Assembly: GCA_001724855.1 (NCBI GenBank)
Contig: MEED01000032.1
Location: 1-64,000, forward strand
Length of the DNA: 64,000 nucleotides
Direction: 5' to 3'
DNA from: Lautropia sp. SCN 69-89
GTDB taxonomy: Bacteria > Pseudomonadota > Gammaproteobacteria > Burkholderiales > Burkholderiaceae_E
The position numbers were made by a program, and so were the translations under genes. Shown one piece after another: positions 1-64,000 of this stretch (position 1 is its first letter; every line of letters begins with the position of its first letter). Below the pieces are notes generated by a model, which was given only the letters and a program-made list of their open reading frames with translations, did not search any database and was not told the DNA's origin.

Positions 1-624
<624 letters not shown>

Positions 625-698
625 GGTTGCGTTGCCTGCTGCGACCGGCCGCTCCCCTTCCGCGCCGCCGGCGGCCGCGGAAGGGAAGCCGGCAGCGA

Positions 699-1937
699 TC
701 ACCAGCCGAGCCACTCCGGCTTGCGCGGGATCACCGACTCGCCGATCTTCTCGATGCTCTGGGCACCGCCCTTCGAGTTGGCCCGGTAGATGAACACCGT
801 CGTCGTGCCGCGGTGGTCTTCCGGAGTCCACGTGGAAGGAATGCACACGCCCTGCAGTTCGGCCGGGACGTGGTCCTTCATCTGCTCCATCGCCTTCTTG
901 ATGTTCGGGCCGGTGACGCCGCCCGCCTTGTCGGCCACGGCCATCGCGTCGCGCATGTAGTAGACCGAGCAGATGCCGCGCATGTAGTGCACCGGCCGGT
1001 ACATGTTGCCCGAGGCATCGGAGACCTTCGAGATCTCGCGCACCGTCTTCATGCCCGGCGCAGTCGATTTCCAGTCGGCCGCACCCACGACGAACACCAC
1101 GCCGTTGGCAGCGTCGCCCGCGGCCTTCAGCGCGTTCTCGTCCATCGCCCAGACGTTGCCCAGGAACTGGGTGTCCACGCCGACCGTCTCGCACGACTTC
1201 AGCAGCGAGATCGTCGAGCCGCCGGTGTTGGCGAGGAACGCGTAGTTGGCGCCGGACTCCTTCAGGCTCAGGCACTGGGCCTTGAAGTCGCCGGGCTTGA
1301 GCGAGTACTGGATCGGCGGAACGATCGCGAAGCCCATCTCCTTGGCGTATTCGCCGCAGGCGGCCTTCGGCGCGTTCGGGTACGGGTGGTTGTCGCCCAT
1401 GTGCACGAACTTCGGCGAGGCGATGTTCCTCTTCTTCGCGTCGCTTGCAGCCCACTGCACCAGCGCACGGCAGCCATCGGTGTACGACGGGCCGTAGAAG
1501 AAGTTGTACGGCGCCGGCTTCGAGCCGTGCGTGCCCTTGCCCGACGGATCGGTGAGGTGACCCGAATACGAGGCCGAAAAGTAGGGGATCTCGTCCTTGG
1601 CCACGAACGTGACCATCGCCTCGGTGTCGCCGGTGCCCCAGCCCTGGATCGCCGCGACCTTCTGCGAGCCGGTCCACTTCTTGTAGGTGGCGATCGCGCG
1701 CGGGATCTCGTAGCTGTAGTCGACCGTCTCGAAGTCGATCTTCTTGCCGTTCACGCCGCCATGGGAGTTCACGTAGGCGAGCGCGTCGGCCACGCCCTGG
1801 CCATAGGGTTTGCCGACGTCGGACGTGGCGCCGGTGTAGTCGGCGATGTGGCCGACGAAGATGCCCTGGGCGGCGGCCGGGCCGGCGCCGATCAGGACCG
1901 CCGCCGCAGCCGCGGCGGAAAACAGGGTGCCCTTCAT
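699..1937 (-). CDS. ABC transporter substrate-binding protein (LivK-like)
   Basis: Periplasmic ligand-binding protein of the LIV importer, 412 aa, typical for peripla_BP_6 proteins. It begins with a clear signal peptide (MKGTLFSAAAAAAVLIGAG, cleavage expected after AAAQ), followed by two alternating alpha/beta lobes with motifs such as GWGTGDTEAM. It lies 28 bases after livM and 74 before livF, so it is co-transcribed. The family binds amino acids, aromatic acids, fatty-acid-like acids or amides, and the ligand cannot be read from sequence. The adjacent CoA ligase makes a carboxylic acid that is activated after uptake the most attractive guess. Confidence 0.9.
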   Translation of the reverse strand: MKGTLFSAAAAAAVLIGAGPAAAQGIFVGHIADYTGATSDVGKPYGQGVADALAYVNSHGGVNGKKIDFETVDYSYEIPRAIATYKKWTGSQKVAAIQGWGTGDTEAMVTFVAKDEIPYFSASYSGHLTDPSGKGTHGSKPAPYNFFYGPSYTDGCRALVQWAASDAKKRNIASPKFVHMGDNHPYPNAPKAACGEYAKEMGFAIVPPIQYSLKPGDFKAQCLSLKESGANYAFLANTGGSTISLLKSCETVGVDTQFLGNVWAMDENALKAAGDAANGVVFVVGAADWKSTAPGMKTVREISKVSDASGNMYRPVHYMRGICSVYYMRDAMAVADKAGGVTGPNIKKAMEQMKDHVPAELQGVCIPSTWTPEDHRGTTTVFIYRANSKGGAQSIEKIGESVIPRKPEWLGW

Positions 1938-1965
1938 TGCAGTGCTCCTCTCCTGGGGGTCGTGG

Positions 1966-3051
1966 CTAGTAAGAGAACGGGTACAGCTTCCAGTACGTCT
2001 TGACCATCTTCCAGCGATGCGCGAGCCCGTCGGGCTCGAACATCAGGAACAGGACGATCACGAGGCCGATCGCGCCCTCCTTCAGGAAGGCGAGCCCCTC
2101 GGTGAACGCCGGGAACACGCCGCCCATGCCGCGCGACAGCGCCCCGATGCCCTCGGGCAGCAGCACCATGAACGCCGTGCCGAGCAGCGTGCCCATCACG
2201 CTTCCAAGGCCGCCGATGATGATCATGCCGAGGAACTGGATCGACAGCAGGATGGTGAACGCCTCGGAGGACACGTAGCCGAGGTAGTGGCCGAACAGCG
2301 CGCCGCCGATGCCGGCGTAGAACGCCGAGATGCCGAACGACAGCACCCGGTAGCGGGTGAGGCCGATGCCCATCACCTCGGCCGACAGGTAGTGGTCGCG
2401 CACCGCGACGAACGCGCGCCCGTCGCGGCTGCGCAGCAGGTTGGTGCCGAGCAGGTACATCAGCACGACGTAGGCGAGCACCACGTAGAAGTAGCCGTGG
2501 TCGCCGGAGATTTCGTAACCGAAGATGCTGAACGGCTGCGCCAGCGTGCCGGCCGAACCGCCGGTGAACCACTTGGCGCGCGCGAAGAAGTCCTCGAGGA
2601 TGAACTGCGCCGCGAAGGTGGCGATCGCCAGGTAGAGCCCCTTGATCCGCGCGGCCGGGATGCCGAACAGCAGCCCGACCAGCGTGGTCAGCACGCCCGC
2701 CAGCGGAATCGCCCAGAACACCGGCACGCCGAACGAGTTGCTCAGCCACGCCGACGCGAACGCGCCGAAGCCGAAGAACGCCGCGTGCCCGAGCGAGATC
2801 TGCCCGGTGAAGCCGACGAGGATGTTGATGCCGAGCGCGGCGATGCCGTAGTAGCCGATCTGGATCAGCAGGTTGAGCTGGTACTTGCTGAGCAGTTCGA
2901 CGCCGCCGATCTTCAGCGGCGCCAGGCACAGCAGCACCACCGCCGCGATCGCCACCGCCCGGGTGACCGGCGTCGGGAAGATCGTGGTGTCCGTGCGGTA
3001 CGCGGTCTTGAACTGGCCGCAGGGAATCAGTGCGGACGAAGTGGTCGCCAA
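1966..3051 (-). CDS. livM: LIV-type ABC transporter permease (LivM)
   Basis: Second membrane permease of the importer, 361 aa with about nine to ten hydrophobic segments. The family hallmark GFTGQISLGHAAFFGFGAF is near residue 95, and the cytoplasmic loop carries the ATPase-contacting segment around GRAFVAVRDHYLSAEVMGI. It starts one base after the livH stop, which implies translational coupling. The N-terminal about 40 residues form an extra hydrophilic stretch plus a membrane helix, as in many proteobacterial LivM proteins. Confidence 0.92.
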   Translation of the reverse strand: MATTSSALIPCGQFKTAYRTDTTIFPTPVTRAVAIAAVVLLCLAPLKIGGVELLSKYQLNLLIQIGYYGIAALGINILVGFTGQISLGHAAFFGFGAFASAWLSNSFGVPVFWAIPLAGVLTTLVGLLFGIPAARIKGLYLAIATFAAQFILEDFFARAKWFTGGSAGTLAQPFSIFGYEISGDHGYFYVVLAYVVLMYLLGTNLLRSRDGRAFVAVRDHYLSAEVMGIGLTRYRVLSFGISAFYAGIGGALFGHYLGYVSSEAFTILLSIQFLGMIIIGGLGSVMGTLLGTAFMVLLPEGIGALSRGMGGVFPAFTEGLAFLKEGAIGLVIVLFLMFEPDGLAHRWKMVKTYWKLYPFSY

Positions 3052-3052
3052 C

Positions 3053-3946
3053 TCAAACCCTCTCGATCTGTTTCGTGCCGAACAGCCCGTACGGCTTGAT
3101 CATCAGGATGACGATCAGCGCGTAGAACGGCGCGACGGTGTACAGGTTGCCCACGTTCAGGTACTGGCTGTCGACGAACTCGGCCACGTTCTCGAGCACG
3201 CCGATGATCAGCCCGCCCAGGATCGCGCCGACGATCGAGTCGAGCCCGCCCAGGATCACCACCGGGAACACCTTGATGCCGAAGAACGACAGCGCCGAGG
3301 ACACGCCGTTGACCATGCCCACGACCACGCCGGCCAGCGCCGAGACCATCGCCGAGATCGCCCAGGCCATCGCGAACACCGACTTCACCGAGATGCCCAG
3401 GCTCTGCGCGACCTGCTGGTTGAACGCGGTGGCGCGCATCGCCAGGCCCAGCCGCGAGAACTTGAAGAACCATGCGAAGCCCGCCATGATCAGCAGCGAG
3501 ATCACCATCGACATCACGTACGGCGTCTGCACGTTCAGCCCGAGGATGTTGACCGCCTTGGTGCCGAACACCTCCGGGTAGGGCTTGGCCCAGACGCCGA
3601 AGATCCACTTCATCATCGCCGAGAAGAAGATCGACAGGCCGATCGTGACCATGATCACCGAGATGATCGGCTCGCCGATCATCGGCCTGAGCACGATCAC
3701 CTGCAGCAGCACCCCGAACACCATCATGAACGCGAGCGTGACCGGAAAACCGATCCAGAACGGCAGCTGCCAGTAGGTGAGCATCCACCAGCAGACCCAG
3801 GCGCCGATCAGCAGGAACTCGCCCTGCGCGAAGTTGACGATCTGGGTCGACTTGTAGATCAGCACGAAGCACATCGCCACCACGCCGTAGAGCGTGCCGA
3901 TGATGAGGCCGTTGACGATCAGCTGGACCAGCAGGTCGGTGTTCAT
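3053..3946 (-). CDS. livH: LIV-type ABC transporter permease (LivH)
   Basis: First membrane permease of the importer, 297 aa, about eight membrane helices. The ORF track buries it in a 1,235-aa read-through frame, but the real start is the ATG that overlaps the ligase stop as ATGA. It has the family segments IYKSTQIVNFAQGEF near residue 28 and the cytoplasmic coupling region around AMRATAFNQQVAQSLGI. The N-terminus (MNTDLLVQLIVNGLIIGTLYG) is typical of LivH. Confidence 0.93.
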   Translation of the reverse strand: MNTDLLVQLIVNGLIIGTLYGVVAMCFVLIYKSTQIVNFAQGEFLLIGAWVCWWMLTYWQLPFWIGFPVTLAFMMVFGVLLQVIVLRPMIGEPIISVIMVTIGLSIFFSAMMKWIFGVWAKPYPEVFGTKAVNILGLNVQTPYVMSMVISLLIMAGFAWFFKFSRLGLAMRATAFNQQVAQSLGISVKSVFAMAWAISAMVSALAGVVVGMVNGVSSALSFFGIKVFPVVILGGLDSIVGAILGGLIIGVLENVAEFVDSQYLNVGNLYTVAPFYALIVILMIKPYGLFGTKQIERV

Positions 3947-5904
3947 CGCGCCTCCAGTGCCGCGGGTTCGGCCGGTGCCGGCTTCGACGGCCGCGGCGGC
4001 TCGATCAGGGTCTCGAGCACCAGGTCGGTGCGGATCCGCGACGTGGTGCCGTCCTGGAAGGTGATCGTCGTGTCGACGTGCACCGTCTTCCGGTCGGAGT
4101 AGATCGCGTCGATGATGTCGGCGTACTTCTCGTTGATGACGCCGCGGCGCACCTTGCGGGTGCGCGTGAGCTCGCCGTCGTCGGCGTCGAGCTCCTTGTA
4201 GAGCAGCACCAGCTTGTGGATGCGCTGCGGCTCGGGCAGCGAGGCGTTGACCTTCTCGACCTCTTCGCGCAGCAGCCGGTAGACGCGCGGCTGCGCCGCG
4301 AGGCTGGTGTAGTTGGTGAACGCGATGCCGCGCTGCTCGGCCCACTTGGAGACGATCGAGTAGCGGATGCAGATGATCGCGGTGAGGTACGGCTTGTCGT
4401 GGCCGAGGATCACCGCTTCGGCGATGAACGGCGAGAACTTGAGCTTGTTCTCGATGAACATCGGCGAGAAGCGCGTGCCGACGGACGTGGTGGCGAGGTC
4501 CTTGATGCGGTCGATGACCACCAGGTGGCCGTTTTCCTTCTTGATGTAGCCGGCGTCGCCGGTGTGCATCCAGCCGTCGCGCAGGTCGGCGCGGGTGGCC
4601 TCCTCGTTCCCGTAGAAGCCGAGGAAGGTGCCGGCACTGCGCGCGACGATCTCGCCGACGCCGTTGGCGTCGGGGTTGTCGATGCGCACTTCGGAGGTGT
4701 CGAACGGCACGCCCACGCTGTCGAAGTCGACGTCGTCGGGCCGGTGGATCGTGTACGCGCCCGACAGTTCGGTCTGTCCGTAGATCTGGCGCAGCGGCAC
4801 GCCCATCGCCTGGAAGAAGCGGAACGTGTCGGGGCCGAGCGCCGCGCCGCCGGTGGCCGCCGACTTCAGGTAGGTGAAGCCGAGCCGGTCGCGCAGCGCC
4901 TTGAAGAGGATGAGGTCGGCGAGCTTCGAGCGCCGGCGCTGGTCGAGCGCGGCCAGTCCGAGCTTCATGCCCCAGGCGAACATCTTCTGCTTGAACGGCG
5001 TGGCGTCCATGACGCGGGCGCGCACGTCGGCGGCGATCTGCTCCCAGACGCGCGGCGCGAGCAGCACGAAAGTGGGGCCGATCTCGCGCAGGTCGGCCAT
5101 CATCGTCTCGGGCTCCTCGACGAAGTTCACCGTGATGCGCGAGATCAGCGCCTGCGCCACCGCGTAGACCTGCTCCATGATCCACGGCAGCGGCAGCACC
5201 GAGACGTAGTTGTCGGTGGGCAGCTTCGGGTCGGCGCGCAGGTACGACAGGCAGTGCGCGAGGAACGGTCCCGACTGCAGCATCGCCATCTTCGGGTTGG
5301 AGACGGTGCCCGAGGTGGTGCACAGCACGGCGACGTCCTCGCCCTTGCCCAGCGCCACCTCGGCCGCGAAGCGCCCGGGATCGGCAGCCTCGACCTTCGC
5401 CGCCACTGCCTTGAGCTCGTCCCAGCTCATCAGCCGCGGATCGTCGTACTTGCGCATGCCGCGCGGGTCGAAGTAGATGATCCGCTCGATCTTCGTGGCC
5501 GAGGTTTCGGCGACTTCGAGCAGCTTGTCGACCTGCTCTTCGTCTTCGGCCAGCACGATGCGCACCTGCGCGTGGTCGAGCAGGTAGGCGACTTCCTGGT
5601 TCAGCGCGTCGTGGTAGATGCCCAGCGTCATGCAGCCGATCGCGTGCGCCGCGATCTCGCCCCAGAGCATCTCGGGCCGGTTCTTGCCGATGAGGCTCAC
5701 CGTCTCGCCGCGCCGCACGCCCAGCCCGTGAAGGCCGAGCGCGATCTCCTTCACCCGGGCCAGGTAGTCCGACCAGGTGAACTCGTTCCAGATGCCGAAT
5801 TCCTTCTCGCGCAGCGCAACCTCGCCGGGCCAGTGCGTCGCGTTGTGCACCAGCAGCTTCGGGAAGGTGTCGTGCAGGACGACGTCGCCGTACTCGGGCT
5901 GCAT
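3943..5904 (-). CDS. AMP-forming acyl/aryl-CoA ligase
   Basis: ANL-family adenylate-forming enzyme, 653 aa, the length of long-chain acyl-CoA synthetases of the FadD15/AACS type. Visible core motifs are the phosphate loop TTSGTVSNPK near residue 215, GQTELSGAYT, and the hinge region GWMHTGDAGYIKKENGHLVV. The C-terminal lysine region is RKVRRGVINEKY. It activates a carboxylic acid to its CoA thioester with ATP. The gene is wedged between livG and livH with abutting or overlapping ends, so the imported substrate is probably trapped as a CoA ester. The acid itself is unknown; fatty, aromatic and dicarboxylic acids are all possible. I do not call it benzoate-CoA ligase, because those are shorter (about 520 aa) and look different. 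Confidence 0.88.
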   Translation of the reverse strand: MQPEYGDVVLHDTFPKLLVHNATHWPGEVALREKEFGIWNEFTWSDYLARVKEIALGLHGLGVRRGETVSLIGKNRPEMLWGEIAAHAIGCMTLGIYHDALNQEVAYLLDHAQVRIVLAEDEEQVDKLLEVAETSATKIERIIYFDPRGMRKYDDPRLMSWDELKAVAAKVEAADPGRFAAEVALGKGEDVAVLCTTSGTVSNPKMAMLQSGPFLAHCLSYLRADPKLPTDNYVSVLPLPWIMEQVYAVAQALISRITVNFVEEPETMMADLREIGPTFVLLAPRVWEQIAADVRARVMDATPFKQKMFAWGMKLGLAALDQRRRSKLADLILFKALRDRLGFTYLKSAATGGAALGPDTFRFFQAMGVPLRQIYGQTELSGAYTIHRPDDVDFDSVGVPFDTSEVRIDNPDANGVGEIVARSAGTFLGFYGNEEATRADLRDGWMHTGDAGYIKKENGHLVVIDRIKDLATTSVGTRFSPMFIENKLKFSPFIAEAVILGHDKPYLTAIICIRYSIVSKWAEQRGIAFTNYTSLAAQPRVYRLLREEVEKVNASLPEPQRIHKLVLLYKELDADDGELTRTRKVRRGVINEKYADIIDAIYSDRKTVHVDTTITFQDGTTSRIRTDLVLETLIEPPRPSKPAPAEPAALEAR

Positions 5905-6702
5905 TCAGGCGGCTCCCGCTTCGTCCTCGACGCCGAGGTAGGCGCGCTTGACGTGCTCGTTGTCCATGATCTCGTGCGGCAGGCCGTCGGCGATGACCCG
6001 CCCGAAGTCGAGCACCATCACGCGATGAGAGATGTCCATGACCACGCCCATGTCGTGCTCGATCATGATCACCGTCATGCCCCATTCCTCGTTGAGGTCG
6101 ACGACATAGCGCGCCATGTCCTCTTTCTCCTCGAGGTTCATGCCGGCCATCGGCTCGTCGAGCAGGATCAGGTCGGGCTTGACCGCGATCGCGCGGGCGA
6201 GCTCGACGCGCTTGCGCAGGCCGTAGGAGAGCGTGCCGGCCACCGCCTTGCGGATGTGGCTGATCTCGAGGAAGTCGATGATGTCCTCGACGTGGCGCCG
6301 GTGCTCGAGCTCTTCCTTCTGCGCGCCGCCGAACCAGTACAGCGCGCCGCTGAGAAAGTTGTTCTTCAGCAGGTGATGGCGCCCGACCATGATGTTGTCG
6401 AGCACGGTCATGTGGCTGAACAGCGCGAGGTTCTGGAACGTGCGCCCCAGGCCGAGCGGCGCCCGCTGGTTCGGCGTGAGGCGCGTGATGTCGCGGCCCT
6501 TGAAGACGATCTGGCCGGCGGTGGGCGAGTAGCGACCCGAGATGCAGTTGAGCATCGAGGTCTTGCCCGCGCCGTTCGGTCCGATGATGGAGAACAGTTC
6601 GCCCTGGCGCACGTGGAAGCTCACGTCGCTCAACGCCTTCACGCCGCCGAACTGCAGCGAGATGGCCTTTGCCTCGAGTATCGGAGTCCCTTCGCCCTGC
6701 AA
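5905..6702 (-). CDS. livG: LIV-type ABC transporter ATPase (LivG)
   Basis: Second ATPase of the importer and first gene of the operon. It has Walker [10 protein letters not shown] near residue 38, the LivG-style signature LSYGLRKRVELARA and Walker B LILLDEPMAG. The ORF track starts further upstream, but that extension is arginine/aspartate-rich and unlike the family. I choose a TTG at 6702 because GGGAGG lies seven bases before it, giving 265 aa. The stop abuts the ligase start, so translation is coupled. The next in-frame ATG lies inside the conserved fold. Confidence 0.88.
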   Translation of the reverse strand: MQGEGTPILEAKAISLQFGGVKALSDVSFHVRQGELFSIIGPNGAGKTSMLNCISGRYSPTAGQIVFKGRDITRLTPNQRAPLGLGRTFQNLALFSHMTVLDNIMVGRHHLLKNNFLSGALYWFGGAQKEELEHRRHVEDIIDFLEISHIRKAVAGTLSYGLRKRVELARAIAVKPDLILLDEPMAGMNLEEKEDMARYVVDLNEEWGMTVIMIEHDMGVVMDISHRVMVLDFGRVIADGLPHEIMDNEHVKRAYLGVEDEAGAA

Positions 6703-6801
6703 GTGTCTGCCTCCCGAACCGTCGTCGCGGTCTGCATCGCGCGCGCCGTCGCACCGGCACCGCACTGCACCGGGCAGTCTAAGTCAGCCCGCGCAGTATA
6801 G

Positions 6802-6819
6802 TTGTCGTCCGTCCGACAA
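6802..6819. promoter_or_regulatory. Perfect inverted repeat between livG and the Crp/Fnr-type gene
   Basis: TTGTCG-TCCGTC-CGACAA has perfect 6-base arms around a 6-base spacer. It lies in the 145-base divergent gap, 29 bases before the regulator start and about 100 before livG. Position and symmetry suit an operator for the adjacent regulator, which could control itself and the importer operon. The sequence is neither an FNR (TTGAT-N4-ATCAA) nor a CRP (TGTGA-N6-TCACA) site. Confidence 0.5.
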
Positions 6820-6847
6820 ACTCAGGGAAAACAGGGGGATCCGACCA

Positions 6848-7522
6848 TTGAGCGCCTTCGACGACATGCTCGAACTGTCGCCGTGGATGCGTGCGCTTGA
6901 TGCGACGCAACATGCGCGGATGCGCGAGGATCTCGTCGAACGCCGCGTCGCGTGCGGGGGCTTCGTCTGCCGCAAGGGCGAGCCGGTCGAGCACTGGATA
7001 GGCGTCATCGAGGGCCTGGTCAAGATCAGCAGCGTCTCGGCCGGCGGCAAGCCGGTCACTTTCACCGGCGTCGCACCCGGCGGCTGGTTCGGCGAAGGCT
7101 CGATGCTCAAGGACGAGCCGCGCCGCTACGACGGCGTGGCATTGCGCGAAAGCCGCATCGCCTACCTTCCGCGCACCACCTTCCAGTGGCTGCTCGACAC
7201 CAGCATCGCGTTCAACCGCTACCTGCTGATCCAGCTGAACGAGCGGCTCGGACAGTTCATCGGCACCGTGGAGATCGACCGCCTGCTCGGTCCCGATGCG
7301 CGCGTGGCGCGCTGCCTGGCGCAGCTGTTCAACCCGCTGCTGTATCCCGGGCTGGGCCGCAAGCTGGAAATCTCGCAGGGCGAGATCGGCTACCTCACCG
7401 GCCTGTCGCGCCAGCGCGTGAACCAGGCGCTGCGCCGCCTGGAAGGCATCGGCCTGCTGAAGGTCGACTACGGCGGCGTGACCGTGCTGTCGGTCGACGG
7501 GCTGCGCGAGTTCGAGGATTAG
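6848..7522 (+). CDS. Crp/Fnr-family transcriptional regulator
   Basis: 224-aa regulator with an N-terminal cyclic-nucleotide-binding-like beta-roll (about residues 15-125, with FTGVAPGGWFGEGSML), a long dimer helix and a C-terminal winged helix-turn-helix (LTGLSRQRVNQALRRLEGIG). It lacks the N-terminal cysteine cluster of FNR, and its recognition helix (SRQRVNQ) differs from the SRETISR type, so it should not read FNR or CRP boxes. The start is a TTG with AGGGGG about ten bases upstream; an ATG at 6866 is the alternative. It is divergent from the importer and CoA ligase operon, its likely target. The effector is unknown. Confidence 0.85.
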   Translation: MSAFDDMLELSPWMRALDATQHARMREDLVERRVACGGFVCRKGEPVEHWIGVIEGLVKISSVSAGGKPVTFTGVAPGGWFGEGSMLKDEPRRYDGVALRESRIAYLPRTTFQWLLDTSIAFNRYLLIQLNERLGQFIGTVEIDRLLGPDARVARCLAQLFNPLLYPGLGRKLEISQGEIGYLTGLSRQRVNQALRRLEGIGLLKVDYGGVTVLSVDGLREFED

Positions 7523-7534
7523 GGCGTGTTCACA

Positions 7535-8194
7535 CTACGATCGTCCCCGCGTGAGCACCAGTTGCAGCTCGGCGAACCCGGCAGGGTGTGCGTGCCGCGG
7601 ATACGGGGGCCGCGGCCATTGCCAGAGCTCGCCGGGAAACAGCGCGCGCACCGCGTTGACGTCGCAGTGATACGGCGGCCCTTCGATGCGGCCCTCGAGC
7701 CGGCCCGCGCGCTCGGCCTGCACCGCCAGCAGGATCATCGTGCCCGCGGGCCGCAGCCATGCCGCCAGGCGCCGGGCGTAGGCAACCCACAGGTCGGGAT
7801 GCAGCGCGCACAGGCAGGCCTGGTCCCAGATCGCGTCGAACGGCGCGGCCGGCGTCCAGTCGAGCAGGTCGGCCTGGACCACCTCGGCGGCGAGCCCCGC
7901 CTGCGCCAGGCGCGCGCGCGTGAGCTCGACCGCCGCCGGCGCGTAGTCCACGCCCACCGGGCGCAGGCCGCTCGCCGCGAGTTGCAGCACCTCGTAGCCG
8001 GCGCCGCACCCCGGCACCAGCACCCTCGCCCCGGGTGCGAGCACCCCGCTCGCCACCAGTGGCGCGAGCGCGGGATTCACCGCCCCGCGATCCCAGGGCG
8101 TGCGCTGCGACTCGAAGCGCTGCTGCCAGAAGGCGAGCGTCGGGCCGGCCGGCTGCGCCGCGGGCGCGTTCGCCTGCGCCGCAGGCGGGCTCAT
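7535..8194 (-). CDS. SAM-dependent methyltransferase, thiopurine methyltransferase family
   Basis: 219-aa class I methyltransferase. The N-terminus FWQQRFESQRTPWDRG is typical of the TPMT/UbiE-like group, followed by the SAM motif VLVPGCGAGYEV, the acidic strand end GVDYAP and the segment FDAIWDQACLCALHP. The start ATG overlaps the stop of the preceding hydroxyacyl-CoA dehydrogenase as ATGA, so the two are translated as a pair. Family members methylate thiols, selenium or tellurium compounds, or unknown small molecules. The substrate here is unknown. Confidence 0.8.
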   Translation of the reverse strand: MSPPAAQANAPAAQPAGPTLAFWQQRFESQRTPWDRGAVNPALAPLVASGVLAPGARVLVPGCGAGYEVLQLAASGLRPVGVDYAPAAVELTRARLAQAGLAAEVVQADLLDWTPAAPFDAIWDQACLCALHPDLWVAYARRLAAWLRPAGTMILLAVQAERAGRLEGRIEGPPYHCDVNAVRALFPGELWQWPRPPYPRHAHPAGFAELQLVLTRGRS

Positions 8195-9045
8195 TTGTCG
8201 TAGCGGTAGAAGCCCCGGCCGGTCTTGCGGCCGAGCAGGCCGGCGTCGACCATCTCGCGCAGCAGCGGGGCCGGCCGGTACTTCGGGTCGTTGAAGCCGC
8301 CGTAGAGCACTTCCATCACCGCAAGCTGCACGTCCAGCCCGATGAGATCGCACAGCGCGAGCGGGCCGATCGGATGGTTGCAGCCGAGCTTCATACCGGC
8401 GTCGATCTCCTCGGCGCTCGCCAGCCCCTCCTGCAGCGCGAAGATCGCCTCGTTGATCATCGGGCAGAGGATCCGGTTGACCACGAAGCCGGCGCTGTTC
8501 TTCACGCCGATCGGCGTCTTGCCCAGCCGCTGTGCCAGCTCGGTGACCGCGGCCACCGTCTCGTCCGACGTGCGCAGTCCGCGAATGATCTCGACCAGCG
8601 CCATCACCGGCACCGGGTTGAAGAAATGCATGCCGACGAAACGTTCGGGCCGATGCGTCGAGGCGGCCAGCCGCGTGATCGAGATCGACGAGGTGTTCGT
8701 CGCGACGATCGTCGACGGCTTCACGATGCCTTCGAGGTTCTTCAGGATCCGTATCTTCAGTTCCTCGTTCTCGGTGGCCGCCTCGATGACCAGGTCGGCC
8801 GCAGCGAGGTCCTCGGGCCGGGCGGTCGTGCGGATCCTCGACAGGATCTCGAGCTTGCGCGCGTCGTCGATCGAGCCCTTCTTCACCAGACGGTCGAGCG
8901 AACCCGACACCGTCTTCAGGCCGCGCTCGAGCGCGGCCTCGCTGACGTCCTGCATCACGGCGTCGATGCCGGATGCGGCGCAGGCCTGGGCAATACCGTT
9001 GCCCATCGTGCCGGCGCCGATGATTCCCACGGTCTGGATGGTCAT
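8191..9045 (-). CDS. 3-hydroxybutyryl/3-hydroxyacyl-CoA dehydrogenase
   Basis: NAD-dependent oxidation of 3-hydroxyacyl-CoA to 3-oxoacyl-CoA; soluble, 284 aa, the standard length for Hbd/PaaH. It has the Rossmann motif GIIGAGTMGNGIAQ at the start, the catalytic histidine signature HFFNPVPVMALVEII, an NTSSIS stretch, and the C-terminal helical domain with NRILCPMINEA and DAGMKLGCNHPIGPL. The start at MTIQTVG is chosen over the longer track start because the added residues are not family-like. It could serve beta-oxidation, polyhydroxybutyrate turnover or aromatic ring-cleavage products. Confidence 0.92.
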   Translation of the reverse strand: MTIQTVGIIGAGTMGNGIAQACAASGIDAVMQDVSEAALERGLKTVSGSLDRLVKKGSIDDARKLEILSRIRTTARPEDLAAADLVIEAATENEELKIRILKNLEGIVKPSTIVATNTSSISITRLAASTHRPERFVGMHFFNPVPVMALVEIIRGLRTSDETVAAVTELAQRLGKTPIGVKNSAGFVVNRILCPMINEAIFALQEGLASAEEIDAGMKLGCNHPIGPLALCDLIGLDVQLAVMEVLYGGFNDPKYRPAPLLREMVDAGLLGRKTGRGFYRYDK

Positions 9046-9111
9046 GGCTGGAGTCCTCGAAGCTGCCGCGAAAGCCGGCATTCTATCGGGCCGGCCGCCC
9101 GCCGCCACGGC

Positions 9112-9261
9112 TCAGACCTGCGCCAGGATCACGGCCGCGCAGGCGGCGACCATCACGGCCATCAGCGGCACGATCAACGGCACGAAGCGCATCGTGCGGC
9201 GGCGTCGCGCAGCGACGTCGCTGGCTGGTTCGGAACGCAGGGTTTCGTTTACGGTATCCAT
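9112..9261 (-). CDS. Small single-pass membrane protein (49 aa)
   Basis: This ORF is too short for the track. It starts with ATG nine bases after a strong AGGAGGTCGCC ribosome site and encodes 49 residues: a charged N-terminus with RRRR, then one hydrophobic helix (MRFVPLIVPLMAVMVAACAAV), ending ILAQV. The positive-inside rule puts the N-terminus in the cytoplasm. It lies between threonine dehydratase and the hydroxyacyl-CoA dehydrogenase, all on the same strand, with gaps of about 70 bases. Function unknown. Confidence 0.6.
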   Translation of the reverse strand: MDTVNETLRSEPASDVAARRRRTMRFVPLIVPLMAVMVAACAAVILAQV

Positions 9262-9333
9262 GGCGACCTCCTGCCCGGATCCAACCGCGCTGCAAGCGCC
9301 GCGACGATCGCAGCGCGAAGCGGAGCCGCCGAC

Positions 9334-10545
9334 TCAGCCCGTGCGGGCCGAGAACCCCGCGCCGGCCAGCCGGGCGAGAAGTGCCGACACGTGCGCCGGA
9401 CCACGCGCCTGGACGACGATCTCGACCTCGACGCGCTGCGCGCCGATGCTGCCGAACGCGCGCTCGTGCCGGATCTCCTCGATGTTGGCCTGTTCGTCGG
9501 CCAGCAGCGCGGTGACTTGCGCAAGCGCGCCCGGAACGTCGCGAATGTCGACGTAGAGCCGGGCCAACCGGCCCGAGCGGACCATGCCGCGCTCGATGAT
9601 CGAGGCGAGCAGCAGCGGATCGATGTTGCCCCCCGACAGCACCAGGCCGACGCGCCGGCCGCGAAAGTGCTCCGGGTGCCGAAGCAGCGCCGCCAGCGGC
9701 ACCGCGCCGGCTCCTTCGGCTACGGTCTTCTCGATTTCGAGCAGCATCAGCACCGCCTGCTCGACGTCGCCTTCGTCGACCAGCAGCACCCGGTCGACGC
9801 GCTGCCGGATCACCGGCAGCGTGCGCTCGCCCAGCCGGTCGACCGCGATGCCTTCGGCGATCGAACTGGCGCCCAGCGGATGCTGCCCGCCCTCGATTGC
9901 ATCGTGCACCAGCGCGAAGCGCTCGACCTGCACGCCGGTGACCCGGATGCCGGGTTTGAGGTGCTTCGCGGCGGTGGCGATCCCGGCGATGAGTCCGCCT
10001 CCGCCGATCGGCACCACCAGGTCGTCCAGGTCGGGCCGGGCGGCCAGCATCTCGACGCCGATCGTCCCCTGGCCGGCCATGACCGCATCGTCGTCGAACG
10101 GGTCGATCATCGTCAGCCCGCGCTCGGCGGCCAGCGCCAGGCCGTGCGCGCGCGCCTGGTCGAAACGCTCGCCGTGCAGCACCACCTCGGCGCCGAATTC
10201 GCGGGTGCGCTCGACCTTCACCGACGGCGTGAAGCGCGGCATCACGATCGTCGCCGGGATGCCGAGCCGGCTCGCGTGCCAGGCCACGCCCTGCGCGTGG
10301 TTGCCGGCCGAGACCGCGACGACGCCGCGCCTGCACTCGTCCGCACCGAGCAACGCCAACCGGTTCAGCGCGCCGCGCTCCTTGAACGAGGCGGTGAACT
10401 GGAGGTTCTCGAACTTCAGGAACACCTCGGCCCCGGTGATCTGCGACAGCGTGCGGGAAGCCAGGCAGGGCGTGTCCTGCACCTGGCCGGCAAGGCGCCG
10501 GGCGGCGGACTCGATGTCGGCGAATCGCAGAACGGGTGCGTCCAT
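9334..10545 (-). CDS. ilvA: Threonine dehydratase (ammonia-lyase) with ACT domain
   Basis: PLP enzyme turning threonine (and serine) into 2-oxobutyrate (pyruvate) and ammonia; 403 aa. The PLP lysine lies in TASFKERGA near residue 55, the asparagine loop is SAGNHAQGVA, and the glycine-rich phosphate cup is PIGGGGLIAG. One ACT regulatory domain (about residues 330-403, LYVDIRDVPGALAQVTALL) is present, the layout of the shorter catabolic/biosynthetic type rather than the two-domain long IlvA. The start ATG is where family similarity begins; the longer track ORF adds unrelated sequence. The exact choice of ilvA versus tdcB is uncertain. Confidence 0.88.
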   Translation of the reverse strand: MDAPVLRFADIESAARRLAGQVQDTPCLASRTLSQITGAEVFLKFENLQFTASFKERGALNRLALLGADECRRGVVAVSAGNHAQGVAWHASRLGIPATIVMPRFTPSVKVERTREFGAEVVLHGERFDQARAHGLALAAERGLTMIDPFDDDAVMAGQGTIGVEMLAARPDLDDLVVPIGGGGLIAGIATAAKHLKPGIRVTGVQVERFALVHDAIEGGQHPLGASSIAEGIAVDRLGERTLPVIRQRVDRVLLVDEGDVEQAVLMLLEIEKTVAEGAGAVPLAALLRHPEHFRGRRVGLVLSGGNIDPLLLASIIERGMVRSGRLARLYVDIRDVPGALAQVTALLADEQANIEEIRHERAFGSIGAQRVEVEIVVQARGPAHVSALLARLAGAGFSARTG

Positions 10546-10564
10546 GACAGTCTCCGGGCGGGTT

Positions 10565-10582
10565 AGGGCGTGTTCACGCCCT
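10565..10582. promoter_or_regulatory. Perfect palindrome upstream of threonine dehydratase
   Basis: AGGGCGTG-TT-CACGCCCT lies 20 bases before the ilvA-like start and 68 before the DUF2189 gene, in the divergent gap. It could be an operator or a short hairpin. Its left half (TTAGGGCGTGTTCAC, 15 bases) recurs right after the Crp/Fnr-type gene stop near 7519, where the right half has decayed. Confidence 0.4.
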
Positions 10583-10649
10583 GGCGCCGCACGAGCAAGG
10601 TCGGGACGCTGCCGGCATAATGCGCCGATCCGAGGCGACAACCGATCCG

Positions 10650-11438
10650 ATGACTCCCGAAGCCCCATCGCCGTTGCGCCCCGGCCTCGCCCCGGTGGCC
10701 GCGCAGGTGGCGCCGTGGGCGCCGCTGCGCTGGCTGGCGCTCGGCTGGGAAGACCTGCGCGCGACGCAATTCCGCGGGCTCTTCTACGGCGTGCTCTTCG
10801 CGCTGATGGGCACCGCGATCCGCTCGATCTACGAGACGCAGTGGCAGCTGACGATGGGGCTGACCGCCGGCTTCTTCCTGCTCGGGCCCTTCGTCTGCAC
10901 CGGCCTCTACGAGCTGTCGCGCCAGCGCGAGCGCGGCGAGCCTGCCAGCCTGGCGAAGTCGCTGGTCTGCTGGCGGCGCAACCCCGGTGCGATCGCGTTC
11001 TTCGCGGCGATCCTCACTTTCGCGATGATCGTCTGGGCGCGCGTCTCGGTGGTGCTGTTCGCGCTCGCCTCGACCACCGAATTCCCGACCGTGCGCGGCA
11101 TGCTCGCGCAGATCGTGTCGCTGGCGAACCTCGAGTTCCTCGCGCTGTGGACCGCGGTCGGCTTCGTGTTCGCATCGCTGGTGTTCGCGATCTCGGTGGT
11201 GTCGGTGCCGCTGATGCTCGACCGCCGCGCCGACACGATGATGGCGGTCTTCTCGAGCGCCCGTGCGCTGGCCACGCACCCAGGGCCGGTCTACCTGTGG
11301 GCCTTGCTGATCGTGGCGCTGGTCGGCACGAGCCTCGTGCTGTGGCTCGGCCTGCTGACGGTCACCGCCCCGCTGGCGGGCCACGCGACCTGGCACGCCT
11401 ACCGCACGCTGATTCGGGACGAGCCGGCCGGAGGCTGA
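10650..11438 (+). CDS. DUF2189 family integral membrane protein
   Basis: 262-aa membrane protein with about six hydrophobic helices, for example FYGVLFALMGTAIRSIYE, LTAGFFLLGPFVCTGLYEL and VYLWALLIVALVGTSLVLWLG. The pattern GPFVCTGLYELSR followed by a short cytoplasmic loop, and the C-terminal ATWHAYR, are typical of DUF2189 (COG5473), whose function is unknown. The ATG at MTPEAP is chosen; the track start lies ten codons upstream. Confidence 0.75.
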   Translation: MTPEAPSPLRPGLAPVAAQVAPWAPLRWLALGWEDLRATQFRGLFYGVLFALMGTAIRSIYETQWQLTMGLTAGFFLLGPFVCTGLYELSRQRERGEPASLAKSLVCWRRNPGAIAFFAAILTFAMIVWARVSVVLFALASTTEFPTVRGMLAQIVSLANLEFLALWTAVGFVFASLVFAISVVSVPLMLDRRADTMMAVFSSARALATHPGPVYLWALLIVALVGTSLVLWLGLLTVTAPLAGHATWHAYRTLIRDEPAGG

Positions 11439-11496
11439 GCGCGCTGCACCGCTGCGTGCTAAGTTGTCGCAGACGCATCGCCCATCGGGGCCGCAC

Positions 11497-12459
11497 ATGC
11501 GACGAGTGCCGCTCTACAGCAGTTCGGGCCGATCCGGACTCCCCGGTTCGCCGGGCGCAGCGCCTGCGCCCGGCGAGTCCGAGGCTCGGCCGGCGTACGC
11601 GTCGCGGGCGTCCGGCGCACGCCAGCCACCCGCGACGCTGCGGGCGCCGCGTCGCGCGGCGACGCTGTTCGCATCGGCCGCGCGCCATCGCCGCGCGCTG
11701 ATCGCTGCCGTCGCGCTGGCTGCCGCGGCATCGGTCGCGCTGCGTCTGGCCGCTCCTCACTGGCCGGCGCGCATCGCCCAGGAAGACATCGACGCAGCGG
11801 TGCTTCAGTCGCTGCAGACGGCTTCGCTGCCCTCGCCCGCGGCGCGGGCCTACGAAATCATCCGGCCGGCAGTGGTGCGCGTGCGCGCGCTCGAAGCGCC
11901 GCGGGCCGGCCACGCCGAGGTCGAGCGCAGCGTCGGCACCGGCGTGGTGATCGTCGACACCGGCACGATCCTGACCAACCTGCACGTGGTGGCCGGCGCG
12001 CCGCGCGTTCGCGTGGAGTTCGCCGACGGCCTGGAGTCCGACGCATCGATCGTCGCGCTCGAGCCCGACCAGGACCTCGCCGTGCTGCAGGCGAAATCGA
12101 TCCCCGACGACCTCGCCGCGGCGACGATGCGCTCGACGCGCGACCTCGCGGTCGGCGACCACGTGGCGGCGGTCGGCTTTCCGTTCGGCATCGGCCCCTC
12201 GGCGAGCGCCGGCGTCGTCTCGGGCCTGCGCCGCGAGTTCCGCTCGCCCGAGGGCGAGCGGCTGCTCACCGACCTGATCCAGTTCGACGCGGCGGCCAAT
12301 CCCGGCAACTCGGGCGGGCCGCTGGTGACTGCCGACGGCGAAGTGGTCGGCATCGTCACCGCGATCATGAACCCGACCGACCAGCGCGTCTTCATCGGCA
12401 TCGGCTTCGCGGTGCCGATCGAGACGGCGGCCCGCTCGGCCGGCATGTCGCCGTTCTGA
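11497..12459 (+). CDS. Membrane-anchored trypsin-like serine protease (S1C, no PDZ)
   Basis: 320-aa protein with an Ala/Pro-rich N-terminus, one hydrophobic anchor (residues about 65-85) and an HtrA-like trypsin domain. All three catalytic residues are seen: His in LTNLHVVAG, Asp in DQDLAVLQ and Ser in NPGNSGGPL. No PDZ domain follows, since the protein ends shortly after the protease fold. It probably faces the periplasm. It sits 25 bases before the moxR gene and may share its transcript. A second S1C protease with PDZ domains is at 25907. Confidence 0.8.
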   Translation: MRRVPLYSSSGRSGLPGSPGAAPAPGESEARPAYASRASGARQPPATLRAPRRAATLFASAARHRRALIAAVALAAAASVALRLAAPHWPARIAQEDIDAAVLQSLQTASLPSPAARAYEIIRPAVVRVRALEAPRAGHAEVERSVGTGVVIVDTGTILTNLHVVAGAPRVRVEFADGLESDASIVALEPDQDLAVLQAKSIPDDLAAATMRSTRDLAVGDHVAAVGFPFGIGPSASAGVVSGLRREFRSPEGERLLTDLIQFDAAANPGNSGGPLVTADGEVVGIVTAIMNPTDQRVFIGIGFAVPIETAARSAGMSPF

Positions 12460-12484
12460 AGCCCCACGCAACCGGGAGCCACCC

Positions 12485-13516
12485 GTGGACGACACAGACA
12501 TGAGCACCGGAATCGACGGCGCGCCCGACGTGGCCGCGCTGATGCAGCGCATCCTCTACGAAGTCAAGCGCGTGGTCGTCGGCCAGGACCGCTTCCTCGA
12601 GCGCGTGCTGGTGGCCATGCTGGCGCAGGGCCACCTGCTGGTGGAAGGCGTGCCCGGCCTCGCGAAGACGCTGACGGTGAAGACGCTGGCGCGCACGATC
12701 CGCGGCAGCTTCCGGCGCATCCAGTTCACGCCCGACCTGGTACCGGCCGACCTGGTGGGCACGCGCATCTACAACCAGAAGACCGGCGAGTTCACCACTT
12801 CGCTCGGGCCGGTCTTCACCCACCTGCTGCTCGCCGACGAGATCAACCGCGCGCCCGCGAAGGTGCAGAGCGCGCTGCTCGAAGTCATGCAGGAGCGGCA
12901 GGTGACGATCGCCGGCGAAACGCACGCGGTGCCCGAGCCCTTCCTGGTGATGGCCACGCAGAACCCGATCGAGACCGAAGGCACTTATCCGCTTCCCGAG
13001 GCGCAGGTCGACCGCTTCATGATGAAGGTGGTGGTCGGCTACCCGAGCGAGGAGGAGGAGTTCGTCATCGTCGAGCGCGTCACCGGCCCGCAGGTGCCGG
13101 TTGCCGCGGTCGCCACCACCGCGCAACTGCAGGCGCTGCAGCGCGAGTGCCGCACCGTTTACGTCGACCCGTCGCTCGCGCAGTACGCGGTGCGGCTGGT
13201 GGCCGCCACCCGGGATCCCGCGCGCTGCGGCCTCGCCGAGTTGTCGCGCTTCGTCACGTTCGGCGCGAGCCCGCGCGCCACGATCCACCTCGTCGAGGGT
13301 GCGCGGGCGCTGGCCTGCCTTCGCGGCAGGCGCTACGCATTGCCCGAAGACCTGCTCGACCTGGCGCCCGACGTGCTGCGACACCGGCTCGTCCTCTCTT
13401 ACGAAGCGCTCGCCGAATCGATCGGCGCCGACCGGCTGATCCAGCGGATCATCGAAGCGGTGCCCGCGCCCGAATCACCGCTGCGCAGCCATGGCGAGCT
13501 CGTCGCGAACGCCTGA
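12485..13516 (+). CDS. MoxR-family AAA ATPase
   Basis: 343-aa AAA+ chaperone-like ATPase with Walker A GVPGLAKT near residue 57, Walker B LLLADEINRAP, sensor MATQNPIETEGTYPLPEAQ and a C-terminal lid domain. MoxR proteins help assemble or activate protein complexes, working with VWA-domain partners, which is what follows here (DUF58, then a VWA protein). The GTG start has GGGAG six bases upstream; an ATG five codons later is possible. Its 3' end overlaps the DUF58 gene by 26 bases. Confidence 0.9.
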   Translation: MDDTDMSTGIDGAPDVAALMQRILYEVKRVVVGQDRFLERVLVAMLAQGHLLVEGVPGLAKTLTVKTLARTIRGSFRRIQFTPDLVPADLVGTRIYNQKTGEFTTSLGPVFTHLLLADEINRAPAKVQSALLEVMQERQVTIAGETHAVPEPFLVMATQNPIETEGTYPLPEAQVDRFMMKVVVGYPSEEEEFVIVERVTGPQVPVAAVATTAQLQALQRECRTVYVDPSLAQYAVRLVAATRDPARCGLAELSRFVTFGASPRATIHLVEGARALACLRGRRYALPEDLLDLAPDVLRHRLVLSYEALAESIGADRLIQRIIEAVPAPESPLRSHGELVANA

Positions 13517-14441
13517 GCCCGCCGGCGCCGACGCGCTGCTGCGCCGGCTCGAGTGGACCGTGTTGCGCCGGCTCGACGGCGTGCTGCAGGGCGACTACCG
13601 GACGCTGTTCCGCGGCAGCGGGCTCGATCTCGCCGACCTGCGCGAATACCAGCATCACGACGACGTGCGCTACATCGACTGGAACGTGACCGCGCGGCTG
13701 CAGACGCCGTACGTGCGCGAGTACACCGAGGCGCGCGAGCTCGCCGCCTGGCTGCTGCTCGACCTGAGCGGCTCGGTCGACTTCGGATCGCAAGCGGTCA
13801 CCAAGCAGATGCTCGCCCGCGACTTCTGCGCGGTGCTTGCACGGCTGCTCACGCGTCGCGGCAACCGCGTGGGCGCGATCTTCTACGGCGCCGGAGTCGA
13901 GGCGGTGATCCCGGCGCGCAGCGGCCGTGCGCAGGTGCTGCAGATCCTGCACCGGATCGCGACCCGGCCGCCCGCGCCGCGATCGCCGGGCACCGACCTG
14001 GGCGCGCTGCTCGCGGCCGCGCAGCGCGTGATGGCGCGACGCTCGCTGGGCTTCGTCGTCTCCGATTTCCTCAGCCTGCCGCGCTGGGAGCAGCCGCTGG
14101 GCAGGCTCGCGCAGCGCCACGAGGTCGTCGCGGTGCGGCTGGTCGACCCGCTCGAGCGCACGCTGCCCGATCTCGGCCTGCTGGTGATGCAGGACGCCGA
14201 GACCGGCGAGCAGCTGTTCGTCGACACGCACGAGCACGCGCTGCGGCGGCGCTTCGGGCAGGCGGCGGAGCGCCGCGAGCAGGCGCTGCGCGCGAGCTTC
14301 TCGCGCGCCGGCGTGGATGCGCTCGAGTTGTCCACCGACGAAGACCTGGTCGACGCGATCCTACGCTTCGCCGACCTGCGCGCGCGACGCAGCCGCCTCG
14401 CCGCCGGCGGGTCGCCGGCGCACGCCGGAGCGTTGCGATGA
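13491..14441 (+). CDS. DUF58 (VWA-like) protein of the MoxR operon
   Basis: 316-aa cytoplasmic protein with the DUF58 signature region around LREYQHHDDVRYIDWNVTAR near residue 55 and a degenerate VWA MIDAS motif, LDLSGSVDFG. DUF58 proteins are the usual partners of MoxR ATPases. It overlaps the moxR end and shares an ATGA with the VWA gene, so the three products are probably made in fixed ratio and act together. Confidence 0.88.
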   Translation: MASSSRTPEPAGADALLRRLEWTVLRRLDGVLQGDYRTLFRGSGLDLADLREYQHHDDVRYIDWNVTARLQTPYVREYTEARELAAWLLLDLSGSVDFGSQAVTKQMLARDFCAVLARLLTRRGNRVGAIFYGAGVEAVIPARSGRAQVLQILHRIATRPPAPRSPGTDLGALLAAAQRVMARRSLGFVVSDFLSLPRWEQPLGRLAQRHEVVAVRLVDPLERTLPDLGLLVMQDAETGEQLFVDTHEHALRRRFGQAAERREQALRASFSRAGVDALELSTDEDLVDAILRFADLRARRSRLAAGGSPAHAGALR

Positions 14442-15481
14442 AGTTCCTCTGGCCGACGATGCTCTGGCTGCTGCTCGCAGTGCCGATGCTGGTCGCCGCC
14501 TATGGGTGGCTGTTGCGCCGGCGCAAGCGCACGGCGCTGCGCTATCCGGGCCTGGCGATCGTGCGCGAGGCGATGGGCCCGGGCCAGGCCGTGCGGCGCC
14601 ACCTGCCACCGGCGCTGTTCCTGCTCGCGCTCACCGCGATGCTCGTCGCCACCGCGCGGCCGACCGCAGTGGTGACGCTGCCGGCGCAGTACGAGACGGT
14701 GATCCTGGCGATGGACGTGTCGGGCAGCATGCGCGCGACCGACGTCGAGCCGACGCGTCTTGCCGCGGCGCAGGCTGCCGCGCGCGCCTTCGTCGCCGAG
14801 CAGCCCGGCAGTGCGCGCATCGGCGTGGTCGCGTTCGGCGGCAGTGCCACGCTGGTGCAGCCGCCGACGCACAGCCGCGAGGACATCGTGGCGGCGATCG
14901 ATCGCTTCGAACTGCAGCGCGGCACCGCGGTGGGCAACGGCATCCTGGTCTCGCTGAAGACGATCTTCCCCGACCAGGAGTTCGAACTTCCGTCGCAGGG
15001 CGCGCAACGCGCGCGCCGCAACGCGCCGCGCGAAGCGAGCCGGGGAACTGCGGCGCCGGCATCGCAGGAGCCTGCCACGGCCGGCTCGTACGCGTCGGCA
15101 GTGATCGTGCTGCTGTCGGACGGGCAGACCACCACCGGCCCCGATCCGATCGAGGCGGCGCGGCTGGCCGCCGAGCGCGGCGTGCGCATCTACACGGTGG
15201 GCATCGGCACGCCGAACGGCGAGATCCTGGTAGGCGACGGCTGGTCGATGCGCGTGCGCCTGGACGAGGAGGCGCTGCAGGCGATCGCGCAGGTGACGCG
15301 CGGCGACTATTTCTACGCCGGCACCGCCACCGAACTGAAGAACATCTACGCGACGATGAGCTCGAAGATGGTGCTCGAGAAACGCGAGAGCGAGATCACC
15401 GCGCTGTTCTCCGCCGCGGCCGCGCTGGCGGCAGTGCTCGCGGCCCTGCTGTCGATGCTCTGGTTCGGCCGCGTCTTCTGA
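14438..15481 (+). CDS. BatA-like VWA membrane protein
   Basis: 347 aa: two N-terminal membrane helices (about residues 5-25 and 58-75), a periplasmic VWA domain with an intact MIDAS motif (DVSGSMRATD) and LLSDGQTTTG, then a C-terminal membrane helix (ALFSAAAALAAVLAALLSM). It is BatA-like, the membrane partner in MoxR-DUF58-VWA (Bat/aerotolerance type) operons. An Arg/Ala-rich insertion after residue 185 interrupts the VWA fold. The real role of such operons in betaproteobacteria is not settled. Confidence 0.87.
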   Translation: MKFLWPTMLWLLLAVPMLVAAYGWLLRRRKRTALRYPGLAIVREAMGPGQAVRRHLPPALFLLALTAMLVATARPTAVVTLPAQYETVILAMDVSGSMRATDVEPTRLAAAQAAARAFVAEQPGSARIGVVAFGGSATLVQPPTHSREDIVAAIDRFELQRGTAVGNGILVSLKTIFPDQEFELPSQGAQRARRNAPREASRGTAAPASQEPATAGSYASAVIVLLSDGQTTTGPDPIEAARLAAERGVRIYTVGIGTPNGEILVGDGWSMRVRLDEEALQAIAQVTRGDYFYAGTATELKNIYATMSSKMVLEKRESEITALFSAAAALAAVLAALLSMLWFGRVF

Positions 15482-15500
15482 GCGCCGTCGGCGCGCCGCG

Positions 15501-15953
15501 CTACCAGCCCCACGCCAGGCGCCGTGCCACCCAGCCGACCCGGCCGCTCTCGCTGCGGATCCGGATCCAGTCGCCGCGACGCGCGAGGGTGCGCAGCACC
15601 TCGCCGTAGCTGGCCTTGCCGACGATGCGGCTGCGCGTGCCCGGCGCGCTGCGAATGTTGGCAACCTTCGCCTTCACGACCACATGCGGCGTCCTGTCGG
15701 TGAGCGAACGGTGAACCCAGCCCTCGTCGCTCTCGAAGTCGCGCACCTGCAGCCACTGGCCCTTGCGCGCCAGCACCTCGAGCGGATAGCCGCGTCCCAG
15801 GATCCAGATGACCTCGTGCCGGGTGCCGGGGCCGGTGCGCAGGTTGACGTCGGGACGCGCGATGCTGACCATTTCGCGCGCCTGGACCGCCTGCATGGGC
15901 ACAAGCATCAGGAGCGCCAGAACGAAGGCTGGCAATCGTCGTATCCCGGTCAT
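15501..15953 (-). CDS. Secreted bacterial SH3-domain protein
   Basis: 150 aa with a signal peptide (LPAFVLALLMLVPMQAVQA) and two SH3b repeats: the first with NLRTGPGTRHEVIW and LEVLARKGQWLQVRD, the second with NIRSAPGTRSRIVGKASYGEVL and WIRIRSES. Such proteins usually bind cell-wall or envelope ligands. The ATG at MTGIRRL has AGGGAG just upstream and is preferred over the longer track start. Its 3' end faces the VWA gene. Confidence 0.8.
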   Translation of the reverse strand: MTGIRRLPAFVLALLMLVPMQAVQAREMVSIARPDVNLRTGPGTRHEVIWILGRGYPLEVLARKGQWLQVRDFESDEGWVHRSLTDRTPHVVVKAKVANIRSAPGTRSRIVGKASYGEVLRTLARRGDWIRIRSESGRVGWVARRLAWGW

Positions 15954-16088
15954 CCCATCTCCCTGTAGAACGGCGAAGCGCACGACCCGGCCAACGACCG
16001 GGTCGGGTCGATTCTAGTGCGCATTCGCGGCGGGGGCCGGCGCCCGCGCCCGCTGCAGGGCAATTGGCGGCGAGGGCTCGAGGCCCTT

Positions 16089-17081
16089 TCAGGCTTCGAG
16101 TGCCGGCTCCTGCATCGCCGCGACCTGCTCGCGCAACTCGAGCACCCGGTCCTGCCAGTAGCGCTGCGTGCCGAACCACGGAAACGCGGCCGGGAACGCC
16201 GGGTCGTCCCAGCGCCGCGCGATCCACGCCGAGTAGTGGATCAGCCGCAGCGTGCGCAATGGCTCGATCAGCGGCAGCTCGCGCCGGTCGAGTTCGGCGA
16301 AATCCTCGTAGCCCGCCAGCACGTCCGAGAGCTGCCGCGTCATCGACGGGCGGTCGCCCGACAGCAGCATCCACAGGTCCTGCACCGCAGGCCCGTTGCG
16401 CGCGTCGTCGAAGTCGACGAAATGCGGACCGTCGTCGGTCCACAGCACGTTGCCCGCGTGGCAGTCGCCGTGCAGCTTCTGGATGCGCACGCCGGCCGCG
16501 CGATCGAACGCGCGGCGCACCGCGTCGATCGCCTGGTCGACGATGCTCGTCCATGCCGGCAGCAGGTCGGGCGGCACGAGCCGGTGCGCGAGAAGCCAGT
16601 CGCGCGGCTCCACGCCGAAGCTTTCGGCGTCGAGCGTCGGCCGGTGCTCGAAGCGCGCCACCGCCCCGACCGCGTGGATGCGGCCGATGAAGCGGCCGAT
16701 GCGCTCCAGCGTCGCCGGGTCGTCGAGCTCGGGCGCGCGCCCGCCACGTCTCGGATAGACCGCGAAGCGATAGCCGTCGTACTCGGCCAGCGTGGCGCGC
16801 GAGTCGTCGAGCGACAGCGGTGCGACCACCGGGATCTCGCGGGCGGCGAGGTCGGCGACGAAGTCGTGCTCCTCGCGGATCTGCGGCACGCTCCAGCGCC
16901 CGGGCCGGTAGAACTTCGCCACCAGCGTGCGCCCGTCCTCCAGGCTCACCTGGTAGACGCGGTTCTCGTAGCTGTTCAGCGCGAGGAACCGGCCGTCGCC
17001 GCGCAACCCGACCGACTCCAGCGCGTCGAGCATGCGATCGGGGGTGAGCCGCGCGAAGGGCGCTTCCTGGTCGGGCACCAT
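16089..17081 (-). CDS. srkA: Stress response kinase A (SrkA/YihE-type Ser/Thr kinase)
   Basis: 330-aa cytoplasmic kinase of the choline-kinase-like fold. It has the ATP-binding lysine in LVAKFYRPGRWS, the catalytic loop HGDCHAGNVLW near residue 205 and the metal-binding FVDFDDA. The N-terminal stretch ALNSYENRVYQV is characteristic of YihE/SrkA. In E. coli the kinase counters MazEF-linked death and envelope stress. It is divergent from alanine dehydrogenase. Confidence 0.9.
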   Translation of the reverse strand: MVPDQEAPFARLTPDRMLDALESVGLRGDGRFLALNSYENRVYQVSLEDGRTLVAKFYRPGRWSVPQIREEHDFVADLAAREIPVVAPLSLDDSRATLAEYDGYRFAVYPRRGGRAPELDDPATLERIGRFIGRIHAVGAVARFEHRPTLDAESFGVEPRDWLLAHRLVPPDLLPAWTSIVDQAIDAVRRAFDRAAGVRIQKLHGDCHAGNVLWTDDGPHFVDFDDARNGPAVQDLWMLLSGDRPSMTRQLSDVLAGYEDFAELDRRELPLIEPLRTLRLIHYSAWIARRWDDPAFPAAFPWFGTQRYWQDRVLELREQVAAMQEPALEA

Positions 17082-17209
17082 CGGGCGATTCTAAGGCAGG
17101 CCGAGCGTTGCACCCGCGGTCGCGCCCGCTTTGCACCGCGGCGCCGCTGCCCTACGATCTTCCGGAAATCCGGCAGCCCGCGGCGGGCGCCGGCGCGCCG
17201 GAGCATGCG

Positions 17210-18331
17210 ATGAAGGTAGGGGTCCCGAAGGAAATCAAGGTCCACGAGTATCGCGTCGGCCTGACGCCGGAGTCGGTGCGCGAATACGTGCACCATGGCC
17301 ACGAGGTACTGGTGCAGACGCAGGCGGGCGCGGCGATCGGCGCCGGCGACGACGCCTACCGGCAGGCGGGCGCGACGGTGCTGGCCGATGCGCGTGCGGT
17401 GTACGACGCCGCCGAGCTGATCGTCAAGGTGAAGGAGCCGCAGGCGGCCGAAATCGCGATGCTGCGGCCGCGACACCTGCTGTTCACCTACCTTCACCTC
17501 GCGCCCGATCCGCAACTCGCCCGCGGCCTGCTCGAATCGGGCTGCACCGCGATCGCCTACGAGACCGTGGCCGAGAGTGACGGCACGCTGCCGCTGCTCG
17601 CGCCGATGAGCGAAGTGGCCGGACGCCTGTCGATCACGATCGCCGGCCAGCTGCTGATGCGCGACGCCGGCGGTGCAGGGCTGCTGCTGGGCGGCGTCAC
17701 CGGCGTCTGTCCGGCGCGGGTGCTGGTGCTCGGCGCCGGCGTGGTCGGCGCGCAGGCGGTGCGGATGGCCGCCGGTGCCGGGGCCGAGGTGAGCGTGGTC
17801 GACCGTTCGCTTGCCAGGCTGCGTGCGCTCGATGCGCAGCTTCCCGGGCGCATCCGCACGCGGCCGTCGACGCGCGCCGCAATCGAGGAGGAGATCGCCA
17901 CCGCCGACGTGGTGATCGGCGCGGTGCTGGTGGCCGGCGCGAGCACGCCGCGCCTGGTCACGCGCGCGATGCTGCGCACGATGAAGCCACGCTCGGTGAT
18001 GGTCGACGTGTCGATCGACCAGGGCGGCTGCTTCGAGACCTCGCGCCCGACCACGCATGTCGCGCCGACGTACGAGGTCGACGGCATCGTCCACTATTGC
18101 GTCGCGAACATGCCGGGCGCGGTGCCGCGCACCTCGAGCCACGCGCTGAACCTGGCCACGCTGCCCTACGGGCTGGCGCTGGCCACCCAGGGAGTCGACG
18201 CGCTTCGGTCGGACCCGGCGCTGCGCGCCGGGCTCAACGTACGGGCCGGGCAGATCACCCACCCGATGGTGGCGCAGGCGCTGGGCCTGCCGTTCGTCGA
18301 CCCGGCGATCGCACTGCAGCGGACCGCCTGA
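17210..18331 (+). CDS. ald: Alanine dehydrogenase
   Basis: NAD-dependent reversible conversion of L-alanine to pyruvate and ammonia; 373 aa, the standard length. It starts with MKVGVPKEIKVHEYRVGLTP and has the substrate lysine in VKVKEPQ, the active-site histidine in FTYLHLA, the Rossmann motif LGAGVVGAQAVRMAAGAGAEV, and SIDQGGCFETSRPTTH carrying the catalytic aspartate. The longer track start is rejected because the family begins exactly at this ATG. Confidence 0.95.
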   Translation: MKVGVPKEIKVHEYRVGLTPESVREYVHHGHEVLVQTQAGAAIGAGDDAYRQAGATVLADARAVYDAAELIVKVKEPQAAEIAMLRPRHLLFTYLHLAPDPQLARGLLESGCTAIAYETVAESDGTLPLLAPMSEVAGRLSITIAGQLLMRDAGGAGLLLGGVTGVCPARVLVLGAGVVGAQAVRMAAGAGAEVSVVDRSLARLRALDAQLPGRIRTRPSTRAAIEEEIATADVVIGAVLVAGASTPRLVTRAMLRTMKPRSVMVDVSIDQGGCFETSRPTTHVAPTYEVDGIVHYCVANMPGAVPRTSSHALNLATLPYGLALATQGVDALRSDPALRAGLNVRAGQITHPMVAQALGLPFVDPAIALQRTA

Positions 18332-18360
18332 GCGACCCCGGCGGGCACGCCGGGCCGCTC
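18330..18360. terminator. Bidirectional hairpin between ald and fixX
   Basis: CCCGGCG-GGCA-CGCCGGG forms a GC-rich stem with a four-base loop, and flanking GAGCG/CGCTC can extend it. It sits exactly between the convergent ald and fixX stops. There is no clear T-run, so any terminator function is inferred from position and symmetry. Confidence 0.5.
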
Positions 18361-18649
18361 AGCCGAACTTGTAGAGCACCCCGTAGCCGCCGCGCGGGTA
18401 CGACCATTCGACGTTGTCGAACTCGCTGCAAAGCAGCCGGCAGGTGCCGCATTCGAGGCAACCGTCGGTGGACAGGACCACGCTGCCGTCCTCGGTCTTC
18501 GTGTAGCAACCGGCCGGGCAGCACCAGGTGCACGACGGCGTCTCGCAGCGGTCGCGGCAGATCTCCGGCGTCCTGATCGCGATATGCGCTCGGCCTTCGT
18601 CGACCCGGTAGCGGTTCTCGAACAGCTTCTCTTCGACCTTGACCGTCAT
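18359..18649 (-). CDS. fixX: FixX ferredoxin-like protein
   Basis: 96-aa cysteine-rich ferredoxin-like subunit of the FixABCX electron-transfer complex. It has the FixX patterns CTWCCPAGCYTK and GCLECGTCRLLC and ends GGYGVLYKFG. Its start overlaps the fixC stop by four bases. In diazotrophs FixCX carries the high-potential branch of flavin-based bifurcation to quinone. Confidence 0.92.
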   Translation of the reverse strand: MTVKVEEKLFENRYRVDEGRAHIAIRTPEICRDRCETPSCTWCCPAGCYTKTEDGSVVLSTDGCLECGTCRLLCSEFDNVEWSYPRGGYGVLYKFG

Positions 18650-19922
18650 CGCAATGCCCTCATCAGCTTGATCGCGTCGCCGACCAGGCCGAAGCGCGAG
18701 CGCCTGGCCACGAAATCGCGCTTGATCTCTCTTTCCTTGGTGAGCTTGTCCACGCCGTCGACCTTCAGCATGGTGTGCGCCGCGCGCGTGAGCAGCTCCG
18801 GATAGGTGGTGAGGAACTGCCGGTTGCCGTGCAGGATCTCGGGCACGTCGCGGTATTTCTTCAGGTCCTTCATCACGAAGCTCTGCTCGAGCGCGCTGCG
18901 GTAGCCCTTCAGGTTCGCCGCGGTGTAGTCCTTGCCTTCGTCGCGCAGCCGGATGATCGTCTCGGCCGCCATCTTTCCGGTGGTCATCGCCAGGTTCGAG
19001 CCTTCGCGGTGCACCGAGTTGACGAAGCCGCCCGAGTCGCCGCAGATCACCCAGCCGTCGCCGTGCACCGTCGGGATCGCGTTGTAGCCGCCCTCGGGGA
19101 TCAGGTGCGCCGAGCGATCAGCGGCCTGATCGACGGGTGGCTCTTCAGCTCCTCGAGAAGCTGATAGGGGCTCACGCCGGTGGACTTGAAGTCCTCGACC
19201 ATGCAGCCGATGCCGAGCGAGACCGACTCCTTGTTCGTGTAGAGGAACCCGGTGCCGACCATGCCCCGGGTGATCTTGCCGAACATCTCGATCACCACGC
19301 CGTCGTTGCCCGAGATGTTGAAGCGCTCCTCGATCGTCTGCTTCGGCAGGAAGTGCATTTCCTTGACCGCCAGCGCGACGTCGTGCGCCTTCACCCGCGG
19401 CCTCAGCCCCGCCTTCGTCGCGACCAGCGAATTGACGCCGTCGGCCAGCACCACCACGTCGGCGAAGATGTCGCCGTTCACGCGGTCGGTGCGCACGCCG
19501 ACGACGCGCTCGCCGTTCTTCAGCAGGTCGACCACGGTGGTTTCGCAGATCAGCAGCGCGCCGGCGTCCTGTGCCTTGCCCGACAGCCACTTGTCCATGT
19601 TGGCGCGGATCACCGTGTAGCGGGTCGGCTGCTCGTCGGCGTCGACCGTGCCGCGGAAGTGCGACCCGACGTGCGAGCGCTCGTCCATCAGCCACATCCG
19701 CTGCTCGAGCACCGCGCGCTCGAACGGCGCCTGCCGGCGACAGTTCGGGATCACCGCCTCGAGTGCCTCGGCGTACATGATCGCGCCCTGCACGTTCTTC
19801 GAGCCCGGATACTCGCCGCGCTCGAGTTGCAGCACGTTCATTCCGGCTCTTGCCATCAGGTAGGCGGCGGCGTTGCCCGAGGGCCCCGCGCCCACCACGA
19901 TCGCGTCGAATTTCTCGGCCAT
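18646..19922 (-). pseudogene. fixC: fixC (ETF:quinone oxidoreductase), frameshifted
   Basis: FAD flavoprotein accepting electrons from FixAB and reducing quinone. The N-terminal part is read from the ATG at 19922 (RBS AAGGAG): [27 protein letters not shown] with the FAD motif, continuing to [11 protein letters not shown], then a stop at 19101 in that frame. The rest ([21 protein letters not shown] to the end) is in another frame. FixC proteins normally have about seven more residues between PLIA and SAH. The break is therefore best explained by loss of about 22 bases near 19110-19120. The rest of the gene looks intact and conserved, so a recent mutation or a sequence/assembly error is more likely than old decay. 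As written, the protein would be truncated to about 273 residues without its quinone-side domain. Confidence 0.85.
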
Positions 19923-19938
19923 CGGTCGCTCCTTCTCG

Positions 19939-21030
19939 TCAGGCGGCCACGCGGCGGCCGAGCCGTTCGCGCAACGCCTCGGTGAGCGCCGGCAGGATCT
20001 GCAGCGCGTCGCCGACCACCGCATAGGTGGCGAAGTCCATGATCGGCGCGTTCGGATCGCTGTTGATCGCGATGATCACGTCCGAGCCCTCGACGCCCAC
20101 CCGATGCTGGATCGCCCCGGAAATGCCCGCGGCGATGTACAGCTTCGGGCGGATCGTCTTGCCGGTCTGGCCGATCTGCCGATCGGCGCTCACCCAGCCT
20201 GCCTGCGCCACCGGCCGCGAGCCGCCGTAGTCGCCGCCGAGCAGCTCGGCCAGCTCGCGCACCAGCCGGAAGTTCTCGGGCTTGCCCAGGCCGCGACCGC
20301 CGGCAACGACCACGTCGGCATAGGCGAGCTGCGCCTTGTCGGCGTCGGCGTCGGGGATGTACGACAGGATCTTCGTGATCACGTCGTCCTCGGCGAGTGC
20401 GACGCGCTCCTCGAGCAGCCGGCCGGTGCGCTGCGCGTCGCGCCGCGGCATCGCCATCACGCGCGGGCGCACCGTGGCCATCTGCGGGCGATACTCGAGC
20501 GTGTGGATCGTGCACAGCAGCGTGCCGCCGAAGGTCGGCCGCGTGGCGGCGAGGCTGCGCGTCTCGTCGTCGATGCGCAACTCGGTGCAGTCGGCCGTGA
20601 GCCCCGTGCCCAGCGTGGTGGCGACGGCGCCCGCGAGGTCGCGGCCCAGCGTGGTCGCCCCCAGCAGCAGGATCTCGGGCTTGTTGCGCTCGACCAGTTC
20701 GGTGAGCGCCCGCGTGTACGGATCGGTGCGATAGTGCGCGAGCACCGCGTCGCGCACCACGTGCACCGCGTCGGCGCCGTGGCGGAACGCCTCGGCGCAG
20801 GCCTGCGCGGTCGCCGGGTCGTCCGGGCCCATGACCACGCCCGACAGCGGCACGCCCAGGTGGTCGGCCAGCTTGCGTCCCTCGCCGAGCAGCTCCCAGG
20901 AGACCGGATGCACGCGCCCGCGCTCGAGCTCGACGTAGACCCACACGCCGCGCCAGGCGCCGAGGTCGGCGCCGTCAGCGCGGCGCGGAGCGGCGGCCGA
21001 AGGCGCCGCGGCCTGATCGTCGCCGCTCAT
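19939..21030 (-). CDS. fixB: FixB, electron-transfer flavoprotein alpha subunit
   Basis: 363-aa ETF alpha subunit. Residues 25-200 form the N-terminal ETF domain; the C-terminal FAD-binding domain shows [49 protein letters not shown] and [15 protein letters not shown]. Its length exceeds housekeeping EtfA (about 310) and fits FixB. The ATG overlaps the fixA stop as ATGA, so the long track frame upstream is a shadow of fixA. With FixA it forms the bifurcating flavoprotein that oxidises NADH. Confidence 0.93.
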
Positions 21031-21869
21031 CGGCCGATCTCCTCTTCGAGTTGCGGATGCTTCGCGAACACTTTCGCCAGCAACGCGTCGACGGCCTCGC
21101 GCGCCGGCTTGCCGCGCGCGTCGACCACCTCGGCCTTGTTGGCGCGCGGCGGCGGAGCGAAGACCTTCTTGACGACAGTGGGCGAGCCCTTGAGCCCGCA
21201 ACGCGCGACCTCGGGGATGCCGGCGGCCTTGTGGTCCCACTCGATCGGCTGATAGCGCGCCGCGCGGAACATCGAATCCATGTCGGCGAAGCGGATCGTG
21301 TTGGCGCCTTCCATCATCGTGACCAGGCACGGCAGCTTCGTCTTCATCACCTGCACCCCGCCCTCGGCGCGACGGTGCACCACGATCTCGCGCGCCTCGG
21401 GGTCGAGATGCTCGATGCGCGACACGTAAGTGAGCTGCTGCAGCCCGAGCCGGCGCGCGATGCCCGGGCCGACCTGCGCGGTGTCGCCGTCGATCGTCTG
21501 CTTGCCGCAGAACACCATGTCGACCGGCCGGTCGGCGCCGATCGTGCGGATCGCCGACGACAACGCATACGAGGTCGCGAGCGTGTCCGAACCGGCGAAC
21601 ACGCGGTCGGTGATCAGGATCGCGTCGTCGGCACCGAACGAAACACATTTCTTCAGGGCCTCGACCGCCATCTTCGGACCCATGCTGAGCACGGTGACCC
21701 GCGCCCCGAAGCGATCCTTGATGCGCAGCGCCTCCTCGAGCGAAACGAGGTCGTACGGATTGACGACCGCCGGCACGCCCTGCCGCATGATCGTGTTGGT
21801 GACGGGATGGACCCGTATCTGGCTCGAATCGGGCACCTGCTTGATGCAGACGACGATATGCATGACCAT
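21027..21869 (-). CDS. fixA: FixA, electron-transfer flavoprotein beta subunit
   Basis: 280-aa ETF beta subunit, first gene of fixABCX. It begins [22 protein letters not shown], the typical FixA N-terminus, and contains [20 protein letters not shown] (nucleotide-binding) and [20 protein letters not shown]. It is about 30 residues longer than housekeeping EtfB and has FixA-like sequence, which supports the bifurcating Fix type. GGAG lies seven bases before the first ATG. A palindrome and an FNR box lie upstream (separate entries). Confidence 0.93.
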
Positions 21870-21880
21870 GCCGCGACTCC

Positions 21881-21902
21881 GGTATTTCGGTACCGTTTTA
21901 CC
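21881..21902 (-). promoter_or_regulatory. CGGTACCG operator-like palindrome before fixA
   Basis: GGTA-TTT-CGGTACCG-TTT-TACC is an imperfect 22-base palindrome with a perfect 8-base core, 12 bases before the fixA start. Reading with fixA, a good -10 box (GATAAT) ends seven bases before the core, so the site should overlap the transcription start. A related palindrome holds the same place before bzdN. Confidence 0.6.
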
Positions 21903-21966
21903 ATTATCGACTCGCGAGCCGCAAGGGGTGCGCGACCCCCATCCGGGCTACCCCACCCAGACCGGC

Positions 21967-21980
21967 TTGATCTGGATCAA
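21967..21980. promoter_or_regulatory. FNR/ANR box between fixA and ettA
   Basis: TTGATCTGGATCAA is a perfect match to the FNR-family consensus TTGAT-N4-ATCAA. It lies about 78 bases upstream of the inferred fixA start site and 67 before ettA. Because the site is symmetric it could act either way; the shared signals with bzdN favour fixA. Confidence 0.75.
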
Positions 21981-22046
21981 GCGGAGCGCGCCGCAGGCAT
22001 AATCGGGGCCGGCTCCGGCCTCCCGATCAATCCTCAACGTTTCCTC

Positions 22047-23720
<1,674 letters not shown>

Positions 23721-23831
23721 GGTCGCACGGCGGCGCACGGCGGCGCACGGCCGCGCGCCTGCGCCGCACGCCAGGCGCCGCCGAGGTTGCGGGCCGCGAC
23801 GCGCTATCCTCGCGATCTGAGCGCAGTGGCC

Positions 23832-24509
23832 ATGAGAGTGCTTCTCGTCGAGGATGACCGGATGATCGGGCAGGCGGTGCAGACCGCGCTGCGACAGGAC
23901 GGCTATGCGGTCGACTGGGTGCGCGACGCCGAATCCGCCGATACCGCGCTCACCACCGCGAGCTTCGACCTGGTGCTGCTCGACCTGGGCCTGCCGGGGC
24001 GCGACGGCGTCTCGCTGCTGCGCACGATGCGCGGGCGCCATGATGCGACGCCGGTGCTGATCGTCACCGCCCGCGACGAAGTGCAGGACCGCGTCGGCGG
24101 GCTGGACGCCGGTGCCGACGATTACCTCGTGAAGCCCTTCGACCTCGACGAACTCGGCGCGCGGATGCGCGCGCTGCTGCGTCGCAGTGCCGGCCGCGGC
24201 GAGTCGGTGTTCGAGCATCGCGGCGTGCGCATCGACCCGGCCACGCGCGAAGTCACGCGCGACGGCGAGTCGGTCACCTTGTCGCCGCGCGAGTTCGCCG
24301 TGCTCGAGGCGCTGGTGCTGCGCCCCGGCGCGGTGCTGTCGCGCGCGCAGCTCGAAGACCGCCTCTACGGCTGGGGCGAGTCAGTCGAGAGCAACGCGGT
24401 CGAGGTCTACATCCATGGCCTGCGCCGCAAGCTCGGCCACGACTTCGTCCAGAACGTGCGCGGTGTCGGCTACTTCGTTCCCAAGGATGAATCGCAGGCC
24501 ACGGGATGA
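23832..24509 (+). CDS. OmpR-family response regulator (QseB/PmrA-like)
   Basis: 225 aa: receiver domain with phospho-acceptor aspartate in LVLLDLGLPGRDG and the conserved lysine in DDYLVKPFDLDEL, then a winged-helix DNA-binding domain (LSPREFAVLEALVLRPGAVLSR). It overlaps its histidine kinase partner by ATGA. An HtrA-type protease follows the pair, which suggests an envelope-stress or cation/antimicrobial response role; that is inference. Confidence 0.9.
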   Translation: MRVLLVEDDRMIGQAVQTALRQDGYAVDWVRDAESADTALTTASFDLVLLDLGLPGRDGVSLLRTMRGRHDATPVLIVTARDEVQDRVGGLDAGADDYLVKPFDLDELGARMRALLRRSAGRGESVFEHRGVRIDPATREVTRDGESVTLSPREFAVLEALVLRPGAVLSRAQLEDRLYGWGESVESNAVEVYIHGLRRKLGHDFVQNVRGVGYFVPKDESQATG

Positions 24510-25834
24510 GCGCACCGTCGATCCGCGCCCGACTCCTGCTGTCGCTGCTGCCGCTGTTCATCCTCGCCGAGGCCGTCATCGGCACGGTCAGCTATCGATA
24601 CGTCCTGCGCGAGAGCCACGAGCTGTTCGACTACCACCTGCGCCAGATGGCGCTGTCGCTGCGCGACCAGGGCGCGGTGCTGCCGCCGCCGGGGCCGCCC
24701 GAAGACCGCGAGCAGTTCGACTTCGTGGTGCAGATCTGGAGCGCCGACGGTTCGAAGATCTACCTGTCGCACACGCGCTCGCGCGCGCGGCTGCCCGAAC
24801 GCGCGACGCTCGGCTTCGCCGACGTGGTCGCCGACGGCGAGCGCTGGCGCGTCTACAGTACGCTGGCGGGCGGGCGCGTGATCCAGGTCGGCCAGCCGTT
24901 CGAAGTGCGTGAGCGCATCGCGGCGGCGGCCGCGCTGCGCAGCCTCACCCCGCTGCTGATCTTCGCGCCGGTGGTGGCACTGGCGATCTGGTGGCTGGTC
25001 GGGCACTCGCTGCGGCCGGTCGAACGCATCGCGACCGAGCTGCGCCGACGCGATGCCCAGCGGCTCGACCCCGTCCCCGAGGAGCAGCTGCCGACCGAAG
25101 TCGAGCCGATGGTGCGCTCGCTGAACGGCCTGCTCGAACGGCTGCGCCGCGCCTTCGCCGCGCAACGCGCGTTCGTTGCCGACGCCGCGCACGAACTGCG
25201 CACGCCGATCGCGGCGCTGAAGCTGCAGGCCGGGCTGGTGGCGCGCGCGCGCGACGACGCTTCGCGCAGTGCGGCGCTGGTCGAACTGAACGCGGGCATC
25301 GACCGCTCCGCCCACCTGATCGACCAGCTTCTGACGCTGGCGCGCAGCGAGCCCGAGGCGCTCGCGGCCGCCGGAGCGAGCGTCGACCTGGCCCGCATCG
25401 CCGGCAACGCGGTCGCCGAAATGCTGCCGCTGGCGCAGGCGCGCGGATCGCGGATCGAGCTCTCGGCGGCGCAGCCGGCCGCCGTCCGCGGCGACGAGAA
25501 GGCGCTGCAGAGCCTGGTGCGCAACCTGGTCGACAACGCGCTCAGGCACACCCCCGGCGGCAGTCGTATCGAGGTCGAGGTGGCCGCCGACGGCGACGCG
25601 GTGCGCCTGAGCGTCGACGACGACGGGCCCGGCATTCCGGTGGAGGAACGCGATCGTGTCTTCGATCGCTTCTACGGACGCAGCGTGGGCGACGATGCGG
25701 GCAGCGGGCTCGGCCTGGCGATCGTCAAGGCGGTCGTCGAACGCCACGACGGCCGCATCGAGCTTGCGCAGTCCGCGCTCGGCGGGCTTCGCGTGGCGGT
25801 GCACCTGCCGCGTGCCGCCGGCGCGACTGCTTAA
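24506..25834 (+). CDS. Sensor histidine kinase (QseC/PmrB-like)
   Basis: 442-aa membrane kinase: first membrane helix near residues 8-28, a periplasmic sensor of about 110 residues, a second helix (LTPLLIFAPVVALAIWWLVG), HAMP, dimerisation/phospho-acceptor site FVADAAHELRTPIA, N-box NLVDNALRHTPGG, and G-boxes DDGPGIP and GSGLGLAIVKAVVERHDG. It partners the upstream regulator. The signal is unknown. Confidence 0.9.
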   Translation: MSAPSIRARLLLSLLPLFILAEAVIGTVSYRYVLRESHELFDYHLRQMALSLRDQGAVLPPPGPPEDREQFDFVVQIWSADGSKIYLSHTRSRARLPERATLGFADVVADGERWRVYSTLAGGRVIQVGQPFEVRERIAAAAALRSLTPLLIFAPVVALAIWWLVGHSLRPVERIATELRRRDAQRLDPVPEEQLPTEVEPMVRSLNGLLERLRRAFAAQRAFVADAAHELRTPIAALKLQAGLVARARDDASRSAALVELNAGIDRSAHLIDQLLTLARSEPEALAAAGASVDLARIAGNAVAEMLPLAQARGSRIELSAAQPAAVRGDEKALQSLVRNLVDNALRHTPGGSRIEVEVAADGDAVRLSVDDDGPGIPVEERDRVFDRFYGRSVGDDAGSGLGLAIVKAVVERHDGRIELAQSALGGLRVAVHLPRAAGATA

Positions 25835-25906
25835 GGATGATCTAAGGCAGGCACCCTATCGTGGGGCAAACGGGCGCTGCCCGCCTCGCACGCCGGGAAT
25901 CCACGG

Positions 25907-27379
25907 ATGAATCGACACTCGCTGATTGCAGCATTGGCCGCTGCTGGCCTGGCCAGCGCCGGCACCGCCTGGGGCTGGAGCCTGAACCCGGCCGACTGGT
26001 TCGCGCGAACCTCTGCGCCGGCCGCGAGCGCATCGACGGCCCCCGCCGGCAACGCAGCCTCCAGTCTCGTCGCGCCGATCAGCGCGCCCGATTACCGGAC
26101 GATCTTCCAGCGTTTCGGCCCGGCCGTGGTCGGCATCACCGTCGAGGGCACGGTTCCCGCGTCGCGCCAGCGCGCCCCCGATCTCGACAACGATCCGTTC
26201 TTCCGCTTCTATCGCGGGCTGCCGATCCCGCCTTCGCCGCGCGGCGACGCGCCGATGTACGGCCAGGGGTCGGGATTCATCGTCAGCGACGACGGACTGA
26301 TCCTCACCAATGCGCACGTGGTGCGCGACGCGAGCAGCGTGTCGGTGAAGCTCGCCGACCGCCGCGAATTCGAGGCGAAAGTGCTCGGCGTCGACCCCGC
26401 AACCGACGTTGCGGTGCTGCGCATCGCGGCCAGCGGCCTGCCGGTGGTGCAACTGGGCGACCCCTCGCATCTCGCCGTCGGCGACTACGTGCTGGCGATC
26501 GGCTCGCCGTTCGGCTTCGAGCAGAGCGCGACCTCCGGCATCGTCAGCGCCAAGGGACGCTCGCTGCCGGGCGACACCTACGTGCCTTTCATCCAGACCG
26601 ACGTCGCGGTGAACCCGGGCAACTCGGGCGGGCCGCTGTTCGACGCGCGCGGCCGCGTGATCGGCATCAACTCGCAGATCTATTCGCGCACCGGCGGCTA
26701 CCAGGGCCTGTCTTTCGCGATCCCGATCGACGTGGCGGTTCGCGTCAAGGACCAGATCCTCGCCACCGGCAGCGTGCGGCACGCCCGGCTCGGCGTCACG
26801 GTGCAGGAGCTGAACCAGGGCCTGGCCGAGTCGTTCAAGCTCGACAGCCCGCGCGGCGCGCTGGTCTCCGGCGTGGCGCCTGGCAGCGCGGCCGAGAAGG
26901 CCGGACTGCGCGCGGGCGACGTGGTGCTCGCGCTCGATGGCGAGCGCATCGAGCGCTCGGGCGACCTCGCCGCGATCGTGGGCCGCTCGAAGCCGGGCGA
27001 CCGCGTGACGCTCGACGTGGTGCGCCAGGGCAAGCGCGAGACGCTCACCGCAGTGCTCGCCGAACTTCCGACCAGCACCGAGACGGTATCGCAGCAGTCG
27101 CCCGAGCGCAGCGAGCGGCGGCTCGGCGTCGCCGTGCGCCCGCTGGCGCCGCAGGAGCGGCAGGCCACGCGGCTGAACGTGGGACTGGTGGTCGAGGACG
27201 TCTCGGGCCCCGCGCAGCGGGCCGGCATCGAGCCCGGCGACGTGATCCTGTCGGTGAACGGCAAGCCGGTCGCAACCGTCGAGCAGCTGCGCGGGCTGGT
27301 CAACGGCGACGCGCGCCAGCTCGCGCTGCTGGTGCAGCGCGGCGACGTGCGAATCTTCGTGCCCGTGCGGCTCGGATGA
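25907..27379 (+). CDS. Periplasmic serine protease DegP/HtrA (two PDZ domains)
   Basis: 490-aa Do-type protease. A signal peptide (LIAALAAAGLASAGTAWG) leads to the trypsin domain with catalytic His in LTNAHVVRD, Asp in ATDVAVLRI and Ser in NPGNSGGPL, then two PDZ domains beginning near residues 290 (RLGVTVQELNQGL) and 405 (RLGVAVRPLAPQ). It degrades or refolds damaged envelope proteins. The gene lies 72 bases after the kinase stop, so the two-component system may control it. Confidence 0.93.
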   Translation: MNRHSLIAALAAAGLASAGTAWGWSLNPADWFARTSAPAASASTAPAGNAASSLVAPISAPDYRTIFQRFGPAVVGITVEGTVPASRQRAPDLDNDPFFRFYRGLPIPPSPRGDAPMYGQGSGFIVSDDGLILTNAHVVRDASSVSVKLADRREFEAKVLGVDPATDVAVLRIAASGLPVVQLGDPSHLAVGDYVLAIGSPFGFEQSATSGIVSAKGRSLPGDTYVPFIQTDVAVNPGNSGGPLFDARGRVIGINSQIYSRTGGYQGLSFAIPIDVAVRVKDQILATGSVRHARLGVTVQELNQGLAESFKLDSPRGALVSGVAPGSAAEKAGLRAGDVVLALDGERIERSGDLAAIVGRSKPGDRVTLDVVRQGKRETLTAVLAELPTSTETVSQQSPERSERRLGVAVRPLAPQERQATRLNVGLVVEDVSGPAQRAGIEPGDVILSVNGKPVATVEQLRGLVNGDARQLALLVQRGDVRIFVPVRLG

Positions 27380-27392
27380 GGGAGGGCGAGCC

Positions 27393-27617
27393 ATGCGAGA
27401 TCACCGACCGATCGTGCGTGCCCTGCTGATGACCACGGCGGCTGCCTGGTCGATCGGGACGCGCTGCGTCGACGACGCCCGTGAACAGTTGCCGGTGCAA
27501 TGGTCCGGCAGTGCAGACGCCCGTCCGCAGCCCGGCCCGGTCGTGCTGCCGTTTCGCCGCATCCCGGGGGCGGCGGCCGGCGCCGCGAGCACTACGGAGA
27601 AGCGCGGCACGGCATGA
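27393..27617 (+). CDS. Small putative secreted or membrane protein (74 aa)
   Basis: Possible small gene following htrA by 13 bases with a strong site (GGGAGGGCGAGCC) before the ATG. The product has a positively charged start and a hydrophobic stretch (IVRALLMTTAAAWSIG), then a Pro/Ala-rich tail. No family is recognised. It may be real because of its RBS and operon position, but no similarity supports it. Confidence 0.4.
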   Translation: MRDHRPIVRALLMTTAAAWSIGTRCVDDAREQLPVQWSGSADARPQPGPVVLPFRRIPGAAAGAASTTEKRGTA

Positions 27618-27642
27618 ACCTCGCCGAAGGCGAGGCATCCGC

Positions 27643-29511
27643 CTAGTGCACCGCCCCGCGATGCGCGAAGCGTCGCTCGAGTTCGCCGGCCGGCATCGGC
27701 GGCGCGAACAGGAAGCCCTGCCCTTCGCCGCAACCGACGCCCTGCAGGAAGCGCAGCTGGTCTTCGGTCTCGATGCCTTCCGCGACCACGCGCAGTCCCA
27801 GGCTCGCCGCGAGTCCGGCAATCGCGCGCACGATCGTCGCGTCGTCGGCGTTGGCCGGCAATTCGCGCACGAACGAGCGGTCGATCTTCAGCAGGTGCAC
27901 CGGAAAGCGCTTGAGGTAGGACAGGCTCGAGTAACCGGTGCCGAAGTCGTCGATCGAGATGCGGATGCCGAGCGCGGCGAGCGCCTGCAGCGTCGCCAGC
28001 GCCTGGCCCCCGTCGTGCATCAGCGTCGACTCGGTGATCTCGATCTCGATCGTGCGCGGATCGACGCCCGCGTCTTCCACGATCCGCCTCACCGTATCGG
28101 CCAGCTCGGGGCTGCGGAACTGCCGCGCCGACAGGTTCACCGCGATCGATCCGGGAACGAAGCCGCGTTCGTGCCAATGCCGCTGCTGACGGCAGGCCTC
28201 GCCGAGCACCCATTCGCCGATCGGGTGGATCAGGCCGGTCTCTTCGGCCAGCGGAATGAACTCGGCCGGCCCGATCATGCCGCGCCGTGGATGCTGCCAG
28301 CGCACCAGCGCCTCGACCGCGACGAAGCCGCGGCGCGACAGGTCGAAGCGCGGCTGGTAATGCAGCACCAGCTCGCCGCGCATCACCGCCGCGTGCAGCT
28401 CGTTTTCGAGCTGCAGGCTCTGTGTCGACGCGCGCTCCACCCGTTCGGTGAAGAACCGGAAGCACTGGCGTCCTTCGGCCTTGGCGTGATACATCGCTGC
28501 GTCGGCGCGGCTGAGCAGCGTCTCGGCATCCTCGCCGTCGCGCGGATAGACGCTGATGCCGATCGATGGCGTCACGCGCAGCGAGTAGCCGGTGATCTCG
28601 TACGGCTGCGACAGGCACTCGAGCAGCCTGCCCGACACCGCGGTCGCCTCGTCGGCGCCCGTCGCGTCGCCCGGCACCACCACGAACTCGTCGCCGCCGA
28701 CGCGCGCGACGGTATCCGCGGGACCGAGCGCGTCGGTCAGGCGCAGCGCCACCGCGCGCAGCAGGGTGTCGCCGACGGCATGCCCGAGCGAATCGTTGAT
28801 CGTCTTGAACCGGTCGAGGTCAATGAAGATCACCGCGGCGCTTCGCCCGCCGTCGCGCGCCGACACGACCGCCTGCTCGAGCCGCTTGTGCAACAGCCGC
28901 CGGTTCGGCAGTCCGGTGAGCACGTCGTGGTGCGCGAGGTGCCGGATCCGGCGCTCGGCGCTCTCGCGCTCGGCGATCTCGTCGCGCAGGCGCGCGTTGG
29001 CTTCGGCCAGCGCCGCGGTGCTCTCGCGCACGCGGATCTCCAGCTCGTCGTGCGCGCGGCGCAGCGCTTCGACCGAGCGCCGCTCCTCGGTGATGTCCTC
29101 GACGATCCAGATCGTGCCGCCACGCGTCGGATGCGTCGGGTCGGCCGACTTCGCGCGGATCCGGGCAAGGAAGGCGCTGCCGTCGCGACGCGCGATCTCG
29201 TGCTCGAAGTCCGCCGACTGGCCGCGCGCCAGCAGCGGCCCGACGAAGGCGCTGATCGCCGTGTGTTCCTGCCGCGACCTCCAGACGACGTGGACGGGCT
29301 GGCCGGCGAGCGCTCCGCGAGGCCAGCCGAGCAGCTCCTCGAAGCGCGGGTTCGCATGCTCGAAACGCTGGTCGCGGGTGAACGCGATGCCGATCGAGGC
29401 GTTCTCGAGGATCTCCTCGTACTTCAGCAGCCGCTGGCGCAGCGAGCGCTCCTCACGCAGGCGCGTCTCCTGCGTGTTCTTCGCCAGCAATTCGAGCGGT
29501 GCGTAAGCCAC
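27643..29511 (-). CDS. PAS-GGDEF-EAL cyclic-di-GMP enzyme
   Basis: About 622 aa without membrane helices. A PAS domain (residues about 20-140, FEHANPRFEELLGWPRGAL) precedes a coiled linker, a GGDEF domain with an intact RVGGDEFVVV, and an EAL domain with EALVRWQHP, IDDFGTGYSSL and EGIETEDQL. Both catalytic motifs look active, so it may make and break c-di-GMP. The start is unclear: the track frame runs on into the upstream kinase gene in a wrong frame, there is no ATG, and I choose the GTG at VAYAPLELLAK, though it lacks a visible ribosome site. It follows the PdsS-like kinase by about 115 bases. Confidence 0.85.
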   Translation of the reverse strand: MAYAPLELLAKNTQETRLREERSLRQRLLKYEEILENASIGIAFTRDQRFEHANPRFEELLGWPRGALAGQPVHVVWRSRQEHTAISAFVGPLLARGQSADFEHEIARRDGSAFLARIRAKSADPTHPTRGGTIWIVEDITEERRSVEALRRAHDELEIRVRESTAALAEANARLRDEIAERESAERRIRHLAHHDVLTGLPNRRLLHKRLEQAVVSARDGGRSAAVIFIDLDRFKTINDSLGHAVGDTLLRAVALRLTDALGPADTVARVGGDEFVVVPGDATGADEATAVSGRLLECLSQPYEITGYSLRVTPSIGISVYPRDGEDAETLLSRADAAMYHAKAEGRQCFRFFTERVERASTQSLQLENELHAAVMRGELVLHYQPRFDLSRRGFVAVEALVRWQHPRRGMIGPAEFIPLAEETGLIHPIGEWVLGEACRQQRHWHERGFVPGSIAVNLSARQFRSPELADTVRRIVEDAGVDPRTIEIEITESTLMHDGGQALATLQALAALGIRISIDDFGTGYSSLSYLKRFPVHLLKIDRSFVRELPANADDATIVRAIAGLAASLGLRVVAEGIETEDQLRFLQGVGCGEGQGFLFAPPMPAGELERRFAHRGAVH

Positions 29512-29626
29512 TTTGCGCAGCTGCGTCGTGGACGGTTGGGGTTCGGGCTCCCCCCACAGTACAGGCCCGGACCCCTGCGCGGCCCATGCGGCGGCCGACG
29601 GGTGGCCGGCCGCGGGCGCCCGCCGG

Positions 29627-31708
29627 TCAGCCCAGCCGTGTCGGCGAGGCCACGGTGAAGCCGACTTCCACCCCGCCGGCGATGTCGCGAGCGAAGGCAT
29701 GTCCTCCGTGGAACTCGGCCACGAGCCGCACCAGGTACAGCCCCAGGCCCAGGTGCGCGTCACCGGCGCTGCGACGCTCGCGAATCGACACCATCGAGTC
29801 GAACAGGTTGTCGCGCATCGCGCTCGGCAGCGACGGGCCCTGGTTGCGCACCGAGAACAACCATCGCTCGTCGCGCGCACCGTCGGCGTCGTCGTCGTGC
29901 CGCAGCGACAGCACGATCGGCGAGCCCGGCGACGCGAAATCGACCGCATTGGAGACCAGCTTGTCGAGCGCCTGCACGATCGCCTCGGGAACGACGGGGC
30001 AAGGAGCGGCGCCGGCCGCGCAATCGACCGCGAACTCGCGCGCCGCGAAGGCGCTGCGATACCCGTCGGCGCAGGCACCGAGCAGCGCAGCCAGGTCCAC
30101 CGTTTCGAGCCTGCTTTGCGCGAGCATCGCCTCCAGGCTCGAAGCCTCGCCCATGCTCGCGACGATGCGCTCCAGGCGCTGCGCGCCGTCGCGCGCGCGG
30201 CCGAGGTAGGCCTCGCGATCGCCGGGGTCCGACTCGCCGGCCAGGTTGTCCAGCGACGAGCGCACCACCATGATCGGCGTGCGCAATTCGTGGACCAGGC
30301 GTCCGCGCAGGTTGCCCACGTATTGCTGGTGCTGGCGCAGGCGCTCGAGCACGTTGGCGTGGCTCTCGGCGAGCGCACCGATCTCGTCGTGGATCAGCGG
30401 CGCGCGGATGCCGCCCACCACGCGCCCGCGCGAATCGATCGCCTGCTCGGCCTGGCGACGCAGCCGGACGACTCGCGCCACGGTCACCGATCCGACCGCC
30501 AGCAGGGCCAGCGCACTGGCCGCCATCGCCGCCGCGGTGAGCAGCGCGAGGTGTTCGATCGCCTCGCGCGCCACACCGAGCCGCGAGCCGGTGTTCTCCT
30601 CGAGCACCAGTGCGCCGACGACGCGGTCGCCGACCCACAGCGGCTGCGCGCTCGTGAGCATCCAGACCGGCAGCCCGGCCTGGATCGCGATCCGTTCGGA
30701 CTGCTGGGCCGCCACGCCGGACAGCGCCCGGGTCAGCGGCGGGATCGGAGACACGCCGCCGGCGGGAGATTCGTCCAGGAAGCGCTCGGGACGCAGGCTC
30801 AGCGTGGCCGCCAGCAACCGGCGCGCGAGGCGCGACTTCCAGTCTTCGGCCGGCGGTGGCCCGGCGGACACGTTGCCCGACTGGGCCAGCAGCGCGCCGC
30901 TCGCGTCGAACACCGAGATGCGGCCGCTGGCGCGCGCCAGGCCGCGCACCGCATCGGCCCACAGCGCAGGGCGCCGATCCCTTCGGGTCGCCGCCGCGAA
31001 CGGGCGCACCGGCGCGAGCAGGCCCGAATCGGCCTGGCCCTCGATGCGGCGCGAGCCGAGGTAGTCGACGTCGGTGATCCGTACCCGCAGCAGCGCCGGT
31101 TCGGTGTCGAAGCCGATCTCCGCGATCCAGCCGCCTGGCCGCTCGACCGGCTGCACGCGCCGCGTCTGCATCGCCCCCGGTGCGGCGCCGAAGTCCACCT
31201 GCAACTCGTCGCCCGGCAGGCTGACGCCGTCGCGGATCTCCGGCACGACCAGCCGCTCGTCGTCGGCGTCGACCAGCAGGAAGAACTTGCCCGGCTGCTC
31301 CTGCGAGCGGGCCGCCGCCAGGCGCACCCGCAGCACCGAAGCGACCGTGCCGTCGGGCGCGCGCATCGGCAGCGCGCGGCCGGGCACTTCGAGCCATTCG
31401 CCCGCATGCTGGTCGACGACCACGTCGGCCAGCAATTCGACCGGAAGCGGTTCGGCGCCGGAGCGGCGGTCGACGGCGGGCGACGCGGCCTCGAACAGCT
31501 CGCGGCGTTCGTGCAGCGAGGCCGCGAGGTTGCGCGCTGCCTGCGCCTGGTTCTCCAGCCGCTCGTTGCGCGCGAGTTCGGTCATCACCTCGGCAAAACG
31601 CAGGCCGACCAGCGGCAGCACCAGCATCGGCAACATCGCGAGCGCGAGCGTGAGCCGCAGGCCCAGCGGCAGGCGCCAGCGACGCGCGCTACGCCGCGGC
31701 TGCGCCAT
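29627..31708 (-). CDS. PdsS-like sensor histidine kinase
   Basis: 693-aa membrane kinase with one N-terminal helix (LTLALAMLPMLVLPLVGL), a very large periplasmic sensor (about residues 45-395), a second helix (LLTAAAMAASALALLAVGSV), HAMP, phospho-acceptor site HELRTPIMVVRSSLDNLAG and a divergent ATPase domain (KLVSNAVDFAS, LGLGLYLVRLVAEFHGG). Architecture and H-box resemble the histidine kinase of the proteobacterial dedicated sortase system. It overlaps the response regulator by 20 bases. No sortase is present in the window. Confidence 0.8.
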   Translation of the reverse strand: MAQPRRSARRWRLPLGLRLTLALAMLPMLVLPLVGLRFAEVMTELARNERLENQAQAARNLAASLHERRELFEAASPAVDRRSGAEPLPVELLADVVVDQHAGEWLEVPGRALPMRAPDGTVASVLRVRLAAARSQEQPGKFFLLVDADDERLVVPEIRDGVSLPGDELQVDFGAAPGAMQTRRVQPVERPGGWIAEIGFDTEPALLRVRITDVDYLGSRRIEGQADSGLLAPVRPFAAATRRDRRPALWADAVRGLARASGRISVFDASGALLAQSGNVSAGPPPAEDWKSRLARRLLAATLSLRPERFLDESPAGGVSPIPPLTRALSGVAAQQSERIAIQAGLPVWMLTSAQPLWVGDRVVGALVLEENTGSRLGVAREAIEHLALLTAAAMAASALALLAVGSVTVARVVRLRRQAEQAIDSRGRVVGGIRAPLIHDEIGALAESHANVLERLRQHQQYVGNLRGRLVHELRTPIMVVRSSLDNLAGESDPGDREAYLGRARDGAQRLERIVASMGEASSLEAMLAQSRLETVDLAALLGACADGYRSAFAAREFAVDCAAGAAPCPVVPEAIVQALDKLVSNAVDFASPGSPIVLSLRHDDDADGARDERWLFSVRNQGPSLPSAMRDNLFDSMVSIRERRSAGDAHLGLGLYLVRLVAEFHGGHAFARDIAGGVEVGFTVASPTRLG

Positions 31709-32399
31709 TGCGCTCGACGAAGCGATAGCCCAGTCCGTAGACGGTTTCGATCGCGTCGAAGGCGGGATCGACCGCCTCGAACTTGCGGCGGATCCGCTTG
31801 ACGTAGGAGGTGACCGTCTGGTCGTCGACCGTCAGGTTCGCTTCGCGCATCAGCGCATCGCGGTCTTTCACGTGACCCGGATGCCGCGCCAGCGCGTGCA
31901 GCATCCAGAACTCGGTCACTGTCAGCTCGATCGGGTGCTCGCGCCAATGGGCCTCGAAGCGCGGAACGTCGAGCCGCAACGCGCCGCGCACCAGCTGTTC
32001 GGCCGCCCCCTGGGGTTGCGCGAGCGCATCGACGCGACGAAACAGGGCGGTGACGCGCGCCAGCAGGTGAGGCAGGCTCACGTTCTTCGTCAGGTAGTCG
32101 TCGGCGCCCAGCCGCAGCCCCGAGACGATGTCGATCTCGGAGTCGCGAGCCGAGAGGATCAGGATCGGCAACGCCGGGGCGCGCTCGCGCAGCCAGCGGC
32201 ACAGCTCGAAGCCACCGTCGGGCTCGTCGCCCAGCCCGATGTCGATGATCGCCATGTCGGGAAGCCGCGATCCGAACGCCGCCTGCACCTCGCGTCGCTC
32301 GGCGAAGCCCTGGACCTCGAACCCTTGGCGAACCAGCGCATCGCGCAGGTTCTCGCGGATGGCGGGTTCATCCTCGACGATGGCGATGCGTCGGCTCAT
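31689..32399 (-). CDS. PdsR-like OmpR-family response regulator
   Basis: 236 aa: receiver domain starting RRIAIVEDEPAIRENLRDAL, acceptor aspartate in MAIIDIGLGDEPDGGF, lysine in DDYLTKNVSLPHLLARVTALFRR, and a C-terminal winged helix. The insertion GLGDEPDGGFELCRWLRE and the SLPHLLAR stretch are what I know from the dedicated sortase system regulator family. The start MSRRIAIVE is preferred over the longer track ORF. Confidence 0.82.
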   Translation of the reverse strand: MSRRIAIVEDEPAIRENLRDALVRQGFEVQGFAERREVQAAFGSRLPDMAIIDIGLGDEPDGGFELCRWLRERAPALPILILSARDSEIDIVSGLRLGADDYLTKNVSLPHLLARVTALFRRVDALAQPQGAAEQLVRGALRLDVPRFEAHWREHPIELTVTEFWMLHALARHPGHVKDRDALMREANLTVDDQTVTSYVKRIRRKFEAVDPAFDAIETVYGLGYRFVERNGAAAA

Positions 32400-32572
32400 G
32401 CGCGCAATGTAGCGCAAAGGCCCGCGTGCCCTGCACGGCCCCGGGACCGTGTCGGCGAAATGCCCGAATCGCGCCGGCTTCGGTCCGATTCGCGCCCGCG
32501 CTCTTGCCTGCCCGGGGCGCGCAATCGATCCTGTCGCGGCGCGCTGCCGCAGTTGTACAGGAGAAGCCGGAC

Positions 32573-32740
32573 ATGTCCCGCAACGTCGCCACCGAACCGG
32601 TTCCCGCAACCCACGCCGTGCCGCACTTCGACTGGCGCGAATGGCTGGCCTTCGCCGGTAGCGTGGTCGGAACCGCGCTGTTCGTCTCGGTCGTGCTGGG
32701 CGCGCTGGTGCTGGTGATCAACAGCAACGCGATCGGCTGA
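32573..32740 (+). CDS. Small single-pass membrane protein (55 aa)
   Basis: The ATG has AGGAG nine bases upstream. The product has a polar N-terminus with PHFDWREW and one strong hydrophobic helix (LAFAGSVVGTALFVSVVLGALVLVI). The track merges it with an upstream, non-family extension. It faces the UPF0149 gene. Function unknown. Confidence 0.6.
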   Translation: MSRNVATEPVPATHAVPHFDWREWLAFAGSVVGTALFVSVVLGALVLVINSNAIG

Positions 32741-32752
32741 CGCCTGTTCGCG

Positions 32753-33469
32753 CTAAGGCGTGCGCCCGCAGCAGGCCTTGAACTTGCGCCCGCTACCGCA
32801 GGGGCAGGGGTCGTTTCGACCGACCTTCGGCTGCTCGCGGCGCACCGTGGCCACGCGCAGCGCCTGCGGAGTCGTACCCGCCTGCCGGTAGGGGCGGAAA
32901 AACTCGTGGATGTCGCCGACGTCGGCGATCATCGCGTCGATCAGCGCCTCGCGTTCGCGCCGCGGCAAGGGCCGCGCGCCGGGCTCGTCGTCGAGGGTCG
33001 CGGCCAGCGCCTCGACCGCGTCGAGCACGTCGCCGAACTCCTTCTCGGCGAGCATCGCATCCCAGCTCTGCGGCGCCATTTCGACCGCACGCAGGAAGCC
33101 CACGGCCCAGGCGCTGCCGTCGGGTACACCGTTTTCGTCGTAGGCCAGCACCGGCGCGAAGTCGCCCGCCCCGAGCGCCGCGGCCACCGTCTGCGCGTGG
33201 CGCCGTACCAGCGACGCCAGTTCGTCGGGCGCCGCCTTGCCGCGCGGTGGCTCGACGGCACCGCGTTCGAAGCCCAGGACCACCGGAAGGTAGTCGTCGG
33301 CGCCGATCGGCTCGGGCGCGCATGCGAGCGCCGCGAGAAATCCGTCGAGTTCCTCGACGATCATCGCGTCGTCGTTGTCGAGTTCGCCGAGCAGGCGGTC
33401 GAGACGGTCGAAATCGGCTTCGCCGAGCGGAGCGCGCTCGGCGTCGGAGGCAGCGGCATCGGTGATCAT
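32753..33469 (-). CDS. UPF0149 (YecA-like) protein with SEC-C metal-binding motif
   Basis: 238-aa cytoplasmic protein: a UPF0149 helical domain ([33 protein letters not shown] near residue 25) and a C-terminal SEC-C zinc motif, [18 protein letters not shown], as in SecA. YecA proteins bind metal and SecA or ribosomes; the exact role is not settled. It is convergent with the small membrane protein. Confidence 0.88.
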
Positions 33470-33495
33470 GCCGCGATCTTACGCGCGCGCCAGGC

Positions 33496-34041
33496 TCAGG
33501 CGTGCGCCCGCAGCACGACCGGCTCGAAGGCGACCTGGCCGTCGTCGGAGCCGAAGAGCACCTGGCGCTCCTGGATCGAGCAGTGCAGCTGCAGCGCGCG
33601 CCGCGCGAGTGCCGCGAGCGCGGCCGCCGCATCGGCCGGCACTTCGAGCACCTCGAGGTTGTCGCAGCGCGCGAGCGCCGGTCCGACCTGGCGCCACCAG
33701 GCCTCGGCCTTCGCGCCGCCGTAGGTCACGACCAGCACCTCTCGCGCCCGCGAGCAGGCGCGCCGCACGCGTCGCTCGTCGGGCCAGCCGACGTCGATCC
33801 AGAAGTCGATCGCCCCGGTCAAGTCGGTGCGCAGCAGGTCGGGATCGTCTTCGGTGGACAGCCCGCGACCGAACGCGAGCGCCTCGTCGGCGCGCAGCGC
33901 GAACGCGAGGATGCGGATCATCATCCGCTCCTCGGTTTCGGACGGGTGCTTCGCGATCGTCAGCGTGTAGTCGGCGTAGCGGCCGCGGTCGATGTCGGCG
34001 ACCGACAGCTCGGCCTTGTAGATCGTTGCCCTGAGTGCCAT
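33496..34041 (-). CDS. yaeQ: YaeQ family protein
   Basis: 181-aa protein with the YaeQ hallmarks: start MALRATIYKAELSVADIDRG, then HPSETEERMMIRILAFAL and DLTGAIDFWIDVGWPDERRVRRAC. YaeQ has a PD-(D/E)XK nuclease-like fold. Its cellular job is unclear despite early links to transcription elongation. The start is nine bases from the Spy-like gene stop, so both may be read together. Confidence 0.9.
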   Translation of the reverse strand: MALRATIYKAELSVADIDRGRYADYTLTIAKHPSETEERMMIRILAFALRADEALAFGRGLSTEDDPDLLRTDLTGAIDFWIDVGWPDERRVRRACSRAREVLVVTYGGAKAEAWWRQVGPALARCDNLEVLEVPADAAAALAALARRALQLHCSIQERQVLFGSDDGQVAFEPVVLRAHA

Positions 34042-34049
34042 GCGGCACT

Positions 34050-34553
34050 TTAACGGAAGCCACGCGGCCCGCGTTGCTCCCAGCGCGCCTGGCGCTCGAT
34101 CACCTTCGCCTGCTGCTCGGGGGTGAGCACGCGGAAGATCTCGTTCATTGCGCGCGTACGCAGCTGCGCCATCGTGCTCATTGCCTGCGCGCTGCGATCG
34201 GTGAGCGCCCTGGCCTTCGTCTCGTCGTAGTCGTTCGACAGGGCGAGCTTCGACAGTTCGACCCGCGTGGCGCGCAGGATCTTGCCCTGTTCGCGCATCG
34301 CCGGCTCGCTGGCGTGCCGCACCGCGAAGATCTTGTCGCGCTGCGCTTCGGTGAGGTCGAGCCCGCGCAGGAACGCGCCGCCCGTCATCCCGCCCTCGCC
34401 GAAGCCGCCGTGCCGCGCGTGCACGTGGCGGAACCCGCCGTCCCGCATGCCCGGACCGTCGCCGCCGGGCGCCCCCTGCGCCGATACGAGGAACGGGACG
34501 GCAAACGCGATGCCTGCAGCGGCAGCGATGGCCGCGATTCGTGCTTTCTTCAT
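34050..34553 (-). CDS. Spy/CpxP-family periplasmic chaperone
   Basis: 167 aa with a signal peptide (ARIAAIAAAAGIAFAVPFLVSAQG), a His/Gly-rich linker (GGFRHVHARHGGFGEGG) that could bind metal, and two LTxxQ motifs (LTEAQRDKI and LTPEQQAKV) that define the Spy/CpxP family. These all-helical periplasmic proteins bind unfolded proteins and dampen Cpx signalling. It is divergent from cpxR, and a CpxR box lies in the gap. Confidence 0.85.
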   Translation of the reverse strand: MKKARIAAIAAAAGIAFAVPFLVSAQGAPGGDGPGMRDGGFRHVHARHGGFGEGGMTGGAFLRGLDLTEAQRDKIFAVRHASEPAMREQGKILRATRVELSKLALSNDYDETKARALTDRSAQAMSTMAQLRTRAMNEIFRVLTPEQQAKVIERQARWEQRGPRGFR

Positions 34554-34684
34554 CGTGAACTCCTTCGGACGGGCCTCGGCCCGGATGGTCGGTGGATCGG
34601 CCGGGCGGCGGCCCGGCTGGCCGGGAACTGCCTCGGCACGCATGCAGGATGCGCGCGCGGCGCGTTAACCGTCGTTGGCCAGGT

Positions 34685-34699
34685 GTAAACGTTGGTAAA
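34685..34699. promoter_or_regulatory. CpxR box
   Basis: GTAAA-CGTTG-GTAAA matches the CpxR consensus GTAAA-N5-GTAAA perfectly. It lies in the 231-base gap between the divergent Spy/CpxP-like gene and the CpxR-like gene, so CpxR could control both. The rest of the gap holds no gene. Confidence 0.75.
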
Positions 34700-34784
34700 G
34701 AAGCGCACCGTCTCGCGCGGCGCGGGTTCCGGTGCGGGTATGGCGCCGATATGATCGGGCCGATGTGCACGAGCCCGGCCCGCC

Positions 34785-35474
34785 ATGTCGAAGGTCCTTC
34801 TGGTCGATGACGACGTCGAGCTGACCGAGCTGCTGCGCGAGTACCTGCAGCGCGAGGGCTTCGACACCGACGCCGTGCACGACGGAGAGGCGGGTGTCGC
34901 GCGCGCGCTCGACGGCGGCTACGACATCGTGGTGCTCGACGTCATGATGCCGAGGCTCGACGGCGTCGAGGCGCTGCGCCGGATCCGGACGGCGAGCCGC
35001 GTGCCGGTGCTGATGCTCACCGCCAGGGGCGACGACGTCGACCGGATCGTCGGGCTCGAGCTGGGTGCCGACGACTACGTGCCCAAGCCGTGCACGCCGC
35101 GCGAACTCGCCGCCCGGCTGCGCGCGATCCTGCGCCGCGCGCGTCCGGCCGGCGAGGCCGGCGTCGCCGACGAGCCGCTCGCCGCCGGGCCGCTGTCGTT
35201 GTGGCCCGGCCGGCGCCTCGCGCACTGGCACGGCGAAGCACTGGCGCTGACCAGCACCGAGTTCAGCCTGCTCGAGGCCCTCGTGCGCCAGGCCGGTCGT
35301 GTCGTGGGCAAGGCCGAGCTTTCCGAACAGGCGCTGGGACGGCCGCTTGCACGTTTCGATCGCAGCATCGACGTTCACGTCAGCAGCCTGCGCCAGAAGC
35401 TCGGCCAGCGCGACGACGGACGCTCATGGATCGAGACCGTGCGCGGACGCGGCTACCAGTTCCTGCTCGACTGA
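34785..35474 (+). CDS. cpxR: CpxR-like response regulator
   Basis: 229-aa OmpR-family regulator: receiver domain starting SKVLLVDDDVELTELLREYLQREGF, acceptor in IVVLDVMMPRLDG, lysine in ADDYVPKPCTPRELAARLRAILRR, and a winged helix with LTSTEFSLLEALVRQAGRVVGKAELSE. This pattern, the CpxA-like partner, the Spy/CpxP neighbour and the CpxR box together support CpxR. Confidence 0.88.
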   Translation: MSKVLLVDDDVELTELLREYLQREGFDTDAVHDGEAGVARALDGGYDIVVLDVMMPRLDGVEALRRIRTASRVPVLMLTARGDDVDRIVGLELGADDYVPKPCTPRELAARLRAILRRARPAGEAGVADEPLAAGPLSLWPGRRLAHWHGEALALTSTEFSLLEALVRQAGRVVGKAELSEQALGRPLARFDRSIDVHVSSLRQKLGQRDDGRSWIETVRGRGYQFLLD

Positions 35475-35491
35475 CCCGGGCGCCGACGACG

Positions 35492-36898
35492 ATGGGCCGG
35501 CTGTTCTGGAAGTTCTTCCTCGCGTTCTGGCTGGCGCTGCTGCTGGCCGGCGCCGCGGTCGGCACTCTCGTCTGGCTGCACCAGCAGCGCAGCGCGCGCG
35601 AGGAGCCGGTGCTGGCGGCCGGCCCGCGCGCGGCGCTCGCGTTGCAGGCGGCGGCGGCGACGCTGCGCCATGGCGGCGTGCCCGCGCTTCGCACGCTGCT
35701 CGACGACACCGCGCCGCCGTGGAACGCAACGATCGTCTATGCGGTCGACCGCGAGGGGCGCGACCTGCTCGGCCGCGAGGTACCACCCGATGCGCTGGCG
35801 CGGGCGCGGCTGCTGGCCGCCGGCCCCGCCACGCCGCGCACAGCACGCGTCGTGCGCGTCGACGAGGCGAGCGGGCTGTTGCTGTTCGTGCCGTTCGCGG
35901 CCGACGGCACGATCCGGCCGATGCCGCGTCCCGTCCGGCTTGCGCGGGCGCCGGAACGGTTTCCGCCGCTGTTGCTCGCAGCGATCGGCCTGCTCGCCAG
36001 CGTCGCGTTCAGCGCCCTGCTCGCATGGTCGCTGAGCCGGCCGATCCGCCACCTGCGTCGCGCCGTCGCCGCAGTGTCCGCGGGCCGGCTGGAGACTCGC
36101 GTCGCGCCGCTGGTCGGAAGGCGCGCCGACGAACTGGCCGAGCTGGGGCGCGACTTCGACCAGATGGCGCAGCAGTTGCAGCAGTTGCTGGCGTCGCAGC
36201 GCCGCCTGCTGCACGACGTCTCGCACGAACTGCGCTCGCCGCTGGCGCGCCTGCAGGCCGCGGTGGGGCTGGCCCGGCAGAGCCCCGATCGGGTGCCGGC
36301 GATGCTCGAGCGAATCGAGCGCGAGGCGAGCCGGCTCGACGGGCTGGTCGGCGAGCTGCTCGCGCTGGCGCGTCTCGAAGCCGGCCGCGCACTTCCCGAA
36401 CCGCAGTCCGTCGACCTGGTCGACCTGGTGGCGGCGATCGTCGAGGACGCGCGCTTCGAGGCGCGCACCAGCGGACGCGACGTGGCGTTCACCTCCGCCG
36501 GCCCGGCGGTCTCGAGCGCCCGCGCCGAACTGCTGCACCGCGCATTCGAAAACGTGATCCGCAACGCAATCCGGCACACGGGCGAAGGAAGCGTCGTCGA
36601 AGTCGCGGCAGGGCCGACGCCCACCGGCGAGGCCTTCGTGCTGACGGTGGCCGACCGGGGGCCCGGGGTGCCGGCCGCCGACCTCGAGGCGATCTTCGAG
36701 CCGTTCCATCGTGCGCGCAACAGCGCAACCGGGGGCGGCTTCGGGCTGGGCCTGGCGATCGCCCGTCGCGCGATCGAGGCGCACGGTGGGCGCATCGTCG
36801 CGCGCAACCGCGACGGCGGCGGACTGGTCGTCGAGGTCGAACTGCCCCTCGCTCGCCCGCGCGCGAACGGCGGCGCGCAACGCGGCGCCGGTGCCTGA
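35492..36898 (+). CDS. cpxA: CpxA-like sensor histidine kinase
   Basis: 468 aa: N-terminal helix (FWKFFLAFWLALLLAGAAVG), a periplasmic sensor of about 125 residues, a second helix (PLLLAAIGLLASVAFSALLAW), HAMP, phospho-acceptor LLHDVSHELRSPLARLQ, N-box NVIRNAIRHT and G-boxes ADRGPGVP and FGLGLAIARRAIEAHGG. It starts 17 bases after cpxR. The sensor is shorter than in E. coli CpxA. Expected role: envelope stress sensing. Confidence 0.87.
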   Translation: MGRLFWKFFLAFWLALLLAGAAVGTLVWLHQQRSAREEPVLAAGPRAALALQAAAATLRHGGVPALRTLLDDTAPPWNATIVYAVDREGRDLLGREVPPDALARARLLAAGPATPRTARVVRVDEASGLLLFVPFAADGTIRPMPRPVRLARAPERFPPLLLAAIGLLASVAFSALLAWSLSRPIRHLRRAVAAVSAGRLETRVAPLVGRRADELAELGRDFDQMAQQLQQLLASQRRLLHDVSHELRSPLARLQAAVGLARQSPDRVPAMLERIEREASRLDGLVGELLALARLEAGRALPEPQSVDLVDLVAAIVEDARFEARTSGRDVAFTSAGPAVSSARAELLHRAFENVIRNAIRHTGEGSVVEVAAGPTPTGEAFVLTVADRGPGVPAADLEAIFEPFHRARNSATGGGFGLGLAIARRAIEAHGGRIVARNRDGGGLVVEVELPLARPRANGGAQRGAGA

Positions 36899-36913
36899 AA
36901 CGCCAGCCGAGGC

Positions 36914-36952
36914 GCCGTCCGAAGCGGCCGTCCGAAGCGACCGTCCGAAGCG
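36914..36952. repeat. 13-base tandem repeat (three units) in a convergent gap
   Basis: GCCGTCCGAAGCG occurs three times head to tail (the third begins with A). The last copy runs into a perfect palindrome, GAAGCGGCCGCTTC, at 36947-36960. The array fills the gap between the convergent cpxA-like and MFS genes and may act as a bidirectional terminator hairpin. Confidence 0.7.
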
Positions 36953-36958
36953 GCCGCT

Positions 36959-38302
36959 TCAGGCGAGCGCGGCCGGCCGCAGCGCCGGCCCGCGGCGCAC
37001 GCGCCCGAGCAGCCACAGCGCGATCGACACGTTCAGCAGGTTCCACCCGATGCCGTTCACGAACGCGGCGTCGTACGAGCCGCTCAGGTCGAAGATCACA
37101 CCCGACATCCAGCCGCCGAGTGCCATGCCGAACAGCGTCGCGGTCAGCACCGTTCCGACGCGCATCGCGGCGTCTTTCGGGGCGAAGTACTCGCGCACGA
37201 TGATCGCGTACGACGGCACGATACCGCCCTGGAACAGGCCGAACAGCGCCGAGACGACGTACAGCGACGCGAGCGAATCGAAGGGCAGGTAGAGCAGCAG
37301 CGCCACGCCCTGCAGCGTCGAACCGAGCAGCAGCGTGCGCAGCCCGCCGATGCGGTCGCAGATCATGCCCGAGACGAGCCGGCTGACGATGCCGAAGCCG
37401 AACATCAGCGACAGCATCTGCGCGCCGCGCGCCGGCCCGTAGCCGAGGTCGCCGCAGTACGCGACGATGTGAACCTGCGGCATCGACATCGCCACGCAGC
37501 AGGCGACGCCGGCAATGCACAGCAGCGTCTGCAGCGCGGCGGGCGACAACCCCAGCGCGGTGCGCGAGCCCGCACCCGCGGCCACGGCGCCGGTCGGCGC
37601 GAGCGCAGCCGGCGCGGCTGCCGCCTTGCCCGACGCGGCTGCCAACGCGGCGGCACCGGACACCGTCTCGCGCGGCTCGGCGCCCTCGGTCTGCGCCCGC
37701 GGCGCCTGCACCCCTGGCGCAGGCCCCTTGCGCCGCCTCAGCAGCGCGGCCAGCGGCAGCATCGTCGCCAGGCAGAACAGGCCGATGCCCATGTAGGTCT
37801 GGCGCCAGCCGATCGTTCCGACGAAGTGCTCGACGACCGGCGGCCACAGGGTGCCCGCCAGATAGTTGCCGCTGGCGCAGATCGCCACCGCGATGCCGCG
37901 CCGGCGCACGAACCAGAACGAGATGTCGGCAACCAGCGGGCTGAAGGTCGCCGAACTGCCCAGCATGCCGATCAGCAGTCCGTGCGCGATCGCGAAGCCG
38001 GTGAGGGTCTGCGCCGAGGCCGCAGCAAAGCAGCCGAGCGCCAGCGACACCGCGCCGATCGCGACCGGGACAGCGACCCCGTATCGATCGGTGAGCCGCC
38101 CCATCAGGATGCCGCCGATGCCGAAGCCGATCAGCGTGGCCATGTACGGCAGCGAGGCACCGCCGCGCGCGAGCCCGAAATCGGCCTGCACCGCGGGCAG
38201 CACGACCACCACGATGTACATGCCGCAGCCGCCGATCGTCGCCAGCGCGAGACTCACCCAGAGACGGAACCAGGCGTAGCGGGAATCGGGGTCGTGGGTC
38301 AT
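36959..38302 (-). CDS. MFS transporter (monocarboxylate/oxalate-formate antiporter-like)
   Basis: 447-aa carrier with about 12 membrane helices in two halves joined by an Ala/Pro/Thr-rich cytoplasmic loop (about residues 190-250). The loop after helix 2 reads GILMGRLTDRYGVAVP, the conserved MFS motif A. The pattern is closest to the MCT/OFA carriers of proteobacteria. The substrate is probably a small organic acid but is not determined. Confidence 0.82.
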   Translation of the reverse strand: MTHDPDSRYAWFRLWVSLALATIGGCGMYIVVVVLPAVQADFGLARGGASLPYMATLIGFGIGGILMGRLTDRYGVAVPVAIGAVSLALGCFAAASAQTLTGFAIAHGLLIGMLGSSATFSPLVADISFWFVRRRGIAVAICASGNYLAGTLWPPVVEHFVGTIGWRQTYMGIGLFCLATMLPLAALLRRRKGPAPGVQAPRAQTEGAEPRETVSGAAALAAASGKAAAAPAALAPTGAVAAGAGSRTALGLSPAALQTLLCIAGVACCVAMSMPQVHIVAYCGDLGYGPARGAQMLSLMFGFGIVSRLVSGMICDRIGGLRTLLLGSTLQGVALLLYLPFDSLASLYVVSALFGLFQGGIVPSYAIIVREYFAPKDAAMRVGTVLTATLFGMALGGWMSGVIFDLSGSYDAAFVNGIGWNLLNVSIALWLLGRVRRGPALRPAALA

Positions 38303-38364
38303 GAAGAGACTGTCCGTCGCGGCGATGCGGCGGACAGTCTATCGTGGCGCGCGGCGCCGGCGTT

Positions 38365-39243
38365 TCAGCGCAGCGTCGACAGGAACTGCCAGAGCGCGGT
38401 CAGCTCGACGTCGTTCATCTTCCCCAGCACCGCCACCGGCATCGGGGCCCGTAGCGCGTGCCCGTCGAGCGCCGAGCGACCCTCGCGCATCGTGCGCATG
38501 AACCCGGCGAGATCCCAGCGCGAGTCGGCGCCCAGCCGCAGCGACGCAGCCGCGGCCCAGTCGGGCGGCGCACCCGGAATCGGCCCGCCACGGAATTCGC
38601 TGCCATGACAGCCGCTGCACGAGGCCGAGGCCAGGTAGCGACCGAACGCCGCGGTCGGCGCCTCGTGCGGCTTCTCGTCGAACCCGCGCGATACGTCGAT
38701 CGTCTCGACCGGCAGCAGCGTCGGGAACTTGCCGAACGCGTAGAGCACGCGCGGCAGCGGCCCGACTTCGACCGGCGGCACCTTGCGCTCGATGGCGGGC
38801 AGGCTGCGCAGGTAGGCGATCACCGCCGCGAGATCGTCACGGCCGAGATGCTGGAACTCGTGCGACGGCATGATCACCAGCGCGCGGCCATCGGGCCGGA
38901 TGCCGGTGCGGATCGCCGCGGCGATCTGGTCGTCGGTCCAGCTGCCGAGCCCTGCCGGCGTCAGGTTCGGTGCGTAGACCTTGCCGACGACCGGGCTGTC
39001 GACCACCCGGGCGCCCGCGAGGTCCTTGCCATGACAGTCGGGGCAGCCGTTGCGCACGCGGACGATCCGCTCGCCGGCAGCGAGCGGCGCGTCGCGCACG
39101 TCCTGCGCGATGCCGATCGACGGCGGTGCGTGCCGGCGCGCCAGCGCTGCGTCGGTGTATTTCCAGGCCCAGAGCACGGTCGCCACTGCGGCCACGAAGG
39201 CCAGCGCGAACGCCGCTCCGAGCAGTTTCAGAAACCGTTTCAT
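38365..39243 (-). CDS. Membrane-anchored dihaem cytochrome c
   Basis: 292 aa with an N-terminal helix (LGAAFALAFVAAVATVLWAW) and two haem c motifs, CPDCHG near residue 67 and CSGCHG near residue 205. Each is followed by a plausible methionine-bearing region (IMPSHEFQ, MPVAVLGKM). It resembles the dihaem subunits of alcohol/aldehyde dehydrogenases and thiosulfate-related enzymes, but no dehydrogenase lies next to it. An electron carrier of the periplasmic face, partner unknown. Confidence 0.85.
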   Translation of the reverse strand: MKRFLKLLGAAFALAFVAAVATVLWAWKYTDAALARRHAPPSIGIAQDVRDAPLAAGERIVRVRNGCPDCHGKDLAGARVVDSPVVGKVYAPNLTPAGLGSWTDDQIAAAIRTGIRPDGRALVIMPSHEFQHLGRDDLAAVIAYLRSLPAIERKVPPVEVGPLPRVLYAFGKFPTLLPVETIDVSRGFDEKPHEAPTAAFGRYLASASCSGCHGSEFRGGPIPGAPPDWAAAASLRLGADSRWDLAGFMRTMREGRSALDGHALRAPMPVAVLGKMNDVELTALWQFLSTLR

Positions 39244-39347
39244 CCCCGCCTCCTCAACGAAAGCCCGTTCGAGGCTTCGCAGGCTATCGGGCCGGCGCGA
39301 GGCCAGCAATGGCTCGGAGGGGCATGGCTCCATCGAGCCATGCGCAT

Positions 39348-41474
39348 TCACCACATCTGGCGAATGCGGGCGGCGACGTCGACTTTCGGGGCTGAAACAG
39401 CGCGCTCGGCAGGACCGTCGACCGCGGCAGGCGGCGGCCCGATCCGGTCGAAGCGCTCGAGCAGCGCATGGGTGAGGAAGCGGCTGCGCGCGCCGTGCAC
39501 GTAGCCGTCTCCGTGGCGCGGCTGCTGCGTGACGAAATAGCGTTGCGGCTCGATCAGGTAAAGCGAATCGCGGGCGCGCGTGAGCGCCACGTAGAGCAGC
39601 CGGCGTTCCTCGTCGATCGACTCGGCGCGCCCGGTCGCGTACTCGTTCGGGAAGTTGCCGTCGTTCACGTTGATGACGAACACCGCGTCCCACTCCTGTC
39701 CCTTGGCCGAATGCACGGTGGAGAGCACCAGGTAGTCTTCGTCGCGCAGCGGGTCGCCGGCGAGGTCGCCACTGGCCTGCGGCGGATCGAGCGCCAGCTC
39801 GGTCAGAAACCGCTCGCGCGTGCCGAAGCCGGCGGCGATCGACTGCAGCATGTCGAGATCGGCGGCGCGGACCGCCGCGTCGTCGTGGCGGCGTTCGAGC
39901 AGCGGCCGGTACCAGCGGCGCACCGGCTCGAGTTGCGCCGGCCAGCGCGCCGACGGGTCGAGCAGGACCGCCATCACCTCGACGAAGCCGCTCCACTCCT
40001 CGCGTGCCGCTGGCGGCGCCGCGAAGTCGCGCAGCACCTCCGGCAGGCGCGACGCCGCGCCCCCGATCGCGTCGAGGCAGCGCTGCGCGGTTGTCGGGCC
40101 CACGCCGCTCATCAGCTGCAGCGCGCGGAATCCGGCGATCGCGTTGCGCGGGTTCTCGGCCCAGCGCAGCACCGAGAGCAGGTCCTTGACGTGCGCCGCC
40201 TCGAGGAACTTCAGGCCGCCGTGCTTGACGAACGGGATGTTGCGCCGTGCGAGTTCGATCTCCAGCGTCGCGCCGTGATGCGAGCTGCGAAACAGCACGG
40301 CCTGATGTTTCAGCGGCACCGCGGCCTCGTGGTGCCGCAGCACCGCGTCGATCACCCAGTCGGCCTGCGCGCGCTCGTCGACCACGGTGACGAGTTGCGG
40401 ACGCGCGCCGCCGCCGCGCTGCGCGCGCAGCACTTTCGGATGCTGGCGGCTCGCCTGCGCGATCAGCGCGTTGGCCGCGTCGAGCACCGGCTGCACCGAC
40501 CGGTAATTCGTTTCGAGCGTGATGCGCCGCGCCGGCGGCTCGAACTTCGCCGGGAAGTCGAGAATGTTGCCGACGTCGGCCGCACGGAACGCGTAGATCG
40601 ACTGCGCGTCGTCGCCGACCACTGCAAGCCCGCGGCCATCGGGCTTCATCGCCAGCAGGATCTGCGCCTGCAGCGCGTTCGTGTCCTGGTACTCGTCGAC
40701 CAGCACGTGGTCGAAGCGCGCGCCGATCTCCGCGGCCAGCGACGGATCCGACACCGCCGCGTGCCACCACAGCAGCAGGTCGTCGTAGTCGAGCACGCCG
40801 TTGGCCTGCTTGCGCTCGACGTAGCCGCGAAACAGCGCCGACAGTTCGTCGCGCCATTCGGAGCACCACGGGAAGACCTCTTGCAGCACGCGTTCGAGCG
40901 GCCAGCCGCTGTTGACCCGCTGCGAGTAGATCGCCAGGCAGGTGTCCTTGCGCGGGAAGCGCCGGCGCGTGGCCGACAGGCCGAGTTCGTGGCGCACGAC
41001 GTCGATCAGGTCGGCCGCATCGCCGCGATCGAGGATGCCGAACGACGCGTCGAGGCCGACGCGGTCGGCGTACTCGCGCAACAGCCGCGCGCCGATCGAG
41101 TGGAAGGTGCCGGCCCAGGGCAGCCGGACCGGGCCGGGGCGCGCCGCGGCCACCAGTCGCTCGGCACGCCGGGTCATCTCCCGGGCCGCGCGCCGGCTGA
41201 AGGTGAGCAGCAGGATCCGCATCGGATCGACGCCCTGCATCACCAGGTGCGCGACGCGATGCGCCAGCGTGGCCGTCTTGCCGGTGCCGGCACCGGCGAC
41301 GACGAGCAGCGGCGCCGACCGGAAGCGGCCGTCGGCGCCGCGCTCGCCGAAGGCGGCCGCAGCGCGCTGCTCGGGGTTCAGCGAATCGAGCGGGTCGGGG
41401 CGAATGGCGGTGCGCCGGTTTGCGACACCGGTGTCGGGGGCAAGCGCTACAGCGATCGCGGGATCGGCGGACAT
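39348..41474 (-). CDS. UvrD/Rep-family superfamily 1 helicase
   Basis: 708-aa ATP-dependent 3'-5' DNA helicase. Motifs in order: Walker A VAGAGTGKTATL near residue 53, LTFSRRAAREM, HVLVDEYQDTNALQ (DEXX box), VVGDDAQSIYAFR, LETNYRS, STVHSAKGQEWDAVFV and LLYVALTRARD. It resembles the AddA/PcrA-like group and lacks a nuclease domain. The track frame is longer because it runs through the alcohol dehydrogenase gene; the start MSADPAIA is chosen just after that gene's stop. Confidence 0.92.
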   Translation of the reverse strand: MSADPAIAVALAPDTGVANRRTAIRPDPLDSLNPEQRAAAAFGERGADGRFRSAPLLVVAGAGTGKTATLAHRVAHLVMQGVDPMRILLLTFSRRAAREMTRRAERLVAAARPGPVRLPWAGTFHSIGARLLREYADRVGLDASFGILDRGDAADLIDVVRHELGLSATRRRFPRKDTCLAIYSQRVNSGWPLERVLQEVFPWCSEWRDELSALFRGYVERKQANGVLDYDDLLLWWHAAVSDPSLAAEIGARFDHVLVDEYQDTNALQAQILLAMKPDGRGLAVVGDDAQSIYAFRAADVGNILDFPAKFEPPARRITLETNYRSVQPVLDAANALIAQASRQHPKVLRAQRGGGARPQLVTVVDERAQADWVIDAVLRHHEAAVPLKHQAVLFRSSHHGATLEIELARRNIPFVKHGGLKFLEAAHVKDLLSVLRWAENPRNAIAGFRALQLMSGVGPTTAQRCLDAIGGAASRLPEVLRDFAAPPAAREEWSGFVEVMAVLLDPSARWPAQLEPVRRWYRPLLERRHDDAAVRAADLDMLQSIAAGFGTRERFLTELALDPPQASGDLAGDPLRDEDYLVLSTVHSAKGQEWDAVFVINVNDGNFPNEYATGRAESIDEERRLLYVALTRARDSLYLIEPQRYFVTQQPRHGDGYVHGARSRFLTHALLERFDRIGPPPAAVDGPAERAVSAPKVDVAARIRQMW

Positions 41475-41500
41475 CCCCGCGAGTTTAGCTGGATATCCGT

Positions 41501-42610
41501 TCAGTACACCACCACGCTGCGGATCGACGCGCCGCGGTGCATCAGGTCGAACGCGTCGTTGATCCGCTCGAGCGGCATCGTGTGCGTGATGAGGCTGTCG
41601 ATGTCGATCCTGCCGTCCATGTACCAGTCGACGATCTTCGGCACGTCGGTGCGACCGCGCATGCCGCCGAACGCGGTGCCCTTCCAGACCCTGCCCGTCA
41701 CCAGCTGGAACGGCCGGGTGGAAATCTCCTGCCCGGCGCCGGCCACGCCGACGATCACCGACACGCCCCAGCCGCGATGGCAGCACTCGAGCGCCTGGCG
41801 CATCAACTGCACGTTGCCCACGCACTCGAAGCTGTAGTCGGCGCCGCCGTCGGTGAGCTCGACCAGGTGCGCGACCAGGTCGCCCTGCACGTCCTTCGGA
41901 TTCACGAAGTGCGTCAGTCCGAACCTTCGGGCCAGGGCTTCGCGCTCCGGATGCCGATCGACGCCGATGATCCTCGCGGCGCCGACCATCCGCGCGCCCT
42001 GCACCACGTTCAGCCCGATGCCGCCCAGGCCGAATACGACGACGTTGGCACCCGGCTCCACTTTCGCGGTGTTGATCACCGCACCCAGGCCGGTGGTGAC
42101 GCCGCAACCGATGTAGCAGACCTTGTCGAAGGGAGCATCCTCGCGGATCTTCGCGACCGCGATCTCGGGCAGAACCGTGTAGTTCGCGAAGGTGGAGCAG
42201 CCCATGTAGTGGTGGATCTTCTTTCCACCGATCGAGAAGCGGCTGGTGCCGTCGGGCATCACTCCCTTGCCCTGCGTGGCGCGAATCGCGGTGCACAGGT
42301 TCGTCTTGCGCGACAGGCACGACTTGCACTGCCGGCACTCGGGCGTGTAGAGCGGAATGACGTGATCGCCTTTCTTCACCGAAGTGACGCCCGGCCCGAC
42401 GTCGACGACCACGCCCGCACCCTCGTGCCCGAAGATCGCCGGGAAGAGCCCTTCCGGATCGGCCCCCGACCGGGTGAAGTCGTCGGTGTGGCACACGCCG
42501 CTGGCCCTGATCTCGACCAGCACCTCGAAGGCGCGCGGCCCGTCGAGCTGCACGGTTTCGATCGTCAGCGGCTGGCCGGCTTCGTGGCAGACTGCTGCGC
42601 GCACGTCCAT
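41501..42610 (-). CDS. frmA: S-(hydroxymethyl)glutathione dehydrogenase / class III alcohol dehydrogenase
   Basis: 369-aa zinc enzyme oxidising S-hydroxymethylglutathione, the main route of formaldehyde removal, and also reducing S-nitrosoglutathione. Catalytic zinc ligands are in [13 protein letters not shown] and [12 protein letters not shown], the structural zinc cysteines in [15 protein letters not shown], and the class III region in [17 protein letters not shown]. It matters here because nitrosoglutathione removal complements the NsrR system at 44-49 kb, though the two are not linked genetically. Confidence 0.95.
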
Positions 42611-42689
42611 CGGTCGTCTCCTCGCGGGACTCGGTCGCGACGATTATCGGGCATCATGACTCCCCCCGACCCAGCCGAGGAATTCCGCC

Positions 42690-43196
42690 ATGTCGATCTC
42701 GATGTACGACGCCAGCGTGCCCGTCTATACGCAGATGCTCGGAGCACTCGACAAGATCCTCGCTAAAGCCGACGGCTACGCGCAGGCACGCAAGATCGAC
42801 CCGAAGGTGCTCGGGCAGGTGCGCCTGTTCCCGGACATGCTTCCGCTGGTCTCCCAGGTGCGCATCGCCTGCGACACCGCGAAGCTCGGCCTGGCGCGCA
42901 TCACCGGCCTGGAGGCGCCGAAGTTCGAGGACAACGAGCAGACGATCCCCGAGCTGCGCGAGCGTATCGCGAAGACGCTCGACTTCATCGGCAGCGTGCC
43001 GCGCGAAAGCGTCGACGGCCAGGAAGACCGTGACGTCGTCGTGCCGTTGCGTGATCGCAAGCTGGAATTCAAGGGGCAGGCGTTTTTGCTGCAGTGGTCG
43101 CTGCCGAACTTCTTCTTCCACGTGACCACCGCCTACGCGCTGCTGCGGCACAACGGCCTGGAAATCGGCAAGTCGGACTACCTCGGGCGAAACTGA
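42690..43196 (+). CDS. DUF1993 family protein
   Basis: 168-aa soluble protein matching DUF1993: start MSISMYDASVPVYTQMLGALDKIL, middle MLPLVSQVRIACDTAKLGLARITG and end LPNFFFHVTTAYALLRHNGLEIGKSDYLG. The fold is DinB-like (four-helix). Function unknown. Its 3' end overlaps the convergent rlmJ by 19 bases. Confidence 0.87.
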   Translation: MSISMYDASVPVYTQMLGALDKILAKADGYAQARKIDPKVLGQVRLFPDMLPLVSQVRIACDTAKLGLARITGLEAPKFEDNEQTIPELRERIAKTLDFIGSVPRESVDGQEDRDVVVPLRDRKLEFKGQAFLLQWSLPNFFFHVTTAYALLRHNGLEIGKSDYLGRN

Positions 43197-44113
43197 ATCC
43201 GGCGCGGCCGTGCGGCGCCCGGCTTGCCGGGCGACTGCGGCGAGGCCTCGCCCGAGGCGTCGATCGACCACCCCGCTGCGGCGTCCTGTGCCAGGGCATC
43301 GGCCAGCCACGGCAGCGCGTCGCGCAACGCAGGCTGCAATGTCCACGGCGGATTGACGATGAAAACGCCGCTGCCGTGCAGGCCGAGCCCGTCGGGAGAC
43401 GGGGTGCGCACCGTCAGGGTCGCGTGCAGCCAGCGCAGGCCCGGCATCCGCGTGAGCCGGCGAACCATCTCCGCAGGCTCGCGCCGCTGCACCTGCGGAT
43501 ACCAGATCGCGTAGCAGCCGGTCGCGAATCGCACGAGCGCGTCGCGCAGCGTCGCGACCACGCGCGCGTAATCGCGCTTGTCCTCGTACGACGGGTCGAT
43601 CAGCACCAGCGCGCGCCGCGGCGGCGGCGGCAGCAGCGCCTTCAGCCCGTCGAACCCGTCGCCGGCCTGCATCCGCGTGCGCCGGGCCGCCTCGCGGCCG
43701 GCCTCGGCGACATTGCCGGCGAGCACGCGGCTCTCGGTCGGATGCATCTCGAAGAGCCTGAGCCGGTCGTCCGCGCGCAGGTGCGCGAGCGCGATGAACG
43801 GCGACCCCGGGTAGTGACGCAACGCGCCGTCGGGGTTCGCCGCGCGCACCGTCTCCAGGTATTGCGCGACGGGCACGGGCGCATCGGCTCGCGACCACAG
43901 CCGTCCTATGCCGTCGACGAATTCGCCGCGCTTCGCGGCCCATTCACCCTCGAGCGAATACAGCCCGGCCCCGGCGTGCGTGTCGATCACCCAGAACGGC
44001 GTGTCCTTCGCCGCGAGGTGGCGCAGCAGCTGCACCAGCATGACATGCTTGAGCACGTCGGCGTGGTTGCCGGCATGGAAGGCGTGGCGATAGCTGAACA
44101 TGCCCTCGATCAT
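43178..44113 (-). CDS. rlmJ: 23S rRNA (adenine2030-N6)-methyltransferase RlmJ
   Basis: 311-aa methyltransferase. It starts at or just after the hallmark FSYRHAFHAGNHADVLKHVMLVQLL, with the catalytic DPSYEDKRDY (D/NPPY-like) and IDTHAGAGLYSLEGEWA. It methylates A2030 of 23S rRNA. The first ATG (MIEGMFSY) is given; the internal ATG at 44101 is the family's usual start. The C-terminus is extended and basic compared with the 280-aa E. coli protein. Confidence 0.92.
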   Translation of the reverse strand: MIEGMFSYRHAFHAGNHADVLKHVMLVQLLRHLAAKDTPFWVIDTHAGAGLYSLEGEWAAKRGEFVDGIGRLWSRADAPVPVAQYLETVRAANPDGALRHYPGSPFIALAHLRADDRLRLFEMHPTESRVLAGNVAEAGREAARRTRMQAGDGFDGLKALLPPPPRRALVLIDPSYEDKRDYARVVATLRDALVRFATGCYAIWYPQVQRREPAEMVRRLTRMPGLRWLHATLTVRTPSPDGLGLHGSGVFIVNPPWTLQPALRDALPWLADALAQDAAAGWSIDASGEASPQSPGKPGAARPRRIQFRPR

Positions 44114-44160
44114 GCCGGATCACGGCGTCGGCGGCGAGGATGGACGCGGCCGGCTCCGGC

Positions 44161-44260
44161 CGGCGCGCGTGTCCGCTCAGGCGCCGGCGTGCCCTGTCAG
44201 GCGCCGGCGTGCCCTGTCAGGCGCCGGCGTGCCCTGTCAGGCGCCGGCGTGCTCGCCCAG
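44161..44260. repeat. 20-base tandem repeat, three perfect and two degenerate units
   Basis: GCGCCGGCGTGCCCTGTCAG is repeated perfectly at 44181-44240, with degenerate units on both sides (44161-44180 and 44241-44260). The 44241 unit encodes the C-terminus of the adjacent membrane protein and the next supplies its stop, so the array looks like tandem duplication of a gene 3' end. The units contain CGCCGGCG, so they could also form terminator hairpins. Confidence 0.85.
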
Positions 44261-44905
44261 GCTCGCGCGCTCGTCGCGCATCGTGCGCCACGCCGCCCAG
44301 GCGAGCCAGGCCACAGCCACCGCACCCGCCAGCCCGACCAGCGCCTGGCCGACGAACGCCTGCTCGTCGAGCCGATAGCTGTTGCACAGGCGCGCGGAGG
44401 CCTCCTGGTAGAGGACCCCGGCGACGGCCATCATCGGCAGCACGTTGCCGAGAAAAAAGCCCTGCACCACCAGCCCCGCGGGCCGCCACGACAGCCGCAG
44501 CGCGGCGCCGCACAGCAGCAGCGCAAGCCACTTGGCCGCGTCGATGCGCGGGTCGGCCAGCGCCAGGTCGAGCAGCCGCGGAATCATCGACAACGCGAGC
44601 ACTCCCGCGGCCGCCACCAGGCCGGCGATGCCCAGCGCGTTCCAGCGGGCGATGCGGCTGCGCAGCCAGTCGGGGCACGCTGCCGCAAGGAGCGCACCCG
44701 CCGTGACCAGCAACGGGAACTGCGCCAGCATGTGCGTGGCCATCCCCGCTTCCATCGGCTTGCGCACAACAGGCAGCGCGAGCAGCGCGATGGCCGCGGC
44801 ACCGGCCAGCGCCTGCAGCCGAGGCGAGCACGCCGCAGCCATCCAGCCCGCACCGGCACGGCGCCGCCCGGCTCCACGCTGCGTCGCGGCGACCGGCTTA
44901 TCCAT
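44237..44905 (-). CDS. Membrane protein of the oxidase/SCO1 operon
   Basis: 222-aa protein with about six hydrophobic segments (LQALAGAAAIALLALPVV, MLAQFPLLVTAGALLAAACP, LGIAGLVAAAGVLALSMIP, and others). The conserved-looking LMLAQFPLL-type stretch and histidine (ATHMLAQFPLL) recall CtaG/Caa3-assembly-like small proteins, but I do not recognise the family firmly. It overlaps the SCO1 gene by eight bases, so it is probably part of the oxidase assembly or copper delivery group. Its 3' end lies in the 20-base repeats. Confidence 0.6.
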   Translation of the reverse strand: MDKPVAATQRGAGRRRAGAGWMAAACSPRLQALAGAAAIALLALPVVRKPMEAGMATHMLAQFPLLVTAGALLAAACPDWLRSRIARWNALGIAGLVAAAGVLALSMIPRLLDLALADPRIDAAKWLALLLCGAALRLSWRPAGLVVQGFFLGNVLPMMAVAGVLYQEASARLCNSYRLDEQAFVGQALVGLAGAVAVAWLAWAAWRTMRDERASLGEHAGA

Positions 44906-45551
44906 GCGTATCCGCCGCCGCAATGGCGCGAGCGAAGCCGAGCGCCTCGTCGATGCGGTCGTAGTCGAAGATCCTGACCAGCCGCCCGCGCGGATCGACC
45001 ACCAGCAGCGCCGCATTGTGTTCGTAGCCGCCCAGCCCGTCGGGGATCACGACCACGCGGAACTGCCGCAGCAGCGGCGCCAGTTCGCGCCCATCGGCCA
45101 CCGTGGCGAAACGCCAAGTGTCGCCGCGCGCCTTCATCGTGGCCGCGTAGCGCGTGAGCGTCGGCAGGTCGTCGCGCGCGGGATCGAAGCTGATCGAGAG
45201 CAGCCGCACCTGCCCGCGCGCTTCGTCGCCGCCGCGCGCGCTCTCTGCACGGACGCGTTCCTGCAACTGCTGGAACGCGGTGCCCAGCGCGGCGCAGGCC
45301 GACCGGCAGTCGGTGTAGATGAAATCGACGATGGTGGCGGCGCCGTCGGCGGCCAGCAGTTCGGGCAACGCGCGCGGGCCGAGCCCCGGCACGAGCATCG
45401 CGACCGCAGGAGCCGGCACCGGCTCGCGCGCGACCTCGTGGCGCCGCGCGCCTTCTTCGGTGAAGGTGCGGAAGCCGTGCGTCAGCCACGCCCCCGACGA
45501 GACGACGAGCAGCGCGATGGCGGCGCTCGCCGCGGCCGTGCGCAGCATCAC
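44898..45551 (-). CDS. SCO1/SenC copper chaperone
   Basis: 217 aa with an N-terminal membrane anchor and a thioredoxin-like fold. The copper-binding CxxxC is in YTDCRSACAALG near residue 80 and the ligand histidine in GGYEHNAALLVVDP. SCO proteins deliver copper to haem-copper oxidases or keep cysteines reduced. Because C-family oxidases lack CuA, this one probably serves the CuB site of CcoN; PrrC/SenC proteins are known to do so. It sits between nsrR and the membrane protein. Confidence 0.88.
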   Translation of the reverse strand: MMLRTAAASAAIALLVVSSGAWLTHGFRTFTEEGARRHEVAREPVPAPAVAMLVPGLGPRALPELLAADGAATIVDFIYTDCRSACAALGTAFQQLQERVRAESARGGDEARGQVRLLSISFDPARDDLPTLTRYAATMKARGDTWRFATVADGRELAPLLRQFRVVVIPDGLGGYEHNAALLVVDPRGRLVRIFDYDRIDEALGFARAIAAADTHG

Positions 45552-45564
45552 ACGGCCCGCGCGC

Positions 45565-46032
45565 TCAGGCTGCGCGCGCCTTGCCCATGCGGGTCAGCGG
45601 GCGCGCGCGAAGGGTGCCGGCCTCGCTTCCGCTGCCCGGCGGGACGATGTCGGCGAGCGTGTGCGAGTCGAACGCCTTCAGGAAGCCCTGCAGCGCCTCC
45701 TGGACGATGCCGGTGAGCCTGCAGCTGCCGGTGAGCGAGCACTGGTTGCCGGTGCCGAAGCACTCGGTCAGCTGGAAGTCGGACTCCATGCTGCGCACCA
45801 CCGCGCCCAGGTTGATCTTGTCGGGCGGATGCGCGAGCCGCATGCCCCCGCCCTTGCCGCGCACCGTCTCGATCCAGCCGTTGAGCCCCAGCTGGTGCGT
45901 CACCTTCATCAGATGGGCCTCGGAAACGTCGTAGACGCGCGCGACCTCGGCGATGGTGCACAGGCGGTCGGGATGCTGCGCCACGTACATCAGCAGCCGC
46001 ATCGCGTAGTCGGTCATCATGGTCAGGCGCAT
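45565..46032 (-). CDS. nsrR: NsrR, nitric-oxide-sensing Rrf2 repressor
   Basis: 155-aa Rrf2 regulator. It has the N-terminal winged helix MRLTMMTDYAMRLLMYVAQHPDR with YDVSEAHLMKVTHQL, then the three [4Fe-4S] cysteines in ECFGTGNQCSLTGSC, which fits NsrR better than IscR or RirA. NO destroys the cluster and lifts repression. It lies in the oxidase operon, downstream of the cytochrome c gene and upstream of SCO1. An NsrR-like operator sits at the operon promoter, implying autoregulation. Confidence 0.85.
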   Translation of the reverse strand: MRLTMMTDYAMRLLMYVAQHPDRLCTIAEVARVYDVSEAHLMKVTHQLGLNGWIETVRGKGGGMRLAHPPDKINLGAVVRSMESDFQLTECFGTGNQCSLTGSCRLTGIVQEALQGFLKAFDSHTLADIVPPGSGSEAGTLRARPLTRMGKARAA

Positions 46033-46059
46033 CTGGATTCTCCTGTCGCGTGGTGCCAG

Positions 46060-46665
46060 CTAGCGCGACTGCGAAGCCAGCGCCTTCAGCTCGGCGCCAC
46101 CCGCGAAGGGCGTGCTGCGCGCGCCGGCCCTGCGCTCGCGCTCGAACGACGCCGCATCGATCGCCGGCGCCTTGTTCGACCACTGGCTGCGAACCCAGCT
46201 CGCGATTGCCGCCAGTTCCGCGTCGGCCAGCTTGTCGAACGCGGGCATCGCACCGTTGTACTTCGCACCCGCCACCTCGATCTCGCCGGTGACACCGTGC
46301 AACAGGATATTCGAAACGACGCGTTCGTCGCCATTCACCCATTCCGATCCGTCGAGCGGCGGAAAGACGCCGGGCAACCCTTTGCCGGTCGGCTGGTGGC
46401 AGGCCGCGCAGTGCGCGGCGTAGAGCGCCTTGCCGTCGGCACCCTTCGTCGACACCGCGGGCGCGCCGGCCAGGTCGGCGACCGTGCGCCGGTCGCCCAG
46501 TTCGGGGCTGCCGAAAGACTCGGACAGCAGGAGGTACACCACGCCGAACAGCACCATCGCCAGGGTCACCGCTACAGCCGCCAACGGTATCGGACGAATG
46601 TATTCCGACGGCTCGGCATTCTCGCGCTGCTGGGCGCCGGTGGAGGCGCCCGGATCGTTCAGCAT
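46060..46665 (-). CDS. Membrane-anchored monohaem cytochrome c of the oxidase
   Basis: 201 aa: a cytoplasmic N-terminus, one helix (IPLAAVAVTLAMVLFGVVYLLL) and one cytochrome c domain with CAACHQ near residue 100 and axial methionine in YNGAMPAFDKL. A strong RBS (GGAGGAAGCAG) precedes the ATG. It follows ccoO and may replace the usual dihaem CcoP as electron entry subunit. The second haem motif typical of CcoP is absent. Confidence 0.85.
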   Translation of the reverse strand: MLNDPGASTGAQQRENAEPSEYIRPIPLAAVAVTLAMVLFGVVYLLLSESFGSPELGDRRTVADLAGAPAVSTKGADGKALYAAHCAACHQPTGKGLPGVFPPLDGSEWVNGDERVVSNILLHGVTGEIEVAGAKYNGAMPAFDKLADAELAAIASWVRSQWSNKAPAIDAASFERERRAGARSTPFAGGAELKALASQSR

Positions 46666-46708
46666 CTGCTTCCTCCGGATGCGCGCCGCGGGGGCACGGG
46701 CTGCCGGC

Positions 46709-47302
46709 TCATCGCGCCGCGGCTGCCGCGGGCAGCGCCGGGTAGGTCCGGTCGAGCGACTGCAGGTACCGGACCAGGTCGAGGGCTTCACGGGTGGCCA
46801 CCGTGACCTTGCCCGGCTCGCCGTAGCCCGGCGGCAGGTTCACCACGTGGTCGCCCTCTTCGGCCGCGTCCTTGTGCACGAACAGGTACCGGTAGGCGGG
46901 CATGTTCGATCCCTGCACGTAGGCGCGCGGCTGGTAGAGGTGGCCGAGATGCCAGTCCTGGCTCGGCTGGCGCGCCCCGATGTTCAGCAGGTCGGGGCCG
47001 GTGCGCATGGTGCCGAGCAGGTGCGGGTTGTCGTAGTAGTAGTCGGAGGGCACCGATGCGCGGCCCCAGCCGCGCTCGAAATCGGGCCCGAAATTGCGGT
47101 CGCGCGGCTGCTGGCTATGGCAGTAGACGCAGCCGTTGGCGATGTACAGCTGCCGGCCGCGCAACTGCTGCTCGGTATACGGCTTCAGCCCCTTGGCGGG
47201 CTCGAGGTCGCGCACCTGCAGGTACGGCAGCACCACGAGCGCCGCGGTGGCGATGCCGAGCGATGCGAGCGCGCCCCCGCCCAGCTTGAGTTCATTTTCC
47301 AT
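46709..47302 (-). CDS. ccoO: Cytochrome c oxidase C-family subunit II (CcoO)
   Basis: 197-aa membrane-anchored monohaem cytochrome c. One N-terminal helix (ALASLGIATAALVVLPYL), then the CcoO hallmarks YIANGCVYCHSQQPRDRNFGPD (haem motif CVYCH), YYDNPHLLGTMRTGPDLLNIG and the axial methionine in GSNMPAYRYL. It overlaps ccoN by 11 bases. Confidence 0.92.
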   Translation of the reverse strand: MENELKLGGGALASLGIATAALVVLPYLQVRDLEPAKGLKPYTEQQLRGRQLYIANGCVYCHSQQPRDRNFGPDFERGWGRASVPSDYYYDNPHLLGTMRTGPDLLNIGARQPSQDWHLGHLYQPRAYVQGSNMPAYRYLFVHKDAAEEGDHVVNLPPGYGEPGKVTVATREALDLVRYLQSLDRTYPALPAAAAAR

Positions 47303-48944
47303 GCGCGATCGCCCCGTCGGACGCATTCCAGAACAGCGCAGCTCCCGCGCGATGCGGCCCGAAGCGCAGCGCCATCGCGAAGAAGTGGCCGACGAACACC
47401 AGGTGGCCGAGCGTGAGCATCGCGCCGCCGATGCTGCGCCATTCGAGATACGGCATCGTGACCGCCACCGAGTCGATGAAGGGACGCGAGCCATCGAGCA
47501 TCGCGAGCCCCTGCAGCCAGCCTCCGACCGACAGCGGGATCACGTAGACGAGGCTGCCGATCACGGCCAGCCAGAAATGCGCGGTGATCAGCCGCGGGTA
47601 CGGCCACTCCCAGGCGAGCACGCGCGGCAGCATGAAGTAGACCGCGCCGAACATCACCATCGTGACGAACGAGTAGGCGCCGAGGTGCGCGTGCGCGACG
47701 GTGAAATGCGTGAAGTGCGCGACCTGGTTGACGCTGCGCAGGGCCTCGATCGAGCCCTCGACCGAGGACGCGAAGTACATCAGGCCGCCGAACATCATGA
47801 AGCGCAGCGTCGGCGAGTAGATCGCCAGGCCCATCCGCCCCCAGAGCGTTCCGCCCTGGTTGATGCTGAACGCGACCACCGGGATCACCATCATCACGCT
47901 CTGGACGATCGACAGCGTGGTGAGCCAGCCGGGCACCGGCCCGCCGATCAGGTGGTGGCCGCCGACCTGCGGATAGAAGAAGGCGAGCGTCCAGAACCCG
48001 AGCAGCGACAGGTTGTACGAGACGACCGGCCTGCCGAGCACCTTGGGCAGGAAGTAGTAGATCGCGCCCACGCTCACCGGCGTGAACCACAGGCCCAGCA
48101 CGTTGTGGCCGAACCACCAGTTGGTGGTCGCCTGCTGCACGCCCACGTGCACGCCGGGCAGGTTGGCCACCAGGAACAGCACCGCGACCCACAGCAGCGA
48201 CGCGACGAAGTACCAGACGCTGACGTACAGATGCTCGACCTTGCGGTTGGCCAGCGTATAGAGCGCAGGCAGGATGACCAGCGCGAAGCCGCCGAAAATG
48301 AAGACGTCGATCTGCCACGGAATCTCGAGGAACTCCATGCCGTCCGACCAGCCCGAGGCGATCGCGCCGATGCCGGCGGCCACGCCGGCGTTGAGGAAGG
48401 TGCCGCCGAGCATCGCCCAGCCGGCTCCGGCCAGCCGCGTGCGCAGCAGGCGTGGCAGCAACCACAGGATGACCGCGATACAGGCGTTCGAGACCCAGCC
48501 GTAGAACACGGCGTTCGTGTGCACCGCACGCAGGCGGCCGAAGGTGAGCCAGGCGTCGTCGGTGAGCCAGTCGGGCGCATGCAGCTTGATCGACGCGGTC
48601 AGCCCGGCGGCCGACCCGACGAGCAGCCACAGACAGGCGAAGGCCACGAACATGAAGACCGGGAACGCGCTCGAGCGGTCGGACTCGATGCGGTCGCGTA
48701 CCTCGCCGACGTCTGCGCCCCGGGGCGCGCCCAGCTGCGCGGTGGACGCGTCCTGCATCGCGTGGCGCGCCTCGTCGGTGAGCGCCGGGTCATCGACCTG
48801 GCCGATCTCTCCGCGCGCGAAGATGACACCGGCGCCTGCCGGGTTCTCGACCAGCAGCCCCTTGCGCAGCGACCATATGAACGCGAACAGCCCGAGGATC
48901 GACAGCAGGAAGGCCCCGAGCAGGCTCAGGATCGCGCTGTCCAT
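47292..48944 (-). CDS. ccoN: C-family haem-copper oxidase subunit I with CcoS-like N-terminus
   Basis: 550-aa catalytic subunit with 12 core helices. Metal ligands seen: CuB histidines in NWWFGHNVLG and VGGHHLIGGPVP, and haem b/b3 histidines in FTVAHAHLGAYSF. The PVVSYNLS stretch contains the tyrosine expected to be cross-linked in cbb3 oxidases. The first about 60 residues (LLGAFLLSILGLFAFIWSLRKG, then GQVDDPAL) form an extra helix and acidic tail resembling CcoS, the copper/maturation protein, so this looks like a CcoS-CcoN fusion. It could reduce O2 or possibly NO; the sequence alone cannot decide. Confidence 0.9.
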   Translation of the reverse strand: MDSAILSLLGAFLLSILGLFAFIWSLRKGLLVENPAGAGVIFARGEIGQVDDPALTDEARHAMQDASTAQLGAPRGADVGEVRDRIESDRSSAFPVFMFVAFACLWLLVGSAAGLTASIKLHAPDWLTDDAWLTFGRLRAVHTNAVFYGWVSNACIAVILWLLPRLLRTRLAGAGWAMLGGTFLNAGVAAGIGAIASGWSDGMEFLEIPWQIDVFIFGGFALVILPALYTLANRKVEHLYVSVWYFVASLLWVAVLFLVANLPGVHVGVQQATTNWWFGHNVLGLWFTPVSVGAIYYFLPKVLGRPVVSYNLSLLGFWTLAFFYPQVGGHHLIGGPVPGWLTTLSIVQSVMMVIPVVAFSINQGGTLWGRMGLAIYSPTLRFMMFGGLMYFASSVEGSIEALRSVNQVAHFTHFTVAHAHLGAYSFVTMVMFGAVYFMLPRVLAWEWPYPRLITAHFWLAVIGSLVYVIPLSVGGWLQGLAMLDGSRPFIDSVAVTMPYLEWRSIGGAMLTLGHLVFVGHFFAMALRFGPHRAGAALFWNASDGAIAHGK

Positions 48945-48977
48945 CAGCGCGGCCCGTATCGAAAGACCGACATCCGC

Positions 48978-49322
48978 TCAGGACTCATCGTTTTCTCCCC
49001 TCTTGTCGAGCAGTTCTTTCTTGTCTTCGACCTTCGCCCATTCGTCGGCGTCGGGCAGCGAGGCCTTGGTCTTCGTGATCGTCGGCCACTTCTTCGCCAG
49101 GGTCGCGTTCAGCCCGATGTAATCGAGCTGCGACTGCGGCACGTCTTCCTCGGTGGTGATCGCGTTGACCGGGCACTCGGGGATGCAGACCCCGCAGTCG
49201 ATGCACTCGTCCGGATCGATGACGAGCATGTTCTTGCCCTCGCGGAACGCGTCGACCGGACACACGTCGACGCAATCCGTGTATTTGCACTTGATGCAGG
49301 CTTCGCCGACGACGTGGGTCAT
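48978..49322 (-). CDS. fdxA: 7Fe/8Fe-type ferredoxin (FdxA-like)
   Basis: 114-aa ferredoxin with two cluster motifs: [19 protein letters not shown] and [16 protein letters not shown], plus the long C-terminal helix region ([28 protein letters not shown]) of the Azotobacter FdI type. It is the first gene of the oxidase operon, 34 bases before ccoN. It is a paralogue of the bzd ferredoxin at 56855, with the same layout and many identical residues. A role in cluster or electron supply under NO stress is inference. Confidence 0.9.
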
Positions 49323-49386
49323 GGCGTGAAGAATGGGCGAAAAGAAGGGGGAGACCGGAAGGCCGGAACTATGAGACGCCGGAATT

Positions 49387-49409
49387 AAGATCGATACGTT
49401 GTATATCTT
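49387..49409. promoter_or_regulatory. NsrR-like operator
   Basis: AAGAT-CGATACGTTGTAT-ATCTT keeps the outer arms of the known NsrR consensus AAGATGCATTTNAAATGCATCTT at the same 23-base length, with a partly symmetric centre. It overlaps the -10 box of the operon promoter, the right place for repression, and the operon itself encodes NsrR. Confidence 0.7.
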
Positions 49410-49433
49410 ATAAACCCGCCGCCCGCCTGTCAA
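49405..49433 (-). promoter_or_regulatory. Sigma-70 promoter of the fdxA-ccoNO operon
   Basis: Reading leftward, a perfect -35 box TTGACA is followed by 17 bases and a -10 box TAAGAT (overlapping TATAAG). This is unusually good for such GC-rich DNA and implies strong expression when not repressed. The start codon of fdxA lies about 80 bases downstream. Confidence 0.7.
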
Positions 49434-49564
49434 ATCGACTCGCGCACTCCCCTCCGGCAGTCGCCCCCCCCCCGTGGCACGCGACGCCTGGCCGGCGCCA
49501 GCGCGCGTGCCCCACCCGCAGTGGCGGTAAAGTCTCGCGATCGACCCCCACCGAGGAGACCACC

Positions 49565-50578
49565 GTGCGCGTCCACCAGATCGAAGGCGACTGGGGCATC
49601 GAGCACCTGCGCATGTCGACCCGCCCCGACCCCGTGCCCGGGCCGGGCCAGGTGCTGCTCAGGATGCTCGCCTCGTCGCTGAACTACCGCGACCTGGTGG
49701 TGCTCGGGCGCGGCTACGGCAACTTCACCGGAACGCTGCCGCTGGTGCCGCTGTCCGACGGCGTGGGCGAGGTCGTCGCGGTCGGTGCCGGCGTCGAGCG
49801 CGTCGCGGTGGGCGATCGTGTCTGCCCGATGTTCTTTCCCGACTGGATCGCCGGCGATCCCGACCTGTCGCGGCTCACCCAGTCCCTGGGCGGACCGCTC
49901 GACGGCACGATGAGCGATTTCATGGTGCTGCCCGCAACCGGCGTGGCGCGCGTGCCGGCCGCGCTCGACGACGAACAGGCGGCTTGCCTGCCCTGCGCCG
50001 GCCTGACTGCCTGGCGCGCGCTGGCCGTGCTGGGCACGACGCGGCCCGGCGAGCAGGTGCTGATCCAGGGATCGGGGGGCGTGGCGCTGTTCGCACTGCA
50101 GTTCGCCAAGCTGTTCGGTGCGCACGTGACCGTCATCTCGTCGAGCGACGAGAAGATCGAGCGCCTGGTCGCGATGGGCGCCGACGCCACCGTCAACTAC
50201 TCGCGCACGCCCGACTGGGCGCGCGCCACGCGCGAGATCACCGGCGGGCGCGGCTACGACCAGGTCGTCGAGGTCGGCGGCGAGAAGACGCTGCCGCAAT
50301 CGCTGCGCTGCATCCGCCCGGGCGGCACGATCTCGATGATCGGCGTGCTCTCGGGCGCCGCGATGCAGGCCTCGCTCGGCCACGTCGTGACGCGCCAGGT
50401 GCGGCTGCAGGGCGTCACGGTGGGCACCCGCGACGACTTCGAGCAGATGTGCCGCGCGATCGCGCAGCACGGCGTCGCTCCGGTCGTCGACCGGGCCTTC
50501 GCCTTCGACGAACTGGTGCCGGCGTTCGAGCGGCTGAAGAGCGGCGCGCAGTTCGGCAAGATCTGCATCCGCCACTGA
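49565..50578 (+). CDS. Zinc-independent MDR oxidoreductase (quinone oxidoreductase-like)
   Basis: 337-aa member of the medium-chain dehydrogenase/reductase superfamily. It has [15 protein letters not shown] near residue 40 (typical of QOR-like enzymes without catalytic zinc) and the NAD(P)-binding [22 protein letters not shown]. The start is a GTG after GAGGAGACCACC. It probably reduces quinones or enones with NADPH; the substrate is unknown. A run of ten C bases lies about 90 bases upstream. Confidence 0.87.
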
Positions 50579-50611
50579 CGCGCACGCGCGGCGAGCGCGC
50601 GGCCGCGCCCG

Positions 50612-51733
50612 TCAGGCGTCGCCCCAGACCTCGCGCGCCGTCTCGATCACCAGCGCCAGCTTCGCGCGCTGCGCCTCGACCTGGATCACGTTGCCGTGCA
50701 CGGTCGACGAGAAGCCGCACTGCGGCGACAGGGCCAGCTGGTCGAGCGGCGCGTAGCGCGCAGCCTCGTCGATGCGCCGCTTCAGGTCGTCCTTCTTCTC
50801 GAGTTCGCCCAGCTTGGTGGTCACCAGGCCGAGCACGACGATCTTGTTCTTCGGCAGGAAGCGCAGTGGCGCGAAGTCGCCCGAGCGCGCGTCGTCGTAC
50901 TCGAGGAAGTAGGCGTCGACGTTCATTTCGGAGAGCAGCGCCTGCGCCACCGGCTCGTAGCCGCCCTGCGCCGCCCAGGTGCTCTTGAAGTTGCCGCGGC
51001 ACAGGTGGATCGCCAGCGTCATGCCCGCCGGCTTGTGCGCGGCGACGCGATTGATGAACTTCGCATAGCGGTGCGGCAGCTCGTCGGGGTCGTCGCCGCG
51101 CTGGCGCGCCGCCTCGCGCATCCTGTCGTCGCACAGGTAGGCGAGGTTCGTGTCGTCCATCTGCACGTAGCGGCAGCCCGCCTCGTGCAGCGAGCGCAGC
51201 TCGTCGCCGTAGGCGCGCGCCACGTCCTCGTAGAAACCGGGCTCGAGTTCGGGATAGTGCTCGCGGCTGATGCCGGCGCGCCCCCCGCGGAAGTGCAGCA
51301 TCGTCGGCGACGGGATCGTCACCTTCGGGGTCCGCCCCGCCGAGACCTGGCTCTTCAGGTACTCGAAGTCGGCGCGCTGGATGTCCTTCACGTGGCGCAC
51401 CTTGTCGACCACGCGGATCACCGGCGGCGCCAGCTCCTCGGTGCCGTCGGGCTTGCGCACCGTGACCGGGATGTCGGTCTTTACGCCACCGAGCTGCTGC
51501 AGGAAGTCGATATGGAAGTAGGTGCGCCGGAACTCGCCGTCGGTGATGCTCTTCAGGCCCACGTCCTCCTGGAACTTCACGATCTCGGCGATTGCGCGGT
51601 CCTCGACCTCGCGCAGGTGCGCCGGCGTGATCTCGCCCCTGGCCGCCTGCTCGCGCGCATCGAGCAGGTAGCGCGGACGAAGGAAGCTGCCGACGTGGTC
51701 GGCGCGGAAGGGCGGGGCGGTGCGGGCGGTCAT
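50612..51733 (-). CDS. MetE-like cobalamin-independent methionine synthase family protein
   Basis: 373-aa protein corresponding to the C-terminal catalytic barrel of MetE. Zinc ligands are visible in AIHLCRGNF (His and Cys), FLEYD (Glu) and LSPQCGFSST (Cys); the start has RADHVGSFLRPRYLL. It lacks the N-terminal half of MetE, so it resembles YxjG/archaeal-type methyltransferases that use other methyl donors or act on other thiols. The start MTARTAPP is preferred over the track's. The neighbours give no clear pathway. Confidence 0.85.
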   Translation of the reverse strand: MTARTAPPFRADHVGSFLRPRYLLDAREQAARGEITPAHLREVEDRAIAEIVKFQEDVGLKSITDGEFRRTYFHIDFLQQLGGVKTDIPVTVRKPDGTEELAPPVIRVVDKVRHVKDIQRADFEYLKSQVSAGRTPKVTIPSPTMLHFRGGRAGISREHYPELEPGFYEDVARAYGDELRSLHEAGCRYVQMDDTNLAYLCDDRMREAARQRGDDPDELPHRYAKFINRVAAHKPAGMTLAIHLCRGNFKSTWAAQGGYEPVAQALLSEMNVDAYFLEYDDARSGDFAPLRFLPKNKIVVLGLVTTKLGELEKKDDLKRRIDEAARYAPLDQLALSPQCGFSSTVHGNVIQVEAQRAKLALVIETAREVWGDA

Positions 51734-51873
51734 GGCATGTTCCCTGGCATGGGCGACTGAAAGCACGAAGCCTAGCGCAAACCGCCCGCACGAGCCCCCG
51801 CCTGCACGGGCGACCGGCGCGCCGGTACACTTGCGCGTCAGGCGCGACGGGGATCGGTCAGGGTCCGCGAAAG

Positions 51874-53583
51874 ATGGCAGCAGCGAAGAACGGCGGACAT
51901 CACGTCTGGCGGCGATTCGCCGTCATCGCCAGGCCGTACTGGCTGTCCGAGGAGAAGTGGAGGGCACGCGGCCTGCTCGCGCTCGCGGTGCTGCTGCTGC
52001 TCGGCCAGACGGCCTTCAACGTGCTGCTCAACGAGCAGACCGGCGAGTTCACCTCGGCGCTGGCGGCGCGCGACGCCGACCGCTTCTGGCTGTCGATCCG
52101 CCAGTCGGTGGCCATCGTCGTGCTCGCGGTACCGGCCTATGCGCTCTACTACTACGTGCGCGACACGCTGGGAATCTTCTGGCGCCGCTGGCTCACCAAT
52201 CGCTTCCTCGACCGCTACTTCACCGATCGCGCCTACTACGAGCTCAACGCCGCCGGCACGATCGACAACCCCGACCAGCGGATCTCGGAGGACATCAACG
52301 CGTTCACCCAGCAGTCGCTGTACTTCCTGATGATTGCGCTCGGCGCGCTCATCCAGCTGGCCGCGTTCACCGGCGTGCTGTGGTCGATCTCCCGCGAGCT
52401 GGTCTACTTCCTGGTGGTCTACGCGATCGTCGGCACCGCGGTGACGATGCTGGTCTTCGGTCGGGTGCTGATCGGCATCAACTTCCTGCAACTGCGACGG
52501 GAGGCCGACTTCCGCTTCAGCCTGGTGCGCATCCGCGAGCACGCCGAGGCCATCGCGCTGCATCGCGGCGAGGAGCAGGAGTCGTACCAGGCAAAGCAGT
52601 TCTTCGGCGCCGCGTTCACCAACTACCGCAAGCTGCTCAGGGCGCAGCTGAACCTCAACCTGTTCCAGTACGCGTACAGCTTCCTCACGATCGTCCTGCC
52701 CAGCGCGATCATCGCGTCGCGCGTCATCTCCGGCGAACTCGAAGTCGGCCGCGCGGTCCAGGCTGCCGGCGCGTTCGCGGCGATCCTCGGCGCGGTGGCG
52801 GTGATCGTCGATCATTTCGAGGGACTGAGCCGCTTCGCGGCCGGCATCGACCGCCTGGGCTCGTTCTCCAAGGTGCTCGCCGGCAAGGAAGGCGGCAAGC
52901 CCGACTCCGCGGGACGCATCGAGTCCGTCTGGGGCCCCTACCTCGCGCTCGAGCACCTCACGCTGCTCACGCCGGGCCGCGAGCGCACGCTGATCGTCGA
53001 CCTGTCGGTATCGGCCGAGCCGGGACAGGGGCTGATGATCGTGGGCGAAAGCGGCGGCGGCAAAAGCTCGCTGCTGCGCGCGATCGCCGGGCTGTGGGGC
53101 GCCGGCTCGGGGCGCATCGTGCGCCCGGGACCCGAGGAGACGATGTTCCTGCCGCAGCAGCCATACATGGTGCTGGGCAGCCTGCGCAGCCAGCTGCTCT
53201 ACCCCGACCACGGCCGCCTCGTGCCCGACCAGGAACTGCTGCGGCTGCTCGAGCGCGTGAACCTCGGCGACCTGGCGGGGCGCTTCGGCGGGCTCGACGC
53301 CGAGCTCGACTGGGGCAAGGTGCTGTCGATCGGCGAGCAGCAGCGCCTGGCCTTCGCGCGCGTGCTGCTGCGCCGACCCCGCTTCGTGATGCTCGACGAA
53401 GCCACCAGCGCGCTGGACGCCGGCAACGAGGAGATCCTGTATCGCGAGCTCGCCGCGACCGCGACGACGCCGCTCAGCGTCAGTCACCACGCCGCGCTGC
53501 TGAAGTTCCACCGGCAGGTGCTCGAGCTGACCGGCAGCGGCGCCTGGCGACTGCACCGCGCGGACGACTACCGGTTTCGCTGA
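51874..53583 (+). CDS. SbmA/BacA-like ABC transporter with fused ATPase
   Basis: 569 aa: an N-terminal membrane domain of the SbmA/BacA (ABC_membrane_2) type with about six helices and the signature segment YYELNAAGTIDNPDQRISEDINAF near residue 118, then an ATPase domain with GESGGGKSSLLRA, LSIGEQQRLAFARVLL and VMLDEATSALD. Such YddA/Rv1819c-like proteins take up peptides, vitamin B12 or long-chain acyl compounds. The substrate here is unknown. Confidence 0.88.
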   Translation: MAAAKNGGHHVWRRFAVIARPYWLSEEKWRARGLLALAVLLLLGQTAFNVLLNEQTGEFTSALAARDADRFWLSIRQSVAIVVLAVPAYALYYYVRDTLGIFWRRWLTNRFLDRYFTDRAYYELNAAGTIDNPDQRISEDINAFTQQSLYFLMIALGALIQLAAFTGVLWSISRELVYFLVVYAIVGTAVTMLVFGRVLIGINFLQLRREADFRFSLVRIREHAEAIALHRGEEQESYQAKQFFGAAFTNYRKLLRAQLNLNLFQYAYSFLTIVLPSAIIASRVISGELEVGRAVQAAGAFAAILGAVAVIVDHFEGLSRFAAGIDRLGSFSKVLAGKEGGKPDSAGRIESVWGPYLALEHLTLLTPGRERTLIVDLSVSAEPGQGLMIVGESGGGKSSLLRAIAGLWGAGSGRIVRPGPEETMFLPQQPYMVLGSLRSQLLYPDHGRLVPDQELLRLLERVNLGDLAGRFGGLDAELDWGKVLSIGEQQRLAFARVLLRRPRFVMLDEATSALDAGNEEILYRELAATATTPLSVSHHAALLKFHRQVLELTGSGAWRLHRADDYRFR

Positions 53584-53771
53584 TCGCGCCGCCACCGGCG
53601 GCGGGATGCCGAAGTCGCCCCCACGGGAGCAGGGTTATCGCCCCGGACATATACTGCCCCAGAGTATCCGGCCACCCGCCGTCGAGCGGTCAGGCGCGCG
53701 CGTCCCGGGGTCGAGCCCCGGCGTCGCGGCCCCGGATTTCCCACCCGCAAGCATCCAGGAAGGAGACCCCC

Positions 53772-54179
53772 ATGTACGGACCCATCACGATCCCCTTCGG
53801 CGCGAAAATGCTGTTCAACGCCGTCAAGCTCAAGCCGGGGGTGACCATCGACGACGTCGAGCTCGCGGTCGGAGAAATGTGCAACGTCGTCAAGGAGACC
53901 TACGGCGGCGACAAGGGCGGCTTCATCGGCGGCCAGGTGTTCCGCTTCTCGGGTTTCGCGTCCGAGGAAGGCTCGATGGGCAGCGCCCGCGACTCCGACC
54001 ACGACCTGGCGATCGTCACCTACTGGCGCTCGTTCGAAGAGCACGAGCGCTCGCACGCCGACTCGGTCTTCAAGGCCAAGTTCGCGGCGGTGGGCCAGAT
54101 GTGCACCGACAGCAAGGAACTCGGCTACGACATGCTCTGGCAGGGCGTGCCCGAAACCGAGGGCATCGCCACGGCCTGA
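53772..54179 (+). CDS. Small ABM-like (dimeric alpha/beta-barrel) protein
   Basis: 135-aa soluble protein with a good RBS (AGGAGACCCCC). The stretch DLAIVTYWRSFEEHERSHADSVFKAKF resembles the antibiotic-biosynthesis monooxygenase/EthD-like barrel family, and the N-terminus MYGPITIPFGAKMLFNAVKLKPG is distinctive. Function unknown. It lies seven bases before the prenyltransferase gene and is probably co-transcribed with it. Confidence 0.6.
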   Translation: MYGPITIPFGAKMLFNAVKLKPGVTIDDVELAVGEMCNVVKETYGGDKGGFIGGQVFRFSGFASEEGSMGSARDSDHDLAIVTYWRSFEEHERSHADSVFKAKFAAVGQMCTDSKELGYDMLWQGVPETEGIATA

Positions 54180-54186
54180 GCGCCGC

Positions 54187-55104
54187 TTGGCTGCCGCGCG
54201 TTCGCCGGCGATCTGGCTCGCGGCCACCCGGCCGCAGTTCCTGAGCGTCACCCTCGTCTCGGTGCTGGTCGGGCTGGCCGGCTCCGCCGGCGACGGCGTG
54301 CCGCCCCACTGGGGCATCGGCGCGGCCACGATGGTCGGCGCATTGCTGGTGCACGCGGGCGCCAACCTGGTCAACGACTTTCACGACCGCGACGCCGACG
54401 CGGCGAACGACGAGCGGCTGACTCCGTTCACCGGCGGCAGCCGCATGATCCAGGACGGCCTGATGCGCGCGCACACGGTCGCGCTGTACGGCTACGCGCT
54501 GCTCGCGCTGGCAGCCGCGCTGGGCGCCGGGCTCGCGCTGCAAGTGCGCCCGCAACTCTGGTGGATCGGCGCGCTCGGCCTTGCGCTGGCGATCGCCTAT
54601 TCGGCGCCGCCGCTGCGGCTGTCGGCCCGCGGGATCGGCGAGCCGGTGATCGCCGCCGCCTGGCTGCTGGTGGCGGTCGGCTCCGACCTCGCGCAGCGCG
54701 GCAGCTGGTCGATCGTGCCGGTGGCAGCGGGCGCACCGATGGCGCTGCTGGTTGCGGCGATCCTGCTCGCCAATGGCTTCCCCGACCGCAAGGCCGACGC
54801 GGCGGCGGGCAAGAACACCCTCGTCGTGCGACTCGGCCCGCGAATCGCTGCGCGCGCCTACCTGATGCTCGTCGCAGCGGCCTACCTCGTGCTGGTCGCC
54901 GCCACCGTCGGCGGCGTGCTTCCGCGGGCCGCGCTCGTCGGCCTTCTCGCCGCGCCGGCGTCGCTGTTCGCGGCACGCCTGCTGGCGCTCGAGGGCGAGG
55001 AGACGCCGGGCCCGCGGCTGCTGCCGGCGATCGGTGCCACGATCGCCGCGGCCCACCTCTACGGACTGTCGGTGGCAGCTGCGCTGCTGCTGGCGCGCCA
55101 CTGA
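54187..55104 (+). CDS. UbiA/MenA-family prenyltransferase
   Basis: 305-aa membrane protein with about nine helices and the two Asp-rich motifs of the family: NDFHDRDADAANDERLTP near residue 60 and NGFPDRKADAAAGKNTL near residue 198. The pattern is closer to MenA (dihydroxynaphthoate prenyltransferase) than to UbiA, which is odd in a betaproteobacterium expected to use ubiquinone. The start is a TTG; no ATG is available before the conserved part. Confidence 0.8.
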   Translation: MAAARSPAIWLAATRPQFLSVTLVSVLVGLAGSAGDGVPPHWGIGAATMVGALLVHAGANLVNDFHDRDADAANDERLTPFTGGSRMIQDGLMRAHTVALYGYALLALAAALGAGLALQVRPQLWWIGALGLALAIAYSAPPLRLSARGIGEPVIAAAWLLVAVGSDLAQRGSWSIVPVAAGAPMALLVAAILLANGFPDRKADAAAGKNTLVVRLGPRIAARAYLMLVAAAYLVLVAATVGGVLPRAALVGLLAAPASLFAARLLALEGEETPGPRLLPAIGATIAAAHLYGLSVAAALLLARH

Positions 55105-55123
55105 GCGCTGCGGCGCGCCCGGG

Positions 55124-56215
55124 TCACTGTCCGGGCAGTCCCGCGCCCTGCTCGTCGGGGCCGATCGACTCCTCGATCCACTCGCGCCAGACCGCCATCA
55201 GCACCGCGAGGATCACCGGCCCGATGAACAGGCCGACCAGCCCGAATGCCGCGAGCCCGCCGAGCACGCCGAACATCACCAGCAGGAACGAGATGCGCGT
55301 GGCGCTGCTGATCACCATCGGGCGCACCAGGTTGTCGACCCAGCTCACCACGAGCGTGCCCCAGAGCAGCAGGCCGATGCCGTCGACGGTCTGGCCGTTG
55401 GCGATCAGCCAGGCGCCTGCGCTTCCCCAGACGAACGGCGTGCCGAACGGCAGCAGCGCGATGACGGTCGTGATCGCGCCCAGCAGCACCGGCGCCTCCA
55501 GGCCGAACCACCAGTAGCCGATTCCCGCAACGAGCCCCTGGCCGAGCGCGGTCGCCACCAGCCCCCAGACGACCGCCATCGTCATGCTGCCCACCGCCGC
55601 CAGGTAGCGGTCGACGCGCCCGCCGAGGAAGCGGTGCAGCACACGCTGTGCCTGCGCGAGCACGTGCTCGCCGTCGCGGTACAGGAAGAACACGGTGATC
55701 AGCGCAAAGCCCAGCTTCGCCGCGTTGCGGCCCAGCCCGCCGATGATCCCCAGCAGCTCGGCCGCGCGCGTGTCCACCCAGCGGGCAAGCTGGTGACGGA
55801 TCGCGTCGGGATCGCCGGTGAACTGGTCAAGCAGCCCCTGCAGCCATCCGCCGAGCACGGGCACCCCGGCCACCACGTCCGGCAGCCGGTAAGGACCCTT
55901 CGCCAGCAGCGCGGCGACCGCCGCATAGGCATCGGCCATTTCGGCGCGCAGCAGCATCGCGAGCCACAACGCCGGCAGCGCGAAGGCCGCGGTGAGCAGC
56001 GCAGTCATCAGCGCGGCAGCCAGCGTGCGCCGGCCGCCGAGCACGCGCCGGATCCACGCCAGCAGCGGCCAGGTCGTGTACGCAAGAATGATCGCCCACG
56101 CGACCGGCACCACGAACGGGCGCACCACCACATAGGTGAGCAGCAGCAGCCCGCCCAGCAGCAGCCCGAGCACCACCCGGTTCGAGAGCTTCTCGGTGTC
56201 CCCGTCGTCCTTCAT
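55124..56215 (-). CDS. AI-2E family permease (PerM/YdiK-like)
   Basis: 363-aa membrane protein with about eight helices and the family motif stretches VPVAWAIILAYTTWPLL and VALLPFGTPFVWGSAGAWLIANGQ, ending LFIGPVILAVLMAVWREW. Members export small molecules, exchange Na+/H+ or have unknown cargo; the AI-2 name is historical. I choose the ATG at MKDDGDTEKL; the track start adds 24 residues. Confidence 0.86.
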   Translation of the reverse strand: MKDDGDTEKLSNRVVLGLLLGGLLLLTYVVVRPFVVPVAWAIILAYTTWPLLAWIRRVLGGRRTLAAALMTALLTAAFALPALWLAMLLRAEMADAYAAVAALLAKGPYRLPDVVAGVPVLGGWLQGLLDQFTGDPDAIRHQLARWVDTRAAELLGIIGGLGRNAAKLGFALITVFFLYRDGEHVLAQAQRVLHRFLGGRVDRYLAAVGSMTMAVVWGLVATALGQGLVAGIGYWWFGLEAPVLLGAITTVIALLPFGTPFVWGSAGAWLIANGQTVDGIGLLLWGTLVVSWVDNLVRPMVISSATRISFLLVMFGVLGGLAAFGLVGLFIGPVILAVLMAVWREWIEESIGPDEQGAGLPGQ

Positions 56216-56311
56216 CGCGGCTCGCGAGACGTCGATCCGCGCGAGCATACCGGTATCCGGCCCGGACGGCGCCCGCATGGCCCGCACGCGAGCGCTTCAT
56301 CGTTCACTCTT

Positions 56312-56366
56312 CCTCCTTCCGGCCTCGGCGCATCGGCCGCCGTGCGGCCGATGCGCCGGAAGGAGG
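56312..56366 (-). terminator. Long hairpin ending the bzd operon
   Basis: CCTCCTTCC...GGCGCATCGGCCGC-CGT-GCGGCCGATGCGCC-GGAAGGAGG forms a 23-base-pair stem with a six-base bulge and a three-base loop. It sits ten bases after the hemerythrin stop and before the AI-2E permease gene on the same strand. There is no T-run, so termination is inferred from stem strength and position. Confidence 0.65.
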
Positions 56367-56375
56367 CCAACCCCT

Positions 56376-56819
56376 TTACGCGGCCATCTCCTTCACTTCG
56401 GCCAGCAGCGCCCCCGCATCCGGCCCCATCGCATCATCGAGCATCGGATACATCATCTGCTCTTCCTTCAGGTTGTGGGGCACCAGCACCTCGAGCAGCG
56501 CCTGCGATGCGCGCTGCCAGCCGGCCGCGTCCTTCGCCGCGATCGCGTCCCGCATCTGCTGCAGGATGCCCTGCATCTGCTCGTGCTCGGCGCGCATCTG
56601 CACGCTCGGACCGGCCGCGGTCATGCCGGTGCGTTCCTCGAACGCGGGGAACAGCAGGTTCTCCTCCATCTCGATGTGGCGCTCGAGCCGCTGCAGGAAC
56701 AGCGCTCCGTCGCGCTCCATGCCGGCCAGGTCGCCGGCGGCGGCGGCCGCGGCAGCGCGCTCGGCGATGCCGTCGATGAGGTCGTGGTCCTGCTGCATGT
56801 AGTCGGTGATCGATTCCAT
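56376..56819 (-). CDS. Hemerythrin-domain protein
   Basis: 147-aa four-helix HHE protein. Metal-binding pattern: QDHDLIDGIAER, RLERHIEMEENLLFPAFEER, AEHEQMQGIL and VLVPHNLKEEQMMYPMLDD, giving the expected His/Glu ligands of a di-iron site. GAGGAG precedes the ATG. It is 35 bases after the ferredoxin gene on the same strand and is thus probably the last gene of the bzd operon. Hemerythrins bind O2 or NO, so it could guard the oxygen-labile benzoyl-CoA reductase; that is inference. Confidence 0.85.
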   Translation of the reverse strand: MESITDYMQQDHDLIDGIAERAAAAAAAGDLAGMERDGALFLQRLERHIEMEENLLFPAFEERTGMTAAGPSVQMRAEHEQMQGILQQMRDAIAAKDAAGWQRASQALLEVLVPHNLKEEQMMYPMLDDAMGPDAGALLAEVKEMAA

Positions 56820-56854
56820 CGTGAATCTCCTCGAAGTGAGTGTCGGGCGCCCGT

Positions 56855-57181
56855 TCAGGGCTGCCGGAGCTGGTCGAACTTGTCCTTCACCGTGGCCCAG
56901 TGGCCGGCATCGGGCAGCGCCTCGCGCTTCTTCGAGATGCCCGGCCAGTCGCGGGACAGCTCGGCGTTCAGCGGAATGAACTTCTTCATGGTCGACGGAA
57001 CGTCGGCGTCCGCGTAGATGGCCTCGACCGGGCACTCGGCCACGCAGGCGGCGCAGTCGATGCAGGCGTCGGGGTCGATCACGAGGAAGTTCGGCCCTTC
57101 GTGGAACGCGTCCACCGGGCACGCTTCGACGCAGTCGGTGTGCTTGCAGTTGATGCAGGCTTCGGTGACGACGTAGGTCAT
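56855..57181 (-). CDS. bzdM: BzdM-type ferredoxin
   Basis: 108-aa two-cluster ferredoxin: ACINCKHTDCVEACPVDAF and CIDCAACVAECPVEAI, then a C-terminal helical extension (LNAELSRDWPGISKKREALPDAGHW). GGAGG precedes the ATG. In the Azoarcus bzdNOPQM cluster the ferredoxin is the direct electron donor to the reductase, and the position after bzdQ matches. A 16-base palindrome lies between bzdQ and this gene. Confidence 0.87.
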   Translation of the reverse strand: MTYVVTEACINCKHTDCVEACPVDAFHEGPNFLVIDPDACIDCAACVAECPVEAIYADADVPSTMKKFIPLNAELSRDWPGISKKREALPDAGHWATVKDKFDQLRQP

Positions 57182-57215
57182 GGCAACCTCCGTGGTTGAT
57201 GCCGTGGATCCTGGT

Positions 57216-57231
57216 GCCGGCGATCGCCGGC
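57216..57231. repeat. Palindrome between bzdQ and bzdM
   Basis: GCCGGCGATCGCCGGC is a perfect 16-base palindrome in the 68-base gap. As RNA it could form a processing or attenuation hairpin that separates ferredoxin expression from the reductase genes. Confidence 0.4.
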
Positions 57232-57249
57232 GCGTGCCTCGGGCGGCCC

Positions 57250-58230
57250 TCAGGCGGCCGCCTGCTCCGCCTTGCCGGCCGGACGCTTGACGACCACGAC
57301 CGGGCATCCGCCCGTGTCGCTGCAGGGCTCGAAGCGCTTGCGGGTGGCGGCCATCGCCGACCAGCGGCGCACCGCCTTGGCCTGCACCTGCCCCTGCTGC
57401 GCGGCGGTCGGCGGAATCGGCCTGCCCTCGGCCAGCAGCTTCTCGACGCGCCGCAGCCCGAGGTAGGCCGCGCCGTAGGCGCCGTTGAGCTGTCCCAGTC
57501 CGTTCGGCGCCACGTGGAAGCGCTCGCCGAGCGCGGCCTCGAGCGCCGAGACCATCGCCTCGTTGCGCGTCATGCCGCCGGTGAGCATGTAACCCGGCTC
57601 CAGGCCCACGCGGCGCATCAGCTGGATCGCGCGCCCGCCCAGCGAGATCATCGCTCCCATCATGATGTCTTCGGCGGCGATGCCGTTGGACAGGTGGTTG
57701 ATCACCTCGGACTCGGCGAACACCGCGCAGACACTGCTGATCGCCTTGGGCGACTTCGCGCGCATCGCGTAGGGGCCGATGTCCTCGGTGGTCAGGCCGA
57801 GATAGCGGGCGGTTTTCTCGAGGAACGCGCCGGTGCCGGCGGCGCACTTGTCGTTCAGGCGGAACGCCTTCACGCGGCCTTCGGCGTCGACCTTGATCGC
57901 CTTGATGTCCTGGCCGCCGATGTCGAGGATCGTGCGCGTGTCGGGAAACAGGTGCACCGCCGCCTGCGCGTGCGCGGTCAGCTCGGTGATCTGCGCGTGG
58001 CGAAACGGCACCGTGTAGCGGCCGTAGCCGGTGGCTCCGACGTAGACGACCTGCGAGCGCTCGAGCCCGCAGTTCTTCATCAGGTCGTCGAAGACCGCCT
58101 CGGAGGCCTGAGCCAGCTTGAAGCCGGTGCGGCGCACCGCGGTGCCCACCACCTTGCGCTCGCTGTCGAGCGCGATCGCCTTGGTGTAGGTCGATCCGAT
58201 GTCGAGTCCAGCAACGTAGAGCATTTTCAT
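57250..58230 (-). CDS. bzdQ: Benzoyl-CoA reductase ATPase subunit BzdQ
   Basis: 326-aa ASKHA-type activase subunit with phosphate loops GLDIGSTYTKAIAL and LDIGGQDIKAIKV, and adenosine region LTGGMTRNEAMV. The bridging [4Fe-4S] cysteines are in [13 protein letters not shown] and SSVCAVFAES. It pairs with BzdP, and the two hydrolyse ATP to drive electrons to the ring-reducing subunits. The C-terminus has a tail of about 45 residues with two extra cysteines (PCSDTGGCPVV) beyond the ATPase fold. Confidence 0.88.
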   Translation of the reverse strand: MKMLYVAGLDIGSTYTKAIALDSERKVVGTAVRRTGFKLAQASEAVFDDLMKNCGLERSQVVYVGATGYGRYTVPFRHAQITELTAHAQAAVHLFPDTRTILDIGGQDIKAIKVDAEGRVKAFRLNDKCAAGTGAFLEKTARYLGLTTEDIGPYAMRAKSPKAISSVCAVFAESEVINHLSNGIAAEDIMMGAMISLGGRAIQLMRRVGLEPGYMLTGGMTRNEAMVSALEAALGERFHVAPNGLGQLNGAYGAAYLGLRRVEKLLAEGRPIPPTAAQQGQVQAKAVRRWSAMAATRKRFEPCSDTGGCPVVVVKRPAGKAEQAAA

Positions 58231-58234
58231 CCTC

Positions 58235-59047
58235 CTACGCCAGCGCTTCGGCCGGCAGGGGCGTGGTTCCGAAGGCGTGCTCGCGTGCGACCAGCGCCGC
58301 GCCGAGCGCGCCGCAGAAGTGCGCGTCGGGACTCACGTTGATCTTCATGCCCACCGCCTCCTCGATCAGCTTCACCATCGCCACGTTGCGGCTCACGCCA
58401 CCGGTGAAGGTGACCTCCGAATGCACGCCGACGCGCCGCGCGAGCGACACGCAGCGGCTGGTGATCGCCTGGTGCACGCCCATCAGCACGTCCTCGGGAA
58501 GGATTCCCTTGGAGAGGTGGCTGATGATCTCGGACTCCGCGAACACCGTGCAGGTGGTGGTGATGCGCACCGGGTTCTGCGACTGCATCGCCAGCGGCCC
58601 GAGCTCGCCGAGCGACATCTCGAGCGCGTACGAGGCTGCGCCGAGGAAGCGCCCGGTGCCGGCGGCGCACTTGTCGTTCATCGTGAAGTCGGCCACCTGT
58701 CCGTCGGGCTTGACCGCGATCGCCTTGGTGTCCTGCCCACCGATGTCGATCACCGTGCGCGTGTTCGGAAACAGCGCCACCGCGCCGCGCGCGTGGCAGC
58801 TGATCTCGGTCACCTGCTCGTGGCCGAACGACACGTTGTAGCGTCCATAGCCGGTGCTGGCGACCCGCTCGACCTGTGCCTCCTCGATGCCGGCGTCGGC
58901 CAGTGCCGCCTTGAATGCGTCCTGCGCGATCGTGACCATGCTGGTTTCCATGTCGAGCAGCGCGCGCCCGACCACCTTGCCGTTCTCGTCGAGGATCACC
59001 GCCTTGGTCTGCGTGGATCCGACGTCGACTCCGCCGACATACCTCAT
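58235..59047 (-). CDS. bzdP: Benzoyl-CoA reductase ATPase subunit BzdP
   Basis: 270-aa ASKHA activase subunit: [29 protein letters not shown] and [12 protein letters not shown], with cluster cysteines in [14 protein letters not shown] and [10 protein letters not shown]. It overlaps the bzdO stop as ATGA and precedes bzdQ by four bases. The track shows it at the end of a longer wrong-frame ORF. The lengths of P and Q fit the Azoarcus type, not Thauera BcrA (about 440) and BcrD. Confidence 0.88.
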
Positions 59048-60408
59048 GATTGGCTCTCCTTCGTGGTGGACGCATGCTTGCCGCCCCCGGGCGCTGCGCC
59101 GCCGCGCTGCTGCAGCGACTCGAAGAATGCGTCGACGCGGTTCTTGATCTGCGCGTCCGACCAGTAGCGCGGGTCGATCAGGTCCGACTCGATGTACAGG
59201 CTCGGCATGTTCAGTCGCTTGTTCAGGTAGTTGCGCGTGTCGGCCATGCCCGAGGACACGAAGCGGCAGCTCTTGATGCCGTGGAACACGATGCCGTCGA
59301 CGTCGTAGTCGCGGATCTGCTGGGCCAGCCGTTCGTGCGCGAAGAACTGGTTCGACAGTCCGCGCTGAGCGGCCAGCGCGGTGATCTCGGCCAGGCTCTC
59401 GAGCGGACGCGAGGTGTCGTAGACCATCTCGCCTGCGTCCATGCCGCCGGCTGCGAACGTCAGGTAGTCGGAGTACGCGAACACGCCGCCCCAGCTCTCG
59501 AACAACTCGACCAGCCGGCGCATCGACACGTAGCAGGGCGTGCCCGAGAACAGCAGGCGGAAGCGTTCCTCGGCGACCCGGCCTTCGCCACGTGCCACCT
59601 TCGCGCGCAGCTGCTCCTCGAGGCGGCGCATGTACTCGACGCCCTCCTCGGTGCCGCGGTAGACGTTCATGATGCCGATGTAGGTGAGGCCGTCGAGCAT
59701 CGCGTTGTACGGCGCGGGGCACTGGCGGTTGAGCGCCATCACGTTGTTCCAGTGGAACACCATTCGGTTGACGCGATCCTGCACCTCGGCCAGCCGGTCG
59801 AAGTCGAAGCGCCGCCCGGTGATCTTCTCGCAGCGCTCGATCAGGTGGCGGAACTGCGCCTCGACCCACTGTGCGTCGGCCATGTGCTGCGCGTCGCCGC
59901 GGCGCACCTGCCAGTTGCCCGCGCGCTGGCCCGGCAGGTCGAGCACGAAGGTGGGGGTCTTGAGCATGCGCTCCCAGATCTCGCCCCACTTGATGAAGGT
60001 GCTGCACATGTTCGACGCGATCGCGATGTCGGCCTTCGGGATCGTGCCGGCGGGATGCTGCTGCTCGCGCAGGATCAGGCCGACGTCGGCCTTCACGTAC
60101 GAGCAGACGTCGGGCGAGTAGCCGTAGTCTTCCGACTCGCGCAGGTACTCCTCGGAGACCTTGCGCACGCCGGTCTGCAGCGAATTGATCTCCGGGAACA
60201 CCAGCTGGAAGTCGAAGGTGCGCAGGATCTCGACCGCGTTGCCCATCACGAAGACGTTGGCGACGTTCTGGCCGCGCTCGCGCGCCAGCGCGAGGTTCGC
60301 GTACCAGGCCTTCATCATCTGCTGGCCTTCGAGGTGCGGATTGAATTCGGCGCTGGCCGGCGCGGCCGCGGCGGCCGAGGCGGGTTTTTCTGCGGTGGCT
60401 GTGGTCAT
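59044..60408 (-). CDS. bzdO: Benzoyl-CoA reductase subunit BzdO
   Basis: 454-aa catalytic subunit of the 2-hydroxyacyl-CoA dehydratase/benzoyl-CoA reductase superfamily. An Ala-rich N-terminus leads to [18 protein letters not shown], and conserved cysteines appear in [43 protein letters not shown] and [18 protein letters not shown]. With BzdN it binds the double-cubane-type or [4Fe-4S] centre where the aromatic ring accepts electrons. It lies 13 bases after bzdN. Confidence 0.88.
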
Positions 60409-60421
60409 CTCGTGTCTCCGG

Positions 60422-61600
60422 TCAGGCGGTGGCGAACAGCAGCGACTCGGCGAAGGTTTCGAGCTGCATCGCCATCTGCTCGAAGGAAGTCATCTTTTCT
60501 TCGAACTCGAGCACCAGGTACTGCACGCCCACCTGGTCGAGGTGCTTCGACCAGGCGACCTGCTCGTCCAGTCCGGGCTCGCAGAACTTGGCGGCGGTGA
60601 CGATCGCCGCGTCGGCCCTGGAGGTGCCGAGCATCTCCATCAGGTAGCCCTCCTTGGTCTTGCGCTCGTCGTGCTGGACCGGGCTGGCGGCCGAACGCTC
60701 GACGAAGCTCTCGGCGAGCGCCCAGACCGGGTCGCCGGTCTCGGGCACGTCCCCGGTGATCCAGCGCAGGCCGATGAGCAGGTCGTCGTCGACCACGTAG
60801 CAGTTGTCGTCGATTGCCTCGAGCATCTCGAGCGGCGGCTGCTCGCAGAAGCCGCCGACGAAGACCACGCGCGGCTTGTCCTGCGCCGCGCGGTTGCGAG
60901 CGCGGATTCCGGCGATCGCCCTCTCGAGCAGCGCGTTGTGCTCCTCGCAGGGAATTCGCGTGCGCGCCCTGAGCAGCAGGTACGACTCGGTGCAGCTGAG
61001 CTTCCACGGCTCGTCGCGCCGGATCGCGTAGAGCTCGCGCAGCAGCTGCCGGTTGCGGTTGTAGGCGCGGATGCTGGCACGCAGGCTCTCGTCGTCGGTC
61101 GACCGCCCGGCCTTCTTCTCCATCTCGGCGCGCAGGCGCTGGTACTCGGCAGCGATGTAGCGCACCGCGCCCGGGGTGTTGACGTTCTGCGGCAGGTACA
61201 GGATCTGCGACAGCTGCTCGGGGAAGTTGCGCGCCCAGATTCCGCCCAGGTGCTTGGCCGCGTCGCAGATCGGGTGCGTGACGAAGCCCGACAGGTTGCC
61301 GAGCGCGCCGTTCAGGCCCATCTCGGTGGTGGAGCGGCAAATCGAACAGATGAACGAGCCCATGTGGGCATCGGCGTGCTTCAGTTCGAGCTTGTTGCCG
61401 CCGCCGAGGATGCCCACCGGCAGCAGGCCCGCCGCATGCGCGATCTCCTCGGGGAAATACACCGGGAAGTGCCCGATCGTGCCGGTGAAACCCTCAGGCA
61501 GCGAGTCGTTGCCGGGCACCGGCGCCTGGCGCAGGGTGTTGCAGTACTCGAGAATCTCGTCGAGTTCACTCTCGGGAACGTAGGGGGCTTCGGTCGCCAT
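60422..61600 (-). CDS. bzdN: Benzoyl-CoA reductase subunit BzdN
   Basis: 392-aa catalytic subunit, first gene of the operon. Conserved cysteines occur in SFICSICRSTTEMGLNG, FVTHPICDAAKHLGGIW and VFVGGFCEQPPLEML. Together with BzdO, P and Q it reduces benzoyl-CoA to a cyclic dienoyl-CoA at the cost of ATP, the central step of anaerobic aromatic breakdown. The gene order N-O-P-Q-ferredoxin matches the Azoarcus-type cluster. GAGGAG lies before the ATG. The later pathway enzymes are not in the window. Confidence 0.9.
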   Translation of the reverse strand: MATEAPYVPESELDEILEYCNTLRQAPVPGNDSLPEGFTGTIGHFPVYFPEEIAHAAGLLPVGILGGGNKLELKHADAHMGSFICSICRSTTEMGLNGALGNLSGFVTHPICDAAKHLGGIWARNFPEQLSQILYLPQNVNTPGAVRYIAAEYQRLRAEMEKKAGRSTDDESLRASIRAYNRNRQLLRELYAIRRDEPWKLSCTESYLLLRARTRIPCEEHNALLERAIAGIRARNRAAQDKPRVVFVGGFCEQPPLEMLEAIDDNCYVVDDDLLIGLRWITGDVPETGDPVWALAESFVERSAASPVQHDERKTKEGYLMEMLGTSRADAAIVTAAKFCEPGLDEQVAWSKHLDQVGVQYLVLEFEEKMTSFEQMAMQLETFAESLLFATA

Positions 61601-61625
61601 CGCTTTCTCCTCGCGTCAAATACGC

Positions 61626-61641
61626 ATTCCGGTACCGGAAT
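61626..61641 (-). promoter_or_regulatory. CGGTACCG operator-like palindrome before bzdN
   Basis: ATTCCGGTACCGGAAT is a perfect 16-base palindrome, 26 bases before the bzdN start. Reading with bzdN, a likely -10 box (AATTAT) ends two to three bases before it, so it should overlap the start site and suit a repressor. A related palindrome with the same core lies before fixA. Confidence 0.7.
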
Positions 61642-61672
61642 ACATAATTGAGCCGTGAGGCCCCCTGGATCC

Positions 61673-61686
61673 TTGATCTGGATCAA
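61673..61686 (-). promoter_or_regulatory. FNR/ANR box of the bzd promoter
   Basis: TTGATCTGGATCAA is a perfect FNR-type site. Its centre is about 42 bases before the start site predicted from the -10 box, the classic class II activator position. The Azoarcus bzd promoter is known to be activated by the FNR-type protein AcpR in the same way. Confidence 0.85.
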
Positions 61687-61709
61687 AGATCGATGTTTTG
61701 GCGATCTTT
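61685..61709. promoter_or_regulatory. Second inverted repeat upstream of the bzd FNR box
   Basis: AAAGATCG-ATGTTTTGG-CGATCTTT has perfect 8-base arms around a 9-base AT-rich spacer. It touches the FNR box and is centred about 60 bases before the inferred start. It may be a site for an additional activator or repressor of bzd. Confidence 0.5.
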
Positions 61710-61717
61710 CAGGAAAT

Positions 61718-61747
61718 ATTGCGGCGCACATATTGCAACGCCGCAAT
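61718..61747 (-). terminator. Hairpin after the HPF/cold-shock gene
   Basis: ATTGCGGCG-N12-CGCCGCAAT has perfect 9-base arms, 19 bases after the stop of the upstream gene on the same strand, followed by ATTTCC. It probably ends that transcript and insulates the bzd promoter. The ATATTGC direct repeat inside it could also be a protein site. Confidence 0.5.
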
Positions 61748-61765
61748 CAGACGGGCGCGCCGTCC

Positions 61766-62317
61766 TCAACCGGGGGAATGCCTGCCCACCGACACGCGCT
61801 TGGCCTGCGGCCCTTCTTCGGCGCCGTAGTCCTCGATGAACTGGACCTTCATGCCGGGTTCGAGCGCGTCGAAGTCGGGATCGACCACGTTGTCGGCCGA
61901 GAAATAGAGTTCACTGCCATCGGCCTTCTCGATGAAGCCGAAGCGCTCGTCGGCGACCAGGCGCACGACGGTGCCGCGCTGCGGGGTGTCGTGCACCTTC
62001 ACCTTGCCGCGCTGCTGGCGCACCACGTCCTCGAGCCACCGCTTGGCGACGTCGAAAGCTTCGCGGATCGCAATGTCGAAGTCTTCGTGGTGCTCGCGGG
62101 TGGTGGCGAACTCGTGGCCGGGCACGCGCAGGTCGAGCCGGACGTTGAAGCGCTGACCCTGCTGGTGGTGCAGCGCCTCCTTCTCGATCACGACCCGGCA
62201 GCTGATCAGCGCCGGATAGAACTCCTCGAGCTTGTCGACCTTGTCGCGCACGAGTGTCTCCACCGCATCCGAAGGCGGCATGTGGCGCACCGTGAGTTGC
62301 AGCGGTACCTGTGGCAT
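61766..62317 (-). CDS. Ribosome hibernation factor fused to cold-shock domain
   Basis: 183 aa: residues 1-105 form an S30AE/HPF ribosome-binding domain (LQLTVRHMPPSDAVETLVRDKVDKLEEFYP), and residues about 112-175 form a cold-shock domain (GTVVRLVADERFGFIEKADG, ELYFSADNVVDP) with RNA-binding aromatics. GGAG precedes the ATG. It probably silences ribosomes and binds RNA during low-energy or low-oxygen conditions. It is co-directional with the BCAM0308-type gene 22 bases upstream. Confidence 0.87.
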   Translation of the reverse strand: MPQVPLQLTVRHMPPSDAVETLVRDKVDKLEEFYPALISCRVVIEKEALHHQQGQRFNVRLDLRVPGHEFATTREHHEDFDIAIREAFDVAKRWLEDVVRQQRGKVKVHDTPQRGTVVRLVADERFGFIEKADGSELYFSADNVVDPDFDALEPGMKVQFIEDYGAEEGPQAKRVSVGRHSPG

Positions 62318-62339
62318 GGGCTTCTCCGTGGGCGCGGCC

Positions 62340-62843
62340 TCAGTGCTCGCGCGTCCAGCGCGCGCGCACGAGTTCCTGCTGCTTGTCGTAGTGCAGGTCG
62401 AGCGTGCCTTTCCAGGCCTCGTGCAGGCCATCGGCAATGCGGCGCGCGAGGCGGGTGGAAGTGGTGGTCGTGATCGATGTTCCGTCGGGCTGCTCTTCGA
62501 TGGCGATGATCCGTTCCATCGGATGCTCGGCCTTCGCGCGCGCCTCGCAGTTCTTCACGAAATTCAATACTTCATCGCGATGCTGCGCGAAGAAGCCGCC
62601 ACCGATGGTCACGTGGCCGGCCGGATAGCGGTCGTGCGTGCGCCGGCAGGCCGGGCAGCGGGTGCGGTGCGCCCCCTCGGGCGCGCTGGCCCAGACCCAG
62701 CGACCCTGCCGGTAGACCGCTCCGCAGTCCGGGCAGACGGTGGGCTCGGGAAGTTTCTCGCGGACCTTGTAGGCATCGTGGACCTGCTCGGTGGGCACCT
62801 CGTCGCGGTGCGCCGACCTGCCGGACCCTGTGTGCGTCTTCAT
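62340..62843 (-). CDS. BCAM0308-type zinc-ribbon protein
   Basis: 167-aa protein with two zinc-ribbon pairs (CPDCGAVY and CPACRRTH) near residues 37-70 and a conserved HVTIGGGFFAQHRDEVLNFVKNCEARA. I recognise it as the BCAM0308 family, named after a gene in the low-oxygen-activated locus of Burkholderia cenocepacia. Function unknown, perhaps RNA or ribosome related, given the HPF partner. An FNR-like site lies about 100 bases upstream. Confidence 0.78.
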   Translation of the reverse strand: MKTHTGSGRSAHRDEVPTEQVHDAYKVREKLPEPTVCPDCGAVYRQGRWVWASAPEGAHRTRCPACRRTHDRYPAGHVTIGGGFFAQHRDEVLNFVKNCEARAKAEHPMERIIAIEEQPDGTSITTTTSTRLARRIADGLHEAWKGTLDLHYDKQQELVRARWTREH

Positions 62844-62943
62844 CGGGGCGAACTCCTGCAAACGCGGCGAAACGCTCCACACAGAGGAGAGGCCCTGCGC
62901 ATTTCGCCGCAAGCCAGCATAGGCGCGCAGCCGGCGATCCGTC

Positions 62944-62957
62944 TTGCCCGCGATCAA
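62944..62957. promoter_or_regulatory. Imperfect FNR-like site before the HPF operon
   Basis: TTGCCCGCGATCAA keeps eight of ten consensus bases of TTGAT-N4-ATCAA (right half perfect). It lies about 107 bases before the BCAM0308-type start, in the 142-base gap that otherwise holds no gene. Plausible for an oxygen-regulated operon, but weak. Confidence 0.35.
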
Positions 62958-62985
62958 CGCCTCTTGCGCTCGGTCCGCCAGGCTT

Positions 62986-63525
62986 TCAGGGGCACAGCGA
63001 GTAGCGGTGCGCGCCGGGGCGCAATGACGCGAGGCGCCGTGCCGCATCGAGCATCACCCTGGCGGCGAAGGTCGCCACGTCGAAGCGCGCCTCGAACAGC
63101 AGGTTCTGGTGGGCGCCGCCGCGCGCGGTGCCGAGCCGTTCGAGGACGACGCCGCGCGCCGCGTGTTCCAGCGACTCGACGCTTTCGACCGGAAACGGGT
63201 CGCGCGCGAATGCCTCGCGCACCGGATCGATCGCCGCCCCCTTCGCCAGTTCGACGTACACGTAGCGCCTGAGCGCGCCCGAGGCGTCGCGGGCCTCGGT
63301 GGCCAGCGCGTCGGCCACGCCGGGCACGAGGCGCGCGGCCTCGGTGTGGTGCAGGCTGGCGCCCGGCCGGTCGCGGACCTCGGTCCGACCCTCTGGAATC
63401 AGCATCTCGAAGGCCTGGCGCAGCACTGCGCCGACCAGCTCGAGGTCATGAGCATGCAGGGCCGCGTCGGCGCAGGCGCGCCCGAGGCGGCCGAAGCCGA
63501 CGATCGCGAGCCGCAGGCGCTTCAC
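62986..63525 (-). pseudogene. Internally deleted diaminopimelate/amino-acid dehydrogenase-like remnant
   Basis: 179-aa ORF that joins a Rossmann N-terminus (RLAIVGFGRLGRACADAALHAHDLELVGAV) directly to what looks like a C-terminal domain (MLIPEGRTEVRDRPGASLHHTEAARLV, RYVYVELAKGAAIDPVREAF, LRPGAHRYSLCP). Full-length Ddh-like enzymes are about 320-350 aa, so the central catalytic part of roughly 150 residues appears missing while the reading frame is kept. It may be a non-functional remnant or a small new protein. Assignment is from pattern only. Confidence 0.5.
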
Positions 63526-63572
63526 GCGATCGCCGCTGTCGACGATGAGCCGGTTCGCCGCAACCCGGACTC

Positions 63573-63863
63573 CTACATCCTGCCGACGATGTCGGCCATC
63601 TCCTCGCGCGAGAATGCGCGCAGCGTCTGGGTGCGCACGTTGCCGGCCGAACCGATGGCCATCGCGAACGCGGTGGCCGCTGCCTCGTCCTGCGCGTCGA
63701 TGATCGTGACCAGGTCATAGGCGCCGAGCGTCCAGTAGATCTGCGACATCTCGCAGCCGTACTTGCGTGCCGCCTCGCGCACCGCGTCGGCGCGCTTCAC
63801 GGTCTCCTTGACGTTGCGGATGCCCTGGTCGGTGAAGCTTGCGAGCGCAATGTACTTCGCCAT
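63573..63863 (-). CDS. GYD-domain protein
   Basis: 96-aa soluble protein of the GYD family: MAKYIALASFTDQGIRNVKETVKRADAVREAARKYG followed by YWTLGAYDLVTIIDAQDEAAATAFAMAIGSAGNVRTQTLRAF, where GAYD is the family motif. It has a ferredoxin-like barrel fold and probably forms oligomers. Function unknown. The 137 bases upstream to the window edge hold only a GC-rich leader. Confidence 0.85.
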   Translation of the reverse strand: MAKYIALASFTDQGIRNVKETVKRADAVREAARKYGCEMSQIYWTLGAYDLVTIIDAQDEAAATAFAMAIGSAGNVRTQTLRAFSREEMADIVGRM

Positions 63864-64000
63864 GATCGAACTCCTTGCGAAGTGGGGCCGCATGGGGTTT
63901 CCGGGCGCCGGCGCCGGCCCCGTGACGCCGGCCGGAACGGACTCCGGTGACAGGGCGGGAAACTGCCTACTTTCCGCCGGCATCCAGCCGCCGTCAATCG

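Follow-up and report, generated by a model that had tools for sequence, protein, structure and literature searches.

The promoter of a benzoyl-CoA-type reductase operon in Lautropia sp. SCN 69-89 is, with high confidence, best explained by FNR activation from a site at about -41.5 combined with repression by a BadM-type (Rrf2) protein acting over the predicted start site. An earlier note on the 64-kb stretch of DNA analysed here (the window) had named four elements in this promoter region, a start-site palindrome, an FNR box, a second inverted repeat and a hairpin, and all four were recovered by reading and repeat search (Table 1). It had also supposed that the local regulator may differ from BzdR, which agrees with our results: the sites shared with other operons, the co-occurrence with badM and the matches upstream of badL point very probably to a BadM-type Rrf2 protein.

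The operon and its promoter

Judged by protein similarity, the operon downstream of the promoter is not a bzd operon, and the labels bzd promoter and bzdN given to it in the earlier note had to be abandoned. Profiles for bzdN, bzdO and bzdQ gave only 103, 109 and 172 bits against its subunits (cut-offs 454, 449 and 380), the operon scoring far below the curated cut-offs for both bzd and bcr, and all four subunits are closest to those of the 3-methylbenzoyl-CoA reductase MbdNOQP. A 282-aa frame at 58227-59075 was discarded as a wrong-frame artefact of the MbdQ-like subunit. Upstream on the same strand (61766-63983) lie genes for an S30AE and cold-shock protein, a BCAM0308-family protein and a GYD-domain protein, a set that resembles a low-oxygen-activated locus; the S30AE, BCAM0308 and GYD neighbours are kept adjacent to the Mbd-like operon in the closest relatives only.

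Table 1. Promoter elements and genes of the Mbd-like and etfB loci, with positions in the window.
Feature	Position	Strand	Remarks
Start-site palindrome, proposed BadM operator	extended 61624..61643; core ATTCCGGTACCGGAAT 61626-61641	.	one of three sites in 3.8 Mb at ≤3 mismatches; conserved in ~30 relatives
FNR box TTGATCTGGATCAA	61673..61686	.	perfect TTGAT-N4-ATCAA; placed at -41.5
Candidate -10 element CAATTA	61645..61650	-	-12 to -7 by FNR-box spacing; relatives have a comparable A+T element
Second inverted repeat AAAGATCG-N9-CGATCTTT	61685..61709 (-71 to -47)	.	role uncertain; partly conserved
Hairpin ATTGCGGCG...CGCCGCAAT	61718..61747	-	~19 nt beyond stop of preceding gene; probable 3' end feature
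Preceding gene, ribosome-hibernation (S30AE) and cold-shock domains	61766..62318	-	
MbdN-like benzoyl-CoA-type reductase subunit, first gene	60422..61600	-	nearest solved relative MbdN (364 bits); scores under the bzd and bcr cut-offs
MbdO-like reductase subunit	59044..60408	-	nearest solved relative MbdO
MbdQ-like ATPase subunit	58235..59062, start approximate	-	nearest solved relative MbdQ
MbdP-like ATPase subunit	57250..58230	-	nearest solved relative MbdP
Ferredoxin-like gene	56855..57181	-	two CxxC-type cysteine clusters; adjoins operon in many relatives
Hemerythrin-domain gene	56376..56819	-	PF01814; retained in relatives
Fourth palindrome copy, upstream of etfB	21882..21901	.	2 mismatches to GTATTnCGGTACCGnAATAC; next best in window 6; kept before etfB in relatives
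Second perfect FNR box of window, upstream of etfB	21967..21980	.	
etfB, electron transfer flavoprotein beta	21027..21869	-	
etfA	19939..21020, start approximate	-	
FixC-like FAD-dependent oxidoreductase	18646..19695	-	partial match

The promoter has the features of an FNR class II promoter, namely a TTGAT-N4-ATCAA box and, at the matching distance, the -10 element CAATTA. Setting the FNR box at -41.5 would place +1 at 61638, CAATTA at -12 to -7 and the extended palindrome at about -5 to +15; the palindrome lies 46 bp downstream of the box. Only two perfect FNR boxes occur in the window (at 61673 and 21967), and none arose when the 165-bp intergenic region was dinucleotide-shuffled 3000 times, as against 13 shuffles with a 16-nt perfect palindrome and 11 with 8-bp inverted repeats at the observed number. 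The window holds nine 16-nt perfect palindromes, so that such a palindrome is not rare by itself, and the start-site palindrome draws its significance from conservation rather than from mere presence in 64 kb.

Conservation and proposed exchange of the operator

For promoter comparison we retrieved 53 relatives of the first reductase gene, about 30 of which, mostly Burkholderiales, keep the palindrome as GTATTnCGGTACCGnAATAC. In these promoters an FNR-type box usually precedes it by 45-49 bp and the gene farther upstream is usually a different one, and several have a poor FNR match (L075, L079-L081, L106). This conservation across orthologous promoters rules out a chance palindrome and establishes the element singled out earlier as a real, conserved regulatory site. 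The description of the whole region as stacked palindromes holds in part: conservation is strong for the palindrome and the FNR box, but partial and limited to close relatives for the second repeat, and the hairpin probably belongs to the preceding gene.

In the first-subunit phylogeny, all promoters of the palindrome type but one outlier fall into a single supported group, 33 of whose 36 members carry the palindrome; TGCA-type promoters, which we would assign to BzdR/BoxR, branch around this group. Such a distribution suggests an exchange of operators before the Mbd-like operon. Among Rhodocyclaceae-type orthologues several TGCA motifs replace the palindrome, the FNR-type box is mostly kept, and badM is absent from the genomes. 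Orthologues of the operon also occur in metagenome-assembled genomes (MAGs) labelled Myxococcota and Ktedonobacteria (L091, L108, L109, L111); the Myxococcota-labelled one nests within Burkholderiales, through either transfer or contamination.

The second inverted repeat, which shares 2 bp with the FNR box, was rejected as a conserved operator. Its arms pair completely (8 of 8) in the window and the nearest relative, but only at 7, 6, 6 and 5 positions in the next four promoters, where no compensating changes occur; the repeat may be a contact for the RNA polymerase alpha subunit, or nothing. The fold of the hairpin is not unusual (z -1.4), a stem of different sequence is kept at its place in L064 and L112 (by eye), and it is probably the 3' end of the preceding gene.

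A shared site at benzoyl-CoA-linked operons

A search of the 3.8-Mb genome with GTATTCCGGTACCGGAATAC (≤3 mismatches, reversed sequence as control) returned three matches, all beside benzoyl-CoA-linked genes, vs. none for the control. The three are the promoter of the Mbd-like operon, a divergent korA / had-dch-bcr promoter on contig C10 that carries a perfect FNR box, and a site with an FNR-like box upstream of a GNAT-Rrf2 (badL-badM) pair, also on C10. A fourth copy, upstream of etfB, was located with the help of relatives, in which this gene is preceded by the same site. Relatives likewise have sites at badL, kor/had and etfB. When the palindrome was scanned for across the class, the matches in 369 genomes were mostly weak and scattered, and this approach was set aside for the gene-anchored search.

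The cluster on C10 is a canonical benzoyl-CoA cluster in which had, dch, bcrC, bcrA and bcrD are identified by score, oah and bcrB are assumed from position only, and a 2-oxoacid:acceptor oxidoreductase is divergent. The spacing of FNR box and operator differs between promoters (27 bp at badL, with the box on the gene side, and 82 bp at etfB). At badL (L002:1498-1558), the operator comes first and the FNR-like box next, ahead of the start codon, and several genomes share the 27-bp distance separating the two. The etfB-etfA-fixC-like operon (18646-21980), with a BadM-type palindrome and FNR box of its own, might feed electrons to the reductases.

Association with BadM

The badM gene is the Rrf2 gene at C10:38179-38733, preceded by the GNAT gene; by sequence match, the reductase promoter and badLM share a common operator. 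In a set of 49 related genomes, badM and the palindrome occur together in 27 and are both missing from 15; four have the palindrome only and three badM only. Palindromes were counted at ≤5 mismatches, a line chosen after seeing the data, and many of the genomes are incomplete MAGs. The association (Fisher p = 1.4e-6, or 2.8e-4 at 3 mismatches) ignores shared ancestry and is inflated by relatedness. Palindromes without a detected badM are those of L075, L083, L098 and L093, in the last of which badL runs off the contig end; badM without the palindrome is found in L094, and in L088 and L099, where a diverged palindrome stands at the right place.

We then took a weight matrix built from reductase promoters only and ran it on five distant badLM regions. 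Its best match fell upstream of badL in three of them; in the fourth the second-best match did so, the best one preceding an oxidoreductase-like gene, and in the fifth the match lay between korA and had. Within the genome's own sequence, it exceeded 10 bits at the four target sites only, across 122 kb chosen for holding them. The recognition region of BadM is strongly conserved. The aligned part is free of cysteines in the BadM proteins of the Burkholderiales set, which makes it unlikely that they sense through an iron-sulphur cluster as IscR or NsrR do. By eye, the palindrome of a distant genome (G540, L231:646-691) lies between badL and a divergent boxC-like gene, a neighbour that suggests that BadM there controls the aerobic box pathway. 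The window contains another Rrf2 gene (45565-46032), which scores between RirA and NsrR and below both cut-offs.

The mechanism that we propose, for a promoter responding to both oxygen and aromatic compounds, would run as follows. When oxygen is absent, an FNR/AcpR-type activator at about -41.5 would recruit RNA polymerase. The BadM-type Rrf2 repressor encoded on C10 with the GNAT gene badL would bind the palindrome GTATTCCGGTACCGGAATGC over the start (predicted operator element CGGTACCG), blocking initiation until an inducer appears. That inducer may be an acetamidobenzoate made by BadL, as extrapolated from Rhodopseudomonas palustris. Probable further targets of this repressor are the genes of the bcr benzoyl-CoA pathway, badLM (its own genes) and the etfBA operon.

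Alternative regulators and an RNA element

A BzdR/BoxR-type repressor, which joins an HTH to a shikimate-kinase domain, acts at the PN promoter of Azoarcus. Similar control here would fit the TGCA repeats of the Rhodocyclaceae-type orthologous promoters, and the genome search for bzdR proposed earlier did uncover a BzdR/BoxR-family gene on contig C31 (359 bits vs. a cut-off of 204, beside an acyl-CoA-ligase-like gene). Its operator, however, is absent from this promoter: as the earlier note had observed, no TGCA-type pattern covers the start, the sole TGCA of the region lying at 61734, inside the hairpin. BzdR-family genes are moreover found in 41 of 49 relatives irrespective of promoter type, so that their presence does not explain the palindrome, and we regard this regulator as very unlikely here. 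Somewhat less improbable, yet still unlikely, is that the palindrome serves another repressor of aromatic metabolism and that badM merely travels with the pathway. The site of MbdR (TetR) in Azoarcus likewise overlaps the start (PMC4424350), and binding of BadM to the palindrome is itself a prediction; against this, the site also precedes badL in distant genomes, including those that were found without the help of an Mbd-like operon, and the MbdR pattern ATAC-N10-GTAT has no match in 61601-61765.

Alternatively, the palindrome might work in the 5' leader of the transcript, as a hairpin, and not be bound by a protein; the 46-nt stretch would form as RNA a 10-bp stem of -15.3 kcal/mol (z -2.4). 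What is conserved, however, is the sequence itself with a nearly invariant GTAC center, the palindrome recurs at kor/had, badL and etfB at varying distances from the start codon, and with +1 at 61638 its 5' arm would be only partly transcribed. We thus rejected a leader hairpin as the main function and give it almost no credence.

Relation to known systems and significance

BadM-type repression together with FNR activation, the reading that we favor, has its closest parallel in R. palustris, where badDEFGAB is under BadM, an Rrf2-type repressor, and AadR, a Crp-type activator, and where BadL makes the acetamidobenzoates that release BadM (PMC6191541). Both systems combine an Rrf2 repressor paired with a GNAT gene, a Crp/FNR-type activator and a benzoyl-CoA reductase operon, a likeness of genes and promoter layout. 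Lautropia differs in its Burkholderiales host, its Mbd-like reductase, the distance of badLM from the operon and its at least four predicted target operons. In Azoarcus sp. CIB, the bzd promoter PN similarly pairs an FNR/AcpR box (-41.5) with a region over the start site where a repressor acts, but that repressor is BzdR, with TGCA repeats, its characteristic sites, at three operator regions (PMC6678401), whereas the Lautropia promoter has one palindrome and no TGCA repeats. As in the mbd promoters of that strain, a repressor site, in Lautropia a proposed one, covers the start of a related reductase operon (PMC4424350), but the MbdR operator is missing in Lautropia and the substrate of the enzyme encoded in the window is putative.

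On balance, we think it likely that Burkholderiales possess a BadM/FNR regulon over the bcr and Mbd-like reductases, etfBA, kor and badLM, and that orthologues of the Mbd-like operon have swapped a TGCA (BzdR/BoxR-like) site and a BadM site for one another, the FNR box staying constant. A recent survey placed BadM control of anaerobic aromatic breakdown in Alphaproteobacteria only (PMC10803450), and our results suggest that it extends past that class. A formerly unassigned palindrome thereby gains a named candidate regulator and a defined operator sequence, four operons join in a predicted regulon, and an uncharacterised Mbd-like reductase is tied to the benzoyl-CoA pathway through shared predicted regulation. 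The promoters compared here would further offer a natural case of operator replacement before one and the same operon.
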